Assembly (NCBI RefSeq): GCF_001650905.1 | Contig: NZ_LXYG01000017.1 | Location: 248,001-312,000, forward strand | Length of the DNA stretch: 64,000 bases | Direction: 5' to 3' | Source: Balneola sp. EhC07 | GTDB lineage: Bacteria; Bacteroidota; Rhodothermia; Balneolales; Balneolaceae | Shown here: positions 1-64,000 of the stretch, piece after piece | Position numbering within the stretch: position 1 is the first letter of the stretch | How the letters are laid out: the number at the start of each line of letters is the position of its first letter | Position numbers and translations under genes: made by a program | Notes under the pieces: model-generated | What the model was told of the DNA's origin: nothing | What the model saw: the letters and a program-made list of their open reading frames with translations, nothing else | The model's database searches: none

Positions 1-12
1 TCTAAAGGACAT

Positions 13-1389
13 ATGAAAAAGCTTACCGGTAACATTCTCTTTCTTAGTGTGATATTTTTACTCTCGTGCGTAGGGCCAAATGAAGATGAATTTACAGAAG
101 TAAACTCTTGGATCAGAGAGAACATGGAAGAGAATTACCTCTGGAATGAAAGGGTCCCGGAAAACGTAGACGGATCAATAGTGCCTAATTCTTACTTCGG
201 GAGCATGTTAGACCCGGACGACTTCGATTCATACATAGTAGATGATGTAAAATTATTGCCTTCCGAAGCAACGAGCGATGCTACAGTTTTTACTACAGGA
301 TTGTCACCGATTTTTGGAAGGTTTAGTAATTCTTTCGATGCTTTTATTGTTGCAGAATTTATATATCCGAATACACCTGCAGATACTTCGGGGCTAAACC
401 GGGGAGATATAATAATCGAAATTGATGGCGCACCACTGACAGTGTTTAATGTGGTAGAACTTTTTTATGCTGAGAAATCAACCACTACATATACATTTGG
501 CAGATATAATGCTGCAGACCAAACAATAACATCTACAGATGATACGATAAGCCTTCCTCAAGTTGAGATCGAGCTTAATCCAATTGTTCATACTGATGTA
601 ATTGAGCAAAATGGGACAAAGATCGGATACCTGTTTTATAATGAGTTTGTAGATGGAGAAAATGATAAATATATAGACAGTGTGGACGTCGTTTTCCAAG
701 ACATGATTGCTCAGGGAGTTACTGAGATGATCGTTGATCTGAGGTACAACAATGGAGGAAGTTTTGATGCAGCAAAGAATATTGGTAACAGTCTTGTTTC
801 TCAGTCCGCAGCTCAGAACGAAGAAGTTTTTGTGAGGTTTAAGTACAATGCACTACAAGAGCAACGAATAATAGATGAAGAAGGAGAGGACTCTGAAAGT
901 TTGAGAATTAAGTTTGATTCTGACCCCGACAATTTAGGATTACAGAGTGTATATTTTCTGACCAGTTCTGAGACTTCAAATACAAGCGAGTTACTTATCA
1001 ACGGGCTAATTCCACATATGTCAGTGAATATTATAGGTGGACAAACCAGTGGTCAATTTTATGGTTCTACTGTGATCAAGGGAGAAGATGCGACACCTCA
1101 AAATAATTACGCAATGGTACCTGTAAATTTGAGATATGAAAACTCTGAAGGAAACTCTGACCTGTTTATGGGTTTAGAACCCGATGTTTTTGTTTCTGAA
1201 AATCTGTTGGATCCGTTCCAGATAGGAGATCTAAACGAGCCTTTTTTAAAAGCAGCACTTGAGCGCATTTCCGGAGGATCTCAATCGGTGCAAGGCCAGG
1301 CAGATCAAAAACAGCCATTCGAAAAAATACGGGATATCAGAGCGGAGCGTAAAGGTAGTATTTTGTTCAGATCAGCAGAAAAAAACTGA
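13..1389 (+). CDS. S41-family (C-terminal processing peptidase-like) lipoprotein, catalytic residues altered
   Basis: A 458-residue exported protein. The N-terminus is a lipoprotein signal with lipobox LLSC (Cys19). A PDZ-like segment follows (about residues 95-160, with the G-L-x-R-G-D-x-I pattern), then an S41 core with the characteristic DLRYNNGG stretch (residues 242-249). In active family members the nucleophile lies two residues before the conserved Ser-Glu, and a Lys follows 25 residues later in a TYGK-like motif. Here those positions are Asn323 and Gln348, with the spacing intact, so the protein may be a non-catalytic binding protein. AAAGGAC six bases before the ATG is a plausible ribosome binding site. 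Fold assignment is fairly secure; loss of activity is inferred from a by-eye alignment. Confidence 0.8.
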   Translation: MKKLTGNILFLSVIFLLSCVGPNEDEFTEVNSWIRENMEENYLWNERVPENVDGSIVPNSYFGSMLDPDDFDSYIVDDVKLLPSEATSDATVFTTGLSPIFGRFSNSFDAFIVAEFIYPNTPADTSGLNRGDIIIEIDGAPLTVFNVVELFYAEKSTTTYTFGRYNAADQTITSTDDTISLPQVEIELNPIVHTDVIEQNGTKIGYLFYNEFVDGENDKYIDSVDVVFQDMIAQGVTEMIVDLRYNNGGSFDAAKNIGNSLVSQSAAQNEEVFVRFKYNALQEQRIIDEEGEDSESLRIKFDSDPDNLGLQSVYFLTSSETSNTSELLINGLIPHMSVNIIGGQTSGQFYGSTVIKGEDATPQNNYAMVPVNLRYENSEGNSDLFMGLEPDVFVSENLLDPFQIGDLNEPFLKAALERISGGSQSVQGQADQKQPFEKIRDIRAERKGSILFRSAEKN

Positions 1390-1496
1390 TAACCTAACCG
1401 GTAGCTTCACAACTTTTTACCCATTCCTTGCTTCTGTAGCAATACATTCAGTTATTCAATTCTGTAATAACTAACTAAACTAACTTCGGTGCTACT

Positions 1497-4400
1497 ATGA
1501 AGGCAAGAAAGCAACTCTTTTCTGCAATCGTCTGTGTGATTGTATCAATATTTATGGCCGATATTGTGTCAGCTCAGATTTTCGGTCATGGAGAGGAAAC
1601 AGATTCTCCCACTTATAAAAAAGAGCTTTTCAAGGATCTAAACTATAGAAATATTGGACCATACAGAGGAGGACGTTCTGTTGCAGTATCAGGTCATGCT
1701 TCACAGCCATATACTTTTTACACGGGTTTTACCGGAGGTGGAGTTTTTAAAACTACAGATGGTGGAAGCAGCTGGATCAATATTTCAGATGATTACTTTA
1801 AAACCGGCTCTGTTGGAGCTATCACAGTTGCTCCATCCGATCCGAATGTGATCTATGCCGGAATGGGTGAAACGGATATACGAGGGAATATGAGTGCAGG
1901 GGATGGAATGTATAAGTCTACTGATGCCGGAAAAACCTGGAAACATATCGGTTTAGGTGAAAGCCAATTTATTGGTGACATTGAAGTGCATCCGGCAAAT
2001 GATGATATCGTCTGGGTTGCTGCTATGGGGCAGATCTTCGGAGAAGAAGGAAATGAAGAAAGAGGGGTTTTCAAATCTACAGATGGAGGAGCTAACTGGA
2101 AAAAGGTTTTATTCAGGAATAATAAAACCGGAGCTGTGGATATCGCCGTTGATCCAAATAATCCCAGAATACTATTCGCAGCACTTTGGGAGGCTTACAG
2201 AAATCCTTGGGAAATGAGTAGTGGTGGTGAAGGAAGTGGATTATTCCGTAGTAAGGACGGTGGAGAAACTTGGGAAGAAATTTCAAAATTCCACGGAATG
2301 CCAAAAGGATTACTTGGAAAGATCGGTGTCGCTGTTTCGCCCGCAAATTCAAACAGAGTTTGGGCAATTATAGAGAATCAAAATGGTGGAGGATTGTTCC
2401 GTTCAGAAAATGGCGGAGATAGCTGGAGAAGAATTAGTGCAGACAGAAATCTTCGTCAAAGAGCATGGTATTATTCTAAAGTTATTGCAGATCCGAAAAA
2501 TGAAAACGGAGTATATGTTCTTAATGTGGGTTTCTGGAAGTCTACTGATGGGGGAAGTAAGTTCAGCAGGATTGGAACTCCACATGGCGACCATCATGAT
2601 CTGTGGATCGATCCCAATGATCCGCAACGAATGGTGATTGCAGATGACGGCGGTGGACAGGTAACATACAATGGTGGTGAAGGTTGGTCGTCGTATTACA
2701 CGTCAGCGACCGCTCAAATTTATCAGGTTACTACGGATAATCAATTTCCGTATATGGTGTACGGAGCTCAGCAGGATAACAGCACGTTTGCCATCAAGAA
2801 CAGAACGAACGGTTTTGGAATTGATGAAAGCGATTGGTGGCCGGTAGCCGGTGGTGAAAGTGGATACATTGCTCCTGATCCGGAAGACCCGAATGTTACT
2901 TTCGGTGGAAGTTATGGTGGTTATCTAAACAAATATGATAAAGAACTTGGTTTAAGTGATCGCGTTGATGTTTGGCCGGATAATCCTATGGGCGCAGGTG
3001 CTGAGAATCTGAAGTATAGATTTCAGTGGACCTTCCCGATCGTAATTTCTCCACATAACTCTGATGTGATGTATACCACTTCACAGCATGTACATCGATC
3101 TATAGACGAAGGAATGAGCTGGGAAACAATCAGTGACGATCTTACCAGAAATGATAAAGAGAAACAGAAAGAATCAGGAGGGCCGATCACAAAAGATGAT
3201 ACCTCTGTAGAGTATTACAATACGATCTTTACTTTTGTTGAGTCACCAATTCAGGAAGGAACTTTCTGGGCAGGCTCTGATGATGGATTAATTCATTTCA
3301 GCAGAGATAACGGAGAAACCTGGGAAAATGTAACACCGAAGGGGTTACCTGAAACAATGATCAGCATCATTGACGCTTCTCATCATGATGCAGGAACAGC
3401 TTACTTTGCCGCTACACGATATAAGTTCAATGACTTTGCTCCGATGATCTACAAAACCACAAATTATGGTAAAAGCTGGACGAAGATCACAAAAGGAATT
3501 CCGGCAATGGATTTCACTCGCGTAGTTCGAGAAGATCCCAACAAAAAAGGATTATTGTATGCAGGAACAGAAACCGGTGTCTATGTTTCTTTCGATGCGG
3601 GCGAAAACTGGCAGGATCTGCAATTGAATCTTCCGGCAGTTCCGGTTACAGACATGGCTGTTCATAAACGTGATAAAGATCTTGTTGTGGCTACTCAAGG
3701 GCGTTCTTTCTGGATATTGGATGACCTTCCTGTGCTTCATCAAATGAGTGATCAGAACTCAAAATCAGAAAACCATCTTTACCAGCCGGAGAGAACATAT
3801 TTGTTCGGAGGTCCCAGTTTCAGCAGACCGGGTTCTACAGTAGGACAGAATCCAGAACGGGGAGCTGTTTTCTTTTACACATTGAAAGATGAAGTAGAAG
3901 AAGAGATCAAGTTGGAAATTATCGACCCCGCTGGTAATACCATACGTACTTATTCCAGCATCAAAGATGATAATGATCGTCCGGTAAAAGAGTCATCTAC
4001 TTTTTACGAAGAAGAAGACCAAACCAGACCAAGTGTGGTAGCAAATCAACCCGGACTTAATAAGTTTGTTTGGGGATTGGATTATCCCGACGTAACCAGA
4101 ATTGATGGTACACAAATTCTTTGGGCAGGAAATACATCAGGACCTTCCGCGATTCCGGGTACGTACACTGTAAAAATGCACATTGGTGATGATGTTGTTG
4201 CAGAGCGAAATTTTGAAGTAGTAAAAGACCCAAGATTAGAAAATGTAACTCAGGAAGATTTCGTTGCACAATTCGAGTTGGTTAAAACCATCAAAGCAAA
4301 ACTGGATACTACGCATAAAACCATCAATAGAATTCGTGAAGTTCGTAAAGAGATCAACGAAATGATGGCTGAAGCAAAAGACAACAAAGAGCTTCAGGAA

Positions 4401-4697
4401 AAAGCGAAAACGATGTTGGAAGCTATGTCAGAAGTTGAAAACGAACTGATGCAAACCAAAGCCGAAGCAACTCAGGATGTATTGAATTTTGAGATCAAGT
4501 TGAATAACAAGCTTGCTGCACTAGCCAGCACCGTAGCAACCGGCTATGGTAGACCAACCAAACAGCAATATGCCGTGTATGAAGAACTTGCAGGAAAAGT
4601 GGATGTTCAATTCAAACGTTTGCAAGCAGTTTGGGACGGTGAATACGAAAACATTATTCAGGAATTTGAAAGCAAAGGCGGGAAAATTGAGAATTAA
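1497..4697 (+). CDS. Large secreted BNR/sortilin-type beta-propeller protein
   Basis: A 1066-residue protein with a cleavable signal peptide (about 1-26, ending VSA-Q). From about residue 45 to 750 it carries many Asp-box/BNR repeats of the form S-x-D-G-G-x-x-W (for example KTTDGGSSW, KSTDAGKTW, RSKDGGETW), which predict one or two beta-propellers as in sialidase and VPS10/sortilin domains and in proteins often labelled glycosyl hydrolase or YCF48-like. A beta-sandwich-like segment follows, then a helical, Glu/Lys-rich, probably coiled-coil tail (about 935-1040). I see no T9SS sorting signal, so it is probably periplasmic or surface-bound by other means. No catalytic residues can be named. 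A strong terminator follows, so transcription probably ends here. Confidence 0.85.
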   Translation: MKARKQLFSAIVCVIVSIFMADIVSAQIFGHGEETDSPTYKKELFKDLNYRNIGPYRGGRSVAVSGHASQPYTFYTGFTGGGVFKTTDGGSSWINISDDYFKTGSVGAITVAPSDPNVIYAGMGETDIRGNMSAGDGMYKSTDAGKTWKHIGLGESQFIGDIEVHPANDDIVWVAAMGQIFGEEGNEERGVFKSTDGGANWKKVLFRNNKTGAVDIAVDPNNPRILFAALWEAYRNPWEMSSGGEGSGLFRSKDGGETWEEISKFHGMPKGLLGKIGVAVSPANSNRVWAIIENQNGGGLFRSENGGDSWRRISADRNLRQRAWYYSKVIADPKNENGVYVLNVGFWKSTDGGSKFSRIGTPHGDHHDLWIDPNDPQRMVIADDGGGQVTYNGGEGWSSYYTSATAQIYQVTTDNQFPYMVYGAQQDNSTFAIKNRTNGFGIDESDWWPVAGGESGYIAPDPEDPNVTFGGSYGGYLNKYDKELGLSDRVDVWPDNPMGAGAENLKYRFQWTFPIVISPHNSDVMYTTSQHVHRSIDEGMSWETISDDLTRNDKEKQKESGGPITKDDTSVEYYNTIFTFVESPIQEGTFWAGSDDGLIHFSRDNGETWENVTPKGLPETMISIIDASHHDAGTAYFAATRYKFNDFAPMIYKTTNYGKSWTKITKGIPAMDFTRVVREDPNKKGLLYAGTETGVYVSFDAGENWQDLQLNLPAVPVTDMAVHKRDKDLVVATQGRSFWILDDLPVLHQMSDQNSKSENHLYQPERTYLFGGPSFSRPGSTVGQNPERGAVFFYTLKDEVEEEIKLEIIDPAGNTIRTYSSIKDDNDRPVKESSTFYEEEDQTRPSVVANQPGLNKFVWGLDYPDVTRIDGTQILWAGNTSGPSAIPGTYTVKMHIGDDVVAERNFEVVKDPRLENVTQEDFVAQFELVKTIKAKLDTTHKTINRIREVRKEINEMMAEAKDNKELQEKAKTMLEAMSEVENELMQTKAEATQDVLNFEIKLNNKLAALASTVATGYGRPTKQQYAVYEELAGKVDVQFKRLQAVWDGEYENIIQEFESKGGKIEN

Positions 4698-4730
4698 CCA
4701 GAGCTCTAACAAATTCTAAATCATTATACA

Positions 4731-4757
4731 AAAGGCGCTTTCCGGGCGCCTTTTTTT
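4731..4757 (+). terminator. Rho-independent terminator, possibly bidirectional
   Basis: The stem AAAGGCGC (4731-4738) pairs with GCGCCTTT (4746-4753) across a 7-nt loop and runs into a T tract (4751-4757). It ends transcription of the BNR-repeat gene. On the reverse strand the same hairpin is flanked by TTTTG and lies three bases past the stop of the small reverse ORF, so it may serve both directions. Confidence 0.85.
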
Positions 4758-4759
4758 AT

Positions 4760-4975
4760 TTAACCAAAGAAACGGGAGCTGTAGTAGAGAATTCCTAAAA
4801 TTAGGATAATCACCATGATCAACACACCTCTTGTTCTCCCCCCAAGAGGAGAAACCCGTTGGTTTGATTCAGTATCTGAGCAACGAGCTTCCCCTCCACC
4901 GGTGGAGGTTGAGGGGGTGTTTAATTGGTTAGCCATCTGACGGATAACCCGTCTGATGGGTTTTAAGGCAAACAA
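4760..4975 (-). CDS. Possible small single-pass membrane protein containing an in-frame palindromic repeat
   Basis: A 71-residue frame, or 58 residues if translation starts at the internal Met14 (M-A-N-Q). The C-terminal 22 residues are strongly hydrophobic (VLIMVIILILGILYYSS), a convincing transmembrane helix followed by a basic end. The middle and N-terminal codons run through intergenic repeat sequence (4885-4919 and 4933-4960). The gene may therefore be a small membrane protein invaded in frame by repeats, or just an open frame across repeats. The stop lies three bases before a bidirectional hairpin, which mildly supports a real 3' end. Not recognised as a family. Confidence 0.35.
   Translation of the reverse strand: MFALKPIRRVIRQMANQLNTPSTSTGGGEARCSDTESNQRVSPLGGRTRGVLIMVIILILGILYYSSRFFG
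4885..4919. repeat. GC-rich CCTCC/GGAGG intergenic repeat, copy 1
   Basis: The core CCTCCACCGGTGGAGG is a perfect palindrome, flanked by GAGCTTCC on the left and TTGAGGGGGTG on the right. A second copy in the opposite orientation lies at 47232-47265. The shared outer parts (GAGCT-CCCC and the GAGGGG end) mark this as a dispersed repeat and not chance. Confidence 0.65.
4933..4960. repeat. CTGACGG-type palindromic repeat, copy 1
   Basis: An imperfect palindrome with outer arms CCATC/GATGG and inner arms TGACGG/CCGTCT around a short ATAAC centre. It closely matches 6186-6212 and more loosely 6141-6167, together a small dispersed hairpin family. Confidence 0.6.
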
Positions 4976-4978
4976 GAA

Positions 4979-5470
4979 TTAATTGAGACTCTCTTTCTTA
5001 TACTCAGAATCATAATCAGATTTTTTGCTGATCAACTTATTTAGGTATCCGAAAAGATAATTTATGATAACAAGAATGAATGTAGTTCCAACGCCTAACC
5101 AATATTGTTTAAGCGCTATACTTATTCCAATCCCTGCGGCCATTAAAATGGTGGCGGCAGTAGTGAGATATCGCACAACCTGACTTGAGGAGCTTTTTAA
5201 AATAGTTCCGGCGCCAATAAAACTGACTCCTACTACAACGGCATGAACCATACGAATAGGATCAACACCAAGTCCTTCCGGTTGAATAAGCTGATTGAAA
5301 TCAATGATCACTATTCGCCCCAAAGAAACTAATAATGTAGCCGAACCGGAGATGATCATATTGGTTCGGAATCCGGCAGGTTTCTGCTTCCATTCCCGTT
5401 CCAGCCCCAGAATTCCTCCCAGAATAAGAGCGATTGTTACATCTAATAAAATTTGCGCTTGTTCATACAT
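4979..5470 (-). CDS. MgtC/SapB-family membrane protein
   Basis: A 163-residue protein whose start (about residues 8-40) has the signature of the MgtC/SapB/SrpB family: a first helix with LILGGILGLEREWKQKPAGFRTN, where the Gly-Leu-Glu-Arg and the basic loop are diagnostic. Four to five transmembrane segments are visible, the last around residues 115-140, followed by a charged cytoplasmic tail. MgtC proteins are linked to Mg2+ homeostasis and to inhibition of the F-type ATPase; whether that applies here is unknown. The gene stands alone between the small ORF and a secreted hypothetical. Confidence 0.9.
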   Translation of the reverse strand: MYEQAQILLDVTIALILGGILGLEREWKQKPAGFRTNMIISGSATLLVSLGRIVIIDFNQLIQPEGLGVDPIRMVHAVVVGVSFIGAGTILKSSSSQVVRYLTTAATILMAAGIGISIALKQYWLGVGTTFILVIINYLFGYLNKLISKKSDYDSEYKKESLN

Positions 5471-5591
5471 GAAAACCCGAAATAAGTAAAGAGTCTCTTA
5501 TTCTAATGGGTTAGAGAAGGATTTGTTCCGTGTTGGATAGCTGGACAAATGAAATTATTAGAAATGACCTTATAATCAGAGGGGTTAGCCG

Positions 5592-6104
5592 TTATTGCGA
5601 TATTAATTTAAAATCTTCAAAAAATTGTTTTGCTTCTTCATGAGCATCATGATTCAACCCCGAAACATACATTTGAAAGATCTTTTTATCTACAATTAAA
5701 ACCCAATTGTATACAGAGAACAAATCAGATTTTTCTGTATAACTTATTCCATTATGACCAAATGCGGTTATAGATTGCATGTCTTCAAGTTTTCCATCAA
5801 CGGCGGGTACTGCGGCAGATCTTAACATCGTAAAAGTTTTCCTAGGGGTATCAAAAAGATGAGCCGGAGGAAAGTCGCTACAAGTGATAGAATACGTTAC
5901 TTGTTCTTTTGACCAAGAAGTATATGTGATAGTGTGAACTTTTTGTCCTTGAGTATATACAGAGTCAGTAGCTAAAGACACATTTTTTGGCATACTTGCC
6001 GAGAAGTTACATTTATCAGATTTGAGAGTTTCAAGATTATGGTTCTGCGAATAAACTGCAGTTGTGATTAAGTAAATTAGAATTAATAAGAATGTGGTTC
6101 TCAT
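5592..6104 (-). CDS. Secreted hypothetical protein
   Basis: A 170-residue protein with a typical signal peptide (about 1-19, cleavage near VYS-Q). The mature part has two cysteines (near residues 32 and 75) that could form a disulfide, and alternating polar/hydrophobic stretches that suggest a beta-rich fold. The C-terminal half resembles small periplasmic proteins that end in an amphipathic helix (HEEAKQFFEDFKLIS). I do not recognise the family. It is separated from its neighbours by about 120 bases on each side, partly filled with palindromic repeats, and is probably transcribed alone. Confidence 0.75.
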   Translation of the reverse strand: MRTTFLLILIYLITTAVYSQNHNLETLKSDKCNFSASMPKNVSLATDSVYTQGQKVHTITYTSWSKEQVTYSITCSDFPPAHLFDTPRKTFTMLRSAAVPAVDGKLEDMQSITAFGHNGISYTEKSDLFSVYNWVLIVDKKIFQMYVSGLNHDAHEEAKQFFEDFKLISQ

Positions 6105-6140
6105 ATTTTAAAAGTTATTTAATAAGATTAAAGTAATTAT

Positions 6141-6212
6141 GGTCAGACGGGCTACAGCCGTCAGACCTTCACGCCATATTTAATTCCATCTGACAGATAA
6201 CCCGTCTGATGG
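6141..6212. repeat. Two further CTGACGG-type palindromes
   Basis: Copies 6141-6167 and 6186-6212 lie between the secreted hypothetical and the MscS gene. The second is almost identical to 4933-4960. The first, read on the reverse strand, shares TCTGACGG and CCCGTCTGA with changed outer arms (GGTC/GACC for CCATC/GATGG). They are REP-like hairpins with no coding potential. Confidence 0.6.
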
Positions 6213-6233
6213 AACACCTAAATTGAGTTCTTC

Positions 6234-7181
6234 TCACTCACCACTTTTCACTTCTTTCTTTTCACCTTTCACTTCCTCACTCTTAGGCATCGCGTTTCTG
6301 AAATTAATATCTCTTTGAGGGAAAGGAATTTCGATATCATAAGCTCTGAACTTTCTGACGATGGCCTGATTCAATTCATTTAAGATCGAATAATGTTCTT
6401 TCACATTTCCAACCCACACGATCAGCTTCATATTCCAAGAAGAATCCCCGAATGAGCGTAATTGGACATCATGTTTTGGAGTATGTAGTATGGAGTCACT
6501 TTCTTCAGCAACTTCATTGAGTGCTTTTAATACAATATCAAGGTCCGAGCCGTAAGCCACTCCCACATCAATAACCAAACGATAAGTTGGATCTCCGTAA
6601 GAATAGTTCACCACATTTTTTGAGATAAACTCAGAATTCGGAACGATCACAGAAATATTATTTATAGACCGAACAGTGGTGGAGCGTATATTAATTTCCT
6701 GAACATCTCCTTCAATATCATTTACCAATACACGATCCCCAATGCTGATGGGACGTTCAAAAAGGACGATCAAACCTGAAATGAAGTTGGATGTGATATT
6801 TTGTAAGCCAAAACCAATACCAACAGAAAGGAAACCAAAGATCACTGCGAGTCCCGTCAGATCAACACCAACAAACTGAAAGGAGACCAGCATCCCGATG
6901 ATCATGACCACATATTGAGTCATCCTGGAAAGTGTGAATCGGAGACCGGGGTCTTTAATAAATCGAGGTAAGACTTTGTTGTTTAATATCCGTTTTACAA
7001 AACCTCCCAAATAGGTAAACCCAATTAGGAAGAAAATGAAGATACAAATGGATAGAAGAGTAACCGGGGTGTCTTTTAATTCAAATAAAGTAGTATTGAA
7101 TAGATTACCTAAATAGTCAAAGATCTCACTGGGGGTGAGATCATCCATTGTAGGTAATGATTGTGTAGAATCAGCTTGCAT
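6234..7181 (-). CDS. MscS-family small-conductance mechanosensitive channel
   Basis: A 315-residue protein. Three N-terminal membrane segments lie at about residues 37-60, 85-105 and 110-140. The third is the glycine/alanine-rich pore helix (V-G-I-G-F-G-L-Q-N-I), followed by the canonical MscS beta domain (FERPISIGDRV, then DVQEINIRSTTVR and VIVPNSEFI) and the C-terminal alpha/beta domain (IPFPQRDI near residue 285). It gates on membrane tension to release solutes on hypo-osmotic shock. The last 20 residues are a Glu/Lys-rich tail. Assignment is secure; subfamily not determined. Confidence 0.95.
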   Translation of the reverse strand: MQADSTQSLPTMDDLTPSEIFDYLGNLFNTTLFELKDTPVTLLSICIFIFFLIGFTYLGGFVKRILNNKVLPRFIKDPGLRFTLSRMTQYVVMIIGMLVSFQFVGVDLTGLAVIFGFLSVGIGFGLQNITSNFISGLIVLFERPISIGDRVLVNDIEGDVQEINIRSTTVRSINNISVIVPNSEFISKNVVNYSYGDPTYRLVIDVGVAYGSDLDIVLKALNEVAEESDSILHTPKHDVQLRSFGDSSWNMKLIVWVGNVKEHYSILNELNQAIVRKFRAYDIEIPFPQRDINFRNAMPKSEEVKGEKKEVKSGE

Positions 7182-7236
7182 ATTTTCTTAATTAGGTTGA
7201 GAGAAAATAAACAAATCTGGGCGAATCACACGCTAT

Positions 7237-7734
7237 TTAATTATCCGGCTTCGGTTCCTTTTTCTCAGCCTCTCGTTCCCGGCGAGACTTTATCATTCGC
7301 TGAACCAGTGAGTCCAATTCTTGGAGTTGTTCGGGGGTACAAAGCGCTCTGATGTTAGAAATATGCTCATAGGTTCGGAATTCCATATCAGAAACCAATA
7401 TTCCGATCTCATTAGTAAGAGAATCGACAGCTTCAACTGAAACATCCTCTTCCTGAGTAAGGCGGAACATTCTTCGGCGGGTATCATCGACTTTTTGTTG
7501 AAGAGCTTTCGTTTCAGCCCTGTGACTGGAGTTTAAAGAATCATATGCTTGTTTCTGCTCTTCAGTAAACCCAAGCTTCTTGGCGATGTAAGCACTTCTG
7601 CGATCTCCGTCTCTTTGGTCGCGATCTCGTTTTCCCATCTTAGGACCAACAACTAATCCGATAAGAATCAGGTTCAATAAAACCAGAACAGAAATGGATA
7701 TAATGGTAAATCGTTTATTTTCAAATAAACCCAT
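7237..7734 (-). CDS. Membrane-anchored Spy/CpxP/CnrX-like periplasmic protein
   Basis: A 165-residue protein with an N-terminal membrane anchor (about residues 9-29) and a helical, highly charged periplasmic domain. It carries two LTxxQ-like motifs, FTEEQ (near residue 52) and CTPEQ (near residue 132), the hallmark of the Spy/CpxP/CnrX superfamily. His and Cys residues near the second motif (YEH, ALC) could bind metal. It is the third gene of a unit with an ECF sigma factor and a small one-TM protein, three bases after the latter. That is the gene content of CnrH-CnrY-CnrX metal-responsive systems. A periplasmic sensor role is an inference from this context. Confidence 0.8.
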   Translation of the reverse strand: MGLFENKRFTIISISVLVLLNLILIGLVVGPKMGKRDRDQRDGDRRSAYIAKKLGFTEEQKQAYDSLNSSHRAETKALQQKVDDTRRRMFRLTQEEDVSVEAVDSLTNEIGILVSDMEFRTYEHISNIRALCTPEQLQELDSLVQRMIKSRREREAEKKEPKPDN

Positions 7735-7737
7735 GGC

Positions 7738-8067
7738 TTACTCCAAGGAAGTTAAAGTTGCGTAATCAGGAAAGTACTCATCCGAGTATTCTGAGATATC
7801 TTCAGTTGTTTGTTCGCTGTCAGAACTGGTAGAATAAAAAAGAATGGCAGAAACATTCAGGATCAAAATTAAAATAACAGCGGCGTATTTTCGTACTTCT
7901 GAAAGAGTGAAAATGGTAGCTTTTTTAGGAGCGTTCTGATTATCAATTTCATCAAAACGAGCAAAAAGAGTTTCTTCAAAATCATCACTGGTTGAAAGAA
8001 AAGCAGGCTTTTCAGCATCTTTCATCAGCTGATCTATATGGGCTTGTATGTCTTTTTCTGATTTCAT
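7738..8067 (-). CDS. Small single-pass membrane protein, probable anti-sigma factor
   Basis: A 109-residue protein with a charged N-terminal cytoplasmic part (about residues 1-60), one transmembrane helix (about 63-81, YAAVILILILNVSAILFY) and a short acidic extracytoplasmic tail. No zinc-binding HxxxCxxC motif is present, so it is not a ZAS-type anti-sigma factor. Its position directly after an ECF sigma gene and before a Spy/CnrX-like gene, and the CnrY-like size, suggest it holds the sigma factor at the membrane. The function is inferred from context alone. Confidence 0.7.
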   Translation of the reverse strand: MKSEKDIQAHIDQLMKDAEKPAFLSTSDDFEETLFARFDEIDNQNAPKKATIFTLSEVRKYAAVILILILNVSAILFYSTSSDSEQTTEDISEYSDEYFPDYATLTSLE

Positions 8068-8118
8068 AATTCTTCCGATAAAGGATTAGGCGAAATGTGT
8101 TGTAAAAACTTGTGCTCT

Positions 8119-8709
8119 TTAAAAATAATTTTCATAATTGTCCTCCATGATCTTTCTGAGGTTCTGTTTACTTCGGTGAACCAAGGATTCTATAGAAGAC
8201 AAACTTTTTTCCATAATGTCCGCAATCTCTTTGTAACTAAGTCCGTCTTGTTGACTTAGAACAAAAGCCGTTCGTTGGGTTTCAGCAAGCTGGTTCAAAG
8301 AATCCTGAATAAATATCTGCTGCTGTTTTTTGTAGAGTTCTTCTTCCGGATCAGGAAGGTCGGATGCAGTTTGAGACATCTCCAGATCGGCGGCTTCTGA
8401 TCGTACACGTTTCTCGAAGTAAGCAGCGCGTTTCAGGCTTCGGCGCTTTTTCAGTTCGTCTAAAGATCTGGAAACTGCAATTCTGTACATCCAGGTAAAG
8501 AGAGAGGCTTCTTCTTTAAAGTTGGAGATGGTTTTGTATACCTCAGTAAATACTTCCTGAGTCAGGTCTTCAGCGTCATCAACGTCTTTCAGGTATCCAT
8601 AACAAACATTCAGGATTGGGTCTTTGTATTCACGAACTAATTGCTGAAACGCAGTTCGGTCTTTATCCCTTAATCTTTGTATGAATTTTTTTTCTTCCAC
8701 TAAAGCCAA
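8119..8709 (-). CDS. ECF-type RNA polymerase sigma factor
   Basis: A 196-residue sigma-70-family protein with only regions 2 and 4. Region 2 (about residues 20-90) has YLKDVDDAEDLTQEVF and FTWMYRIAVSRSLDELKKR. Region 4 (about 130-185) has the helix-turn-helix SYKEIADIMEKSLSSIESLVHR. The linker is acidic. It is the first gene of a three-gene unit with the membrane anti-sigma candidate and the Spy/CnrX-like protein. Such sigma factors usually activate their own operon in response to envelope stress or metals, but I see no clearly matching promoter. Confidence 0.92.
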   Translation of the reverse strand: MALVEEKKFIQRLRDKDRTAFQQLVREYKDPILNVCYGYLKDVDDAEDLTQEVFTEVYKTISNFKEEASLFTWMYRIAVSRSLDELKKRRSLKRAAYFEKRVRSEAADLEMSQTASDLPDPEEELYKKQQQIFIQDSLNQLAETQRTAFVLSQQDGLSYKEIADIMEKSLSSIESLVHRSKQNLRKIMEDNYENYF

Positions 8710-8767
8710 TTTAATGTTTTAGACGAAGGAATTAAGAATTTCTTTCAGAAGAATTTTTCCGGAAAAC

Positions 8768-8803
8768 AACTGTAGGGATGTAATGCATTACATCCCTACA
8801 GTT
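8768..8803. repeat. Perfect 36-bp palindrome
   Basis: The 18-base half AACTGTAGGGATGTAATG is followed at once by its exact reverse complement, with no mismatch and no spacer. It lies between the 3' end of glgP and the 5' end of the ECF sigma gene. There is no T tract on the reverse strand, so it is not a standard terminator. GTAGGG-type palindromes are a common REP class in many bacterial genomes. Confidence 0.85.
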
Positions 8804-8818
8804 ATATTGTTCAAGAAC

Positions 8819-11299
8819 TTACTTCTTGAGTTTCACAGGTTTTGTTTGCCAGATCTCATCTGCATAATCCAGAATAGTTCGGTCGCTGGAAAATTTACCG
8901 ATGTTAGCCACATTAAGAATTGCTTTCCGGTTCCATTCGGATTGATCTTTATAAAGCTCTTCAACTTCTTCCTGCTTTTTCACATAAGCCTCATAATCCG
9001 CCATAACCATGAAGTAGTCTCCTTTGTGGAGTAATGCGTCGACAATGGGCTGGAAAAGCGTTGGGTCTTCTTCACAGAAGAAACCGGTACGTATTTGATC
9101 GATCACTTTTTTCAACTCAGCATTGGCATTGTAATAATCCCACGGGTTATAACCCTGTTGACGAAGTTCGTCCACTTCTTCCACTGTTAATCCAAAGATG
9201 AAAATATTATCATCACCAACTTCCTCTTTAATCTCGACATTTGCTCCGTCAAGAGTACCGATAGTAAGAGCACCGTTCAGCGCAAATTTCATGTTACCTG
9301 TTCCCGAAGCTTCCATTCCTGCAGTAGAAATTTGCTCGGAAAGATCAGCGGCCGGAATCATCATTTCTGCTAAGGTAACTCGATAGTTTTCCAAGAAAAT
9401 ACACTTCAGCTTATCACTAACTTCCGGATCGTTATTTACTTTCTCGCCAATGCTGTTAATAAGCTTGATGTGAAGTTTCGCCATTGCATAACCCGGAGCG
9501 GCTTTCCCTCCAAAGATCACCGTTCTAGGAGCAATATCCAGATCAGGATTTTCTTTTAAACGGTTATATAATGTAGCTACATGTAAAGCAGCCATCAACT
9601 GACGCTTATACTCATGTATTCTTTTGATCTGAATATCAAACATAGATTTCGGATCTACATCAATTCCTCGTTCTTCTTTGATGTAATCAGCCAACAGCTT
9701 TTTGTTTTCCAGCTTTATCTTACCAAACTTTTTCTGGAAAGTCTTTTTCTTTGCTGATGGAGCCAGCTTTTTTAGATGATCAAGATCGGTGATCCATTTA
9801 TCTCCGATCTCATCAGTGATCAGGTCGGATAGATCAGGATTACATTGCTTCAACCATCTTCGTGGAGTAATTCCATTAGTTTTGTTGGTGAATTTGTCAG
9901 GATAGAGCTCGTCAAAATCCTTGAACATGGTTTCTTTTACCAATCGGGAATGAAGTGCGGCAACACCGTTCACCTTTCTGGAACCAACAATTCCCAAATG
10001 TGCCATGTGTACTACAGGATCTTCTCCTTCGCCGATTATGCTCATTCTCTTCATGCGAGCAGTATCGTTTCCATGTGTTGCTTTGATGGTATCCATAAAG
10101 CGACGATTGATCTCATGGATAATATTGAGATGTCTTGGTAACAGGTTTCTCATCAAGGAAACCGGCCATTTTTCCAAAGCCTCAGGAAGTAAAGTATGAT
10201 TCGTGTAAGCCATCGTGTTGGATGTAATATCCCAGGCTTTTTCCCATGGCATGTGTACATCATCCAGCAAAACTCTCATCAACTCAGGGATCGCCAGATT
10301 TGGATGGGTATCGTTACACTGAATAGCAACGCGTTCCGGAAATTTACTCCAGTCATCAGTTCCTTTTTTGAAACGTCGGATAATATCCTGCATAGAAGCG
10401 GATACAAGAAAATATTCTTGCTTCAACCGGAGTTCCTGACCTACAAATACTTTGTCGTTCGGATATAGAACACGTGTGATGTTCTGCTCAAGCTGATTGT
10501 CTTTTACAGCATCAATGTACTGTCCCTGATTAAAGCTTTTCAGATCTAAAGTGGCATCAGATTCCGCCTTCCATAATCTCAGATTGTTTACAATTCCATT
10601 ATCGTATCCCGGAATAGGAGTATCGTATGCAACGGCTTGCACTTTGCGGGTATTTTCCCAACTGTAATGATGTCCACCATCTCCGTTTTGAGCCGCACCC
10701 TGATGTCCGTAAAATTCCACCGGATATTGAACTTTTGGACGGACAATATCCCAGGGATTTCCATAACGTAACCAAAGATCCGGTTTCTCGATCTGAAACC
10801 CGTTTTCCATGGTTTGATAGAAGATTCCGTAATCGTATCGTAAGCCGTAACCAATAGCAGGAATACCTAATGTTGCCATGGAATCCAAAAAACAAGCTGC
10901 AAGTCTTCCGAGACCACCATTTCCAAGACCGGCGTCCCATTCTGCATTTCGGATGTCATCATAATCAAGACCAACATCCTGTAAAGCATCAGCTATTTCT
11001 TGTTGAACATCCAGATTAACCACCATGTTATCCAGCAGGCGACCAATCAGGTATTCCATGGATAAATAGTAAACCCGTTTTGCGCCGGAATTATGATAGT
11101 GTTGCTGAGTTGTTAACCAGCGCTCATTTAACCGATCCATTAAAGTGAGAACCACGCTTCGATAATTATCCCAGTTTGTGGTAGAGTACTCGTCCTTTGC
11201 CAAGGTATGGCGAAGGTGCATTTTAATATCTTCGCGAAGGGAGTTTTTATCCATTCCCGACCTTAGATCCGGTGTTGAAGAAGTCTTCTTTTTAGCCAT
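8819..11299 (-). CDS. glgP: Glycogen/maltodextrin phosphorylase
   Basis: An 826-residue GT35 enzyme that removes glucose-1-phosphate from the non-reducing ends of alpha-1,4-glucans using pyridoxal phosphate. The PLP-binding Lys is Lys671 in the EASGTGNMK motif. The N-terminal half has the conserved YYLSMEYLIGR and GNGGLGRLAACF blocks, and the length fits the bacterial type (about 800-830). It stands apart from the glgB-malQ cluster 9 kb away but works on the same polymer. Downstream lies the 36-bp palindrome. Start: Met before an Lys-rich leader; Met16 (residue 16, before D-K-N-S) is an alternative. Confidence 0.97.
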   Translation of the reverse strand: MAKKKTSSTPDLRSGMDKNSLREDIKMHLRHTLAKDEYSTTNWDNYRSVVLTLMDRLNERWLTTQQHYHNSGAKRVYYLSMEYLIGRLLDNMVVNLDVQQEIADALQDVGLDYDDIRNAEWDAGLGNGGLGRLAACFLDSMATLGIPAIGYGLRYDYGIFYQTMENGFQIEKPDLWLRYGNPWDIVRPKVQYPVEFYGHQGAAQNGDGGHHYSWENTRKVQAVAYDTPIPGYDNGIVNNLRLWKAESDATLDLKSFNQGQYIDAVKDNQLEQNITRVLYPNDKVFVGQELRLKQEYFLVSASMQDIIRRFKKGTDDWSKFPERVAIQCNDTHPNLAIPELMRVLLDDVHMPWEKAWDITSNTMAYTNHTLLPEALEKWPVSLMRNLLPRHLNIIHEINRRFMDTIKATHGNDTARMKRMSIIGEGEDPVVHMAHLGIVGSRKVNGVAALHSRLVKETMFKDFDELYPDKFTNKTNGITPRRWLKQCNPDLSDLITDEIGDKWITDLDHLKKLAPSAKKKTFQKKFGKIKLENKKLLADYIKEERGIDVDPKSMFDIQIKRIHEYKRQLMAALHVATLYNRLKENPDLDIAPRTVIFGGKAAPGYAMAKLHIKLINSIGEKVNNDPEVSDKLKCIFLENYRVTLAEMMIPAADLSEQISTAGMEASGTGNMKFALNGALTIGTLDGANVEIKEEVGDDNIFIFGLTVEEVDELRQQGYNPWDYYNANAELKKVIDQIRTGFFCEEDPTLFQPIVDALLHKGDYFMVMADYEAYVKKQEEVEELYKDQSEWNRKAILNVANIGKFSSDRTILDYADEIWQTKPVKLKK

Positions 11300-11336
11300 T
11301 ATAGATGCTGATTGATAATCTTAAATATGAAATAAA

Positions 11337-12215
11337 TTAGCTGATCTGTTTCTTGTAGATACCCAGATCAGGCTCAAAATTTGGTCGCGATAAATTCGCT
11401 GAAAATCCGAGACTATGAAACGATTCATATGCATGAATTGCAACAAAATCCTGTTCAAAAATTCCAAAAACGCTGGAACCGCTTCCACTCATAGAGGCGT
11501 AGCTCGCTCCGAATTCGTAGCATTGGTCTTTAATGTTACCGACAATATTCATTCGTGGGAAAACGGAAGCTTCAAGATCATTAATGATCAGGTACTCCCA
11601 TTCCTCCAGAGGTTCTTCCTCCAGCACCTTTCTTAATGAAAACTCCGGTTCAGGATTTGGTTCTACAAAATTGTATGCTTCGGGAGTGCTGCTTGGTTCG
11701 CCCGGAAAGATAGTGACGATCCATCCGTCGGGTTGTATATTTAAAGGTTCAATTTCCGTTCCTAATCCTGTTGCAAAACCGGGATTGCCTTGAATAAAAA
11801 AGGGAACATCAGCGCCTAATTTTTTTCCAAGTTCCATTAATTCCGTTTCCTGTAAACCAAGATTGGCGATCTTGTTGATCATCCTGAGTGTTGTAGCAGC
11901 GTTACTGCTGCCACCGCCAAGTCCCGCTCCTGCAGGAATATTTTTTTGAACTTTGATATGAAATTGATCTTTTAAACCCGCTTCTTTCTCAAGTAGATTT
12001 ACGGCTTTAACTATCAGATTGGTATCATCAACAGGAATTTTTTCATCGCTCATAGTTAAGCTGTTTCTGCTCGATGGTGTTATCTCAAAGCGATCTGTCC
12101 ACTCGATAAAACAAAAACCAGTCTCAATGTTATGATATCCTGAATCAAGCCTTTCCAAAACGTTGAGCCCGATATTGATCTTAGCGTATGAATTTGATAC
12201 CCAAACTTCCTTCAC
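11337..12215 (-). CDS. ispE: 4-diphosphocytidyl-2-C-methyl-D-erythritol kinase
   Basis: A 292-residue GHMP kinase of the non-mevalonate (MEP) isoprenoid pathway, which phosphorylates CDP-ME at the 2-hydroxyl. The N-terminal SYAKINIGLNV block is diagnostic of IspE, and the ATP-binding P-A-G-A-G-L-G-G-G-S-S-N-A-A loop is intact near residue 95; a C-terminal MSGSGSSVF motif closes the active site. The start codon is GTG, directly after the TAA of the upstream CCA-adding enzyme with no gap, so the two are translationally coupled. No ATG lies close enough upstream to compete. Confidence 0.95.
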   Translation of the reverse strand: MKEVWVSNSYAKINIGLNVLERLDSGYHNIETGFCFIEWTDRFEITPSSRNSLTMSDEKIPVDDTNLIVKAVNLLEKEAGLKDQFHIKVQKNIPAGAGLGGGSSNAATTLRMINKIANLGLQETELMELGKKLGADVPFFIQGNPGFATGLGTEIEPLNIQPDGWIVTIFPGEPSSTPEAYNFVEPNPEPEFSLRKVLEEEPLEEWEYLIINDLEASVFPRMNIVGNIKDQCYEFGASYASMSGSGSSVFGIFEQDFVAIHAYESFHSLGFSANLSRPNFEPDLGIYKKQIS

Positions 12216-13649
12216 TTAATTACTCCTTCCCAAAAATTTATCCTTATTGTCCATCATATACTCAAAAGCAGCATCATGATCATTAGGAATTTCTCCGTTT
12301 AATATAGCTTCTTTTACGGCGTCTTTTATGTCTCCGATTGTTTTGCTTGGCTTAATTTTAAGCGCTTCCATGATCTCTTCTCCGGAAAGAGGGTTTTTCC
12401 AGTTTCTGATATGATCTTTCTTTTCAACTTCTTTGATCTTCTTTTCAACTCTGTTAAAGTTTTTCTGGAACCGCTCTACTTTATTGTCATTCTTACTTGT
12501 GATGTCAGCTCTGCAAAGCGTCATAAGATCATCAATATCATTTCCGGCTTCAAAGATCAATCTTCTTATGGCGCTGTCACTTACTTCTTCTGAAACTAAC
12601 GCAATAGGGCGGAGATGCAGGCGCACTAATTTTCTCACATATCGCATTCTTTCATCCAGCGGCAGACCTAGTTGACGAAAAATTCCTTTTGTCCATTTTG
12701 CACCGAGGGCATCATGTCCATGAAAAGTCCAGCCGGCTTTATTATCAAATCGTTGAGTAGGTGGTTTCGCGATGTCGTGCAAAATAGCAGCCCATCTCAG
12801 CCAAAGGTCTCCTCCGTATTCAACAACATTATCCAGTACTTGCAGAGTATGCCAGAAATTGTCTTTATGAGTTTGTCCATTCTTTTCTTTTACACCTTGG
12901 AGTCGATGCATTTGAGGGAAAAACTGTTTCAACAAACCTGTATGAAATAAATGAGCAAACCCGATTGAAGGCTTATTGCTCATTATTATCTTATTCAGCT
13001 CAGTAATAATACGCTCTTTTGAAATGATCTCAAGCCGGGGAGCCATTTCAGAAATAGCTTGGTAAGTTTTCTCCTCGATCTCAAAATTCAGTTGTGTGGC
13101 AAAACGAATGGCGCGGAGCATTCTAAGCGGGTCGTCATCAAAAGTTTGTTTGGGATCAATAGGCGTTCGGATCAGCTTGTTTTTTAAATCCTGAATTCCT
13201 CCGAATGGATCTACAAGGGTACCAAAGTCTTCCTCATTCAAACTCCAGGAAAGAGCGTTGATCGTAAGGTCCCGACGAAGTTGATCATCTTCAAGAGTCC
13301 CGTTTTCAACAATGGGTTTTCTGGAATTCTTGCGATAGCTTTCTTTGCGCGCTCCTACAAACTCCAGTTCAAATTCATCGGTCTTTACAAGCGCAGTTCC
13401 GAACTGTTTGAACACAGAAAGATGAGAACCTTCTATAGCCTGATGAACCTTCTCAGCTAAAGAAATTCCGGAGCCAAGCGTAACAAAGTCGAGGTCAGGT
13501 TCTGTTTGTTTAAGTCGGTCAAGGTAAAAGTCACGCACATAACCACCCACAATGTAAACCGGTTGGTTTATGGATGCAGCGGTTTTGCTTATGACTTCAA
13601 AAACAGACTTATGTGAAGCGGGTATTTGTAGCGGAAAATTCATCGGCAA
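12216..13649 (-). CDS. CCA tRNA nucleotidyltransferase/poly(A) polymerase-like enzyme with HD domain
   Basis: A 477-residue protein of the class II nucleotidyltransferase family. The head domain has GGYVRDFYLDR (near residue 36) and the catalytic DLDFV pair, followed by the RRDLTINA and DDPLRMLRAIRFA blocks typical of tRNA CCA-adding enzymes. A C-terminal HD domain (AAILHDIAKP near residue 287) suggests phosphohydrolase activity as in bacterial Cca. It adds or repairs the 3' CCA of tRNA. It abuts ispE without spacing. A role as a poly(A) polymerase cannot be excluded from sequence alone. Confidence 0.92.
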   Translation of the reverse strand: MPMNFPLQIPASHKSVFEVISKTAASINQPVYIVGGYVRDFYLDRLKQTEPDLDFVTLGSGISLAEKVHQAIEGSHLSVFKQFGTALVKTDEFELEFVGARKESYRKNSRKPIVENGTLEDDQLRRDLTINALSWSLNEEDFGTLVDPFGGIQDLKNKLIRTPIDPKQTFDDDPLRMLRAIRFATQLNFEIEEKTYQAISEMAPRLEIISKERIITELNKIIMSNKPSIGFAHLFHTGLLKQFFPQMHRLQGVKEKNGQTHKDNFWHTLQVLDNVVEYGGDLWLRWAAILHDIAKPPTQRFDNKAGWTFHGHDALGAKWTKGIFRQLGLPLDERMRYVRKLVRLHLRPIALVSEEVSDSAIRRLIFEAGNDIDDLMTLCRADITSKNDNKVERFQKNFNRVEKKIKEVEKKDHIRNWKNPLSGEEIMEALKIKPSKTIGDIKDAVKEAILNGEIPNDHDAAFEYMMDNKDKFLGRSN

Positions 13650-13728
13650 AAGATACCAATCTTATAGGATGCTTTCAGGGGTTTGTTTTATAAAATTAAT
13701 AGTAGGGTAAATAAAAAGGATATGAATC

Positions 13729-14130
13729 ATGGGATTTCCATCAAACTGGTTAATAGCAACAAATGGCAGTAAATATGCAAGTGAAGCCGTAAAACACGCA
13801 GGCTTGTTAAGCTCGCTTTTAAACAATAAACCAACAGTTACGATTCTTGTGGTTGCAGATAATAAGGAAAGCGAAGATACAGCCAAAGGAATTGTTGAAA
13901 TGGCGAAGTTTTTATTCGAGACAAACAGTGGTCCCGAAATGGATCCGGAGTTAGCAGTGGAGATAGGCGAACCGGGAAAAACTATTATAAAAACAGCTGA
14001 AAAATTAGGTTGCGATCAAATTTTTATAGGAGGAGCTGATTTTAAGTGGGATATAAATGACGGGAAGCCGGGCGGTATCAGCAATTACATTATTGATAAA
14101 TTTAACGGGGTTATTACTGTGGTGAAATAA
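13729..14130 (+). CDS. Universal stress protein (UspA family)
   Basis: A 133-residue single-domain protein with the Usp start (N-W-L-I-A-T-N-G-S) and the alternating strand/helix pattern, ending in GVITVVK. The nucleotide-binding G-x2-G-x9-G-S/T motif is only partly recognisable (GGADFKWDINDGKPGG near residues 104-119), so ATP binding is uncertain. Start choice: AAAAGGA at 13714-13720 sits 8 bases before ATG 13729; a nearer ATG at 13722 is out of frame. It is divergent from the CCA-adding enzyme gene. Confidence 0.85.
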   Translation: MGFPSNWLIATNGSKYASEAVKHAGLLSSLLNNKPTVTILVVADNKESEDTAKGIVEMAKFLFETNSGPEMDPELAVEIGEPGKTIIKTAEKLGCDQIFIGGADFKWDINDGKPGGISNYIIDKFNGVITVVK

Positions 14131-14144
14131 TAGTTGTAGTTAAT

Positions 14145-14537
14145 CTAAGAAATTGGTGAAGATCTTGTTCTCAAAAAATCAGATAAGAAATCGGTATCAA
14201 TTTTTTTAGTAACTAAATCAACTACCAAATCAGCAAGCTCCTCTTCATGTTCTTCATTCACCTCAAAACCATTTAAATAAAGAAAAGTAAGACAAGAGGC
14301 TAAAGCGGTTCTTTTATTGCCATCAATAAATGGGTGTCGGAATACAAAACAGGAAACATATGCTGCAGCCATACCATAAAGGTCTAGTAAATAAACTCCA
14401 TCAAAAGTAGTTTTAGGTGATTCAATACAAGCTTTGATTCCTTCCATATCTCTAATATTTGGTTCACCACCTGCAGTGATAATTTCTTCACCATGAATAA
14501 AAAGTATATCATCCAAAGAAAGGAATTTTGGAGACAT
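14145..14537 (-). CDS. doc: Doc-family (Fic fold) toxin
   Basis: A 130-residue protein of the death-on-curing family. The Fic-type motif HPFIDGNKRTA is complete (His68 to Ala78, with Lys75). Doc of phage P1 phosphorylates EF-Tu using this kind of motif, so a translation-blocking kinase toxin is expected. The upstream gene, two bases away, is an AbrB/MazE-type antitoxin, giving the standard antitoxin-toxin order. The toxin looks intact, with no frameshift. Confidence 0.92.
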   Translation of the reverse strand: MSPKFLSLDDILFIHGEEIITAGGEPNIRDMEGIKACIESPKTTFDGVYLLDLYGMAAAYVSCFVFRHPFIDGNKRTALASCLTFLYLNGFEVNEEHEEELADLVVDLVTKKIDTDFLSDFLRTRSSPIS

Positions 14538-14539
14538 AC

Positions 14540-14746
14540 CTATTCCCCAAGTTTATCCAATGATCTTCGATGTTTTTCACTTATTCGTTTATAAGCAGAT
14601 TTCACATCGATTTTTTTGATTAGTAAGCCATCTTCTTGAGGGACGATTTCAACCTGGTCATCTTGTTCCACTCGAAGCAATTTGAGGAGGGATTTTTCAA
14701 GAATGATGCCTCTGCTGTTTCCGATATTTTGAAGTTTTTTAATCAT
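14540..14746 (-). CDS. AbrB/MazE-type antitoxin
   Basis: A 68-residue protein with an N-terminal SpoVT-AbrB swapped-hairpin DNA-binding domain: KKLQNIGNSRGIILEKSLL and then a hydrophobic/charged turn D-D-Q-V-E-I-V. The C-terminal part (about 45-68) is a charged helix that would bind and neutralise the Doc toxin encoded next. P1 Doc pairs with Phd, but Doc homologues with AbrB-type antitoxins are also known. Autorepression is likely, because a perfect 12-bp palindrome begins two bases upstream of the start codon (14748-14759). Confidence 0.88.
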   Translation of the reverse strand: MIKKLQNIGNSRGIILEKSLLKLLRVEQDDQVEIVPQEDGLLIKKIDVKSAYKRISEKHRRSLDKLGE

Positions 14747-14747
14747 A

Positions 14748-14759
14748 ATGTTATAACAT
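14748..14759 (-). promoter_or_regulatory. Palindromic operator candidate for the toxin-antitoxin operon
   Basis: ATGTTATAACAT is a perfect 12-bp palindrome ending two bases before the antitoxin ATG. On the reverse strand TATTTTTG (14775-14768) resembles the Bacteroidota -7 element TAnnTTTG and would place transcription start at or near the palindrome. The site fits autoregulation by the AbrB-type antitoxin; this is inference. Confidence 0.5.
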
Positions 14760-14896
14760 AGTTAAAACAAAAATAGTGTATTTTTCGCAAAATTGGAAGT
14801 TTTACGACATTGCTTCATTCTATGATAAAGTTGACAAAAAGGAGTTAACTTTTTATTTAGAAAGTAATAGTCAAAAGACCAGTTAAATACAGAATT

Positions 14897-15328
14897 ATGA
14901 AAGCGACAGTAACTTACATTTTTTGTTTTTCCATACTTCTAATCTCCTGCAATGTGATCAATTTCGGTTCGGGCGATCTAACAACAGATCTGGAGCTAGG
15001 AGATACAGAAATAACCAATGTTCAGGATATCGATGCGACTTTTACAGTACGGAACGGAACCGATAAAGTAAAAAAATATTCGTTTTCTTCAGGGTGTCAA
15101 GTTTCCTTTTTACTTTCTAAAGATGGTGTTAAAAAATTACGCTCAGAGGAAAACTTAGGTTGTATCGCGATCGTAACCGGCATCGAGTTAATTCCTAACG
15201 AAAGCGAAACGTTCAAGTTACCCACACTTTTTGATGTTGAGCTTGAAGCAGGCGAATATATGATCAAAGCTTATCTAATCGGCTACGAAGATGAAGTATT
15301 TGCCACAAAAAGATTTAGTGTAAACTAA
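14897..15328 (+). CDS. BsuPI-like lipoprotein, tandem copy 1
   Basis: A 143-residue lipoprotein with lipobox LISC (Cys19). The mature part resembles the BsuPI/intracellular proteinase inhibitor beta-sandwich: ATFTVRNGTDKVKKYSFSSGCQ, where a Vxxxx-N-x-T and a Y-x-F-SSG pattern are typical. Two cysteines besides the lipid anchor (near residues 68 and 94) may pair. The next gene is a paralogue with nearly identical N- and C-terminal segments at DNA level and a diverged centre. The role is unknown; a protease-inhibitor-like or surface structural function is possible but not shown. Confidence 0.8.
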   Translation: MKATVTYIFCFSILLISCNVINFGSGDLTTDLELGDTEITNVQDIDATFTVRNGTDKVKKYSFSSGCQVSFLLSKDGVKKLRSEENLGCIAIVTGIELIPNESETFKLPTLFDVELEAGEYMIKAYLIGYEDEVFATKRFSVN

Positions 15329-15357
15329 ATAATCAAGTCACGAAATTTCAGATTCTA

Positions 15358-15798
15358 ATGATTACACGAACCAACATTCCCATTCTAATAGTTGTTTTTT
15401 TGCTGCTTTTGGTCTCTTGTAATGTGATCAATTTCGGTTCGGGCGATCTAACAACCGACCTGGAACTAGAAGAGACAGAAATAACCAATGTTCAGGATAT
15501 CGATGCAACTTTTTCAGTAAGAAATAAAACAGATGAAACTAAAGAATATAGCTTTTCATCGGGTTGTCAGATTTCTTTCATAATTAGTGAGAACGGCACA
15601 AAGATTATAAAAGCGGAGGAAAAATTAATTTGTACCAGAGCCTTAACCAGTTTTAAATTGGAAAAAGACGAAAGTAAAACCTTCGAATTACCAACTTACT
15701 TTGATATTGATTTGAAGGCCGGGACATACTCCATCAAGGCCTACCTTATTGGCTACGAAGATGAAGTATTTGCCACTAAAAGCTTTAGTGTAAACTAA
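15358..15798 (+). CDS. BsuPI-like lipoprotein, tandem copy 2
   Basis: A 146-residue paralogue of the preceding gene, 29 bases downstream, also a lipoprotein (LVSC). The first 35 or so mature residues (CNVINFGSGDLTTDLEL onward) and the last 14 (YEDEVFATKSFSVN) match copy 1 closely, while the centre (about residues 60-115) is much less conserved. The signal sequences also differ. The pair is the product of a tandem duplication. The two genes are probably one transcript; the divergent AbrB-Doc operon lies on the other side. Confidence 0.8.
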   Translation: MITRTNIPILIVVFLLLLVSCNVINFGSGDLTTDLELEETEITNVQDIDATFSVRNKTDETKEYSFSSGCQISFIISENGTKIIKAEEKLICTRALTSFKLEKDESKTFELPTYFDIDLKAGTYSIKAYLIGYEDEVFATKSFSVN

Positions 15799-15805
15799 TC
15801 GGAAG

Positions 15806-16810
15806 TTACTCGAACTCTAAATTCGAGTGGTCCCCTACATCTACTTTCCCTTTCACATTTTTGAGTGAAGTATGGGCCCCAATTGTAGAACCTTCAGTTT
15901 CCACATTTTCAAGAACGGCATTGTCTCTGATGATAGAGTTCTTGATCGTTGAATTCTTGATTGTAGTTCCTTCTTCAATACTAACATGAGGTCCTATTTT
16001 GCTGGACTCGATATTAACACCCTCCGCAATAAATACAGGGGGGATGATCTCAGACCCAGGAAACTTAGAAGCATTGAAAGTTGGGTTTTCTTTGGCTACA
16101 ATCTCACCGGTAGTTTCTAACCAGGCGGGTAAAGTTCCACAATCCAACCATTCGTCAACAGTAGCAATTTTAAAGACTTTTCCTTCATTGATCATGTTAT
16201 CAAGCGCTGCAGTAAGGAAGTATTCGCCACCGGGACCTTTTAGCCCGTCATCCATAACGCGATTTACTTGACGCTTCAGTTCAGCCCCATCTTTGAAATA
16301 ATACACCCCGATAATGGCGAGATCAGAAATAAATTCTTCCGGCTTTTCTACAAATCCGGTGATCTTTTCGCCTTCATGAACGGCAACTCCAAAACGAGAA
16401 GGGTCTTCAACTTTCTTGAGCCAGATCACGCTATCTGCCCCATCCAGATCAAATTTTTCTTTGCTGTCAAAAAGTGTATCTGCAAAAGCTACGATCACTT
16501 CACCTTCAAGATCTTCGTTCGCACAAGCTACAGCATGCGCAGTTCCTAGAGCAGGAAATTGAACACGGAAAGTTGTTTTTGCGTCGTGGCGATCACTCAT
16601 GGCTGTGAGCTGATTTTTGATATCCTGACCAAAATCAGGACCTAATATGTATACAATTTCTTCGATTTTACGATCCAAAGTTCGAATAAAAGTCTCGACC
16701 AGTCGCTCAATGATCATAGTTCCCGCAACAGGAAGCAAAGGTTTTGGAACGGTATGAGAGTGAGGGCGAACTCGTGTTCCACGACCCGCCATTGGGATAA
16801 TTAATTTCAT
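15806..16810 (-). CDS. NDP-sugar nucleotidyltransferase with C-terminal left-handed beta-helix
   Basis: A 334-residue enzyme of the glucose-1-phosphate thymidylyl/uridylyltransferase superfamily. The N-terminus has the nucleotide-binding IIPMAGRGTRVRP loop and the KPLLPVAG motif. The catalytic domain runs to about residue 240 and is followed by hexapeptide repeats (IEEGTTIKNSTIKNSII and similar) that form a left-handed beta-helix. It makes an activated sugar for envelope polysaccharide or lipopolysaccharide; the base and sugar cannot be read from sequence. It is divergent from the MurF-like gene, about 120 bases apart. Confidence 0.9.
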   Translation of the reverse strand: MKLIIPMAGRGTRVRPHSHTVPKPLLPVAGTMIIERLVETFIRTLDRKIEEIVYILGPDFGQDIKNQLTAMSDRHDAKTTFRVQFPALGTAHAVACANEDLEGEVIVAFADTLFDSKEKFDLDGADSVIWLKKVEDPSRFGVAVHEGEKITGFVEKPEEFISDLAIIGVYYFKDGAELKRQVNRVMDDGLKGPGGEYFLTAALDNMINEGKVFKIATVDEWLDCGTLPAWLETTGEIVAKENPTFNASKFPGSEIIPPVFIAEGVNIESSKIGPHVSIEEGTTIKNSTIKNSIIRDNAVLENVETEGSTIGAHTSLKNVKGKVDVGDHSNLEFE

Positions 16811-16929
16811 ATATTTGTCTCCGATTCGAAACTTTGTTTTAATTGTGCGGTGAATATAAGAGCGTTCGTACTCAATATCGAGAAGTTCTGTATTTAACTG
16901 CTAAACATTACATTCTAATAATCTACGGC

Positions 16930-18600
16930 TTGGATTGGTACCTAACTTTACTTAATTACTTTTCAATTTTTTTCTGTGTCATATTGTTCAGATATCACTG
17001 GTACAGAACCCGGTTCTTTGTTCACACATTTCAGCAGGTTGGTTATAAAAATAATGAATACTGGCAATGGCTACGAGCGCACTGGGACGAAAAAGTAATT
17101 CCAATTGATCTGGGAGTTTTTAATCTCATTTTGTTGATCTCCGTTGCTGCAGATGGTTTCTTTGGATCCGTAGTTACAAAAAACACATTAGCAGTAATTT
17201 TCTTTGTTTATGCGGTTTTCTGGTTGAGTTCGGTAAAAAGATATAAGCAAGACAAAGTGAAAAAGCCTTTGGTGCTTACCAACAGGGTTAAGCGGTTGTT
17301 GATTCCGGTGGTTGTTTTAGGGATTCTTTTTCCGGGATTTTTGACCTTTGAAGCTTACACCGGTAGATACCTTTACAATTACAGCCCCGGACTTTTAAAC
17401 TTCGATATTATTCTCTTGGTTTTTGGGTGGGTGTTCTCTGCCATTCTGATTCCCTTTTTTATTTTCATTGGAAGTTGGATCACGAAACCCATAGAAAGAT
17501 CTATACAGGAAGGATTTAAAAAGCAGGCTCGAAAAAAATTGGCGTCAATGCCTCAGCTAAAAGTGATCGCTATTACCGGTAGCTATGGAAAAACCAGTAC
17601 CAAATTCATGATTCGCGATCTTTTGAAAGAAAGGTTCAGCGTATGCTCAACACCCGGAAGCTATAATACTCCGATGGGAATTTGCAAGGTTATTAATAAC
17701 GACCTGCAATCTCATCATCAAATTTTGATATTGGAAATGGGGGCTCGGTACGAGGGAAATATTCAGGAACTCTGTGATATTGCCCAGCCGGATATTTCTG
17801 TGGTTACCAATGTTGGTGTTGCCCATTTGGAAACTTTTGGATCTCAGGAAGTGATCGCGAGAGAAAAAGGAACTCTTGTAGATAATTTATCCCAAGGAGG
17901 TGTTGCAATCCTGAATGCTGATGATATTCATGTTAGTAAAATGGGTACGGGCAGATCTGATATTACGAGAATATTGACAGGTTTAAGCTCAGGAGATATC
18001 AAGGGAAGCGATGTTTCTTACAATACGGAAGGAACAAGTTTTCAAATTGGAGTTGGAGAGGAAACGGAGGAGATCCAGACTAAGTTGCTTGGTTCTCATA
18101 ATGTGCAAAACATGCTGTTAGCAATAGGTGTCGCTCATCACTTGGGGATCAGATTAAAAACGGTGGTATTGGGTGCGAAAAATATTGAACCGGTTGAGCA
18201 TCGACTTGAGCTTAAAAAAGCAGGAGAGTATTATATTATCGATGATGCTTTTAATTCAAATCCTGTTGGCGCAAAAAATGCCGTTGAAATACTGGGGCAG
18301 TTTAACTCAGGAAGAAGAATTATAATCACTCCCGGAATGGTTGAACTTGGGGAAATTGAATATTCTGAAAATCAGAAATTTGGTGAGGCTATTGGAAATG
18401 CTAAACTTGATAAAATTATACTGGTTGGCGAAGAACGAGCGGAACCAATACTGAAAGGAATTAAAATTACCGAAAACGGCGAAGAAAATATTACTGTAGT
18501 AAACTCTCTATTTGAAGCTAATGATATCCTAAGAGTGTATTTGCAGCCCGGGGATATTGTTCTATATGAGAATGATCTTCCTGATGTTTACAACGAGTAA
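16930..18600 (+). CDS. Membrane-anchored MurF-like Mur ligase
   Basis: A Mur ligase with a polytopic N-terminal region (about 170-190 residues, five or six membrane segments) in place of the usual soluble UDP-MurNAc-binding domain. Then comes the ATP-binding ITGSYGKTST loop, the SYNTPMG motif typical of MurF, ILEMGAR, and a C-terminal domain with DDAFNSNPVG. MurF adds D-Ala-D-Ala to the peptidoglycan precursor; whether this is the organism's main MurF or a relative with another substrate is open. An upstream TTG at 16843 would add 29 poorly conserved-looking residues. I prefer the TTG at 16930, which begins just before the first membrane helix, but neither has a good Shine-Dalgarno. Confidence 0.85.
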   Translation: MDWYLTLLNYFSIFFCVILFRYHWYRTRFFVHTFQQVGYKNNEYWQWLRAHWDEKVIPIDLGVFNLILLISVAADGFFGSVVTKNTLAVIFFVYAVFWLSSVKRYKQDKVKKPLVLTNRVKRLLIPVVVLGILFPGFLTFEAYTGRYLYNYSPGLLNFDIILLVFGWVFSAILIPFFIFIGSWITKPIERSIQEGFKKQARKKLASMPQLKVIAITGSYGKTSTKFMIRDLLKERFSVCSTPGSYNTPMGICKVINNDLQSHHQILILEMGARYEGNIQELCDIAQPDISVVTNVGVAHLETFGSQEVIAREKGTLVDNLSQGGVAILNADDIHVSKMGTGRSDITRILTGLSSGDIKGSDVSYNTEGTSFQIGVGEETEEIQTKLLGSHNVQNMLLAIGVAHHLGIRLKTVVLGAKNIEPVEHRLELKKAGEYYIIDDAFNSNPVGAKNAVEILGQFNSGRRIIITPGMVELGEIEYSENQKFGEAIGNAKLDKIILVGEERAEPILKGIKITENGEENITVVNSLFEANDILRVYLQPGDIVLYENDLPDVYNE

Positions 18601-18612
18601 GAAAATTAAATT

Positions 18613-19839
18613 CTATTCGTACCGAATTGCATCAGCGGGTTGAACTTCGGAAGCTCTTGTAGCCGGCAACCAACTTGCAGCAATACAAAGTAAAAGGCTA
18701 CCTGCCAGTATAATAGTTACATCTAAAGCTTGGATCTGCACCGGATAAGCATCAATAAGAAAAGCGGTAGAGAGTTTAATGATATGGAATTTGAGCTGTA
18801 ACCAACTCAGTAATAAACCAATCAATCCTCCAAAAACACATCCTATAAGTCCAATGTAAAGTCCTTGTTTTCGGAAGATCTTTTTAATAGCAGATGAAGA
18901 GTAACCCATTGTGATCAATATTCCGATGTCTCGTCGTTTTTGAATAACGATCATTGTAAGAGAGCCCACAATATTTAAAACTGCAACAACGATAATGATC
19001 ATAAGGATGGCATAAGCGCCCCATTTTTCTAAATACATTACATCGTAAAGGGCTTTTTGTAAATCATACCAGGATGATACATTGTAATCAGGGCCTATTT
19101 TTTCCTGTAGTTCGGGTTTCAGTGATAGGGCTAAATCACTATCCGTTGTTTTTATGTCTATTCCTGATATACTATTTCTTGTTTTAAATAATCTCTGTGC
19201 GGCAGTGATATCAATAAAAACCTGAGCTCCGCCACCAATTTGTTCAAGTTGATAGGACCCTCGAATTTCGAATCGATACAGTCTTGGAGCAGTGATCTGT
19301 GTCAAGGTTCTGCGCATAGCGGAAGCACTTAATAATGCAACTTCATCTCCAAGTTCAAGGTCCAGCTCATTGCGTAATTGTTCATTTATTACTAATCCCG
19401 GTTTTCTATTTCGCACACTAACATCAAATAAACCTGATTTAATGCTTTGCTCTATCTCGATAAGATTAACGAAACTTTCGCTTTCTACACCCCTTATTTC
19501 AACAACTTTGTTGTTACTGCCATTGTTTGTGAGTAATGCTTTACCTTCTACATAGGGAGATACTAAAGTTATTTCAGGCAGAGAGTTTATTTCCTCTAAC
19601 AATTCCTGATTTTGCACGAAAGTATTTGACCCCGATGCTTCCACCCTAAGATCAGGATCATAGTTAAGTAAATACCCTTGTACTACATCAAAAAAACCAT
19701 TCAAAACAGAAAGTACTACTATCAATAAAGCCGTACCGATGGTAACACCAACTATACTTATAAAAGTAAGTGTAGAAATAAGGGAGATATGTTTCTTAGA
19801 AAAAAGATATCTCTTAGCAATTTGACCTGTATAATACAT
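18613..19839 (-). CDS. LolC/LolE-type (FtsX-like) ABC transporter permease
   Basis: A permease of about 408 residues with four transmembrane helices: one at the N-terminus (SLISTLTFISIVGVTIGTALL) and three C-terminal ones (about 275-300, 320-350, 370-395), with a large periplasmic MacB/PCD-like domain between. This is the LolC/LolE layout for lipoprotein release to the outer membrane. The AKRYLFSKK leader just before the first helix is typical. Translation could begin 26 codons earlier at 19917, but that would leave only 21 bases to the divergent glgB start, so ATG 19839 is preferred. The ATPase partner LolD is not in this window. Confidence 0.88.
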   Translation of the reverse strand: MYYTGQIAKRYLFSKKHISLISTLTFISIVGVTIGTALLIVVLSVLNGFFDVVQGYLLNYDPDLRVEASGSNTFVQNQELLEEINSLPEITLVSPYVEGKALLTNNGSNNKVVEIRGVESESFVNLIEIEQSIKSGLFDVSVRNRKPGLVINEQLRNELDLELGDEVALLSASAMRRTLTQITAPRLYRFEIRGSYQLEQIGGGAQVFIDITAAQRLFKTRNSISGIDIKTTDSDLALSLKPELQEKIGPDYNVSSWYDLQKALYDVMYLEKWGAYAILMIIIVVAVLNIVGSLTMIVIQKRRDIGILITMGYSSSAIKKIFRKQGLYIGLIGCVFGGLIGLLLSWLQLKFHIIKLSTAFLIDAYPVQIQALDVTIILAGSLLLCIAASWLPATRASEVQPADAIRYE

Positions 19840-19938
19840 TGTAACAAAATAGAAAATGAATGGCTGGAAAGCATGACGAATACTCCAAAAGATTTTCGAT
19901 AAAATTGCTATCTTCACAGCCTCAAATAAACGGGATTA

Positions 19939-22143
19939 ATGAGTTCTACACTTAGTAAAGAAATAATAGCTTCGATCTCTGATGGCACATACGCAGATCC
20001 CTTTTCGGTTCTGGGGCTGCATACGATCAAAGAAAATGGAAAAGAAAGATTAGTTATAAGAGCTTTCCGGCCGGAGGCAAAAGCGGTGGTGGCGCAAATA
20101 GGATCCGCAAAACCGTTGAAGCTTGATAAGATCTCTGATGAGGGTTTGTTTGAAAAAATTGTTCCTAGAAGAAAAAACAGGTTTGAGTACAAGCTAAAAA
20201 TCACTCCTTATGAAGGGAAAAAGTTCGATATAATTGATGCGTACAATTTTGGTTCGCAATTAACGGATTTTGATTTACAATTATGGGGAGAGGGTAATCA
20301 CCAAAAAGCGTATGAGTTCATGGGAGCTCATCTCAAAAAGATCAATAATATTGAAGGAACTCATTTTGTTGTTTCGGCACCAAGTGCTAAACGGGTAAGT
20401 GTTGTTGGTTCTTTCAATAACTGGGATGGGAGAGTTCATTCCATGAGAAAGTTTCATGATCAGGGAATTTGGGAAATATTTATACCCCATGTTTCAGCGG
20501 GAGACTTATACAAGTTCGAAATAAAATCAACTGTTCAAGATGCGCCATTATTGAAAGCAGATCCGTATGCTTTTAAAGCTGAATTGAGGCCAAAAACGTC
20601 TTCTATTGTGTCTGAATTAGAAGGTTTTAAATGGACTGATTCAAAGTGGATGAATGGCAGGCAGACAAAGCAGGCTCAGGATCAACCCATTTCTATTTAT
20701 GAGTTTCACGTAGGTTCCTGGAAGAGGAAAATTGATAATGGAGAAGAGTTTTTAAGCTATAAGGAGTTGGCAAAAGAGCTGGTTCCATATATAAAAGAAA
20801 TGGGTTTTACTCATATTGAACTGCTGCCTATCGCTGAACACCCTTATGATCCTTCCTGGGGATATCAAATTACGGGTTATTACGCTCCAACAAGTCGTTT
20901 TGGAGAGCCTGAAGACTTTATGTTTTTTGTTAATGAATGTCATAAAGCGGGAATCGGAGTATTGCTGGATTGGGTTCCTGCTCACTTTGCAAAAGATGAT
21001 CACGGTCTAAGAAGATTTGACGGAACTGGTTTGTATGAGCATGAAGATCCGCGACAGGGAGAGCACTTAGATTGGGGGACATGTATTTTTAATTACGGAA
21101 GAACTGAGACAATTAATTTTTTAGTCTCTAATGCCGTTTATTGGTGTGAAAAATTTCATATTGATGGGTTGCGAGTGGACGCAGTGGCGTCAATGTTATA
21201 TTTGGATTATTCGCGAAAAGAAGGAGAGTGGGTTCCTAATAAATATGGTGGACGAGAGAACATTGAAGCCATAAACTTCCTCAGAAAAGTTAACGATGTT
21301 CTTCACACTCTGTATCCCGGTGTAATTACATTCGCAGAAGAATCTACTTCTTGGGGCGGAGTGTCTCGCCCAACAGCAACAGGCGGTTTAGGATTTGATT
21401 ACAAATGGAATATGGGTTGGATGAACGACACATTATCCTATATCGAAAAGGAACCGATACACCGAAAATATCATCAAGACCAACTTACGTTTTCGTTGAT
21501 TTATGCATTTTCTGAGCATTTTGCATTGCCTTTTTCACATGATGAAGTAGTGCATATGAAGAAATCAATGCTTTCGAAAATGCCGGGTGATGATTGGCAA
21601 AAATTTGCTAACCTTCGTCTGCTCTATGCTTATATGTATACTCATCCGGGAAAGAACTTAATGTTTATGGGTGGGGAGTTTGGACAATGGTCAGAATGGA
21701 ACCATGCCAACTCATTGGATTGGCACTTACTGGAATGGGGGAAGCATCAGGGTCTCCAACAATTGGTAAAAGATTTAAACAGGGTTTCAAAAGAAGAAAA
21801 AGCCCTTCATGAAATTGACAGTGACTGGAGAGGTTTTGAATGGGTTGATGTCAGCGATGCTGACAATAGCCTTATTTCATATATAAGAAGAGGTAAAAAC
21901 GCGGATGACTTCGTTGTGGTAATTTTAAACTTTACTCCTACAGTTCATTATGGTTATCAAATTGGAGTTCCTAAAGACGGTGAATTTCAAGTAGTAATGA
22001 ATACCGACTCAGAATATTATGGAGGAAGTAACGCCGGAGATTCGGCGATCCAAGCGAAATGGGGAGAATGGCATAATCAGCCGGCTTATATAAATGTCAC
22101 CATTCCTCCACTAGCAGCACTAATTTTAAAACCAAAAGGATAA
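19939..22143 (+). CDS. glgB: 1,4-alpha-glucan branching enzyme
   Basis: A 734-residue GH13 enzyme that makes the alpha-1,6 branches of glycogen. Order of domains: N-terminal CBM48-like modules (FSVLGLH start; VVGSFNNWDG near residue 155), a TIM-barrel with the catalytic Asp in GLRVDAVASM (near 410), Glu in ITFAEEST (near 463) and the FSHDEVVHMKKS block (near 535), and a C-terminal beta domain ending in ALILKPKG. Length matches bacterial GlgB. It is followed two bases later by malQ, so the two are co-transcribed. Confidence 0.97.
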   Translation: MSSTLSKEIIASISDGTYADPFSVLGLHTIKENGKERLVIRAFRPEAKAVVAQIGSAKPLKLDKISDEGLFEKIVPRRKNRFEYKLKITPYEGKKFDIIDAYNFGSQLTDFDLQLWGEGNHQKAYEFMGAHLKKINNIEGTHFVVSAPSAKRVSVVGSFNNWDGRVHSMRKFHDQGIWEIFIPHVSAGDLYKFEIKSTVQDAPLLKADPYAFKAELRPKTSSIVSELEGFKWTDSKWMNGRQTKQAQDQPISIYEFHVGSWKRKIDNGEEFLSYKELAKELVPYIKEMGFTHIELLPIAEHPYDPSWGYQITGYYAPTSRFGEPEDFMFFVNECHKAGIGVLLDWVPAHFAKDDHGLRRFDGTGLYEHEDPRQGEHLDWGTCIFNYGRTETINFLVSNAVYWCEKFHIDGLRVDAVASMLYLDYSRKEGEWVPNKYGGRENIEAINFLRKVNDVLHTLYPGVITFAEESTSWGGVSRPTATGGLGFDYKWNMGWMNDTLSYIEKEPIHRKYHQDQLTFSLIYAFSEHFALPFSHDEVVHMKKSMLSKMPGDDWQKFANLRLLYAYMYTHPGKNLMFMGGEFGQWSEWNHANSLDWHLLEWGKHQGLQQLVKDLNRVSKEEKALHEIDSDWRGFEWVDVSDADNSLISYIRRGKNADDFVVVILNFTPTVHYGYQIGVPKDGEFQVVMNTDSEYYGGSNAGDSAIQAKWGEWHNQPAYINVTIPPLAALILKPKG

Positions 22144-22145
22144 CA

Positions 22146-23636
22146 ATGAGATTTCCTCGTTCAAGTGGGACTTTAGTACACCCTACATCTTTTCCCGGAA
22201 AATACGGGATTGGAGATTTCGGTTCAGAGGCCAGATCATTTATAGATTTTTTAGAAACAACAAGGCAATCTATTTGGCAGATTCTTCCACTAACTCCAAC
22301 TGGGTATGGAAACTCTCCATACGCGAGTTATTCTGCTTTTGCAGGCAACTCGTATTTAATAGCTCCTGATATACTGTTGGAAAAGAACTTGCTCACCAAG
22401 AAAGAAGTATCCGAGACGGAATTACCTTCAAAAGTGGAAGTTGATTATGAAAAAGCATTCAAAAACAAAGACCAACTTTTCAAATTAGCTTCAGAAAGAT
22501 TTTATTCTAATCTCAGTATTGAAGATGAAAAAGAATTCAAGCTTTTTAAAAAACAGAATAAGTTTTGGTTAGATGACTATACACTTTTTATGGCGTGTGG
22601 TCTGGACAAAGGAATGCAACCTTGGAATACGTGGGAAAAGTCTCTTGCCCAGAGAGATCCTGAGGCATTGCGGAAAGCGAAGAAAAAATTCAAAAAGGAG
22701 ATCGCTCACCAATATTGGTTACAGTTTGAGTTTTCAAATCAATGGACAGCACTTAAAAAATATGCAAATAAAAAAGGCATAAGAGTGATTGGGGATATTC
22801 CCATTTTTGTAGACCACAATAGCGCTGACGTTTGGGCTAACCCGCAATACTTTGAGGTAGACAAGAAAGGAAACCGAAAACTTGTAGCGGGTGTTCCACC
22901 TGATTATTTCAGTAAAACGGGACAACTATGGGGAAACCCACTATACAAATGGAAAGTTTTAGAGGATGATGGATTCTCATGGTGGGTAGAAAGGTTTAAG
23001 CACATGTTCTCAATTTGTGATGCTATTCGTGTTGATCACTTTAGAGGCTTTGATGCTTATTGGGAAATAAAGGCTTCTGAGAAAACAGCCGAGAACGGAC
23101 GTTGGGTAAAAGGTCCGGGCGAAAAACTATTTGATACCATCCTGGAAAAATGTGGAGAACTCCCAATTTTGGCAGAAGATCTTGGCTTTGTAACTGAAGG
23201 TGTAGAAAAACTTCGGGATAAATATAATTTTCCCGGGATGAAGATTATTCAGTTCGCGTTCGATTCAGATTCTACAAATAGCTTTCTGCCTCATAATTAT
23301 CCGCAAAATTGTGTTGTATATTCAGGTACTCATGATAATGATACAAGTATCGGCTGGTATAATTCTGCGCCTGAAGTCGAAAAACACAGAGTAAGAGTGT
23401 ATACCAGATCTAATGGGAGCGAGCCAAATTGGGAGTTTATCAGACTTGGTATGTATTCCGTTGCAGACCAGGCAATTTTTCCACTTCAGGACTTTATGGG
23501 GCTTAACGAATCTCATCGATCTAATATTCCCGGAACTTCATCCGGGAATTGGATATGGAGATATACTAAAGAGATGCTACTTGAGGTGGATAACGATAGG
23601 ATTCTGGATTTAGTGGTTAACACAAACAGAAAATAG
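22146..23636 (+). CDS. malQ: 4-alpha-glucanotransferase (amylomaltase)
   Basis: A 496-residue GH77 enzyme that moves maltodextrin segments between chains and frees glucose. It has the family start RSSGTLVHPTSFPGKYGIGD, the Q-I-L-P-L-P/T-P-T-G-Y block, a catalytic Asp in IRVDHFRGF (near residue 296), Glu in ILAEDLGF (near 344) and YSGTHDNDTS (near 397). It starts two bases after glgB. It links glycogen and maltodextrin turnover with GlgB and GlgP. Confidence 0.97.
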   Translation: MRFPRSSGTLVHPTSFPGKYGIGDFGSEARSFIDFLETTRQSIWQILPLTPTGYGNSPYASYSAFAGNSYLIAPDILLEKNLLTKKEVSETELPSKVEVDYEKAFKNKDQLFKLASERFYSNLSIEDEKEFKLFKKQNKFWLDDYTLFMACGLDKGMQPWNTWEKSLAQRDPEALRKAKKKFKKEIAHQYWLQFEFSNQWTALKKYANKKGIRVIGDIPIFVDHNSADVWANPQYFEVDKKGNRKLVAGVPPDYFSKTGQLWGNPLYKWKVLEDDGFSWWVERFKHMFSICDAIRVDHFRGFDAYWEIKASEKTAENGRWVKGPGEKLFDTILEKCGELPILAEDLGFVTEGVEKLRDKYNFPGMKIIQFAFDSDSTNSFLPHNYPQNCVVYSGTHDNDTSIGWYNSAPEVEKHRVRVYTRSNGSEPNWEFIRLGMYSVADQAIFPLQDFMGLNESHRSNIPGTSSGNWIWRYTKEMLLEVDNDRILDLVVNTNRK

Positions 23637-23706
23637 GATCTAAAAAGCAGTTCTTTAATACTAATGTTAGAATGAGTATATTTAGGGCTTTGAATTTTAA
23701 GACAAT

Positions 23707-24525
23707 ATGCCATTTAAGTTAAAAAATTTACCATATAGGACTTCGAAACCTCGAACAAATGGAATGACATTTGTTCTGGACAAAGGGTTCAGTATAAGAG
23801 AGTGCGAAGATTTTTGCCAAGTCGCTTCTGAATTAGTAGATGTTGTAAAGCTGGGTTGGGGAACTTCTGTAGTTACTCAGAATCTTGAAGAAAAGCTTGA
23901 AGTATATGCCAATGCCGGTATTCCGGTATATTTTGGAGGTACGTTATTCGAAGCCTATTTGTTAAGAGGTCAGCTGGATGCTTATGTTAAACTATTAAAC
24001 AAGCATAATATCGATACGCTTGAGGTATCAAACGGTACGATTTGGCTTTCTGATGACAAGAAACAAAAAATCATCAGAGATCTAAGTAAAGATTTTAAAG
24101 TATACTCTGAAGTCGGGAGTAAAAATCCCAACGAAATAATTCCTCCTTATAAATGGGTTAAAGTGATTCGGGAAGAGCTAGAAGCTGGTGCAGAAAAAGT
24201 AATTTGTGAAGCCAGAGAAAGCGGAACGGTAGGTGTGTTCAGGCCAAACGGTGAAATAAGGTCTGGATTAATTGAAGAGATAACAGATCAAATTCCTGTA
24301 GAAAAGCTTATATTTGAAGCTCCCAAAAAAGAACAACAGGTTTGGTTTATTAAAAAATATGGGAGCAACGTAAACCTTGGTAATATTCCTCCTAGAGAGG
24401 CGATTGCCCTGGAAACAATACGACAAGGACTAAGAAGTGATACATTGATGGATTTTATATCAATAGATGACCCCGCTTTTCAAGAGATGATGAAGAATAA
24501 TTCAATTTCAAACGACGAGAAATAA
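23707..24525 (+). CDS. comA: Phosphosulfolactate synthase (ComA family)
   Basis: A 272-residue TIM-barrel protein of the ComA family, which adds sulfite to phosphoenolpyruvate to make (2R)-phospho-3-sulfolactate. Visible family features are VVKLGWGTSVV, VYFGGTLFEAYL, the NGTIWLSDD region, VICEARESGTVG and FEAPKKEQQVWFI. In methanogens it opens coenzyme M biosynthesis. In bacteria homologues occur in Bacillus (sulfolactate of spores) and in Bacteroidota/Rhodothermota lineages that make sulfonolipids. The product's fate here is unknown. It sits between malQ and the GlgA-like gene with no gene for the next steps (ComB, ComC) nearby. Confidence 0.88.
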   Translation: MPFKLKNLPYRTSKPRTNGMTFVLDKGFSIRECEDFCQVASELVDVVKLGWGTSVVTQNLEEKLEVYANAGIPVYFGGTLFEAYLLRGQLDAYVKLLNKHNIDTLEVSNGTIWLSDDKKQKIIRDLSKDFKVYSEVGSKNPNEIIPPYKWVKVIREELEAGAEKVICEARESGTVGVFRPNGEIRSGLIEEITDQIPVEKLIFEAPKKEQQVWFIKKYGSNVNLGNIPPREAIALETIRQGLRSDTLMDFISIDDPAFQEMMKNNSISNDEK

Positions 24526-24534
24526 AGACTATTT

Positions 24535-25332
24535 ATGAAAATTTTATACGCAGCAGCAGAAATATCTCCATTTGCAAGAATGACCTACACGGCAGACTTG
24601 CTAAGATTTTTGCCCGCTTCTTTACAAGACAAAGGGTTTGAGATTAGAATTCTTCTTCCAAAATATGGTTCTATCAATGATAGAAGAAACAGGCTTCATG
24701 AAGTAATAAGACTTTCCGGAATCGAAGTTGAGGTAGGTGATAATGTTGAGAGCATGAAAATTAAAGTAGCCAGCATCCCAAATGCAAAGCTACAGGTTTA
24801 TTTTTTAGATAATGATACTTATTTCAAGAGAAAAGGACTCTTCAAGAAGCCTAATACGGAAGAATTCTATGAAGATAACGCAGAACGTTTAGCCTTCTAC
24901 AATAAAGGTGTTCTGGAAACAGTTATGAAGCTTGGTTGGGAACCTGATATAATTCATTGCCATGATTGGCCTGCTGGTTTGATTCCTTTACTGGTGAAGA
25001 CGAAATATAAAGACGAAGCGATTTTCAAAAATACGCAGGTTATTTATAATCTTCATCACCCGGAAAACGAAGGGCAAGCTGATACTGCTAAAATTCTTGA
25101 ATTATTAGGACTTCCTGAAGATATAGATATAAATAAACTTACAGATAATGGTAAGGTAGACTTGTTGAGATTAGGGCTTCAGTTTAGCGATCACGTTGTT
25201 ACAGGAAATTACCTTAAGGACGAGTTCGATGAAAGCTTTAAAGAATTAGGTATAAAACCCCATCAAATTCAAGGATCGCCTGAAGACGTTTCTGAAAAGT
25301 TTGCAGAGTACTATAAAAAGATAGCTAAGTAA
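24535..25332 (+). CDS. Degenerate half-length glycogen-synthase-like protein (GT5 N-terminal domain only)
   Basis: A 265-residue protein matching only the N-terminal Rossmann half of GlgA (usual length about 480). The fold is recognisable (MKILYAAAEISPF, RILLPKYG, PDIIHCHDWPAGLIP), but the catalytic half that holds the second nucleotide-binding site is missing. In the N-terminal half the ADP-glucose-binding K-T-G-G of GlgA (residues 15-18) reads R-M-T-Y, and the V-H-N-L His reads I-Y-N-L. It is therefore unlikely to synthesise glycogen. It lies 9 bases after comA and 22 before the DUF4270-like lipoprotein. Such shortened GT5 proteins near DUF4270 genes also occur in other Bacteroidota, to my memory. 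Confidence 0.82.
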   Translation: MKILYAAAEISPFARMTYTADLLRFLPASLQDKGFEIRILLPKYGSINDRRNRLHEVIRLSGIEVEVGDNVESMKIKVASIPNAKLQVYFLDNDTYFKRKGLFKKPNTEEFYEDNAERLAFYNKGVLETVMKLGWEPDIIHCHDWPAGLIPLLVKTKYKDEAIFKNTQVIYNLHHPENEGQADTAKILELLGLPEDIDINKLTDNGKVDLLRLGLQFSDHVVTGNYLKDEFDESFKELGIKPHQIQGSPEDVSEKFAEYYKKIAK

Positions 25333-25354
25333 CTTTAAAATTTATAAAGAGTTG

Positions 25355-26545
25355 ATGCAAAAAAGCATTTCTAAAGTCGCCAGAGGATGGCGACTTATTT
25401 TGTCGGTATTAATAGTGGGAAGTTTGATTTCTTGTGAAGACAGCAATTCTGTAGGAGGTGGAGTTATTGAGCCCGCTGAAATTGTAGTTGATACATTATT
25501 GCTGGAAGATTATCAACAAGATGAGCTTGATATATTCTCCGGAGACCTCTCGAATATGCCTTTGGGAAAATATAATGATCCTTTGTTTGGAGATTTTGAG
25601 TTTACAGGGCTTATGAAGCCAATTTTATTAGGAGTTCCTGACGATTCACTGAATGACTCAACAAGTTTTAAGTTGTTATTAAAATTTGATGACAGGGACT
25701 CTTATGGGGATACAACTCAATCAATCAATTTCAATATTTATAAAGTAACTGAAAGGTGGAGAAGCTCAACAATTTTGTCTTCTGATGATGTGTTGTTTGA
25801 TGAAAGCACCTCTATCGGGTCGTTTAGTTATACTGATGAAGATACGGTTATAGTAGATCTGGCAGAGTCTTACTTTTTAGAGTATGCTGATTACGTTAAT
25901 AATGAAGACACTAATCGTGATTCCTTGTATAACTTTGAATTCTTTGGTTTAGCGATTGTGCCGGAAGATGTGTCGTCAAAAATTGTTTTCCCAGACATGA
26001 ATGAAAGCAATTTCCTCACCATTAAAGAGGAAGATAGTGTATCTGTTGGGGTTTTTGGACATGGATTTAACTTAGAAAGAGAAAATAAACCTGTATTTGC
26101 AGATCGTATTTATTTGAATAATTACTTAGAAAGTTTTTATTCATTGTCATTCGAAGATTTAGCAGAGACTGTTGACAATAGAAACATTCTGAAGGCAGAG
26201 TTCTATTTATATGAAGACTCTATACAAACTAAAAATTCTCTTCCTACTGATCATATAAGGCCGGATATTAATTTTATGTACTTAAGGTTTCAGGATACAC
26301 AACAGTTGAGATATAGCCTTCAGTTTACCACCCCAAGATTTACTTCAATAAGGGACAATACTGATAAATCTTATAAATTTGATATAACAGATCATATCAA
26401 TGAATTTGTGTTCAGCGATCCGGATCAGAGAGAATTTTTTCTAAATCTGAGTATTGATGGAGGAGCGTTAAACTCCACGATCTTTTTTGATACAACAGCA
26501 AATGCAAGTTTGAGACCCAAAATTATTTTAACAACAGGAAATTAA
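25355..26545 (+). CDS. DUF4270-like lipoprotein
   Basis: A lipoprotein of 396 residues with lipobox LISC (Cys near residue 27). The mature part is beta-rich and acidic, with features that resemble the DUF4270 family: an LGKYNDPLFGDF block near residue 68, a repeated D-S-x-x-F-x-L-x-L pattern, and a C-terminal P-K-I-I-L strand. I rate this a resemblance, not a proof. Start: ATG 25355; a TTG three bases earlier adds one Met. Its TAA overlaps the next gene's ATG (TAATG), which implies translational coupling with the outer-membrane protein. Confidence 0.7.
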   Translation: MQKSISKVARGWRLILSVLIVGSLISCEDSNSVGGGVIEPAEIVVDTLLLEDYQQDELDIFSGDLSNMPLGKYNDPLFGDFEFTGLMKPILLGVPDDSLNDSTSFKLLLKFDDRDSYGDTTQSINFNIYKVTERWRSSTILSSDDVLFDESTSIGSFSYTDEDTVIVDLAESYFLEYADYVNNEDTNRDSLYNFEFFGLAIVPEDVSSKIVFPDMNESNFLTIKEEDSVSVGVFGHGFNLERENKPVFADRIYLNNYLESFYSLSFEDLAETVDNRNILKAEFYLYEDSIQTKNSLPTDHIRPDINFMYLRFQDTQQLRYSLQFTTPRFTSIRDNTDKSYKFDITDHINEFVFSDPDQREFFLNLSIDGGALNSTIFFDTTANASLRPKIILTTGN

Positions 26546-27834
26546 TGCGAAAAGTAGCTCTATTTATTTCTTTGTCACTTATAGTATTTTCTAATAGTGC
26601 ATTCGCCCAAAATGATGAGGGTAAATCAGGTACTGTGTATTCAAGCTACGGTACTGGATTTCCGATAATGAATAATTCTGTCCAAGAAAAAGGGTTGGGA
26701 ACACTTGGGCTGTCCGTAAACGACCCGGCTTCTCCAAGCTTAGCTAATCCGGCTTTTTGGGGTACAAATACATTTTCAAATGCATCAGTTGCTTTTGATA
26801 TCAGTAAGTACTCTGTTAAAGATGCTTTTAATGAAGGTGATAATTCGTTGTTTAAATTAGGAAGCATACAACTTGTGTTTCCTATACAGAAAAACAAGTT
26901 GGGGCTTTCTGTTTCTCTGCATCCTGAGACAGTTACAAGCTATGACGTAAGTTCAAATCAGGATTATGAGTTAGGAGATAATACAAACGAATATTTTAGT
27001 AATCGGACAGGAACCGGAGGGATAACTAAATTCGAGATTGGATTGGGGTATCAGATCAATGAGAACTTGTTAGTGGGGTATGCTCCATCTTATTCATTTC
27101 TTACAGAAATGGAAAAAAGAACCTTAGTCTTTCTGGATGGAATTGCAAGAATCAATACCGTTGATATTAACACGAATGGTGCAGGATTCGCAAATAGGTT
27201 TGGAATAGCCCTCAATAAAAAAAGGATTTTTTCAAACAGAGATATGCTGCAATTTGGAGGTACAATTTCATTACCTATAGAATTTAATGCTAAAAGAGAA
27301 GTTGTATCAACAAAGGTCATTGGAAGTCAAGAGACAGAAGTGCAAATAGAAGATGTTGAACGAGCTGATGTTAGCATCCCTTTAAAGATTGGTGCAGGAC
27401 TTACTTATTCATTTAACGGTTCTACAAGTATTTCTGCTGAAGCGCAATTCGAAGAGTGGGATAATGCAGAATATGGTTTTAGCGGTGAAGACGAAAGTGT
27501 TTTTAAAAACAGGCAAGTTTATGGTTTCGGAGTACAGGTAAATCCAACAAGGCGAAGCACCGGCAGGTTTTTATCAAATATTAAGTACAACGCAGGTATT
27601 TCTTATGATTCCGGGCATTTGGAACTCAGAAATAACGAAATAAATACGCTTTGGTTTTCATTTGGAGTTGGATTATTATCACCAAATCTGAGGACTAATT
27701 CTTCTCTGGATCTTAGTTTTCAGTATGGGAAAAGGGGTACTACATCAAACAGTTTAGTAAAAGAAGATATTTTTTCAGTTAATCTTTCTGTGAATTTGAC
27801 TGAATTAATGTTTTTGAAAAGAAAGCTTAATTAA
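26545..27834 (+). CDS. Outer-membrane beta-barrel protein
   Basis: A 429-residue protein with a signal peptide (about 1-21, cleavage after SAFA-Q). The mature sequence is a chain of alternating strands ending in aromatic residues, with a mature start rich in Gly/Ser (YSSYGTGFPI, GLGTLGLSVNDPASPSLANPA) as in OmpP1/FadL- and PorV-type barrels of Bacteroidota. The final strand ends in FLKRKLN, not the classic C-terminal Phe. The DUF4270-like lipoprotein is co-translated with it, so the two may work as a lipoprotein-porin pair. Substrate unknown. Confidence 0.8.
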   Translation: MRKVALFISLSLIVFSNSAFAQNDEGKSGTVYSSYGTGFPIMNNSVQEKGLGTLGLSVNDPASPSLANPAFWGTNTFSNASVAFDISKYSVKDAFNEGDNSLFKLGSIQLVFPIQKNKLGLSVSLHPETVTSYDVSSNQDYELGDNTNEYFSNRTGTGGITKFEIGLGYQINENLLVGYAPSYSFLTEMEKRTLVFLDGIARINTVDINTNGAGFANRFGIALNKKRIFSNRDMLQFGGTISLPIEFNAKREVVSTKVIGSQETEVQIEDVERADVSIPLKIGAGLTYSFNGSTSISAEAQFEEWDNAEYGFSGEDESVFKNRQVYGFGVQVNPTRRSTGRFLSNIKYNAGISYDSGHLELRNNEINTLWFSFGVGLLSPNLRTNSSLDLSFQYGKRGTTSNSLVKEDIFSVNLSVNLTELMFLKRKLN

Positions 27835-27900
27835 TTTTAAAGTAATATTCTTATACTCAAGGTAGTTCTAATACGACAGTAGATAACAACACATTTTGAT

Positions 27901-29241
27901 ATGATTAAAAGTTTAACACTCATTACAGCATTTTTATTAGCTAGCTCGGCAATAGTAACGGCTCAGGCTGAATGTACAGCTACAGAACCACCAGATGGAC
28001 TGAAGCCTATTGCAGCTTTTTCAATATTTCAATCTAATTTTAAAAACGAGGATTATCCTTTTGCCCTTAAATATGGTCGCTGGATTCTTTGTTCTACACC
28101 AACTACGATTGAAGGTTATCCAGGCTTCGAATTATCAAGACAGCTAGATAGATTTACAACGATCTATCAGGAGATAGCGAAAAAGCAATCAGATCCATCT
28201 TTAAAAGCAACTTATCTTGATTCAGCTTTAATGGTATTTGATATTAAATTGGAGCTATACAAAGATGATAAGGAGCAGGTATACAAAACTCATCAGCAGA
28301 TGGGTAGGTACTATCTGGAGAATAATTCCATAATTACAGATGCAGTTTCAAAAGCTTATGAGCAGTTCCAGATCATGTTTGACATGAACCCGGAAAAAAC
28401 AACTACTACTGCCAGAGGTTACTACGTTGACAATTTACTACGTAACTATGTTAACAAAGGAGAAACTGAAAAAGCGCAGAAAGTTATTAATGAAGCGTCG
28501 AAGTATGCTACCGGAGCTTTGGTAGAGAAACTGAATAATTATCAAAAAGATCTCTTTGAGTCTCCGGCAGATGTAATAGCGTATTATACGCCTATACTTG
28601 AGGAGTCTCCTAAGAATATTGAAGCTTTGAAGGCTCTTGAGGGAGCTTACGAAGATCAGGACAATCAGGCTGAATTAACAAAGGTTCGCAGAAAGCTTCA
28701 TGAAATTCAGCCAACATTCGAAAGTGCTAAAGCTTTGGCTGAAACCGAAAGAAGTAACGCTCGTTATGGGGATGCTATTAAGCTTTACAAGGAAGCTCTG
28801 AAGATGGCAAAAACCAAAGCAGAGAAAAAACAAACAAATCTTAGCATTGCTAATGCCTATATCAATCAGGGAGATATTAAAACCGCGGATACTTTTGCAG
28901 ATGCTGCTATAAAAATCGACCCTAACTTTGGTCAGGCTTATATAACAAAAGCGACAATCTATAACGCAGCAGTAACTAATTGTGTGGCTGACAGAAAATT
29001 GGAAGCAAAAGACAGAATGGTTTACTGGTTGATTATTGACTATTTGAACATGGCTAAAGCTAAAGATCCTTCTGTGGCAAATACTGTAAATTCACAGTTA
29101 GGAAATTACCGACCAGTTACTCCAACCGGAGAAGACAAATTCTTACGATTAGATAACCTTAAAGACGGACAAAAAGTTAAGATCGATGGTTCTGTTGCAC
29201 CATGCTATGCTTGGATCAACAAAACTACTACCGTTCGTTAA
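27901..29241 (+). CDS. Secreted TPR-repeat protein
   Basis: A 446-residue protein with a signal peptide (about 1-20, VTA-Q-A-E). It has many helical hairpin repeats: clear TPR-like units around 230-340 (ALKALEGAYEDQDNQAELTKV; YGDAIKLYKEALKMAKTKAEKKQTNLSIANAYINQGD). Two conserved cysteines after the signal peptide (near 24 and 59) could form a disulfide. TPR proteins scaffold protein complexes, so a role in the envelope near the outer-membrane protein is plausible. A terminator follows, so it probably ends the glgB-to-TPR run. Confidence 0.85.
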   Translation: MIKSLTLITAFLLASSAIVTAQAECTATEPPDGLKPIAAFSIFQSNFKNEDYPFALKYGRWILCSTPTTIEGYPGFELSRQLDRFTTIYQEIAKKQSDPSLKATYLDSALMVFDIKLELYKDDKEQVYKTHQQMGRYYLENNSIITDAVSKAYEQFQIMFDMNPEKTTTTARGYYVDNLLRNYVNKGETEKAQKVINEASKYATGALVEKLNNYQKDLFESPADVIAYYTPILEESPKNIEALKALEGAYEDQDNQAELTKVRRKLHEIQPTFESAKALAETERSNARYGDAIKLYKEALKMAKTKAEKKQTNLSIANAYINQGDIKTADTFADAAIKIDPNFGQAYITKATIYNAAVTNCVADRKLEAKDRMVYWLIIDYLNMAKAKDPSVANTVNSQLGNYRPVTPTGEDKFLRLDNLKDGQKVKIDGSVAPCYAWINKTTTVR

Positions 29242-29288
29242 TTTGCTATCAGCAAAAACATTTGTATCTTTTCATACCTAATTAATTC

Positions 29289-29321
29289 AACGGTGCTCTT
29301 ATCTGAGCACCGTTCTTTTTT
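29289..29321 (+). terminator. Rho-independent terminator
   Basis: The stem AACGGTGCTC (29289-29298) pairs perfectly with GAGCACCGTT (29305-29314) across a 6-nt loop and is followed by C then TTTTTT (29316-29321). It ends transcription after the TPR gene and isolates rho. Confidence 0.9.
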
Positions 29322-29397
29322 ACTTCGCTCTCCTTAGTATTTCCAACATTTATTGAAATAACGCTTCTTACTGAAGAGGAGACCAACAAATATTTAT

Positions 29398-30621
29398 ATG
29401 GCACGGAACAAGAAAAATTACAAGAACCGTAATAACAAGAACAGAAACAATAAGAACAGAAATAAAGGCGGAAATGTCTTTATTCCTAAATTCTACTGGA
29501 AGGAAAATCAAGGTGTTTCGGGACGTTATGCCGGTGTTCTGGAAATTAATGAGAAAGGCTGGGGATTGATCAGAAAACTGGATTATGAATTCAGTTATAG
29601 CCCTCAGGATCCATTTCTAAAGCCGGAAGAGGTTAAGTCTTTAGATCTTCGCCCTGGTCTTATTTTGGAAGGTGAATACGAAGAGGATAAAAGAGGAAAT
29701 AAGCATGTTTATTCTGTAGATCGTATCAATAGAAAAGAGAAGGAAGCCTGGACTAAATCAAGCAGATTTGAGCGACAAACTCCAATTATGCCCGTTGATT
29801 GGATCAAGTTGGGTGAGCAATCGGACAATATAGAGATGAGAGTCATCGACCTTGTGGCCCCAATAGGGAAAGGTCAAAGAGCATTAATAGTTGCTCCTCC
29901 TAGAACCGGTAAAACAGTAATGCTAAAGCAAATCGCTAAGAGTATTACCGAAAATCATCCTGACATTCCTTTGAGTGTTTTGTTGGTTGATGAGCGGCCG
30001 GAAGAAGTAACCGATTTTATTCGTTCTACAGACGCAGAAGTGTTTGCATCGTCTAACGATAATAAGACCCAAAGCCACATTCGAATTACAGAAATGGCTT
30101 TAGGATACGCTAAGAGAAAGGCAGAGATGGGAGAAGACTCTGTATTACTTATAGACTCTCTTACTCGTCTTGGAAGAGCTTACAATGCTATACAGACAAA
30201 TAGTGGAAGAACGTTATCGGGTGGTTTGGATATCAGAGCGTTGGAAATCCCTAAAAAGATATTTGGCTCAGCCAGAAAGATCGAAGGCGGCGGTTCTTTG
30301 ACTATCATAGCCACGTGCTTGATTGAGACTAATTCCAGAATGGATGACCTTATTTTCGAAGAGTTTAAAGGAACCGGAAATATGGAGCTTGTTCTGGACA
30401 GAGAGCTGGCAAACGACCGGATATATCCATCTATTAATATAACCGCTTCAGGAACCAGAAATGAAGAAAAGTTCATTACGGATTCACTAGAAGAACGAAA
30501 TATGGTCAGACGATATCTTCTGAAGAAATCTCCTAAAGAATCTATGTTAGGACTGCTAAAGGTTTTAAATAATACTGAAAGTAATCAGGAGCTATTGAAC
30601 CAGATCGCTGCAACCAGTTAA
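29398..30621 (+). CDS. rho: Transcription termination factor Rho
   Basis: A 407-residue hexameric RNA helicase that ends transcription. The first 22 residues are a low-complexity Asn/Lys/Arg run (NKNRNNKNRNK) in place of the usual N-terminal helix bundle. The RNA-binding cold-shock-like domain follows (YAGVLEINEKGWGLIR), then the ATPase with Walker A APPRTGKT (near residue 166), VDERPEEVTDF, VLLIDSLTRLGRAYN and the Q-loop/R-loop SGGLDIRALEIPKKIFGSAR. The start is the ATG at 29398; 77 bases separate it from the preceding terminator. Identification is secure. Confidence 0.97.
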   Translation: MARNKKNYKNRNNKNRNNKNRNKGGNVFIPKFYWKENQGVSGRYAGVLEINEKGWGLIRKLDYEFSYSPQDPFLKPEEVKSLDLRPGLILEGEYEEDKRGNKHVYSVDRINRKEKEAWTKSSRFERQTPIMPVDWIKLGEQSDNIEMRVIDLVAPIGKGQRALIVAPPRTGKTVMLKQIAKSITENHPDIPLSVLLVDERPEEVTDFIRSTDAEVFASSNDNKTQSHIRITEMALGYAKRKAEMGEDSVLLIDSLTRLGRAYNAIQTNSGRTLSGGLDIRALEIPKKIFGSARKIEGGGSLTIIATCLIETNSRMDDLIFEEFKGTGNMELVLDRELANDRIYPSINITASGTRNEEKFITDSLEERNMVRRYLLKKSPKESMLGLLKVLNNTESNQELLNQIAATS

Positions 30622-30648
30622 TCTGATATAAGTTTCAAGCCCGAGTTA

Positions 30649-30969
30649 TTAAGCTACAGGCATTGAAGTGTCAATTTCCTTCGACCATGCTGTAATCCCG
30701 CCTTTTAGGTTATGAACGTTAGAAAAGCCTTCTTTCTCAAGGAATTCCAGGGCTTTTCCACTTCGTCCACCTGAACGGCACATTACGACTACTTCAGAAT
30801 CTTTGTGATTTTTGATATCATCTACTCTTGATGGAAGGTCTCCCAATGGAATATTTTCTCCATCTAAGTTGGATACCATATATTCAAAACCTTCTCTTAC
30901 ATCAAGCAGAAAAAAGTCATCTCCTGATTCTTTCTTTTCCTTTAATTCCTGTACTGTTATTTCATTCAT
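30649..30969 (-). CDS. Rhodanese-like domain protein
   Basis: A 106-residue single rhodanese domain with active-site loop CRSGGRS (Cys near residue 71) and the LLDVREGFEY start typical of GlpE/PspE-like sulfurtransferases. It transfers sulfane sulfur; the physiological acceptor is unknown. It is the last gene of the reverse-strand run miaA-purS-clpS-purQ-lptB-rhodanese, 15 bases after lptB. tRNA thiolation is a possible link to miaA, but this is speculation. Confidence 0.9.
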   Translation of the reverse strand: MNEITVQELKEKKESGDDFFLLDVREGFEYMVSNLDGENIPLGDLPSRVDDIKNHKDSEVVVMCRSGGRSGKALEFLEKEGFSNVHNLKGGITAWSKEIDTSMPVA

Positions 30970-30984
30970 AGCTACTAAATAATC

Positions 30985-31746
30985 TTAATCGTTTTTATAT
31001 CTGTCTAATTTAAATTGCTCACCTAAATATAACTTTTTAGCGTCTTCATTTTCAGCCAAAATATCAGCGGTACCTTCCATTAAAATATTACCCTCAAACA
31101 TCAAATAAGCTCGGTCGGTGATGGCCAGCGTTTCATGAACGTTATGATCCGTGATAAGAATTCCAATATTTTGTTTGGTGAGTTGAGCTACAATTTCCTG
31201 AATATCCTCAACTGCAATTGGATCAACGCCTGCAAAAGGTTCATCTAAAAGTATAAATTTAGGCTCCGTCACTAATGCCCGGGCAATTTCTGTTCTTCTG
31301 CGCTCACCACCGGATAAGGAATAGCCTTTGTTGTTTACTACTTTATGCAACCCAAATTCTTCAATTAGCTTATCGACACGTTGTTTGATCTCTTTTGAAG
31401 GGACAGAAAAAAACTGAAGTATGGACTCAAGGTTTTCACGAACGGTCAAGTTTCTGAACACGCTGGCTTCCTGAGCTAAATAACCAACTCCCATTCGCGC
31501 CCTTTTGTACATGGGCTTTTTTGTGATGTTGGTATCACTCAGAAATATTTTACCTGAATTTGGTGTGACCAATCCAACCATCATGTAAAAAGTAGTTGTT
31601 TTACCGGCTCCGTTAGGACCAAGCAAACCTACGATCTCGCCTTGTTTCACATTAATAGAAACTTCATTAACAACGGTTCTTTTTCGGTACCGCTTAACAA
31701 GTTTCTCGCTATGTAATGTCAGATCTGTTTGTGTGTGATCACTCAT
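30985..31746 (-). CDS. lptB: LptB-type lipopolysaccharide-export ABC transporter ATPase
   Basis: A 253-residue ABC ATPase with Walker [10 protein letters not shown] (near residue 40), signature [15 protein letters not shown] (near 143), Walker [17 protein letters not shown] and the H-loop in [12 protein letters not shown]. The [14 protein letters not shown] region and VRENLESIL are characteristic of LptB. With LptFG it powers extraction of lipopolysaccharide from the inner membrane. The partner genes are not in this window. It is 22 bases after purQ in the operon. Confidence 0.94.
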
Positions 31747-31768
31747 GATTCAGTTAATGTACTAAATC

Positions 31769-32467
31769 TTAAGCAACTGACAAGGAATTGAGAATAGAAT
31801 CAAATATGATCTTACCATCATCCGAACCGAGTAGTTTTTCCATTGCACGCTCAGGATGTGGCATCATGCCAAGAACATTTCTGCCGTCATTTGTAATTCC
31901 GGCAATATGATCGATAGAACCATTAAAATTAGATTCCTCAGTTAGATTTCCATCAGCATCAGAATAGCGGAATAAGATCTGGTCTTGGTCTTGAAGAGAT
32001 TTTAGTCCGGATTCATTGATATGATAATTCCCTTCACCATGAGAAACCGGGATATCAAAAACCTGTCCTTTGGTTAACGTATTGGTAAAAAGAGAATCAG
32101 TAGTCTCGCATCTGATAGAGACGTTTTTGCACACAAATCGAAGATCTTGATTGTGCATCATAGCTCCCGGAATCAAGCCTGCTTCAAGCAAGATCTGAAA
32201 ACCATTGCAAATTCCGAGAACAGGTCCGCCTTTTTCAGCAAACTTTACTACTTCCTGCATTATAGGAGAGAAACGAGCGATAGCCCCAGAACGAAGATAA
32301 TCACCATAAGAGAATCCTCCCGGAACGATCAGAAAATTAATGCCTGAAAGATCGGTGTCTTTGTGCCAGAGAAATTTAACTTTACTATTCATGATGTTCT
32401 TCATCGCATGATATGCATCATGATCACAATTAGATCCGGGAAAAACTATTACTCCAAATGTTGCCAC
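31769..32467 (-). CDS. purQ: Phosphoribosylformylglycinamidine synthase subunit PurQ (glutaminase)
   Basis: A 232-residue class I glutamine amidotransferase. It has FPGSNCDHD, the SYGDYLRSGAIA segment, the nucleophile elbow LGICNGFQIL (Cys near residue 85) and the C-terminal His/Glu pair in MMPHPERAME. It supplies ammonia for FGAM synthesis in purine biosynthesis with PurS and PurL. purS lies two genes upstream, with clpS inserted between. The start lies only one base after the clpS stop. Confidence 0.97.
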   Translation of the reverse strand: MATFGVIVFPGSNCDHDAYHAMKNIMNSKVKFLWHKDTDLSGINFLIVPGGFSYGDYLRSGAIARFSPIMQEVVKFAEKGGPVLGICNGFQILLEAGLIPGAMMHNQDLRFVCKNVSIRCETTDSLFTNTLTKGQVFDIPVSHGEGNYHINESGLKSLQDQDQILFRYSDADGNLTEESNFNGSIDHIAGITNDGRNVLGMMPHPERAMEKLLGSDDGKIIFDSILNSLSVA

Positions 32468-32468
32468 G

Positions 32469-32792
32469 TTAACCTCTTATTTCGGTTACAAGTTGAATTT
32501 CTTTTAAAACACCTTCCATTTTCAGGCACTCTATAAACTCGCCTTCATGTATCAAGGCTTTGCCGTTGTTATGAACCTGAAAGGTCAAGTCCTGAGCTAC
32601 AGAATAACTACAGCCTTTTGCTTTCACGATTTGTTCAATTACTTCATCGAACGTATGTATATCATCATCAAACAAGAACAATCGCCAGGGAGTATCGATA
32701 CTCTCTTCAACTTGTTCTTCGGTTTTTGTCAGCTCATCAGTATCAGCAAGCAGAATATCTGAGTCTGTAAATTGAGCCAAAGGTTTCATCAA
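32469..32792 (-). CDS. clpS: ClpS-family adaptor protein
   Basis: A 107-residue protein. About 30 acidic N-terminal residues precede a ClpS core: WRLFLFDDDIHTFDEVI, a helix with AxxLTFQVHNNGKA, and a final helix. ClpS brings N-degron substrates to ClpAP. The family's N-D-D-x-T-P reads D-D-D-x-H-T here, so the Asn that contacts the N-terminal residue is replaced by Asp, which may change specificity. Its start overlaps the purS stop by 4 bases and it ends one base before purQ. No clpA is in the window. Confidence 0.85.
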   Translation of the reverse strand: MMKPLAQFTDSDILLADTDELTKTEEQVEESIDTPWRLFLFDDDIHTFDEVIEQIVKAKGCSYSVAQDLTFQVHNNGKALIHEGEFIECLKMEGVLKEIQLVTEIRG

Positions 32793-33034
32793 TCTTCGAA
32801 TGAAATCTCGTAGTCTTCCATTACTTCATTAGCTAACAACTGTGCACATGCGGATTCCACAACTTTAGTTGCAGCTTCTTTGCTGTCAGCGTTTACATCC
32901 AGTTCAATAAATTTACCGATTCGTACTTGTTGAACATCATTCAGCCCAAGATTTTGAAGGGCATGGTGAGCCGCTTTTCCTTTTGGATCAAGAATGGAGG
33001 GACGTAGTGTTACGTTTACTTTTGCTTTGTACAT
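32789..33034 (-). CDS. purS: Phosphoribosylformylglycinamidine synthase subunit PurS
   Basis: An 81-residue protein of the PurS family with the start KVNVTLRPSILDPKGKAAHHALQNLG and the V-R-I-G-K-F-I-E-L block. PurS bridges PurQ and PurL and helps ammonia channelling. It lies 40 bases after miaA and overlaps the start of clpS by 4 bases. Its ATG is preceded by an AAAG-like sequence, but no strong Shine-Dalgarno. Confidence 0.95.
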   Translation of the reverse strand: MYKAKVNVTLRPSILDPKGKAAHHALQNLGLNDVQQVRIGKFIELDVNADSKEAATKVVESACAQLLANEVMEDYEISFED

Positions 33035-33074
33035 GAATGAACGAGTTTTAAAAGTGAGCCCAAATTTACGGCTT

Positions 33075-33992
33075 CTATTGCTTAGCTGCTAAACGAGATA
33101 GCAGGATTTCTTTAAGTTCTTCAGGTTTTTTTTCATCAGCCGGTAACCATTCGATAAAATCCCAGCGCCTGAACCAGGTAAGTTGTCGTTTTGCGTAGCG
33201 TCTGGTTTGAGTTTTGATCTTTTCGATGGCTTTATCAAGTTCCATTTTGCCTTCCAGAACAGCAATCATTTCTCGATAACCAACTGCATTTAGCGGTTGA
33301 AGATCTTTTGAATAACCCATGTCCAGAACTTTTTGGGTTTCCGCTACCAAACCTTCCTCAATCATATTGTCGACTCTTTGGTTGATTCGGTCATAGAGAC
33401 TTTGTCTGTCTCTCTGTAGCCCGAAGACCAGTGTATCATCAGGTAGTTCAAATTTTTGGTTTGAATGGAAAGAGCTGAACGGTTTGCCGGTTTGCATCCA
33501 CACATCCAAAGCGCGGATTATCCTTTGACGGTTCATTCCATCCATTGTTTTCACGTACTCAGGATCAACAGAGTTTAGTTTGTTGTAAACAGGTTCGATT
33601 CCTTCTTTGTCGATCTGAGATTCTATTTCTGTAATATTCTCTTCGTTTGCGGATGGTATATCTTCAATTGGGCGAATCAAACTTTGTAGATGTAGTGTAC
33701 TTCCTCCAACAAAAAAAGAATGGTCTGAAGAATTTAAAATTTCCTTTTCCCAGGCTTCTGCGCGCTCCGAAAATGCCTGTACGGAATCGGGTTCATCCAA
33801 TTCAAGATTGGAAATATTGTAATGTTCTACTCTTTGCAATTCTTTCTCAGAAGGTTTCGCCGTTCCAATATCTAAATGTTTGTAGCACTGACGAGAATCA
33901 ACCGAAATGATAGGAATTCCAAGCTCTTCAGCAACCTGAAGAGAGAGTTCCGTTTTTCCGGATGCAGTAGGACCGAGTAGAATTATTCGCAA
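33075..33992 (-). CDS. miaA: tRNA dimethylallyltransferase
   Basis: A 305-residue enzyme that puts a dimethylallyl group on A37 of tRNAs reading UNN codons. The P-loop GPTASGKTEL sits at residues 7-16, followed by DSRQCYKHLDIGTAKP and, near residue 250, the QTRRYAKRQLTWFRRW block. The start codon is TTG (33992-33990): an in-frame TAA occurs two codons upstream and no ATG precedes the P-loop. It heads the reverse-strand operon. The upstream 348 bases hold three hairpin repeats. Confidence 0.96.
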   Translation of the reverse strand: MRIILLGPTASGKTELSLQVAEELGIPIISVDSRQCYKHLDIGTAKPSEKELQRVEHYNISNLELDEPDSVQAFSERAEAWEKEILNSSDHSFFVGGSTLHLQSLIRPIEDIPSANEENITEIESQIDKEGIEPVYNKLNSVDPEYVKTMDGMNRQRIIRALDVWMQTGKPFSSFHSNQKFELPDDTLVFGLQRDRQSLYDRINQRVDNMIEEGLVAETQKVLDMGYSKDLQPLNAVGYREMIAVLEGKMELDKAIEKIKTQTRRYAKRQLTWFRRWDFIEWLPADEKKPEELKEILLSRLAAKQ

Positions 33993-34340
33993 GAATTAGT
34001 TTTTAGAATAAGTTAATGAATTCTTCGAGAGGTATCATATCCTAAACTGCGTACTTTAAACTTAGGAGTCATCGCCACGCGTAGGCAGGCGATCTAATTC
34101 TTTATCAAAGGCAACTCATAAATTAAGATCGCAGATTCCGGCATTCGCTGCGGAATGACTTTGAGTGAAATTGAATTCCTAAACAAAGCACTTATCACAA
34201 AACAACGAGTCATTCCGAGGGTACTCCCGATGGATCTGCACAGCATGAATTTGGCTTGTTCTTCGATGTGTAGACTCTTCACTGCGTCCACCTTCGCAAT
34301 GCTGCGTTGGACTTGTTATGAGTGACTTTAAAATCACTTA
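33993..34340. other. Non-coding gap with three REP-like hairpins
   Basis: A 348-base gap between the miaA start and the PorV-like gene's stop. It holds REP-like units at 34068-34095, 34133-34159 (opposite orientation) and 34209-34237. No credible gene is present; the open frame across 34094-34291 translates repeat sequence. Confidence 0.7.
34068..34159. repeat. Paired-hairpin REP element (BIME-like), copy 1
   Basis: Unit 34068-34095 runs GTCAT-stem-ATCT with stem ATCGCC/GGCGAT. Unit 34133-34159 is the same design inverted (AGATT...AATGAC) with stem ATTCCG/CGGAAT. The spacer is 37 nt. A second element of the same layout and the same spacer length is at 51020-51109. A third single unit of the family lies at 34209-34237. 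Confidence 0.75.
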
Positions 34341-35411
34341 TTAATTTCTCAGGAATCTATACTGCAACGAAATTCTATGCGTATAACCCAAATTACTAGA
34401 CGTTCCCGCAAAGCTGGCAAAGCCGTAATCAAGATTGAATTTCAGGAGTTGAACGCCTAATCCCAACGTTGGAGAAACCGAAAAACCGCCCTCAGGATCG
34501 GTTATAAAATCGGTAATACCTGTTCTGAAACTGATCACATCTTTGTAAGTAAGTTCTGCTCCCACATGAGGTTCAATACTCATTTTGCCGGAGTTTATAT
34601 AGTAAGTTTGTCGGTTTTCAAAAAGCAGGTCGGTATCAATGGCAGTAATAAGATCAAAATCATTGAAAGTGAAATTCTTCGATATTCCCAATTTTATGGA
34701 AGGAAGCACATATTCGTTTTGTCCGCTAGGAATGGAATCATCAAACACTTCCTGAAATCCTGCAAACTCATCTTCATCTACAGTCCACATTTTTTGCATG
34801 GTGGTTGCATCGCGAATAGCGAATCCAAGATCAACGATCTCTGTTTTCAATTGCGCTCCAACATCCAGGCTATAACCCCAGGCTTGTGCAAACGGTCCTA
34901 ACCGCTGGTTGATGATCTTAGCGGTAATTCCATAAGAAAACCTTTCATCGCTTTGTTTTGCAAAAGAGAAAAACAGCGCAAGATCGGCGGCGCTAAAACG
35001 TGTTATATAATCTTCAGGATTTTCACGAGGCTGGTTTCGATCTGCATCCCATGCGTTTAAAGTATTGGCAATATTATCTACACCTTGGCGAAAGAAACTT
35101 ACAGAAAACACAGCATTTCCGGATTGAAGAGGAATTGCAAATGCTCCGTAATCGTACCCAACAATACCATCAAATCGCTCTGAATGCATGTAAATTGCTT
35201 GCGGCTCAGTTATATTGGATAGCCCGGCCACATTCCAGTATCCTGCGGTTACATCACTTGTAAGTGAAGAATGAGCAGAACCCATTCCTAAAGCGCGAGC
35301 TCCGGCACCAGTGCTTAAGAAATCATTTCCATACTTCGCCAATGACGACTGAGCGGAAGTTTGAAAAGATAAAACTAATAAAAAGATAAGCGCTGAGAGA
35401 AGGCTTTTCAT
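34341..35411 (-). CDS. PorV/PorQ-like outer-membrane protein
   Basis: A 356-residue beta-barrel protein with a signal peptide (about 1-20). The mature N-terminus has the family hallmark GAGARALGMGSAHSSLTSDVTAGYWNVAGLS, in which the G-A-R-A-x-G-M-G and the W-N-x-A-G-L are typical. The PorV/PorQ family includes T9SS components and related barrels. The final residue Asn follows an aromatic strand. A T9SS-type subtilase is encoded about 3 kb away, in keeping with a functional T9SS. Which of PorV, PorQ or a relative it is cannot be settled here. Confidence 0.82.
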   Translation of the reverse strand: MKSLLSALIFLLVLSFQTSAQSSLAKYGNDFLSTGAGARALGMGSAHSSLTSDVTAGYWNVAGLSNITEPQAIYMHSERFDGIVGYDYGAFAIPLQSGNAVFSVSFFRQGVDNIANTLNAWDADRNQPRENPEDYITRFSAADLALFFSFAKQSDERFSYGITAKIINQRLGPFAQAWGYSLDVGAQLKTEIVDLGFAIRDATTMQKMWTVDEDEFAGFQEVFDDSIPSGQNEYVLPSIKLGISKNFTFNDFDLITAIDTDLLFENRQTYYINSGKMSIEPHVGAELTYKDVISFRTGITDFITDPEGGFSVSPTLGLGVQLLKFNLDYGFASFAGTSSNLGYTHRISLQYRFLRN

Positions 35412-35599
35412 CTAATGCTGCAATAAAATACTTAAAGGTTTACAGTAGCGCTTTAACGATATATTGGTATACTTATTTGGTGATTTTTTACCGGTTCCAA
35501 ATGTTGCGGAGAGAGCCAGTATTTCTTAGTATAAGCACACGTTCTCGAAAGGGCAAGATTGGATAAAAAATTGTCCTAAATAACTCTAATTACGTATTC

Positions 35600-36715
35600 A
35601 TGAAATTTTCTGTATCAAGCAACGAACTCAACAAAGGGCTGTCAGCTGTAATTGGCGCTGTGCCTTCAAAAGCTACACTACCGATTTTAGAAACCATTCT
35701 TTTTGAATTTGAAGATGGGAAACTGAAATTATCAGCAACGGATCTTGAAATTGCAATCGTAGAATATATTGATGCAGACATTGAAGAAGAAGGGTCTGTA
35801 GCTATTCCGGCACGCCGACTTCTGGAAACTTTACGTCAGCTTCCCAATATCACGGTTTTCTTTACAGTTGATGAGCGAAAGAACATCAATTTCAGAACTG
35901 ATAAAGGGAATTATAAACTTGTTGGTGATGATGCAGATGAATTTCCTGAAATACCAACTTTAGAAGGTGGTGTTGAGATCAGTGCTTCTACCGATAATAT
36001 TAATAATGCTATTGATAAGACATTGTTTGCTGTTTCAAGCGATGACCTTCGTCCTGCTATGATGGGGGTTTATTTTAAGATCGGAACCGAAGAAAGTAAG
36101 TTTGTAGCTACTGATGGATACCGCTTGGTTGAGTATGTAAACAAAGAGATCAAAGGAAGTGCAGAAACAGAGTTTATCGTACCTGACAAAGCACTTGGAT
36201 TGGTTCAAAAAACAACGAGCGGTGAAGAGTGTGAGATCACAGTTACAACCGATCATGCAAGATTTAAGAGTGAAAATACTATCGTGATCACCAGACTGAT
36301 CAACGAACAGTATCCGAATTATGATTCTGTGATTCCGCGGGACAACAACAAATTCCTGACTATCTCCAAAGAGCAAATGCTTTCTACTGTTCGTCGTGTT
36401 GCTATTTTCTCGAGTTCAACAACCCGACAAATTCGTCTTGAACTGGCTACTGATAAACTTACGATCAGAGCAGAAGATTTGGATATGAGCAGTGAAGCGA
36501 AAGAAACGATTGCTTGTGAATACTCAAATGATGAGCTTGAAATTGGCTTTAATGCAAAGTATTTAGGTGATGTTCTCAGTAACATTGATGATGATGAAGT
36601 GAGTTTTGAATTTTCATCCCCTAATCGTGCAGGTATCGTTCGACCATCAGAAAAAAGCGATCACGAAGAAATTCTTATGGTAGTTATGCCTGTTATGTTG
36701 AATAACTATTCTTAA
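35600..36715 (+). CDS. dnaN: DNA polymerase III beta subunit (sliding clamp)
   Basis: A 371-residue protein with the three-domain clamp layout. The start MKFSVSSNELNKGLSAVIGAVPSKATLPILE and ATDLEIAI are canonical, and it ends in EILMVVMPVMLNNYS, matching the C-terminal V-x-P-M-R/L block. It is not next to dnaA here. Its TAA overlaps the ATG of the next gene (TAATG), so dnaN and the SAM hydroxide adenosyltransferase are translationally coupled. Confidence 0.97.
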   Translation: MKFSVSSNELNKGLSAVIGAVPSKATLPILETILFEFEDGKLKLSATDLEIAIVEYIDADIEEEGSVAIPARRLLETLRQLPNITVFFTVDERKNINFRTDKGNYKLVGDDADEFPEIPTLEGGVEISASTDNINNAIDKTLFAVSSDDLRPAMMGVYFKIGTEESKFVATDGYRLVEYVNKEIKGSAETEFIVPDKALGLVQKTTSGEECEITVTTDHARFKSENTIVITRLINEQYPNYDSVIPRDNNKFLTISKEQMLSTVRRVAIFSSSTTRQIRLELATDKLTIRAEDLDMSSEAKETIACEYSNDELEIGFNAKYLGDVLSNIDDDEVSFEFSSPNRAGIVRPSEKSDHEEILMVVMPVMLNNYS

Positions 36716-37503
36716 TGAGCCAAATAATTACGCTTACTACCGATTTTGGTCTTCAGGATCAATATGTAAGTTCGATGAAGGCGATAATTCTGGGTTTAGC
36801 TCCTGATGTTCGCCTCATTGATATTTCACATGATATTCCTGCACAGGATATTATGGCGGGAGCATGGGTAATTCGCAATTCAGCTTTTCTTTTTCCAAAG
36901 AACACCGTGCATCTGGTTGTTGTGGATCCGGGTGTAGGCACAGAGCGTCACCCAATCGTTCTAAAAGTTAACGATCAATATTTTGTAGGTCCGGACAACG
37001 GAATTTTTTCGCTTTTCTATAGTGAGTTCGAGTACGAAGCCATAAAGCTGAATAAATCAAAGTATTGGAGAAAAGAACGATCCAGAACATTTCATGGCAG
37101 AGATATTTTTGCTCCGGTAGCAGCTCATCTTATCAATGGAGTTTCTCTTAAAGAACTTGGCGATCCGATTAAAGATCTGGTCACTTATCATTGGGCAGTT
37201 CCAATTGGGGATAAAGATGGTCTTCAGGGTTGGGTAGTTCATATTGATCGCTTTGGAAATCTGATCACAAATATTTCTGAAGAGCTTATTGAAGATATGA
37301 TCGGGAGGAGAAAGGTCCGGATCTACGTTGGAAATACCATGATCGATCATTTGGTGAATACATTCGGGGATGTTGAGGAAGGCGATCCGGCAGCATTTAT
37401 AGGAAGTTCTGGGATGTTGGAAATCGGTATAAATAAAGGAAATGCCGCAAAGCTTTTAAGTGTTGATAAAGGTGCACAGGTGTCGTTAGTACTTCAAAAA
37501 TGA
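36715..37503 (+). CDS. SAM hydroxide adenosyltransferase (DUF62/chlorinase-fluorinase-like)
   Basis: A 262-residue protein of the DUF62 family: TLTTDFGLQDQYVSSMKAII, VVDPGVGTERHPI, GPDNGIFS, FHGRDIFAPVAAHL and IDRFGNLITNI are all present. Most members hydrolyse S-adenosylmethionine to adenosine and methionine; true halogenases are rare. The F-H-G-R-D motif is that of the hydroxide adenosyltransferase type. The gene is coupled to dnaN and followed 61 bases later by a methyltransferase. Confidence 0.92.
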   Translation: MSQIITLTTDFGLQDQYVSSMKAIILGLAPDVRLIDISHDIPAQDIMAGAWVIRNSAFLFPKNTVHLVVVDPGVGTERHPIVLKVNDQYFVGPDNGIFSLFYSEFEYEAIKLNKSKYWRKERSRTFHGRDIFAPVAAHLINGVSLKELGDPIKDLVTYHWAVPIGDKDGLQGWVVHIDRFGNLITNISEELIEDMIGRRKVRIYVGNTMIDHLVNTFGDVEEGDPAAFIGSSGMLEIGINKGNAAKLLSVDKGAQVSLVLQK

Positions 37504-37564
37504 GTACGTAACACCAAAGCAGTAATCACGTACTGTTTCCCCGAATAAAAGACGGAAAGGACAT

Positions 37565-38371
37565 ATGAGCTTTGAATTAAAATCTCCGGAAAACGAAAGA
37601 GCAGCCATTCAGGTACCGAAAGAAATTTCGAACCTGACCAAACCCTTTAACGGAACTTTGTGCTCTCAGGATGGAGATGAATACGATGTAAAAAATAACA
37701 TCATCGATATTTTAGGTGGACAGCCTGATTTCTCCAGTTTAGCATCTTATACCAATCATTGGAAACTGACTGCTACTATTTATGAAGAGATTTGGCGAAA
37801 GCGCTCTCTTTCTTTGTTAACAGGAGAAGATTTTCCGATCGAAAAAGAACATGAATTGCTTATCGAATGGACAGAGCCCAAAGAAAACGGTCTATATCTA
37901 GATCTTGGGTGTTCAACAGCGCTTTATGGCAGAGCACTAAAAGCTGCGCAATCCAAAGCAGATATTGTAGGTTTGGACTTTTCTATGCAGATGTTAGAAG
38001 AAGCACGGTTAAAAGCAGAAGCTGATGAAACCAATCTTTTCTTTGTAAGAGCAGATGGTAAAGAAATGCCGTTCTTCAGTAAAACCTTTGACGGAATTGT
38101 GATGGGTGGAACTCTAAATGAACTCACCGAAGAGTTAAAAGTTTTGTATGAAGCTCGCAGAGTTTTGAAAGAGGATGGAGTTCTTTTTATGATGCATCTG
38201 ATAAAAGCCGATGCCTGGTACGGAAGATTACTTCAGGAGTCGATGGGAATCGGAGGGATCAAGTTCTGGACTAAAGATGAAAGCAACAAACTGTTCAAAC
38301 AAGCCGGCTTCAAAGTTGATGAACAGATCACTAGAGGAATTGTCTGTTTTACAAGGTTAAAAGCAAGTTAA
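37565..38371 (+). CDS. Class I SAM-dependent methyltransferase
   Basis: A 268-residue protein. After about 100 residues comes the nucleotide-binding YLDLGCSTALYGRAL motif, then IVGLDFSMQMLEEAR and a GTLNELTEE region (motif IV position), with a C-terminal FKVDEQITRGIVCF strand: a Methyltransf_11-like fold. The N-terminal part (residues 35-60, with C-S-Q-D-G-D-E-Y-D-V) resembles the small N-terminal zinc-like segment of ubiquinone/menaquinone-type methyltransferases but lacks the second Cys pair. Substrate unknown. AAAGGACAT before the ATG is a good ribosome binding site and repeats the sequence before the first gene of the window. Confidence 0.88.
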   Translation: MSFELKSPENERAAIQVPKEISNLTKPFNGTLCSQDGDEYDVKNNIIDILGGQPDFSSLASYTNHWKLTATIYEEIWRKRSLSLLTGEDFPIEKEHELLIEWTEPKENGLYLDLGCSTALYGRALKAAQSKADIVGLDFSMQMLEEARLKAEADETNLFFVRADGKEMPFFSKTFDGIVMGGTLNELTEELKVLYEARRVLKEDGVLFMMHLIKADAWYGRLLQESMGIGGIKFWTKDESNKLFKQAGFKVDEQITRGIVCFTRLKAS

Positions 38372-38395
38372 AAGTGCTATTTATTGTAGTATAGT

Positions 38396-38403
38396 TATAT
38401 TTG
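38396..38403 (+). promoter_or_regulatory. Possible -7 promoter element (TAnnTTTG type)
   Basis: TATATTTG matches the Bacteroidota -7 consensus TAnnTTTG and lies 18 bases before the preferred ATG (38422) of the subtilase gene. No convincing -33 TTTG is visible at the usual distance, so this is tentative. Confidence 0.3.
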
Positions 38404-38421
38404 TGGCGGTTTAAGATTTAT

Positions 38422-41400
38422 ATGCGTCAACCTAACTATACATATCATCTCAAGATTGCGGCAGTACTGATTTTTATGATACAGTACTCTTCTTTATCGA
38501 ACGCTCAGGATTTTAAACCGCAAGAACTTCTTGAATTTGCAGGCTCTAAAAAGGAAGAATTTTCTAAGCAAAAGAAGATAAAAAACATCCCTTTTTTCCA
38601 ATTCTACAGCTTTAAAGATGGAAAGCTTCCCGTCATATATCAAAGTTCAAATCTGGAAATGGCGAGAGCTCTCAAAAACGATTTTCTTTGGAGTGGCGGA
38701 GTTTCGGGATTATCACTTTCAGGAAGCGGCCAGATCATTGGCTATTGGGATGAAGATCAACCCAGACTCACCCATCAGGAATACTCTGGAAGAGTTAGTT
38801 TTCTAGATTCTGAAAGTGGCACAAATGATGATCACGCTACTCAAATGGTTGGAACCATGATCGCTACGGGTATGGATGCTGATGCCCGTGGAATGGCGAA
38901 TGCTGCGGAAGTTGAGGCTTATAACTGGAACAATGACATTGGCGAAATGGCACAGGCCGCAGCAGATAGTTTAACGGGTTCGGCTCATCCTTATGCAGAG
39001 ATCGCAGGGTGGACAACTTCATCAACAGTTTGCGGAAGCGGATATACATGGTACTCTCTGGAATCAGAGAATCCCTCAAAGGCGTATCAATTCGGCTATT
39101 ATAATTCTCAGGCTCAGGATTGGGATAGCGTGGCTTACTTAGCTCCCGATTATTTGATAGTAAAAGCGGCGGGAAATATAAGAGGTATTGGTCCGGAATC
39201 TCAGCCAGTAAAACACTGGAAGATCGATTCAAACCTGAACTGTTTTGAAGATTCAACAAGTGTTCGTCAGATAAATGGAGGAGAAGATGGGTTTGAATCT
39301 ATATCCGGATCTTCAGTTTCAAAAAATGTATTGGTTGTTGGCGCAGTTCAAAGTTCCATTAATGATTTTTCAGTTCTTAGTTCAATTATACCGACCGATG
39401 GTTCAGGGTTTGGGCCCACTGATGATGGAAGAATAAAACCTGACATAGTTGTTCCTTCCGGGGCTTATACTTCTTCGGCATCTTCTAATAGCGCTTATTC
39501 AAATTCCTCCGGAACTTCTTCATCAACCGCAGCGGTGGCAGGCTCTGTAGCTTTAATTCGTGAACATTATCAAAATCTGAATGCAGATACTCTTTCTTCA
39601 GCTTCAATAAGAGCGTTGCTTGCACATTCAGCAGATGATGTGGGTGTAGAAGGTCCCGACTATAAAATGGGCTGGGGATTGATGAATACCGAAAGAGCAG
39701 TGAGATTTCTGTCTGCGAATCATGCTGATAATGATTGGGCGGTTTTGAAAGACACGGTTCTTAACTCATCGAATATGATTCAGATAAACTACGAGCACAC
39801 ATCCACAAAGCCATTTATAGTTACTATTGCATGGACAGATGCGAAAGGAAGTGTGTCGGTTTCTGGAGATGATCCCGAAGATATTATTCTGGTAAACGAT
39901 CTGGATTTACAGGTCAGTGATCCTAATTCAACGGTGTTCTCGCCTTGGGTACTGGATAAGAATAATCCGGGAAATGCAGCTGCAACGGGAGACAACGACG
40001 TAGATAATATTGAACAAATCTATATTTCAGAACCTGTTTCGGGAGAATATTCGATAACAATTTCTCATGAAGGTGCTTTGCAATCAGGAAGCCAAAAGGT
40101 TTCAGTTCTGATCAGCGAGGCAGAACCCCGAGTTTCGTTTTCCACGATTTCAGATGGTAATTGGTCAGATTCCGGAACCTGGTTAAATGGAAACATTCCA
40201 TCTTCAATAACTGATGAAGCGGTAATAAAGCACAGCGTAACTTTAACCGGAGATGTTACAATTGGAAGCATTTCGTTCGACGGAATAAATTCAGAGCTCA
40301 AATTAAACGGGCGTGCTTTAAGTATTTATGGGTCTCATCAAAAGAGTTCGGGGAAAGGATTTTCAGGCGACAGTTTATCTAAAATTACAGTATATGGGTG
40401 GGAAGAAGGCTCCGATCCTCTTGAATTCAATTCCGGAAAAGGAAAACTATCTGATTTGAAAGTTGATGTCTCTACAGATACTGTTGAGATCGGATCAAGC
40501 TTGAATATTTATCAAAAACTAGATCTTGAAGCCGGATCACTAAAACAAACAGTCGGTGAATTAACTCTAATTTCTGATGAAAACAATACTGCGCAATTGA
40601 TCAAGAATGGAGGAAAACTAATTTCAGATCTTGTGTATTCCAGAGCATATACGGAGGAAGCTTCCGGTTGGAGAATGATCTCTTCACCTTTCAATGATGC
40701 GAATTTCAGCTCACTAAATGAATCTTTTTTTACTCAGGGAGGTAGTTGGGCTTCAAATATGGCATCAGCCCCGAACTCAAGTTTATGGTTGTTTGATTCC
40801 GGTAATCAGAATTTCAATGGGCATTACGGAGCTGATTCAACTTTCACTTCCGGCAAAGGGTACTTGTTTTATATGTTCAAAACGGATCCCAACGGACAAC
40901 AAATATTGCCTGCTAATCTTGAAATGAAAGGCTCTGAGCCGGATTCTCTAACTTTAGATCTTTATAGAGGTTCGCATGATTCACTGAGTTACAACCTGAT
41001 CGGTAATCCATTTGCGGGAACTTTGGATTGGCATGAGATCGTGAATGATGGAACAGATTTAGCTACGAGTTATGCAATTTGGGATCCTGCAGTTTCTTCA
41101 GGTGATGGGAGTTCGGGATTCAAATATTATAACATGTCAGGTGAGATTGGATCTGCAGGAAGGTATATAGCACCGATGCAGGGATTTTTTGTTCAAGCTA
41201 TTAACGAAAATTCAGAACTAAGGTTTAATCAGTCTCAGAAAACGGAAAGCAGTCCTGATAAGTTTGGTAAAAAACGAGCATCAGAATCAGTAACATACAT
41301 TAATCTAAAATTGTTCAGGGAATCGGATATTCCTCTTGATGATCAGGCGCATATTGTGTTCAGTGACAGAGGAAGTTTAGGCAGAGACGTGTTTGATGTG

Positions 41401-42018
41401 GATAGAATACGGTCACTAAATCAGAATAAGAGCAGCATATCTTTTTTATCAGAAAAGAAAGATCTAAGAGTGTTTGAAGGAAGACCTGTTGATATTGAAA
41501 ATGATAAGATCGATCTGAGAGTAGAATTAAATAGCACGGGATATTATAGCATCAGCGCAGGAAAAATGGAAAATATCCCGGAAGATTGGGAGATTAAATT
41601 GACCGACAAGAAGGTTAATAAATCGGTAAACCTCAGAGAAAGAGATGAATACGAATTTTATTTTGATGGAGATGATGAGGGCGTTTCAGAACGATTTTAT
41701 ATAGAAGTAAGTCGAAGTATCAGCTCATTAAATGAAGAAAAAGAAAATATCCCAAGTTCTTTTCGACTAAAGCAAAATTATCCTAACCCATTTAATCCGG
41801 TAACGGTTATAGAATATGAACTTCCAATACAGTCGGATATAAAAATTGAAGTTTTTGATATCCTGGGAAGATTGTCGACTACACTGGTTGATGAAAGAAA
41901 GTCAGCCGGATTCCATTCAGTTCAATTTAATGCCCGTAATTTTTCAAGTGGCGCGTACTTTTACAGAATTAAAGCCGGAGATTTTGTGCAGATAAAATCA
42001 ATGATGCTGATCAAATAA
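38422..42018 (+). CDS. S8-family serine peptidase (subtilase) with T9SS C-terminal sorting domain
   Basis: A secreted protein of about 1198 residues. A signal peptide (about 1-29) is followed by an S8 domain, with catalytic Asp in GYWDED (near 110), His in DDHATQM (near 138) and Ser in SGTSSST (near 363). Beta-sandwich domains follow (ISHEGALQSGSQKVSV), and then a 90-residue C-terminal domain with NYPNPFNPVTVIEYELP and VFDILG, the T9SS type A sorting signal. The protein is thus likely secreted or surface-anchored by T9SS after signal-peptide export. ATG 38422 is preferred over TTG 38401, which would add 7 residues. It is the last gene of a forward run from dnaN. Confidence 0.93.
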   Translation: MRQPNYTYHLKIAAVLIFMIQYSSLSNAQDFKPQELLEFAGSKKEEFSKQKKIKNIPFFQFYSFKDGKLPVIYQSSNLEMARALKNDFLWSGGVSGLSLSGSGQIIGYWDEDQPRLTHQEYSGRVSFLDSESGTNDDHATQMVGTMIATGMDADARGMANAAEVEAYNWNNDIGEMAQAAADSLTGSAHPYAEIAGWTTSSTVCGSGYTWYSLESENPSKAYQFGYYNSQAQDWDSVAYLAPDYLIVKAAGNIRGIGPESQPVKHWKIDSNLNCFEDSTSVRQINGGEDGFESISGSSVSKNVLVVGAVQSSINDFSVLSSIIPTDGSGFGPTDDGRIKPDIVVPSGAYTSSASSNSAYSNSSGTSSSTAAVAGSVALIREHYQNLNADTLSSASIRALLAHSADDVGVEGPDYKMGWGLMNTERAVRFLSANHADNDWAVLKDTVLNSSNMIQINYEHTSTKPFIVTIAWTDAKGSVSVSGDDPEDIILVNDLDLQVSDPNSTVFSPWVLDKNNPGNAAATGDNDVDNIEQIYISEPVSGEYSITISHEGALQSGSQKVSVLISEAEPRVSFSTISDGNWSDSGTWLNGNIPSSITDEAVIKHSVTLTGDVTIGSISFDGINSELKLNGRALSIYGSHQKSSGKGFSGDSLSKITVYGWEEGSDPLEFNSGKGKLSDLKVDVSTDTVEIGSSLNIYQKLDLEAGSLKQTVGELTLISDENNTAQLIKNGGKLISDLVYSRAYTEEASGWRMISSPFNDANFSSLNESFFTQGGSWASNMASAPNSSLWLFDSGNQNFNGHYGADSTFTSGKGYLFYMFKTDPNGQQILPANLEMKGSEPDSLTLDLYRGSHDSLSYNLIGNPFAGTLDWHEIVNDGTDLATSYAIWDPAVSSGDGSSGFKYYNMSGEIGSAGRYIAPMQGFFVQAINENSELRFNQSQKTESSPDKFGKKRASESVTYINLKLFRESDIPLDDQAHIVFSDRGSLGRDVFDVDRIRSLNQNKSSISFLSEKKDLRVFEGRPVDIENDKIDLRVELNSTGYYSISAGKMENIPEDWEIKLTDKKVNKSVNLRERDEYEFYFDGDDEGVSERFYIEVSRSISSLNEEKENIPSSFRLKQNYPNPFNPVTVIEYELPIQSDIKIEVFDILGRLSTTLVDERKSAGFHSVQFNARNFSSGAYFYRIKAGDFVQIKSMMLIK

Positions 42019-42029
42019 CCGAGTCACAA

Positions 42030-43658
42030 TCACATATTTTCCGGTGCAGAAATTCCAAGGATAGTTAGTCCATTTCGAAGAACCTGAGCCGTTGCCTTTG
42101 CCAGTTCAATTCTTGCTTGAGCCAGATCTTCATCCACACCAATAATTCTGCAATCGTGATAAAAACCTGTAAACGCTGAAGCAACATCATTCAGAAAGTT
42201 GATCAATCGATGCGGTTCACGAGCATTGGCAGCACCAGCGATCATTTCAGGAAAACGAAGGATAGTTTTGATCAGGCTTTCTTCGGAATCATGTTTCAGC
42301 AAAGAAAGATCTGCTTCTTTGGAAAACGAATATTCTTCCTCAGCTTTACGCAGAATACTGGCAATGCGAGCATGAGCATATTGAAGGTAGAATACCGGAT
42401 TTTTATCTCCGGCTTCTTTGGCTTGAGCGATATCAAATTCCAGATGTGTATTTGGTGATCTCATCAAAAAGAAAAATCGTGTTACATCAGAACCAACTTC
42501 ATCCATAAGCTCATCAAGTGTTACAAAATTCGCTTTTCGAGTACTCATCTTAAAAGGTTGGCCGTCTTTGACGATCGTTACAAACTGATAGATCACCACG
42601 TCTACTTTATCTTTATCGTAACCCAAAGCAGAAATTCCTGAAAGCACATCCGGATAGGTGGCTATGTGATCGGCGCCGAATACATCCAGACAAAGATCAT
42701 AACCACGATCCAGCTTGTTCATGTGGTAAGCAATGTCGGGAAGTCTGTAAGTCGGTTCTCCCGTGCTTTTGATCAAAACGGTGTCTTGTTCTTTACCGAA
42801 TTCGGTTGTTTTAAACCAAACAGCTCCGTCTTTGTCATAGACCAATTCTTTTTCACGAAGCTTTTCAACGGTGGAGTCTATGGAGCCATCGGCATACAAA
42901 CTATGCTCGTTGAAAAAGGAATCCATATTGATGTTCATTCGCTGAAGCGTATTACTGATATCAGCAAAAATGGCTTCTTCTGCCTTTTCTTTGAAGGGTT
43001 TCCAATCTTCAGGATTTTCAGAAAGATCTTTGTTTTCAGAAGCTAGTTCAGTTGCAATTTCTTTAATGTACTCTCCTTCATATCCGCCTTCGGGGAATTC
43101 AGATTCTTTGCCTAATTTTTCTAAATATCGGGCTTGTACACTCTGCCCCAGAACACGCATTTGTCGACCGGCATCATTGAAGTAATATTCTCTGTCTACT
43201 TCGGCTCCTGTCCACTCCAGCAATCTTGCAACGGTGTCTCCTAGTACAGCATTTCTTCCGTGCCCGACAGTCAGCGGTCCCGTTGGGTTTGCACTTACAA
43301 ACTCTACCAATACTTTTTTACCGGAGTGTTCATCTGTCCTTCCAAAGCCGGATTCAGCATCCAGAATACTCTGCAATTCATCGTATAAATAATCTTCAGC
43401 AAAACGAAAGTTTATGAATCCCGGACCTGCGATTTCTACAGAGGAAATTTTCTTTTCATCGTATTTCAATCCGTCAATGATCTGTTGCGCAATAGCTCGT
43501 GGATTATTACGAAGTGGTTTTGCCAGCATCATGGCCACATTGGTGGAAGCATCGCCGTGGCTGGCGTCTTTAGGAGCTTCCGTCTGGATTTCAGGCAGTT
43601 CTTCTAGATCAAATTGTTGTAAAGAGTCAGCGATTATTTGCTGGAGATAGTCGTTCAT
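42030..43658 (-). CDS. argS: Arginyl-tRNA synthetase
   Basis: A class I aminoacyl-tRNA synthetase of about 542 residues. It has the ArgS N-terminal tRNA-binding domain, the FVSANPTGPLTVGHGRN block with its HIGH-like VGHG (near residue 120), the KMSKS-like MSTRKANF loop (near 380) and the DALR anticodon-binding domain at the C-terminus. The furthest upstream ATG (43685) adds 9 residues; ATG at 43658 (M-N-D-Y-L-Q-Q) is closest to known ArgS starts. It is separated from the four-helix-bundle gene by repeat arms. Confidence 0.96.
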   Translation of the reverse strand: MNDYLQQIIADSLQQFDLEELPEIQTEAPKDASHGDASTNVAMMLAKPLRNNPRAIAQQIIDGLKYDEKKISSVEIAGPGFINFRFAEDYLYDELQSILDAESGFGRTDEHSGKKVLVEFVSANPTGPLTVGHGRNAVLGDTVARLLEWTGAEVDREYYFNDAGRQMRVLGQSVQARYLEKLGKESEFPEGGYEGEYIKEIATELASENKDLSENPEDWKPFKEKAEEAIFADISNTLQRMNINMDSFFNEHSLYADGSIDSTVEKLREKELVYDKDGAVWFKTTEFGKEQDTVLIKSTGEPTYRLPDIAYHMNKLDRGYDLCLDVFGADHIATYPDVLSGISALGYDKDKVDVVIYQFVTIVKDGQPFKMSTRKANFVTLDELMDEVGSDVTRFFFLMRSPNTHLEFDIAQAKEAGDKNPVFYLQYAHARIASILRKAEEEYSFSKEADLSLLKHDSEESLIKTILRFPEMIAGAANAREPHRLINFLNDVASAFTGFYHDCRIIGVDEDLAQARIELAKATAQVLRNGLTILGISAPENM

Positions 43659-43711
43659 TCTAAGATTCATTTCTGGATTCAGCATTAAGATAAGGCTGAT
43701 TCAATTAAGAA

Positions 43712-44134
43712 TTAAGAATTATTCAATGATCAATGTTTCTTTCTAATTGATTTTGAAGAAGTGATCTTAATCTTTCCGAGTATTGCCAAAATTTCTTCGA
43801 TTTCAATTAGCAATGATTCTACCATTTTTGATTCTAAAACTTCGGCGTCTCTTAATAATCTTAACCAATATTTAGTTTCTCTAGCTTCTTTATACGAAAT
43901 AGAAATCTTATGAATAAAATCCTTTTTTGATTCAGCACCTATGGCCTCTTCTGTATTAGCACCTACTGATGTTCCACTTCTTAGAATTTGCCGTGCTATA
44001 TCATATTGATTAGTAGAATTAGATAAGTATCTATTGAGCTTTACAATTCTTACAGCAAATTGATAAGTTTTATTAAGGATGATATTCTCTTTCATTATTG
44101 TAAAATATTTAATTGATCATTGAATAATTCTTAA
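43712..44134. mobile_element. Four-helix-bundle cassette bounded by 23-bp inverted repeats
   Basis: The arms at 43712-43734 and 44112-44134 are exact inverted copies (core TTCAATGATCAAT and its complement). They bound one 121-codon gene. The right arm overlaps the radC stop codon and the left arm the stop codon of the enclosed gene. The AT-rich arms could be a target repeat or true termini. No transposase is inside. Confidence 0.5.
43730..44095 (-). CDS. Four-helix-bundle protein (23S rRNA intervening-sequence protein family)
   Basis: A 121-residue helical protein of the family first found as the ORF of 23S rRNA intervening sequences. The diagnostic blocks RSGTSVGANTEEAIGAESKKDFIHKI and YKEARETKYWLRLL are intact. 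Members act as solitary four-helix bundles of unknown function and are widespread, scattered insertions in Bacteroidota genomes. Here it lies between argS and radC inside a pair of inverted repeats and runs in the same direction as both neighbours. A mobile-cassette origin is inferred. Confidence 0.92.
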   Translation of the reverse strand: MKENIILNKTYQFAVRIVKLNRYLSNSTNQYDIARQILRSGTSVGANTEEAIGAESKKDFIHKISISYKEARETKYWLRLLRDAEVLESKMVESLLIEIEEILAILGKIKITSSKSIRKKH

Positions 44135-44847
44135 TTGAGCTCGCCTAGCGAGCGTAGAGAAACAAAATCATATCCTGCAATAATAATATGATCATCTATC
44201 GGGATGCCGAGTAGTTTTCCGGATTCTGAGATCCTTTTGGTTAGTTGAATATCTGCAGTAGAAGCTTTTGCATTTCCTGATGGGTGATTGTGGAATAAAA
44301 GAATGGAATTGGCTTGATGAACAACGGCTTGGCGCATTACCTCAGCGGGCTCAACGATGGTGGCATTGCTTCCACCCGAACTGATTTGCTGAAATCCGGT
44401 GAGCACTTTTTTGTGATTCAGAAAAGCGACAATGAAGACTTCTTTCGTCAAATGACGGAGTTTAGGACCAAAGAAAGCAACAGCATCTTCCGGAGAAGTT
44501 ACTTGGACCTCTTCACCTAAACCGGCTACCTGAATTCTGCGAGCAAGTTCAAAAGCTGCCTCCAAAGTAATAGCCTTTACTTTCGCGATACCGGGAATTA
44601 CCCTAAGCTCGCTCCACTGTTTTTTGATGAGTGAATGTAGTCCGTTGAAATGATCAAGCAGTGCTCTTGAAGTTTCGATCACATTCATTTTTTTGGTTCC
44701 GGTTCGCAGAAGAATGGCAAGGAGTTCGGCATCAGAAAGAGAGCCGGCTCCATATTTTATAAGCTTTTCTCGGGGTTGTTCATCGGGACGCATATCTTTA
44801 ACGGTTCTGTTCAGGAAGTCTTCGGAAGAAAATGATTCTGTATTCAT
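44131..44847 (-). CDS. radC: RadC-family JAMM/MPN+ protein
   Basis: A 238-residue protein with an N-terminal helix-hairpin-helix-like part (LLAILLRTGTKKMNV; IPGIAKVKA) and a JAMM metalloprotease-like domain. The zinc-binding HNHPSGNAKAS-x-x-D motif is complete (near residue 180). The old DNA repair role is doubtful; JAMM activity on a peptide substrate is expected. The 3' end overlaps the right arm of the four-helix-bundle cassette. Confidence 0.93.
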   Translation of the reverse strand: MNTESFSSEDFLNRTVKDMRPDEQPREKLIKYGAGSLSDAELLAILLRTGTKKMNVIETSRALLDHFNGLHSLIKKQWSELRVIPGIAKVKAITLEAAFELARRIQVAGLGEEVQVTSPEDAVAFFGPKLRHLTKEVFIVAFLNHKKVLTGFQQISSGGSNATIVEPAEVMRQAVVHQANSILLFHNHPSGNAKASTADIQLTKRISESGKLLGIPIDDHIIIAGYDFVSLRSLGELN

Positions 44848-44905
44848 GGCGTATAGTTTTTGCCAAGTAAGACAGGTTGAGAGGCGATTCCTTACAAAAA
44901 TTTAT

Positions 44906-44983
44906 GAATAATGAATATTGAACAAGGAATATAGAATGGCGAAGTATAGTTTGGTTATTGGTTGTTCAATATTCTGATTATTC
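44906..44983. repeat. AT-rich inverted arms flanking a short spacer
   Basis: Left arm 44906-44925 (GAATAATGAATATTGAACAA) and right arm 44962-44983, which as the reverse complement reads GAATAATCAGAATATTGAACAA. The pair resembles the arms around the four-helix-bundle gene in composition and layout, but the arms are only 36 bases apart and enclose no gene. Confidence 0.5.
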
Positions 44984-46159
44984 TCCGCTCCCCATCAACG
45001 GTTCGTTGAAGGCTCGAATACTTGAGTTTGGAAGACCGTCCGGGTGAGTTTGTTTAACCATGTCGATGGTTTCAATAACGATTTCCAAATGTTTTTCCTT
45101 AGAGTTTTGGTAGAACGCTTGTGCTGCTCCCGAAAGTTTTGGTTTTCCGTGAAGAGGCTTATCACTTACACAAAGTAAAGTAGCATGAGGAACTCGATAT
45201 CGGAATCCATTGGTAGCAACCGTTGCGGATTCCATATCCACCGCTAAACTTCTGCTTTGATGGATCTTTTCAACAGTATCTTTTTTAGAGAACTCCCAGT
45301 TTCTGTTGGCCGTCGTAAATACGGTTCCGATGCGATGATTCAGTCCATGATTATCCAGAACTTGCTTGAGATATAAATTGAGGATGTAGTTTGGAATAAC
45401 AGGTATTCCGATCGGGAAAAGATCGTCCAACAAACGATCGTCTCTCATATAACCGTTAGCGAGCACAAAGTCTCCGATTTCCTGGTGATTTCGAAGTCCG
45501 CCACAATGGCCAACCATGATCATAGCATCAGGTCGAAGTACCGAAACATGATCTGTAATCGTTTTCGCATTTGATGGTCCAACTCCGATATTGATTAACG
45601 TAATACCTTTGTTATCATCTAACTTGTGATGGAAGGCTGGCATCTGAACACCTTCTCTTACAGGTTTTACGCAATCAGGAAATTTTTCCAGAAAAACCTC
45701 AACATGCATATCGTAGTTGGTGAACAAAATATATCGCTGAAAATCATGAGCGCTGGTTCCTGTGTAATGCTGAAGTCTGTCTAATGAAATATCAGTTCGT
45801 TCAGGACTAAAAAGAAAAAGCTTTTTCTTGGTGATATCCCAGTTACTTTCATCGGTATGATCCAGTAAAAGAGGATCATTCAGTTCTATAACATCGCGCG
45901 AGGGTTCAATCTTGATATCCGCATCTTTTTCCAGAAGACGTAGGATCTCACGCTCTAGATAGGATCTAAGTGCTTTAGGTTGAGCGAGTTCTCCTTTTAT
46001 GATCGGATTATGTTCTGACCAGGCTCGTTCCACTAACATTTTGGGATATTTACCGGAGTCGTAAATTTTCTCCATCAGATCGCAGGCTTTTTCCGTAGCT
46101 TTCATACGTTCTTCGAGAGTGGAAAAATCAGAATGTGATAATAGAAGTGAATCGGGCAT
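44978..46159 (-). CDS. amn: AMP nucleosidase
   Basis: A protein of about 393 residues of the AMP nucleosidase family, which splits AMP into adenine and ribose-5-phosphate. The family block SLDRLQHYTGTSAHDFQRYILFTNY is present, followed by a C-terminal phosphorylase-like domain with GVGPSNAKTI, VGHCGGLRNHQEIGDFV and VDMESA, as in purine nucleoside hydrolases. ATG 46159 shares a CATG with the ATG of the divergent Nudix gene; a later ATG at 46105 (M-K-A-T-E-K) would avoid overlap and is an equal candidate. An upstream TTG (46165) is less likely. Confidence 0.93.
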   Translation of the reverse strand: MPDSLLLSHSDFSTLEERMKATEKACDLMEKIYDSGKYPKMLVERAWSEHNPIIKGELAQPKALRSYLEREILRLLEKDADIKIEPSRDVIELNDPLLLDHTDESNWDITKKKLFLFSPERTDISLDRLQHYTGTSAHDFQRYILFTNYDMHVEVFLEKFPDCVKPVREGVQMPAFHHKLDDNKGITLINIGVGPSNAKTITDHVSVLRPDAMIMVGHCGGLRNHQEIGDFVLANGYMRDDRLLDDLFPIGIPVIPNYILNLYLKQVLDNHGLNHRIGTVFTTANRNWEFSKKDTVEKIHQSRSLAVDMESATVATNGFRYRVPHATLLCVSDKPLHGKPKLSGAAQAFYQNSKEKHLEIVIETIDMVKQTHPDGLPNSSIRAFNEPLMGSGE

Positions 46160-46727
46160 GAGCAAAAAACTATTTAATTATACAATTGAGCCTTGGGTTA
46201 CTACCAAAGAGCAGGTTGAATATACGACTAATATCTTCAAGGTTTTAAGTAGAGATATGAAGATCGAGTCAGAAGATCATAAAGCTACATTTTCAATTAT
46301 TGAAGCACCTGACTGGATCAATGTGATTGCACTTACTGAAGAAGACGAGATCGTGTTGGTAGAACAATATCGATACGGAATTGAGGAGCCGACATTGGAG
46401 TTGCCGGGAGGAATGGTGGATTCCGGAGAACATCCCAAAGAAACATCCATCCGGGAACTCAAAGAAGAGACGGGTTTTGCAGGAACAGAAGTAATTGATT
46501 TGGGAAAGGTGAGTTCAAATCCGGCAATACTCACTAACTACACGCATACTTATCTGATAAAAAACTGCAAAAGAGTGTCGGAACAAAATCTGGATGGAAA
46601 TGAAAGAATTAATGTGCACGTAATTCCGCTTGAAGAATTTCTGGATTTGGTTGCTAACGGGGAGGTGCATCACTCCTTAGTAGTAGCCGCAGTGGCGAAA
46701 TATCTTCTTTGGAAAGGTGAAAGGTGA
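46158..46727 (+). CDS. Nudix hydrolase, ADP-ribose pyrophosphatase-like
   Basis: A 189-residue protein with an intact Nudix box, GGMVDSGEHPKETSIRELKEE (near residues 95-115, the G-x5-E-x7-REUxEExGU pattern), preceded by EQYRYGIEEPTLELPGG, which is typical of ADP-ribose diphosphatases. It turns ADP-ribose into AMP and ribose-5-phosphate. The divergent AMP nucleosidase would act on the AMP. ATG 46158 begins M-S-K-K-L-F; an upstream ATG (46119) would overlap the nucleosidase. The stop codon lies inside a triple AAAGGTG repeat that also serves osmC. Confidence 0.92.
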   Translation: MSKKLFNYTIEPWVTTKEQVEYTTNIFKVLSRDMKIESEDHKATFSIIEAPDWINVIALTEEDEIVLVEQYRYGIEEPTLELPGGMVDSGEHPKETSIRELKEETGFAGTEVIDLGKVSSNPAILTNYTHTYLIKNCKRVSEQNLDGNERINVHVIPLEEFLDLVANGEVHHSLVVAAVAKYLLWKGER

Positions 46728-46733
46728 AAGGTG
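46713..46733 (+). repeat. Triple AAAGGTG tandem repeat over a stop codon and ribosome binding site
   Basis: Three exact copies of AAAGGTG (46713-46719, 46720-46726, 46727-46733). The Nudix TGA (46725-46727) is formed at the junction of copies two and three. Copy three sits 5 bases before the ATG of osmC (46739) and is its Shine-Dalgarno sequence. Slippage here would change the Nudix end and the strength of the osmC start. Confidence 0.75.
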
Positions 46734-46738
46734 AAATT

Positions 46739-47227
46739 ATGAAATCAGTGAAAAAGCACTACTATAAATCTAATCTAGAATGGACGGGAAATTCCGGTTC
46801 GGGAACGTTGGATTACAAATCCTACGAAAGAAGCTATGTAGTTAAGATTGAAGGAAAGTCAATTCTGGAAGGTTCTTCTGATCCGGCTTTTCGGGGAGAT
46901 AAATCAAAGTATAATCCGGAAGAACTATTTTTAGCTTCAATTTCATCCTGCCATATGCTGTGGTATTTACATTTGTGTTCAGCCAATAATATTGTTGTTC
47001 TTGAATACGAAGATGCTGCGGAAGGGATTATGACCGAAGATAAAAATGGAAGCGGGAAGTTTGAAAGAGTAACACTTCATCCTAAAGTAGTAGTCGAAAA
47101 AGAATCCATGATGGAACAAGCAAGGTCACTTCATAAACAAGCTAATGAGATGTGCTTTATTGCAAACTCCTGTAATTTTGAGATTGAGCATGAGGTGGAT
47201 GTTAAGGCTTTAAGAACATTATCATAA
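46739..47227 (+). CDS. OsmC-family peroxidase
   Basis: A protein of about 162 residues of the OsmC/Ohr family of thiol peroxidases. The two active cysteines are visible: the first in SSCHMLWYLHL (near residue 75) and the second in CFIANSC near residue 140. N-terminal strands and the middle helix fit. ATG 46739, with AAAGGTG 5 bases upstream, is preferred over GTG 46724, which would add 5 residues. Peroxide/organic peroxide detoxification is the likely role. It is followed by a peroxiredoxin after 165 bases. Confidence 0.9.
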   Translation: MKSVKKHYYKSNLEWTGNSGSGTLDYKSYERSYVVKIEGKSILEGSSDPAFRGDKSKYNPEELFLASISSCHMLWYLHLCSANNIVVLEYEDAAEGIMTEDKNGSGKFERVTLHPKVVVEKESMMEQARSLHKQANEMCFIANSCNFEIEHEVDVKALRTLS

Positions 47228-47231
47228 AACC

Positions 47232-47265
47232 CACCCCTCAATCCCCTCCAACGGAGGGGGAGCTC
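47232..47265. repeat. GC-rich CCTCC/GGAGG intergenic repeat, copy 2
   Basis: Opposite-strand relative of 4885-4919 with core CCCCTCCAACGGAGGGG and outer CACCCCTCAAT and GAGCTC. It follows the osmC stop after 4 bases. There is no T tract, so it is not a classical terminator. Confidence 0.6.
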
Positions 47266-47392
47266 TTTGTTCGAGTATGCAACTGATTCGAAAGGCCAGA
47301 GAAAACTTTAAAACGATAAAATCAGCGATCCTGAACGATTGAACTATGAAAATCCGTTATTCATTCTCAACTTAACACCATAGAAGACAATA

Positions 47393-47866
47393 ATGATAGA
47401 AACCGGTAAAAAGATAGACACTAATTTTAAACTGAAAGTTGTACAGGACGGAGAGGAGAAGGAAGTTTCTTTCTCGGAACTTTTAGATCGCAAGACTATA
47501 GTATCAGTATATATGAAGAACAATACGTCGAGCTGTGACAGACAAACTCTGAGTCTCGCTGAAAATGCAGATTGGTTTGATAAAAAAGGATTTAATGTGA
47601 TCGCGATGAGTAAGGACGGATGTCGCTCGCATAAGAATTACGCAAAGAAACAGGGAATCAATTATACGCTTGCTTCAGATCCGGATTATTTATTTGCTGA
47701 AGCCACAGATTCAATAGTCGATAAACAGATGTTCGGAAAAAGTTTTACAGCTCCCTCCCGATCGGCTTTTGTTATTGATTCGGATGGTACTATCTTGGCA
47801 ACCGTTGAAAAAGTTGATACCAAAGCACACGCAGAAGAGTTGAAAGCTCTGATTGAAAGTTTATAA
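47393..47866 (+). CDS. Atypical thioredoxin-fold peroxiredoxin (AhpC/TSA or Bcp-like)
   Basis: A 157-residue protein with a thioredoxin-like fold and the YMKNNTSSCDRQ peroxidatic loop (Cys48). Bcp/PrxQ has P-x3-T-x2-C; here the Thr and the Cys are kept, but the loop Pro is a Met and the resolving Cys at +5 is absent. A second Cys (Cys77, in KDGCRSHK) could serve instead. The following YAKKQGINYTLASDPDY matches the Bcp pattern. It may be a one-Cys or atypical two-Cys enzyme. It lies just before topA, 13 bases apart. Confidence 0.82.
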   Translation: MIETGKKIDTNFKLKVVQDGEEKEVSFSELLDRKTIVSVYMKNNTSSCDRQTLSLAENADWFDKKGFNVIAMSKDGCRSHKNYAKKQGINYTLASDPDYLFAEATDSIVDKQMFGKSFTAPSRSAFVIDSDGTILATVEKVDTKAHAEELKALIESL

Positions 47867-47879
47867 TTAAAGAAAGAGT

Positions 47880-50420
47880 ATGAAAAGTCTCGTAATAGTA
47901 GAGTCTCCAACAAAGACGAAAACGATCAGTAAATATCTTCCTAAAGGATACGATGTGGATTCCTCTATGGGTCACATTCGCGATCTGCCATCATCAGCAA
48001 AATTGATTCCTGCCAAATATAAAAAGGAAAGCTGGGCAACTTTAGGCATCAATCCGGATGACAGATATTTTGCAATTTACGTAACCCCGCCGGATAAGAA
48101 GAAGATCGTAAAGAGACTAAAGGACAAATTGAAAGATGTTGATGAATTGATCCTTGCAACGGATGAGGACCGTGAGGGAGAAGCAATTTCATGGCATTTG
48201 CTGGAAGTTCTGAAACCAAAAGTTCCGGTTAAAAGGATGGCATTCCGCGAGATCACCAAAGAAGCAGTATTGAATGCGTTGGAGAACACGCGCGATATTG
48301 ATATGAAATTGGTGCATGCTCAGGAAACCAGAAGAATTCTGGACAGATTAGCGGGATATACCGTTTCTCCGTTATTATGGAAGAAGATCTCACCGGGTTT
48401 ATCTGCAGGACGTGTACAGTCAGTTGCCGTAAAAATGTTGGTAGAGCGCGAGCGCGAACGTATGAAATTCAGAAGTGGTACGTATTACGATCTTTCAGCT
48501 GTACTTCAAAAAAGCGGAGAGAACGACGAGTTCAACGCGGACCTGACTCACTTAAATGAGAAGAGATTAGCAAGCGGTAAAGATTTTGATGAGAATACCG
48601 GAAAGCTCAAAAAGCCGGATTCTGTTGTATTACTTGATGAAGCCAAATCCAAAGATCTTGTTGAACAATTAAAGGATGCAGACTGGTCAGTTACCAATGT
48701 TGATGTAAAGACTCAGAAAAGAAATCCGGCGCCTCCATTTATTACTTCAACACTTCAGCAGGAAGCAAACAGAAAGTTCAACTTCTCGGCACGTGATACC
48801 ATGAGCGTTGCTCAGAAATTGTACGAGAAAGGTTTTATTACTTATATGAGAACCGATTCTACAAACCTGTCCTCGCAAGCAATTACAGCTGCAAGGGATG
48901 GAATTGTAGACCAATACGGTGAAGATTATTTATTTGATCGTGTTCGTACTTACACTAAAAAAGGCAAATCTGCTCAGGAAGCGCATGAGGCTATTCGTCC
49001 ATCAGGTTCAAAATTTATTCTTCCTGAAAAGTCAGGATTAAAAGACAGAGAGCTAAAACTATATGATCTGATCTGGAAGAGAACCATTGCAACTCAGATG
49101 GCAGAAGCCGAATTGGAATTTACCAATGTAACGATCACGGCCAAGAACAACGGAACTGCTGCCGATTTCAGAGCGGGTGGTAAGAAGATCTTATTCCCCG
49201 GATTCTTCCGTGCTTACGTAGAAGGAAGTGATGATCCTGAAGCAGCATTAGATTCTCAGGAAAAGTTTTTGCCTGCAATGAAAGTTGGTGATGGTACAGA
49301 TCTTCAGGATCTTGAATTTAATTCTCATGAAACTAAGCCTCCGGCCAGATATACAGAAGCTACTTTGGTGAAAGAGCTGGAGAAAAGAGGAATTGGTAGA
49401 CCGAGTACCTATGCAACGGTTATAAGTACGATTCAGGATCGCGGATATGCTAAAAACGAAAGCAAGATGTTAATTCCTTCGTTTACTGCTTTTGCGGTTA
49501 CTTCTTTATTAGAGCAAAATTTCCCTGATCTGGTGGATAGTGATTTTACTTCAAACCTGGAAGACAAACTGGATGAAGTTGCAAACGGAACTCAAGATCC
49601 GGTTGAATATCTGGACGATTACTACAAAGGAGAAAACGGACTTAGAGCACAGGTTGATAAACAGGAAGACAAGATAGATGCTCAAAAAGCTAAACTACTG
49701 GATCTTCCACTTGAAGGATTAGAAGGTATTCAGGTTGCGGTAGGTCGATATGGTCCTTACGCTAAAATGGAAAAAGATGGTGAAGAAGTTTCTACTTCGT
49801 TGCCTCAGGATCTGAATCCTAGTGATGTTACTGCAGAAAAATTAGAGCAACTTATCAAGCTTTCTGAAGAAGAAGACAAGCCAATTGGTGTACACCCTGA
49901 TGAAGGACTTCCGGTGTTTTTATTGACTGGAAGATTCGGACCATATGTTCAATTGGGAGAAGTGACAGAAGAAAATAAAAAGCCGAAAAGAGTTTCACTT
50001 TTAAAAGGAATGACGCCGGAAGATGTTGATCTGGATTTGGCATTGAAATTACTGGAACTTCCAAGAAACCTTGGTGAACATCCTGAAGACGGAAAAGTGG
50101 TGAAAGCAGGTGTTGGTCGGTACGGTCCTTATGTAGTTCATGATGGTAAATTCAAATCGTTGCCCAAAGATGACAGCGTTCTTGAAGTAGAACTAGACAG
50201 AGCCGTAGAATTACTGAAGCAAAAAGGAGCTCCAAGAAAAAGCTCTGAGCTGAATGATCTTGGTGAACATCCGGAGACAAAAAAACCGATCAAAGTTATG
50301 AACGGTCGATATGGACCTTACATCAAACACGGCAAAAAGAATATTGGATTACCGAAAGGTACAGAACCGGAGAAGTTTACGTTGGATGAAGCAGTAGCTT
50401 TGATTGCTGAGAAAGGCTGA
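47880..50420 (+). CDS. topA: DNA topoisomerase I
   Basis: An 846-residue type IA topoisomerase. The TOPRIM domain (VESPTKTKTI; ATDEDREGEAISWH) is followed by the catalytic domain with Tyr in GFITYMRTDSTNLS (near residue 320) and the RPSTYATVISTIQDRGY block. Instead of zinc fingers the C-terminus has four related repeats of the V-G-R-Y-G-P-Y type (near residues 621, 683, 743 and 803), as in many Bacteroidota. Relaxes negative supercoils. Confidence 0.97.
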   Translation: MKSLVIVESPTKTKTISKYLPKGYDVDSSMGHIRDLPSSAKLIPAKYKKESWATLGINPDDRYFAIYVTPPDKKKIVKRLKDKLKDVDELILATDEDREGEAISWHLLEVLKPKVPVKRMAFREITKEAVLNALENTRDIDMKLVHAQETRRILDRLAGYTVSPLLWKKISPGLSAGRVQSVAVKMLVERERERMKFRSGTYYDLSAVLQKSGENDEFNADLTHLNEKRLASGKDFDENTGKLKKPDSVVLLDEAKSKDLVEQLKDADWSVTNVDVKTQKRNPAPPFITSTLQQEANRKFNFSARDTMSVAQKLYEKGFITYMRTDSTNLSSQAITAARDGIVDQYGEDYLFDRVRTYTKKGKSAQEAHEAIRPSGSKFILPEKSGLKDRELKLYDLIWKRTIATQMAEAELEFTNVTITAKNNGTAADFRAGGKKILFPGFFRAYVEGSDDPEAALDSQEKFLPAMKVGDGTDLQDLEFNSHETKPPARYTEATLVKELEKRGIGRPSTYATVISTIQDRGYAKNESKMLIPSFTAFAVTSLLEQNFPDLVDSDFTSNLEDKLDEVANGTQDPVEYLDDYYKGENGLRAQVDKQEDKIDAQKAKLLDLPLEGLEGIQVAVGRYGPYAKMEKDGEEVSTSLPQDLNPSDVTAEKLEQLIKLSEEEDKPIGVHPDEGLPVFLLTGRFGPYVQLGEVTEENKKPKRVSLLKGMTPEDVDLDLALKLLELPRNLGEHPEDGKVVKAGVGRYGPYVVHDGKFKSLPKDDSVLEVELDRAVELLKQKGAPRKSSELNDLGEHPETKKPIKVMNGRYGPYIKHGKKNIGLPKGTEPEKFTLDEAVALIAEKG

Positions 50421-50498
50421 GATTCAATAATCAACATTGAATGTCCAATACCCAATATCCATTGAAGTTCTTTTATTTGTTATACTTCTTAATTCCAT

Positions 50499-50906
50499 AT
50501 GAGTAAATCTAGAAGACAAATACCTATAAAGTCAGGTTTTATACTTTTTGGCTTTTTTAATCTCGTGATTATTGGAGCAGGACATGGAGTAGGAACTATT
50601 GGAATTATGCTTATAGCAGTTCCTTTCTTTATGGAAGATTTCTCGCTGTGCCTAAGTAATATTTTATTAATACTCGGGTGGCCAGGAATATTACTTTTAT
50701 TGTTAGAAACGCTATATGCAAAGGTAAAAAAGCAAATGCTACGACTAAGTGTATTTCTAATATTTTCTTTCCTTATGTCATTATCAATTGTTGGATTAAT
50801 AGCGATGAGTGAAGTTTCAGAAATTAGTATTGCTTCATCAGTCCCTTTTTTTATAGCATTTCTAATTCTCTCAGGTCGTCCAATACACAAGTCGGTAGAA
50901 TCATAA
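50499..50906 (+). CDS. Hypothetical four-helix membrane protein
   Basis: A 135-residue protein of mostly hydrophobic segments: about 12-38, 46-68, 78-103 and 108-124. The last includes FFIAFLILSG. It begins with a basic MSKSRRQ and lacks a signal peptidase site. I do not recognise it. A reverse-strand open frame of similar length covers the same bases but is far less convincing as a protein. It lies between topA and a REP-bearing gap, with no obvious operon partner. Confidence 0.55.
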   Translation: MSKSRRQIPIKSGFILFGFFNLVIIGAGHGVGTIGIMLIAVPFFMEDFSLCLSNILLILGWPGILLLLLETLYAKVKKQMLRLSVFLIFSFLMSLSIVGLIAMSEVSEISIASSVPFFIAFLILSGRPIHKSVES

Positions 50907-51201
50907 CAATCGTATAAAGCAGACTCGTTTAGAGTTTGGAATTTTTTAATTTTAACACGATTCGTCTTTTAAATGTCGGGTCGATCGGTGAACAGTAAGT
51001 ATTAACCTGAACAGAATTAGTCATCTCGCGGCGCATGCCCGAGATCTAAATTTCTTTAAAGCTAATAAATCTGAAAGCAGGTCCAGATTCCTGCCTCCGC
51101 AGGAATGACTTTGGTTAGAGAAAAATTTTATTGGTCTAGCTGATTTAATTTCAGCATATTCTGTTGGTACTAAATGGTAACGGGTTATATATAACCAGAT
51201 C
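50907..51201. other. Non-coding gap with a paired-hairpin REP element
   Basis: The gap is nearly 300 bases. The only structure I can support is the paired-hairpin element at 51020-51109. The rest is AT-rich and carries no gene. Confidence 0.6.
51020..51109. repeat. Paired-hairpin REP element (BIME-like), copy 2
   Basis: Unit 51020-51047 (GTCAT, stem ATCTCG/CGAGAT, ATCT) and inverted unit 51085-51109 (AGATT, stem CTGCxxGCAG type, AATGAC). The spacer is 37 nt, exactly as in 34068-34159. The stems differ from copy 1 by paired changes, so hairpin formation is conserved. Confidence 0.75.
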
Positions 51202-51768
51202 ATGCAGAAGAGAAGTAATTTCTATTTTAAATATCCGCCCAACATACAGGAGTTGGATCTGGCTTCAATGGTGAATCTTTTTCGAACCAGAGGGGAGCCC
51301 AAAAAAGCTGATCCGGGCAAGCACTTTGCATGCGCAGTAACTCATCATTTACTTCGCGAAGGAAAACACTGGTTTGGACTTCATTACTCGCAAAAAACCT
51401 GGGATAATTTACTAACTAAAGGCAGCGAAGGTTTTCCAATGACGGAAGCTGAGCTGAACGTGTTAGGGAAATTATATATGGCTCAGGATGAAGCTCCTCA
51501 TCGGGAGATCATTGAAAAAAGCTCAGGAGTTACTGAAAAACTTGCTTATCTGATCGTGAATGACCTTCGGTCGTTTGGATTCATTCTGGAAGATGAAGGC
51601 GGTTTTTTGACTATTACACCACGCGGAGAAAAAGCTCTTCATGGAATCGCTCGCCGTATTTATGAAAAACGATTTATGCCTGAAATGCTCAATAATTTCG
51701 AACTTCGTGAAGATCCAACCATCGAGCGTGCACAAAAATCAGACCAGGAACAGCGGAGTTTATTTTAA
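51202..51768 (+). CDS. Hypothetical protein with a winged-helix-like C-terminal region
   Basis: A 188-residue protein. Residues 1-80 have a polar start (K-R-S-N-F-Y-F-K-Y-P) and a KHFACAVTHHLLREGKHWFGLHYSQKTWDNLL block. Residues 85-165 look like a winged helix: MTEAELNVLGKLY, REIIEKSSGVTEKLAYLIVNDLRSFGFI, GGFLTITPRGEKAL. This suggests DNA binding or regulation, but no family can be named. It has no near neighbours on the same strand and lies between two non-coding gaps. Confidence 0.7.
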   Translation: MQKRSNFYFKYPPNIQELDLASMVNLFRTRGEPKKADPGKHFACAVTHHLLREGKHWFGLHYSQKTWDNLLTKGSEGFPMTEAELNVLGKLYMAQDEAPHREIIEKSSGVTEKLAYLIVNDLRSFGFILEDEGGFLTITPRGEKALHGIARRIYEKRFMPEMLNNFELREDPTIERAQKSDQEQRSLF

Positions 51769-52234
51769 TTAAGGGTCATTCCTGTAGATGTCAGGTTATT
51801 TGTCGACGGTTTAGTAATGATAGATATAGAAGCGTTCACCCTTAGTATTTAAGACGGAAAAGTAAGTCTGATTCCTTTACTTGTTGCAAGGTTAATCGCA
51901 GGACTAAAGTCCTTGCTTGTTTATGTACGAGTTTAAGACAAGAACATAAGCTAGAAGGGGATTTATCCCCGGGTTTCTAATAACCATCTAGTAATTTATA
52001 CATGTTCATGTACTTTTGTACCAAACAAAATTCGTCAGCCGAGCAAAGCCCGACAGGCGGAGAAGTAGCTATCCATCATTTCGCTGCAAGCGGGGTGATG
52101 GAGCTAGTGAAATAATCAAAAGGTCGGTATAGTTGGAAGCTTTTTCTGAAATCGTCATGATTATAAACAGGACAATTTTTGTAAGTGAATTCCATAGCAT
52201 CTAAAGGAATGACCTAAGCCAAGGAACTAAACTA
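51769..52234. other. Long non-coding stretch with several hairpins
   Basis: About 466 bases without a gene. It holds AGGACTAAAGTCCT (51900-51913) and GGGGATTTATCCCC (51958-51971), which are REP-type hairpins, and a longer inverted pair around 52068-52110 (TAGCTATCCATCATT and a matching GTGATGGAGCTAG). The sequence between looks degenerate. I see no tRNA or small-RNA gene I could defend. Confidence 0.55.
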
Positions 52235-53389
52235 CTAACTCTTAAAATTCCTCACCGCTTCGGCAACTCTTCCGGGAACACGATCATCAAAAGGACTTGG
52301 GATGATCATTTCTTCAGATAAATCTTCCACACTGTCAGCAATTGCTTTAGCAACTTCTATGAACATAGCAGAGGTTAAATTGTTTGTTCGGGCGTCTAAT
52401 GCTCCTCTGAACAAGCCAGGAAATGCCAACACATTGTTAATCTGATTAGCAAAGTCAGAACGACCTGTGGCAATTATTCGGGCTCCTGCTTCTCTGGCTT
52501 CATCCGGCATTATTTCAGGTGTAGGATTAGCCATGGCAAAAATGATAGGATCTTTGGTCATAGTTTTAACCATTTCCTGTGTTAAAACTCCGGGAGCGGA
52601 AACTCCTATAAATACATCCGAATTTTTTATCGCGTCTTCTAGATCACCGGTAACATTAGACTTATTGGTGAGTTTAGACATTTTCTTTTTGGTGTCGTTC
52701 AGATCAGTCCTGCCTTTGTGTATAATTCCACGGCTGTCGCACATAATCACTTCCTTGACACCAGCTTCGAATAGTAATTTTACAATGGCAACACCCGCAG
52801 CTCCGGCGCCATTTATAACTACTTTAAGGTCTTTGAGTTTTCTTCCCGTCAGCTTGCAGGCGTTAAACATTCCTGCCAAAGTAACAATGGCAGTTCCATG
52901 CTGATCGTCATGAAACACCGGGATAGAAAGTTCTTTTTTTAGTCGTTCTTCAATTTCAAAACAACGGGGAGCAGAAATGTCTTCGAGATTTATTCCTCCA
53001 AAAGTTGGTGCAATTGCTTTTACCGCTGTAATGATCTCTTCAGTATTTTGAGTGCTTAATACTATAGGAACCGCATCAACATTTGCGAATTTCTTAAATA
53101 GAACAGCTTTCCCTTCCATAACAGGAAGTGCTGCCTCAGGGCCGATATTTCCCAAGCCTAGTACCGCTGAACCATCACTGACAACAGCAACCAAATTTCC
53201 TTTAGCTGTATAATCATAAGCTTTTTCTACATCTTTACTTATTTCCCGACAGGGTTCGGCTACACCCGGAGTATAAGCGATGCTAAGATCATCTTTAGTA
53301 TCCAAAGGCATTTTAGGCTCTATTGAGATTTTTCCCCGAGCTTTTTTATGTGCTTCTATCGAAAGTGCCGCGTAGTCTTTTGTTGACAT
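52235..53389 (-). CDS. Malic enzyme (NAD(P)-dependent, short form)
   Basis: A protein of about 384 residues that turns malate into pyruvate and CO2. Visible blocks are [13 protein letters not shown], the catalytic [13 protein letters not shown], and the Rossmann loop [15 protein letters not shown]. It lacks the C-terminal phosphotransacetylase-like domain of the long (about 750-residue) form. The upstream ATG at 53431 adds 14 unlikely residues (M-F-D-A-F-F-I-Y); ATG 53389 (M-S-T-K-D-Y-A-A) fits the family. It is separated from the M1 peptidase by a terminator. Confidence 0.94.
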
Positions 53390-53410
53390 AATTTTTTTAG
53401 AGCTTTTATA

Positions 53411-53445
53411 AATAAAAAAGGCATCAAACAATCTGCTTGATGCCT
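53411..53445 (-). terminator. Rho-independent terminator of the M1 peptidase gene
   Basis: On the reverse strand the stem AGGCATCAA/TTGATGCCT (53445-53437 and 53427-53419, loop of 9) is followed directly by TTTTTTATT. It lies 18 bases after the M1 stop and within the upstream region of malic enzyme. Confidence 0.88.
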
Positions 53446-53462
53446 ATACCATAAAATACGGT

Positions 53463-55337
53463 TTATTTCTTAATCATTCCCTCAACATCAAAAGAATTAT
53501 TGGATTGTTCTATATCAGCTAAACGCTGAGATGGATCAATTGAAACACGTTTTACTGAAGTGCCCGCAACCGGAATATCAAAAGTATAGGTTGGGTTAGT
53601 CCATGGCCAGTCTTCCAATACGGTTCTTTTCAGGTCATTTTCGGCAGGCTTTTCACCACGCATAATTCTGAGTGGGATATAGAACATTTCAGAACTTCCA
53701 TCAGTGTATTCAACCAAAATATCTATAGGCATTGGCATTAAACCAATTCTTTCCAGTTCTATCACGGTTTTGTTTTCATCACCAACAAGAGCGCGGACTC
53801 CGTAATCAACGGTCTTTGTAGTGTTTACGAAATACTCGTTATACCAGTCCAGAACCATGCCGGATTCTTTTTCCATAACTCTTAGGAAATCAGCAGCAGT
53901 TGGGTGCTTCATTTTCCAGGTATCAAAATAACTCAGCATTCCTTTCCTGAATGTTTCATCACCGATTATATAACTCATCTGTCCTAAGTAAACAGCTCCT
54001 TTTGAATATGCTGCGGCTCCGTAAGCTCTGTTTGTATTAAAGTGGTCTGAATGAGTTGTCAAAGGCTCTTCTAACCCTGATCTAACGATACCATAGTATC
54101 CACGATAAGAACCGGCGTATGGAAAATCTGATTCCCTGTCAAAAATATGCAACATTGTTTCTGCTGAAGCATAACTTGTGAATCCTTCATCCATCCATGC
54201 AAAAAGAGCTTCATTTGTAGCCAAAACTCCCTGAAACCAACTGTGATAAAATTCATGAACAGTTACGCCAATTAAACTACCCAGAGACCTTCCGCCTGTA
54301 ATAAGTGTACCCATTGGATACTCCATTCCACCATCTCCCCCTTGAACTGTAGAAAATTGCGGATATGGATATTTTCCGAAATGCTTACTTGCATACTCAA
54401 ATCCCTTCACGGTTAGTTCAGGAAGTTGTTCCCAATGCTTTTTATAAGCGGCATTTTCTTCAGGAGTAGCATTTTTGTCTACGGTTTCTTGATAAAAGAA
54501 ATGAAGTTTCGGTCCGTTTGGTACCTGAGCGGTGGTATGAACAAAATCCGGATCAGCGCCCCAGAAGAAATCGATCACATTTTCAGCAACAAAATGATAA
54601 GTGATAGGGCCGGGCTTTTTTCGGTTTATCTTAGTTCCCGGTTTTTCATAACCATGGCCAATTTCGTTTGGGTTTTGAAGAACCCCGGTTCCTCCAATTA
54701 CATAGTCCTGATCGATAGTGATCTTCACATCGAAGTCTCCCCAAACTCCATGAAATTCTCTTCCGACATATGGATTCGGGTTCCATCCGGTGTAATCATA
54801 TTCAACCATTTTTGGATACCACTGGCTCATTGAAAACTCAACGCCTTCTGAATTACTCCAACCTGAACGACGGATCTGGAGAGGTACTTGTGCATCCCAT
54901 TTCATATCGAAAGTAGTTTTAGCTCCCGATTTAATAGGCTTGTTCAATTCAACAACTAAAATGGTGCCGTCATGAGTAAATTTAACATCCTTACCATCTT
55001 GCTTTAAGGAATTAATTCTTTGATATCCGATCTCATCCTCTGAAAGCTTAGAAATTCTGTCTCTTACTCTTCCGTCCGGGTCTTCAATTGTTCGGGACCG
55101 AACATCCATCATACTTCCGGGCTGAAAAGCGTTAAAATAGAGGTGAAAATAAACTCTGGTTAGTTCGTCAGGTGAGTTGTTTGTATAGACGATCTTTTGA
55201 GTTCCTTTGTATTGATGTTTGTCTACATCAACGTCAATATTCATTTTGTAGTCGATCTCCTGCTGCCAATAAGTGTGTTGAGCAGAAATATTCAGGGAAA
55301 CGAATCCCAGTAAAAGCAAAGTGATTAATTTCTTCAT
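53463..55337 (-). CDS. Secreted M1-family metallopeptidase
   Basis: A 624-residue zinc aminopeptidase. A signal peptide (about 1-19) is followed by an N-terminal beta-saddle domain. The exopeptidase motif GGMEYP and the zinc-binding VHEFYHSW (H-E-x2-H) with the third ligand Glu in WMDEGFTSYASAE are all present. It cuts N-terminal residues from peptides, and is probably periplasmic or extracellular because it has no T9SS tail I can see. A terminator follows. Confidence 0.95.
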   Translation of the reverse strand: MKKLITLLLLGFVSLNISAQHTYWQQEIDYKMNIDVDVDKHQYKGTQKIVYTNNSPDELTRVYFHLYFNAFQPGSMMDVRSRTIEDPDGRVRDRISKLSEDEIGYQRINSLKQDGKDVKFTHDGTILVVELNKPIKSGAKTTFDMKWDAQVPLQIRRSGWSNSEGVEFSMSQWYPKMVEYDYTGWNPNPYVGREFHGVWGDFDVKITIDQDYVIGGTGVLQNPNEIGHGYEKPGTKINRKKPGPITYHFVAENVIDFFWGADPDFVHTTAQVPNGPKLHFFYQETVDKNATPEENAAYKKHWEQLPELTVKGFEYASKHFGKYPYPQFSTVQGGDGGMEYPMGTLITGGRSLGSLIGVTVHEFYHSWFQGVLATNEALFAWMDEGFTSYASAETMLHIFDRESDFPYAGSYRGYYGIVRSGLEEPLTTHSDHFNTNRAYGAAAYSKGAVYLGQMSYIIGDETFRKGMLSYFDTWKMKHPTAADFLRVMEKESGMVLDWYNEYFVNTTKTVDYGVRALVGDENKTVIELERIGLMPMPIDILVEYTDGSSEMFYIPLRIMRGEKPAENDLKRTVLEDWPWTNPTYTFDIPVAGTSVKRVSIDPSQRLADIEQSNNSFDVEGMIKK

Positions 55338-55517
55338 TCTTGAAATTATTTAGGTTATCAGATGGATTAAATTTTTATTCAATATTAAAGGAACCCACAA
55401 AAATGCAAAAACTCCACTGTATTTACATTTTTTGTTTAATAAACCGCAAAGGAACACAAAATAAGCTGAAAGTTGAGAAATATAACATAGAAACTCTGTG
55501 CGCTCTGTGGTTGTAAA

Positions 55518-56120
55518 TCAAAAGCTGTTTCTGCTGGCAAAGGCGCGACTGAGGGTTGCTTCATCAATAAATTCAAGCTCTGTTCCCATAGGGATACCAT
55601 AAGCAATTCGAGTTACTTTAACTTCATAAGGCAACAATAACTTGTTGATGTAGTACGAAGTAGCCTCGCCTTCAGCATCAGGATTGAGCGCCAGAATTAC
55701 TTCTGTAATTTCTTCGTCGCCGCCAACACGCTTTAGTAGCTCCTGAATTCGAATGTTGTCAGGACCCACGTTATCCATTGGTGAAATCACTCCACCTAAA
55801 ACATGATACCGTCCCCGAAATTCGTTTGTTTTTTCAATGATATAGACGTCATTGAATTCTTCCACAACACAGATGCTACCATTTTGTCTTTTTGCGTTTT
55901 CGCAAATATTGCATGGATCGTTATCGCTTACATTTCCACAAATTTCACAGCGAGTTACTTTATTTTTCAGGTCGATGATCGCATTTGCAAGCCTGAGGGC
56001 ATACTCATCATTCTGTTTTAATAAATGGATGGCAATTCTTTGAGCCGATTTCCTGCCCGTACCCGGGAGTTTTGCAAGCTGTTCAATAGCTCGTTCTAAA
56101 TATTCTGAGGTTATCTGCAA
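55518..56120 (-). CDS. recR: Recombination mediator protein RecR
   Basis: A 200-residue protein with a helix-hairpin-helix (LPGTGRKSAQRIA near residue 19), a zinc finger with two CxxC-type pairs (CEICGNVSDNDPCNIC) and a TOPRIM domain with VLGGVISPMDNVGPD. With RecF/RecO it loads RecA onto gaps. The start codon is TTG, reading M-Q-I-T-S-E, which matches the RecR start in relatives; no upstream ATG fits. It is the third gene after dnaX and ybaB. Confidence 0.95.
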   Translation of the reverse strand: MQITSEYLERAIEQLAKLPGTGRKSAQRIAIHLLKQNDEYALRLANAIIDLKNKVTRCEICGNVSDNDPCNICENAKRQNGSICVVEEFNDVYIIEKTNEFRGRYHVLGGVISPMDNVGPDNIRIQELLKRVGGDEEITEVILALNPDAEGEATSYYINKLLLPYEVKVTRIAYGIPMGTELEFIDEATLSRAFASRNSF

Positions 56121-56134
56121 GGGAATTAAAAATT

Positions 56135-56184
56135 AAAGATTAAAAATGAAAAATCAGGATTGGGAGGGCCAATTTTTAATCTTT
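56135..56184. repeat. AT-rich 13-bp inverted repeat between recR and ybaB
   Basis: AAAGATTAAAAAT (56135-56147) is the exact reverse complement of ATTTTTAATCTTT (56172-56184). It belongs to the AT-rich intergenic arms also seen near radC and argS. Confidence 0.5.
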
Positions 56185-56198
56185 CATTTTTCATTCTA

Positions 56199-56546
56199 TT
56201 ATAGTCCAAACTTAGAAAGGTCCATTCCGGGAATTCCACCGCCGGGGATCATTCCTTTATAAGCTTCCTGCATCTGAGACTTTGCAGCTTCATCCGCTTG
56301 TTCAAGAGCTTTGTTAACACCGGCTACAACCAGATCTTCTAGCATTTCTTTGTCGCTGGGATCAATAACATCCTCATCAAATTTGATGGAAAGAATTTGG
56401 CGAAGCCCGTTAGCTTTTACTTTTACCATTCCGCCGCCTGCTTCAGCTTCTACGATCACTTCAGCTAACTTGGCTTGGCTTTCCTGCATTTTTGCTTGCA
56501 TTTCCTGAACTTTGCCGAACATATCGGCCATGTTAAAATCACTCAT
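56199..56546 (-). CDS. YbaB/EbfC-family nucleoid-associated protein
   Basis: A 115-residue protein: a helical, Gln-rich N-terminus (FGKVQEMQAKMQESQAKLAE), then the family block GGMVKVKANGLRQILSIKFD, and a C-terminal helix. It ends with a Gly/Pro/Met-rich tail (GGGIPGMDLSKFGL). The dnaX-ybaB-recR order is conserved in many bacteria, and it binds DNA as a dimer. Confidence 0.93.
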   Translation of the reverse strand: MSDFNMADMFGKVQEMQAKMQESQAKLAEVIVEAEAGGGMVKVKANGLRQILSIKFDEDVIDPSDKEMLEDLVVAGVNKALEQADEAAKSQMQEAYKGMIPGGGIPGMDLSKFGL

Positions 56547-56671
56547 AACTAAAAATTTTGGTTGAATTTTTTGATTACTTATTTAAGCCACAAAAACACG
56601 AAAAACTAGTATTCTTAATCTAAGATGTCGTGTCTTAAATCTTGCGTCTTTTATCTTAAATCTTATTTAAA

Positions 56672-58459
56672 CTAATATTCTAACTCTGCTCCAAATCGTT
56701 CTACCAAACTACGTATCATCGGATCTTTTTGCTGAATCTCCTTAAATCGTTCGTAAGGGTTTCGAGCCTTAGTTTGTTTAATTTTCTGTGACACTTCTAC
56801 ATTAAAACGAAGCGCCACTCCAATACATTCATGCAATTTTCCTGCCAATTCCTTTGCTTGTTCGTCCAACATGGTCTTTGCTAACTGATTGTCACATTCT
56901 AATGACAATTCAGTCCCTTTCAGTTTTACAGGAAGAGCACGTTCGGTTTGCATCTTTAAAATTGAAGACACAGATCCATTCAAAGAATCAATAAACTCCG
57001 GCCATGCACTTTTGATGTCTTCGATCTGTAAATTCTTAGCTTCTTGAGAGTGCTGAGTTGTAGCTTCAACTTTAATTTCGGTTTTTACTTCTTCTTTGCT
57101 CGCTTCATTTACTTGTGAAAACCTGGTTTGCAAAGCGGGTGTTCCGATATCAAATTCGTCATCAATTACTTTTGTCGCCTCCGGTTCTTGTTCAGAAGAT
57201 GGAAGTTCTTCTTTAACTACTGATGAAGACTCTTCAGCAGGTGCGTTTTCATTTTCTTTAGCCGGTTCAGTAGCAGGGTCTTCATTCTTTTTCTCCTGAA
57301 CAGCAGGTTTAGATTCCGGAGAAGAAAGAGAGGCTAAGTTCTTAGAGTTTTTTTTTACTTCCTCAAGATCGGACAATAGTTTAGCAAGGCTTTCGGAACG
57401 CTCCATATGAATGAGCTTAAGGAGAGTGATCTCAAATTGGATCCGAGGTTGATTAGCATCTTTGATCTTGATCTGCGCTTCAGAAACTAAATGCAACATG
57501 CGCATCAGGTCATCTCTGGAAAAATCAGAAGCAAACTGTTTGTATTTCGATTTTGTTTCTTCTGAAGCCTCGACCATGTAAAGTTGTTTACTGTGATGGG
57601 CGATGTACAAGTTTCTCAGATGTTCGGTAAGTCCGATCAAAAATTCCTGTATATCATAACCTTCCTGAAGTAACGTATTGATCAACTCCAGACCCTGATC
57701 GGCATCATGTTCCTTTACACAGTTCATAAACTGAAACAGTCGATCAGTGCCAACTACATTTAAGGCTTGAACCAACTCATTGTGTGTAATGGTGTCTCCA
57801 CAAAAAGCAATGGCCTGATCCATCAAACCCAACGCGTCTCTCAGCGCTCCATCAGCTTTTTTTGCTATCACATGAAGAGACTCGTCATCAATAGAAATAT
57901 TTTCATCTGCTGAAATTTTCCGGAGTCGTCTTACGATCTCATCTACAGCTATGCGTTTAAAATCGAAGCGCTGAACGCGTGATAGAATAGTCGGAAGAAC
58001 TTTGTGGGGCTCGGTGGTCGCAAAAATAAATATAGCATGCTCAGGAGGTTCTTCCAGAGTCTTTAGTAAAGCATTGAACGCAGCTTTAGAAAGCATGTGA
58101 ACCTCATCAACAATAAATACCTTGTAGCGACCATTTTGAGGAGGAATCCGAACGGTTTCTCTCAAATGATGAACATCGTCCACTTTGTTGTTTGATGCGG
58201 CATCCATCTCAACCACATTCAGTGTTTGGTTGAGCGATTCACCATCCACGCTGTTATCAATTTCATTGATGGTTCTGGCTAAAACCCGAGCCATTGTTGT
58301 TTTTCCAACACCACGCGGTCCACAGAACATATAAGCATGTGATAAACGATTTTGTTTGATGGCGTTCATCAACGTAGAGCTTACGTGATCCTGAGAAACA
58401 ATATCCTCAAAATTTTGCGGGCGATATTTTCTGGTAAGTGCGCGGTAGTTTTCTGACAT
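56672..58459 (-). CDS. dnaX: DNA polymerase III gamma/tau subunit
   Basis: A protein of about 595 residues. It has the clamp-loader start RKYRPQNFEDIVSQDHV, Walker A GPRGVGKTT (residues 47-55), VVEMDAASNN, FIVDEVHMLS and EEPPEHAIFIFATTEP. The zinc-binding module that normally follows Walker A (four cysteines, about 30-40 residues) is replaced by about 16 residues with no cysteine (66-81). An acidic linker (about 380-460) leads to a C-terminal tau-like domain. Start ATG 58459 (M-S-E-N-Y) is preferred over 58495. First gene of the dnaX-ybaB-recR set. Confidence 0.95.
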   Translation of the reverse strand: MSENYRALTRKYRPQNFEDIVSQDHVSSTLMNAIKQNRLSHAYMFCGPRGVGKTTMARVLARTINEIDNSVDGESLNQTLNVVEMDAASNNKVDDVHHLRETVRIPPQNGRYKVFIVDEVHMLSKAAFNALLKTLEEPPEHAIFIFATTEPHKVLPTILSRVQRFDFKRIAVDEIVRRLRKISADENISIDDESLHVIAKKADGALRDALGLMDQAIAFCGDTITHNELVQALNVVGTDRLFQFMNCVKEHDADQGLELINTLLQEGYDIQEFLIGLTEHLRNLYIAHHSKQLYMVEASEETKSKYKQFASDFSRDDLMRMLHLVSEAQIKIKDANQPRIQFEITLLKLIHMERSESLAKLLSDLEEVKKNSKNLASLSSPESKPAVQEKKNEDPATEPAKENENAPAEESSSVVKEELPSSEQEPEATKVIDDEFDIGTPALQTRFSQVNEASKEEVKTEIKVEATTQHSQEAKNLQIEDIKSAWPEFIDSLNGSVSSILKMQTERALPVKLKGTELSLECDNQLAKTMLDEQAKELAGKLHECIGVALRFNVEVSQKIKQTKARNPYERFKEIQQKDPMIRSLVERFGAELEY

Positions 58460-58663
58460 TCTTAAGCTGATTTTGCTAACAAAAGGAATGTACAAAAAGA
58501 AGAGAAGAATTGGAGAGCAGATGTGGGATTAAAAAGGAGAATATTTTGAAGGGAGTTATTTGTAATACATCTGTTGATATCTTTGGGAAACGTGTATTTT
58601 AAATTCTGTAATCAATTCAGCATAAATCGCACTTTCCCGTTATACTCCACGTTGATATAATCG

Positions 58664-60355
58664 ATGAAAAAGATCTTCCACATATTACTTTTATGCAGTT
58701 TTGGGATTGCGGTTAATTCTAAAGCTCAGGTTCAACCAAAATCTAAGGTTTCGGGTACGCAAGCGTATGTTCAGGGATTAGATGCATTTGAAAATCAGGA
58801 CTATGAAAGATCTCTGGAGCTTCTGATCGAGGCTGAAAAACAACTCGGATCTTCAGCAGGGATCAATTACGCTATTGCAGATACTTATTTTGCAATGGAA
58901 GACCTCCCCAATGCGGCGCTTTATGGAAAAGAAGCAGTAGAGAAATCACCCGAGAATAAATGGTACAGGTTTAAATTAGCACAGATATACAGAAGAGCCG
59001 GAGAAAATACTGCAACTTTGGAAGAGCTAAATACACTGCTTGAATACTATCCGGGCGACTTTAACGCGCTGTTTATGCTGGCGGATACCTATCAGGATTA
59101 CGGAGAATATATAAAGAGTAATCAAGTTTTAGATCGTGCTTTAAAGTTAACAGGTCCACAAAGCTCTGTTTATTTAATGAAATTCAGAAATTTCGAAGCA
59201 ATGGGTGTAAGGGATTCTGCAATTACACAGCTTGAATCGTTAAGAGACATCGATCCCGACAATCTGAATACGCTTAATTTACTGAGCGAATACTATTCAA
59301 GAACAGGAAAAGATGACAACGCAAAAAAGGTTCTCAATGAAGCATTGACTCGTAATGCAAGGGATCCTCAATCGTTAATGAATCTGGCGGGGATTTTTAT
59401 TGAAGATCAAAAGTGGGATAGCGCCGGAACTTTGATCAGAACGTTTTTAAGTGACAAGGTTATACAACCTGATGAGAAAGTCGGAGTGGCTCAATTCTTA
59501 TACCGTAAGCAACAGGAAAGTCCTTTAAATGAACAGTTAAAAAGAGAAACTGGTTGGGCGTTGGACGCTTTTACAGAATCCTCACCGGAATATGGTCCGG
59601 CTTTTACACTTTCAGGACAATACTACTCTCAAATTGGAGAAACAGAAAAAGCATTAGAAAAATTAGAAAAAGGGAATGAATTACTTCCACAGGATGATAT
59701 AGCGTGGAGGTTAAGGCTTCAATTATTACTTAGTGAAAACCAGTTAGAAGAAGCACAGCGAGTTGGACTAAAAGCAGATAGTAATGTACCTGAAGATTCT
59801 TTTATTCAATTCTTTTTAGGAACTGCATATTTGCTGAGTGATGAAAATCAAGAAGCTGTAAAGTGGTTGGAAAGAGCTTCAAGAGCTCCTGCAAGAAAAC
59901 CATTTAAGTCTGTAGTGTATTCAACATTAGGTGACGCACAGAGTAATCTTAAAAACAGCGAAGAAGCCGACCGGGTATATGAATTAGCATTGCGCTATGA
60001 TCCTCAAAATCACAATGCGATGAATAACTATGCATACAACTTGTCTGTTCGTGGAGAAAAACTGGACAGAGCCGCTGAGCTTGCAGTAAAAGCAATGGAA
60101 CTTGATCCTGATAATGCGGCATATTTAGATACTATGGGTTGGATATTTTATAAAACAGGAGAATTTGAAAAAGCCCGAAGATTTATAAAAGCATCTATCG
60201 ATCTGGACGATGAAGCGGCAAGTGCAGAAGTTTTGGAACATTTAGGAGATGTTTATGATAAACTGAACAAGCCTGATGAAGCAAAAAAATGGTGGAGACA
60301 AGCTTTGGAAAAGGATCCATCCCTGACTTATTTAAAAGAAAGAACTCAAGAGTGA
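58664..60355 (+). CDS. Secreted TPR-repeat protein
   Basis: A 563-residue protein with a signal peptide (about 1-21) and about ten TPR units that span nearly the whole chain (for example YVQGLDAFENQDYERSLELL, YRFKLAQIYRRAGENTATLEEL, NAMNNYAYNLSVRGEKLDRAAEL, AYLDTMGWIFYKTGEFEKARRF). These form a helical solenoid for protein-protein contacts. It overlaps the next gene (a DUF4292-like lipoprotein) by 4 bases (GTGA), so the two are coupled and may share a pathway in the outer membrane. Confidence 0.9.
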   Translation: MKKIFHILLLCSFGIAVNSKAQVQPKSKVSGTQAYVQGLDAFENQDYERSLELLIEAEKQLGSSAGINYAIADTYFAMEDLPNAALYGKEAVEKSPENKWYRFKLAQIYRRAGENTATLEELNTLLEYYPGDFNALFMLADTYQDYGEYIKSNQVLDRALKLTGPQSSVYLMKFRNFEAMGVRDSAITQLESLRDIDPDNLNTLNLLSEYYSRTGKDDNAKKVLNEALTRNARDPQSLMNLAGIFIEDQKWDSAGTLIRTFLSDKVIQPDEKVGVAQFLYRKQQESPLNEQLKRETGWALDAFTESSPEYGPAFTLSGQYYSQIGETEKALEKLEKGNELLPQDDIAWRLRLQLLLSENQLEEAQRVGLKADSNVPEDSFIQFFLGTAYLLSDENQEAVKWLERASRAPARKPFKSVVYSTLGDAQSNLKNSEEADRVYELALRYDPQNHNAMNNYAYNLSVRGEKLDRAAELAVKAMELDPDNAAYLDTMGWIFYKTGEFEKARRFIKASIDLDDEAASAEVLEHLGDVYDKLNKPDEAKKWWRQALEKDPSLTYLKERTQE

Positions 60356-61110
60356 AATTACTATCTCATAAATACTTATTGGCAGCTATTGTGCTGCTTC
60401 TTATTTCGTGTACTTCTTCTAAGAATCTTACAAATGATGAAGAGTTATATCCTGTTTCTATTCCGTTGAATGAGATCATTGACAGAATACCTAATTATTC
60501 AGGAGATCTTGTTTCGGCAAAAGGTAAAGGAAGAGCTCTTGTGAGTGAGCCCGGAAACAGCGACAGAATAACTATTGATTTCGAGACAGATACTGTGTTA
60601 AGTCTACTGACTTTTAAAAACCGGATTGGAATTACAGGAGGGAGTATGTTGGTGGATGCTGATTCCATTCTCATTTATAATAAGATTGATAAATATGCCC
60701 AAAAGGTATCAGTGCAGGATGGGCGAATGACCAACCTGAATGAGTTGGCTTCAGTAAACTTGTTAGATCTGATGAATTTTAAAATAAAGATCGAAGATGT
60801 AGAAAAAATCCTTCAGTCCGATTCTGAATATATACTGGGGTTTTATAACAAAGGCATTGCACGAATCAACAAGAAAACCGGCACCGTTAGTTATGTAGAA
60901 CAAGCCAGGTCTTCGGGGTTGCCATATTCTTCATTAACCTATGAAAGCTATGGAGAGATTAAAGGCTACATTTTGCCCAGAAAAATCACCATATTAAGTG
61001 CAGACAGGAATTCACAAGTGGTTTTTCAGGTAAGATCACTTGAAGTGAATCCGGACGAACTAAACCTTATTATTGATATTCCTGATGATATAAAAGTTGA
61101 ACGATTATGA
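60352..61110 (+). CDS. DUF4292-like lipoprotein
   Basis: A lipoprotein of about 252 residues with lipobox LISC (LLLISCTSSK). The mature part resembles DUF4292/LolA-like half-barrels: SAKGKGRALVSEPGNSDRITIDFETDTVLSL near the start, L-L-D-L-M-N-F-K in the middle, and a Y-E-S-Y-G-E-I-K-G-Y-I-L-P strand pair. This is a resemblance in pattern; the role is unknown. The start is GTG 60352, in the GTGA overlap with the TPR gene. Its own stop overlaps the next ATG (ATGA), so three genes are translationally coupled. Confidence 0.8.
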   Translation: MKLLSHKYLLAAIVLLLISCTSSKNLTNDEELYPVSIPLNEIIDRIPNYSGDLVSAKGKGRALVSEPGNSDRITIDFETDTVLSLLTFKNRIGITGGSMLVDADSILIYNKIDKYAQKVSVQDGRMTNLNELASVNLLDLMNFKIKIEDVEKILQSDSEYILGFYNKGIARINKKTGTVSYVEQARSSGLPYSSLTYESYGEIKGYILPRKITILSADRNSQVVFQVRSLEVNPDELNLIIDIPDDIKVERL

Positions 61111-62414
61111 AGTCAAGAATTTTAATACTACTTACATTTCTGATCGGCTGCACTGCGACTCTTTCAGCGCAAACGTATGATGAAAAGAGAAAAGAAATTC
61201 TGAGTAAACAGAATAACACCAGAGCAGAGATCAATGTGCTGGATGCCCGTATTAAATCCTATCAAAAAAGAGTAGCTGAAGCGGAAGCAAAGTTCAATCA
61301 ATCTTATAGACAATACGAGAGTTTAAATGGATTGATTGCATTACAAGACGACAAAATCGAAAGCCTGACCAAAGAACAGCAGCAAATTCAGGAAGAAATA
61401 AATTTAACCGAGCAGGAAATTGGAATTCGTCAGGAAGAACTAAAAGTACTTATTGAGAATTATAAAAAGATATTGTTGTTCGCTTATAAAAACAGCAGAT
61501 CTTCTAATTTAGAGTTATTACTTACTTCCGGATCATTCAACCAAATGTTGATCAGGGCGCAGTATCTGAAGAAATTTGAAGAGCAAAAAGCAAAACAAGC
61601 TGAACAAATAAGAAGAAGGCGAAACGAGCTTGATGAGATACAGATTGACCTGCGCCAGAGTTTGAATCGAAATCAAGTGGTACTTCAGGAGATAAAAAGC
61701 GAAAAAGAAATTCTTAATGGGCAAAGATCTCAGCAGAAGCAAACCGTTGAAACTATTCGTAGTCAGCGCTCAGATCTGGTTGCGGAACTCACCAAAAGCA
61801 GACAGCAGAAAGAAGCTCTTCAAAATGCATTTACAGATCTGATTGCAGAAGCAGAAAGAATTCAGGAATTGGAAAATGAGCGTTTAATAAAATTAGCCCG
61901 AGCAAGAGAAATTGCCGACGAAAATATCAGAAACAGAGAAGTGGCTAAATACTCTAAATCTTTAGTTCGGGATGCTGCCGTAAGCAATGAAATGTTGCTG
62001 GACAATGAACGCATGTTTGCAGCTGCTAAAGGCACTTTGCCTTGGCCGGTGAATAGTAAAACGGTTTCAAAAAACTTTGGGAGAACCAGAAACCCGGTTT
62101 ATGGTACAGTAACTGAATATCTGGGAATCAATATTGTTACAGATCCTGCCGCTTCAGTTAAGGTTGTTTCAGATGGTTATGTATCTCAAATATCGCCTAT
62201 CAGTGGTTTTGGAGATGTAGTATTTGTCAAGCACGGATCGTACTACACAGCATATGGAAATCTCAGTAGGATTGATGTACAAAAGAACCAGGTTTTAAAT
62301 TCAGGGGATAGAATAGGACTTTCCGGAGTTGCTCAATCACCGCTGGGAGAGAACCTATTGTTTGTGGTTCGCCATAAAGATTATCAAAATCCGTTAAACT
62401 GGCTTCAAAAATAG
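61107..62414 (+). CDS. EnvC-like murein hydrolase activator with degenerate LytM domain
   Basis: A 435-residue protein. A signal peptide (about 1-22) is followed by a long, two-part coiled coil (about 25-280) rich in Gln, Glu and Arg, then a C-terminal LytM/M23-like domain (about 310-435). The domain lacks the zinc ligands: H-x-G-x-D reads Y-L-G-I-N, and the Y-A-H-L-S His is Asn in YGNLS. Like E. coli EnvC it should be a non-catalytic activator of an amidase in septal peptidoglycan splitting. It is coupled to the DUF4292-like gene by an ATGA overlap. Confidence 0.87.
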   Translation: MKSRILILLTFLIGCTATLSAQTYDEKRKEILSKQNNTRAEINVLDARIKSYQKRVAEAEAKFNQSYRQYESLNGLIALQDDKIESLTKEQQQIQEEINLTEQEIGIRQEELKVLIENYKKILLFAYKNSRSSNLELLLTSGSFNQMLIRAQYLKKFEEQKAKQAEQIRRRRNELDEIQIDLRQSLNRNQVVLQEIKSEKEILNGQRSQQKQTVETIRSQRSDLVAELTKSRQQKEALQNAFTDLIAEAERIQELENERLIKLARAREIADENIRNREVAKYSKSLVRDAAVSNEMLLDNERMFAAAKGTLPWPVNSKTVSKNFGRTRNPVYGTVTEYLGINIVTDPAASVKVVSDGYVSQISPISGFGDVVFVKHGSYYTAYGNLSRIDVQKNQVLNSGDRIGLSGVAQSPLGENLLFVVRHKDYQNPLNWLQK

Positions 62415-62474
62415 ATTTTTCGCACAATATTCTGTACTCTCTTTTTTTAAGAACAGCTAAACTAACAACAGGCC

Positions 62475-62945
62475 TTGAATAACCTCCCCCGATTTATTTT
62501 TTACTTAACCGGAATACTTATTATTTCCGGAGCTTTTACGCTGATAACCTCCGATCTGCTAACTAAAGTGAACGATGGAACCACTTTAGGAACCATTCTA
62601 TTTTTCTTTTTCGGATTGATTTACATGAATATGGTGACCATCACCAGCAGAAGATTTATGAGGCGCTTAGAAGGTCCAACAGTGGCACCATATGTGTTTG
62701 CGATCTTTACTTTAATTCCACCTGCTGTTTGGGTAAATATTTATCAGGATGGAACTGCAACTTCGCCCGCAATTTATGTACCTATGCTTTTAGTGGCAGT
62801 TGGTACAGGTGCATTTTTTGGTCATCGTATGGGGCTAAAAGCACAAATCAAATTTCAGGAGAACCTAAAAGCCTACTTTGACCAAGACAAACGCTTGCAT
62901 AGCGATCCTCCTCAAGACGAGGACGAAAATTCAACTAAAAACTAA
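62475..62945 (+). CDS. Hypothetical membrane protein
   Basis: A 156-residue protein with four probable membrane segments (about 5-27, 35-57, 72-93, 97-120) and an acidic, soluble C-terminal tail (D-Q-D-K-R-L-H-S-D-P-P-Q-D-E-D-E). I do not recognise a family. The only fitting start is TTG at 62475; the next in-frame ATG (M-N-M-V-T-I) would remove the first helix. It follows the EnvC-like gene by 60 bases. Confidence 0.75.
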   Translation: MNNLPRFIFYLTGILIISGAFTLITSDLLTKVNDGTTLGTILFFFFGLIYMNMVTITSRRFMRRLEGPTVAPYVFAIFTLIPPAVWVNIYQDGTATSPAIYVPMLLVAVGTGAFFGHRMGLKAQIKFQENLKAYFDQDKRLHSDPPQDEDENSTKN

Positions 62946-62950
62946 CTCTT

Positions 62951-64000
62951 ATGAAATCAATTAAATCTCTGATCATATTTTGCATAGCATTCTTTTTCTC
63001 TGCGGATATTGCAATTTCTCAGTCTGTAACACCTGAAGAGCTTCATAAGATTGGTGCGGCTCCATCAGCAGAACGTATTGAAAGAGATATTCAAACATTG
63101 GTAGATTTTGGAACCAGACATACACTTTCTGATACCGTCTCAAGCAAAAGAGGAATTGGTGCAGCCCGAAGATGGATCAAAGCAGAGTTTGAACGAATTT
63201 CAGCAGACTGTGGCGGTTGTCTAGAAGTCTTTTATGTGAGTGATGTGATTTCCGGCCAAAGAAGAATTCCTGATCCTGTTAATATTGTAAACGTTGTTGC
63301 GATCCAGAGAGGAACCGCAGATCCGAATCGATTTGTAATGATGAGTGGAGATATTGACTCCAGAGTTTCAGATCCATTAGATGGTGTTTCAGACTCACCG
63401 GGAGCTAATGACAACGCATCAGGAATGGCTGGAGTAATTGAATCTGCTCGAGTACTAACCAAATACGAGTTTCCGGGATCTATAATGTATGTTGGTTTGT
63501 CAGGAGAGGAGCAAGGGCTTTTCGGGGGGCAGATTTTAGCAGATCATGCACTCGAAAAAGGCTGGAGAATTAAAGCCGTTCTCAACAATGATATGATCGG
63601 AAACATCAAAGGAATTAACGGAGTGATCAATAATACCACAGCTCGTGTATTTTCGGAAGGAACAAGAGCAGTTGAAACAGAACAGGAGGCCAGAATTCGC
63701 AGATTTACCGGTGGTGAGGTTGATTCCCCTTCAAGAAATGTTGCACGTTACGTGGATAAAATGGCAGATTTGTATATCACGAATTTAGATGTAATGATGA
63801 TCTATCGTTTAGATCGTTTTGGAAGAGGTGGGCATCATCGTCCGTTTAATGCTGTTGGGTTTCCGGGAGTTAGAATCATGGAACCCAATGAAAATTATGT
63901 AATGCAACATCAGGACATAAGAACTGAGGATGGAATTAAGTACGGTGATACTATTGACGGTGTGGATTTTGATTATGCAGCTAAGTTAACCGGTTTAAAT
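62951..64000 (+). CDS. M28-family metallopeptidase (3' end beyond the window)
   Basis: The reading frame opens at ATG 62951 and is still open at the window end (350 codons). A signal peptide (about 1-24, ISQ) leads into an M28/aminopeptidase core: GANDNASGMAGVIE (zinc-binding Asp), LSGEEQGLFGG (catalytic Glu region) and an NNDMIGN segment. In most M28 enzymes the first ligand is the His of a GHxD motif; here the motif is SGDIDS, so that position is Asp134. The protein is truncated by the window, not by mutation. Substrate unknown; it is most likely periplasmic or extracellular. Confidence 0.88.
   Translation, partial: MKSIKSLIIFCIAFFFSADIAISQSVTPEELHKIGAAPSAERIERDIQTLVDFGTRHTLSDTVSSKRGIGAARRWIKAEFERISADCGGCLEVFYVSDVISGQRRIPDPVNIVNVVAIQRGTADPNRFVMMSGDIDSRVSDPLDGVSDSPGANDNASGMAGVIESARVLTKYEFPGSIMYVGLSGEEQGLFGGQILADHALEKGWRIKAVLNNDMIGNIKGINGVINNTTARVFSEGTRAVETEQEARIRRFTGGEVDSPSRNVARYVDKMADLYITNLDVMMIYRLDRFGRGGHHRPFNAVGFPGVRIMEPNENYVMQHQDIRTEDGIKYGDTIDGVDFDYAAKLTGLN

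Follow-up and report, generated by a model that had tools for sequence, protein, structure and literature searches.

Paired GTC-tagged hairpins of Balneola: two spacer classes, and IS982-type ends in one subset

A 64-kb stretch of DNA from Balneola sp. EhC07 (hereafter, the window), lying inside a 3.62-Mb draft genome (G000), contains two pairs of short inverted hairpins, at 34068-34159 and 51020-51109. An initial annotation read their equal 37-nt spacers as the sign of one mobilised composite, placed a third, single unit at 34209-34237 and proposed a search for RAYT enzymes. Are the two pairs copies of one element, what is the unit that spreads, and what might move it? The features concerned are given below with their basis.

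34012..34067, no strand assigned: left arm of dimer 1, with a weak TTCGAGA likeness to an IS982-type end
34068..34095, plus strand: left hairpin unit of dimer 1, GTCATCGCCACGCGTAGGCAGGCGATCT, GTC-tagged, with a 6-bp outer stem ATCGCC/GGCGAT (stem scan; unit model 32.9 bits)
34096..34132, no strand assigned: spacer of dimer 1, 37 nt (sequence)
34133..34159, minus strand: right hairpin unit of dimer 1, GTCATTCCGCAGCGAATGCCGGAATCT (stem scan; unit model 32.5 bits)
34209..34237, plus strand: start of a distinct, longer GTCAT-ended repeat, approximately 34209-34325 (genome matches, folding)
51020..51047, plus strand: B1-type hairpin unit of dimer 2, GTCATCTCGCGGCGCATGCCCGAGATCT, ATCTCG stem with a bulge (stem scan; unit model 38.6 bits)
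51048..51084, no strand assigned: spacer of dimer 2, 37 nt (sequence, pattern search)
51085..51109, minus strand: A-type hairpin unit of dimer 2, GTCATTCCTGCGGAGGCAGGAATCT, 8-bp stem and 4-nt loop (stem scan, unit model)

The initial description of the two pairs was borne out. At both loci the units are inverted, have GTCAT/ATCT ends and carry compensated stems, and the 37-nt spacer is exact in both. Scanned for stems, the 64-kb window yielded just the four units of the two dimers and one unrelated match. As the units were picked by a scan that requires pairing, a figure of "100% paired" is built in and covariation alone is informative. Among 14 chosen units, four of the six outer stem pairs show compensated change on both sides; the covariation score is 0.639 (shuffles give 0.213, and slid controls do not exceed 0.198), and 19 cells are altered on both sides versus 5.1 in shuffles. 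When folded as single-stranded DNA, the 51020 dimer forms two clean hairpins (z -3.93; 0 of 200 shuffles as good), while folding of the 34068 dimer is weaker (z -1.93; 5 of 200). The entire 51020 dimer scores 100.1 bits with the dimer model R2, in whose own alignment it is one of 11 rows. No Rfam family reached its gathering score anywhere in the window.

The supposed third unit did not survive this analysis: the stretch at 34209-34325 folds about as well as its shuffles (z -0.71; 48 of 200 as good), and its first 29 nt begin a longer repeat. Parts of 34199-34328 have 74-86% matches at several places in G000 and in four related genomes (G001, G002, G004, G007), the matches to 34199-34285 having 74-85% identity across approximately 64-89 nt. 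Other repeats in the window include two 96% copies of CCATCTGACGGATAACCCGTCTGATGG at 4933-4959 and 6186-6212, which by eye are like the repeats flanking the RAYT-like gene L024; a perfect 25-nt inverted repeat (43710-43734 and 44112-44136, with 377 nt between); and a gene-sized stretch at 14926-15798 in two adjacent copies of 76-79% identity, whose starts are 470 nt apart.

Few copies genome-wide had been named as grounds for doubting mobility, and the copies are not few. In G000, a strict pattern found 21 units (reversed control, 0), the unit model gave at least 86 matches at E up to 10, and the dimer model gave at least 63 matches, which we merged by hand into 40 places (the place at C17:124514 joins two model matches). 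These genome-wide counts are lower bounds, as 150 candidates were scored with each model, from 970 first-look candidates for the unit model and 4400 for the dimer model, and the weakest few of the 40 places (E of approximately 0.001 or above) may be chance. Thirteen places are exactly 90 nt long; the others range from 71 to 136 nt. The units are of several types: A (GTCATTCCTGCGAAGGCAGGAATCT), with an 8-bp stem and a 4-nt loop; B (GTCATCTCGCGGCGTATGCCCGAGATCT, plus ATTCC/ATTTC variants), with a 6-bp stem, a bulge, 3 bp and a 4-nt loop; C (GTCATCCTGAACTTGTTTCAGGATCT); and others. The dRS3 repeat of Neisseria has an ATTCC...GGAAT core. All 12 A-type units of the strict pattern have an inverted partner, and for many B units the A partner is decayed or gone. 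A second dimer family is present in the same genome at L008 and L018, with units GTCATCCTGAACTTGTTTCAGGATCT and GTCATTCCGAACTTGTTTCGGAATCT.

Beyond G000, the dimer model has matches in at least 20 of 78 genomes (G000 included), 19 of which belong to the same family; at most 56 candidates were scored per genome in this search, so that its counts are lower bounds. An exact pattern run on one genome per species gave 58 stretches, 45 of them from Balneola, Balneolaceae or Gracilimonas and 13 scattered.

Is the 37-nt spacer a property of one element? We surveyed spacers using a pattern that admits 22-52 nt, which gave 64 matches from 9 of 48 genomes. The lengths form sharp peaks and not the broad scatter that would have spoken against a mobilised composite: the spacer is 37 nt in 29 of the 64 dimers and 36 or 38 nt in 14 more, with a second peak at 40-43 nt (n = 17). 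Two spacer classes accompany two B stems. With a CTC B stem the spacer is 36-38 nt in 40 of 43 dimers, and with a TCC B stem it is 40-43 nt in 12 of 12 (Fisher P 1e-9, which is optimistic because the copies are related). The eight dimers with a TTC B stem fit the two classes poorly, with spacers of 24, 37 (twice), 43 (three times), 44 and 46 nt, and a single CCC dimer has a spacer of 36 nt. The 34068 dimer, with units of 28 and 27 nt and stems ATCGCC and ATTCCG, is of neither the CTC nor the TCC type. The inference from equal spacers to a single element is not supported: the two window dimers differ in subtype and 37 nt is the peak of one class of two, so that their equal spacers are weak evidence of one element.

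To define what spreads, we compared 23 90-nt copies from G000, G002, G004 and G007 in all 253 pairs, with ungapped flanks counted as unshared at a score below 8. Spacers are identical at 28 or more of 37 positions in 61 pairs, and in 49 of these close pairs neither flank is common. Within a single genome (n = 19), neither flank is common in 16 close pairs and one is in 3; between genomes (n = 42), neither is common in 33, one in 6 and both in 3. Across the 49 flank-unlike pairs, identity is 0.86-1.0 within the ends (0.55 at one position) and falls to 0.14-0.55 beyond them, a low outside value that is due in part to the selection of pairs with unshared flanks. A gapped flank test on 18 copies from G000 found one flank common in 5 of 153 pairs. 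What recurs in the 90-nt class is a discrete unit with edges GTC/GAC. The suggestion of a mobilised composite accordingly stands for the 51020 dimer, a 90-nt unit copied without its flanks, and does not extend to the 34068 dimer, which is another subtype; the first interpretation as a whole is partly supported.

These comparisons also bear on the possibility that the dimers multiply passively, as larger mosaic repeat islands undergo segmental duplication or gene conversion. Such islands exist: the regions C14:288-304k, C16:18-35k and C19:138k carry larger repeats and have flanks in common, and part of another repeat lies within the 34068 element in G007. However, 16 of the 19 close same-genome pairs lack a common flank, from which it follows that the dimer spreads as a discrete unit, and we regard duplication of islands as quite unlikely to be the main explanation.

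A further question is whether the dimers move at all. Across eight genomes of the genus, two joined-flank searches located dimer sites, some of which were aligned. At G002:C11:39309, a stretch of approximately 186 nt (44 nt, a 96-nt dimer and 46 nt) is present in G002 and absent from G000, G001, G003, G004, G005 and G007. At C20:265545, a stretch of approximately 180-185 nt with the dimer at its center is present in G000, G004 and G007 and absent from G001, G002, G005 and G006. The stretch at G002:C12:30379 is absent from G000, G001, G003, G004, G006 and G007, and G005 has a dimer in that gap. Other sites show persistence or decay. The dimer at C3:53978 is found in all four genomes aligned, with 21 nt added to the A loop in G000 and G007. 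At C12:159605, dimers in G000, G004 and G007 correspond to solo hairpins in G001 and G002, which arose by two different internal deletions between short repeats in the pair; dimers can thus collapse into solo hairpins. At C19:47793, C2:277977, C14:133650, G007:C17:131017 and window 51020, the genomes lacking the dimer differ across much of the intergenic stretch, so that these alleles are not clean empty sites. At the window 34068 locus, the element is altered in G001, G004 and G007 and mostly missing in G002.

The same alignments weigh against a view in which the hairpins are immobile regulatory or terminator structures kept under selection, their spacing held constant for function. In its favor, just 4 of 39 places fall inside ORFs, which are small (84-97 codons) and possibly spurious; the remaining 35 are between ORFs. 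On the other hand, the ORF-based orientation of the flanking genes is mixed (15 ++, 7 --, 8 divergent, 5 convergent and 4 inside), spacer sequences are unlike between genera, close relatives differ in the presence of the dimer, and the insertion at G002:C11:39309 counts as contrary. We judge this explanation highly improbable, and a terminator role in particular was dropped, since convergent genes are not favored around the places.

If the dimers are mobile, the obvious candidate for moving them is a RAYT. On this account, a Y1 (RAYT) transposase encoded in the same genome recognizes the GTCAT hairpins and copies the dimer, as in ordinary REPINs. G000 has six Y1_Tnp matches, five of them at or above the cut-off, yet no GTCAT unit of the scanned kind lies within 1.5 kb of any of the six genes, and the proposed RAYT link found no footing there. 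Association between genomes is more favorable: the L026 RAYT family, which 24 of 78 genomes possess, is found within the bacterial family in 17 of the 19 genomes with dimers and in 6 of the 28 without (Fisher P 5e-6, uncorrected for kinship). In three genomes a dimer lies near a RAYT match, at approximately 155-200 nt: G004 and G007, where the loci are orthologous, and G003. Against this, R2 finds a dimer (E below 0.001) at just 3 of 30 RAYT loci, and L026-family loci often bear hairpins of their own. Of the 24 loci taken in from the 30 fetched (L194-L223), 16 have an upstream CTCG-tagged hairpin, 13 have a downstream one and 10 have both; L222, the second G000 gene of this family, has no CTCGT-tagged hairpin upstream or downstream. 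L026 had been a candidate for the cognate RAYT, its upstream hairpin in G000 (GTCATTCCGCAGC, reverse strand) looking GTCAT-like, and it was dropped because the tag of the recurring hairpin differs (CTCGT). L024 and L025 are RAYT-like genes of 201-202 aa with repeats of their own at their flanks, that of L025 resembling a repeat that is matched many times across the genus. The proteins of the L194-L223 family are approximately 180-200 aa, and many of the genes have a TTTGTAAGGAAT-like motif upstream. On balance, ordinary RAYT mobilization is a real but somewhat unlikely explanation.

A different lead comes from the sequence outside the dimers. The two cleanest inserts exceed the dimer by approximately 45 nt per side. 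From 28 flanks, a motif search recovered AATGTGAGTTCAGAA, whose likelihood is 190 versus 160-169 in three shuffled sets (restarts were unequal, 25 for the real set and 12 for the shuffled sets). In 20 freshly fetched elements, GTGAGTTCGAAATAAGAAA was matched at 16-18 of 19 positions on at least one side in three (L382, L383 and L384), at a distance from the dimer of approximately 50 nt on the left or 41 nt on the right; the remaining 17 had no strong match to it, and the signal in the fresh set overall is weak (20% of flanks at a score of 12 or more, versus 12% in shuffles). A pattern search of 46 genomes returned 13 exact end-motif matches in 6 genomes (reversed controls, 0). In G003, GTGAGTTCGNNATAAGAA has 5 occurrences at 4 loci, each with a GTCAT...ATGAC dimer 41-50 nt inward, and 2 of the 4 loci are new, lying outside the elements used earlier. 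The 8 exact matches in five other genomes have no GTCAT dimer at that offset, which indicates that the ends carry other cargo too. L394, L399 and L402 of G016 have IS982-type ends around another inverted hairpin-pair core (CCCCTCC..GGAGGGG).

The two complete G003 elements, 180 and 184 nt long, both carry AACGTGAGTTCGAGATAAGAAAC as inverted ends, with slight divergence at one end in the second element. They are bordered by direct duplications AAAT and ATTT, and the other two loci by AATCT and AATT; all four duplications were read by eye. The link to IS982 comes from several sources. In G047, the end lies before an open frame with a Pfam DDE_Tnp_1_3 match of 91.7 bits, and the encoded fragment, truncated by the contig end, scores 126.4 bits with NCBIfam IS982 (NF033520), against a whole-protein cut-off of 130. 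Among the four plasmid records compared, out of 288 with an IS982 match, an annotated IS982 element of Bacteroides finegoldii is bounded by the end both left and right, at 20/21 and 17/21 positions. A similar end stands upstream in two Nostoc plasmids (17/21). In the Cyanobacterium Dongsha4 plasmid, neither side matches clearly, at 15/21 upstream and 11/21 downstream. For Balneola genomes, a check of 1.67 Mb of loci revealed no IS982 gene, and no IS982 protein was confirmed in viral contigs.

These ends belong to one part of the family. We scored the flanks of 91 elements, part of which had defined the motif. Of the 60 flanks that belong to ATTCC/ATTTC-stem dimers, 14 have an end score of 9 or more; among the 86 ATCTC-stem flanks there are 0, and among the 36 remaining flanks 2. 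Shuffles reach this score at a rate of 1.5%, and control windows do so in 5 of 182 cases. A subset of ATTCC/ATTTC-stem dimers is the core of IS982-ended elements of approximately 180 nt with 4-5-bp duplications, and the window copies are not among them. IS982-type ends for ATCTC-stem dimers were rejected on the 0 of 86, and none are present at window 51020 (P 0.95). At the 34068 dimer, the end score is 7 on each of the two sides, which is not significant (shuffle P 0.055), and a unit near-identical to its GTCATTCCGCAGCGAATGCCGGAATCT is present in the IS982-type elements of G003 (GTCATTCCGCAGCGAAAGCCGGAATCT). No target duplication was seen at the window elements.

Which known repeats are these closest to? 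As in the CGTC-1 repeats described in PMC3733652, the Balneola units have a short unpaired GTC tag and a stem that starts with AT (14 of 14 chosen units), the A unit has an 8-bp stem and a 4-nt loop, and the dimers are head-to-head and include heterodimers. CGTC-1 units flank no transposase gene; nor do the scanned units in G000, and in G004, G007 and G003 a dimer lies near a RAYT. GTC is almost constant; however, the base before it varies, where CGTC (or TGTC/CCTC) would be expected. A stem of 8-9 bp from AT with a 4-5-nt loop describes the A unit, whereas the B stem is bulged (6 bp, bulge, 3 bp, loop of 4). The CGTC-superfamily tail near CCA (3 nt) was not found, most copies having CT or CTGG. 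Two further differences from that description are that the Balneola spacer follows stem type and that the outer ends can be named as IS982-type. For two species, one of them with CGTC-1, the paper places REP dimers within palindromes, with no IS family named in that passage, and it gives dRS3 of Neisseria as a CGTC-1 repeat (PMC3733652).

As in REPINs (Bertels and Rainey 2011, PMC3116915), an inverted REP doublet with its spacer replicates and is dispersed between genes; here, the flank analysis and the 90-nt copies show the doublet as the dispersed unit. Unlike in REPINs, no RAYT in G000 was found with GTCAT hairpins of the scanned kind at its flanks, and loci of the L026 family often have CTCG-tagged hairpins there. 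The IS982-ended elements are also like MITECca01 of Cardinium (PMC9769881), a gene-less element of approximately 240 bp (here approximately 180) with IS982-family ends, but their core is a GTCAT REP dimer, and the ends are likened by description. Shared terminal inverted repeats, as expected of an IS982-derived MITE, are found in the G003 elements and not at window 51020. In the open-licence literature searched, we found no description of Balneola palindromic repeats of this kind or of GTC-tagged Bacteroidetes REPs, and a search for GTCATTCC as a repeat gave only unrelated work among the matches listed. Nor could we find the spacer classes, or IS982-type ends bordering some members of such a family, described in that literature.

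Taken together, we consider it likely that the dimers are REPIN-like mobile composites of two GTC-tagged REP hairpins at a set distance, closest to the CGTC type, in the Balneolaceae, a judgment that includes the putative movers. For the IS982-ended subset of ATTCC/ATTTC-stem dimers, an IS982-family DDE transposase would act in trans, with the dimer carried as core. Less firmly, the naked 37-nt class, to which the 51020 dimer belongs, may be mobilized, now or formerly, by a trans-acting enzyme that recognizes the hairpin pair in its folded form, the likeliest being a Y1/HUH enzyme encoded elsewhere; a fixed spacer would set the geometry of such a folded pair. We also offer, as a doubtful conjecture, that GTC-tagged dimers began as the cores of IS982 miniature transposons, which would explain why they have no transposase of their own: the AT-rich, unselected arms decayed, the GC-rich pair and its spacing survived, and one class later became copyable in naked form (90 nt).

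What moves CGTC-type REPs was left open by Di Nocera et al. (2013, PMC3733652), who suggested that a wide variety of transposases might. The IS982-type ends suggest, from sequence comparison, that a DDE transposase may disperse some members of a REP type considered to be without a transposase. Within one family, then, one subset resides in IS982-ended elements with direct duplications, and a sister subset occurs as bare 90-nt copies without a recognizable enzyme; both routes of movement are testable with defined sequences.
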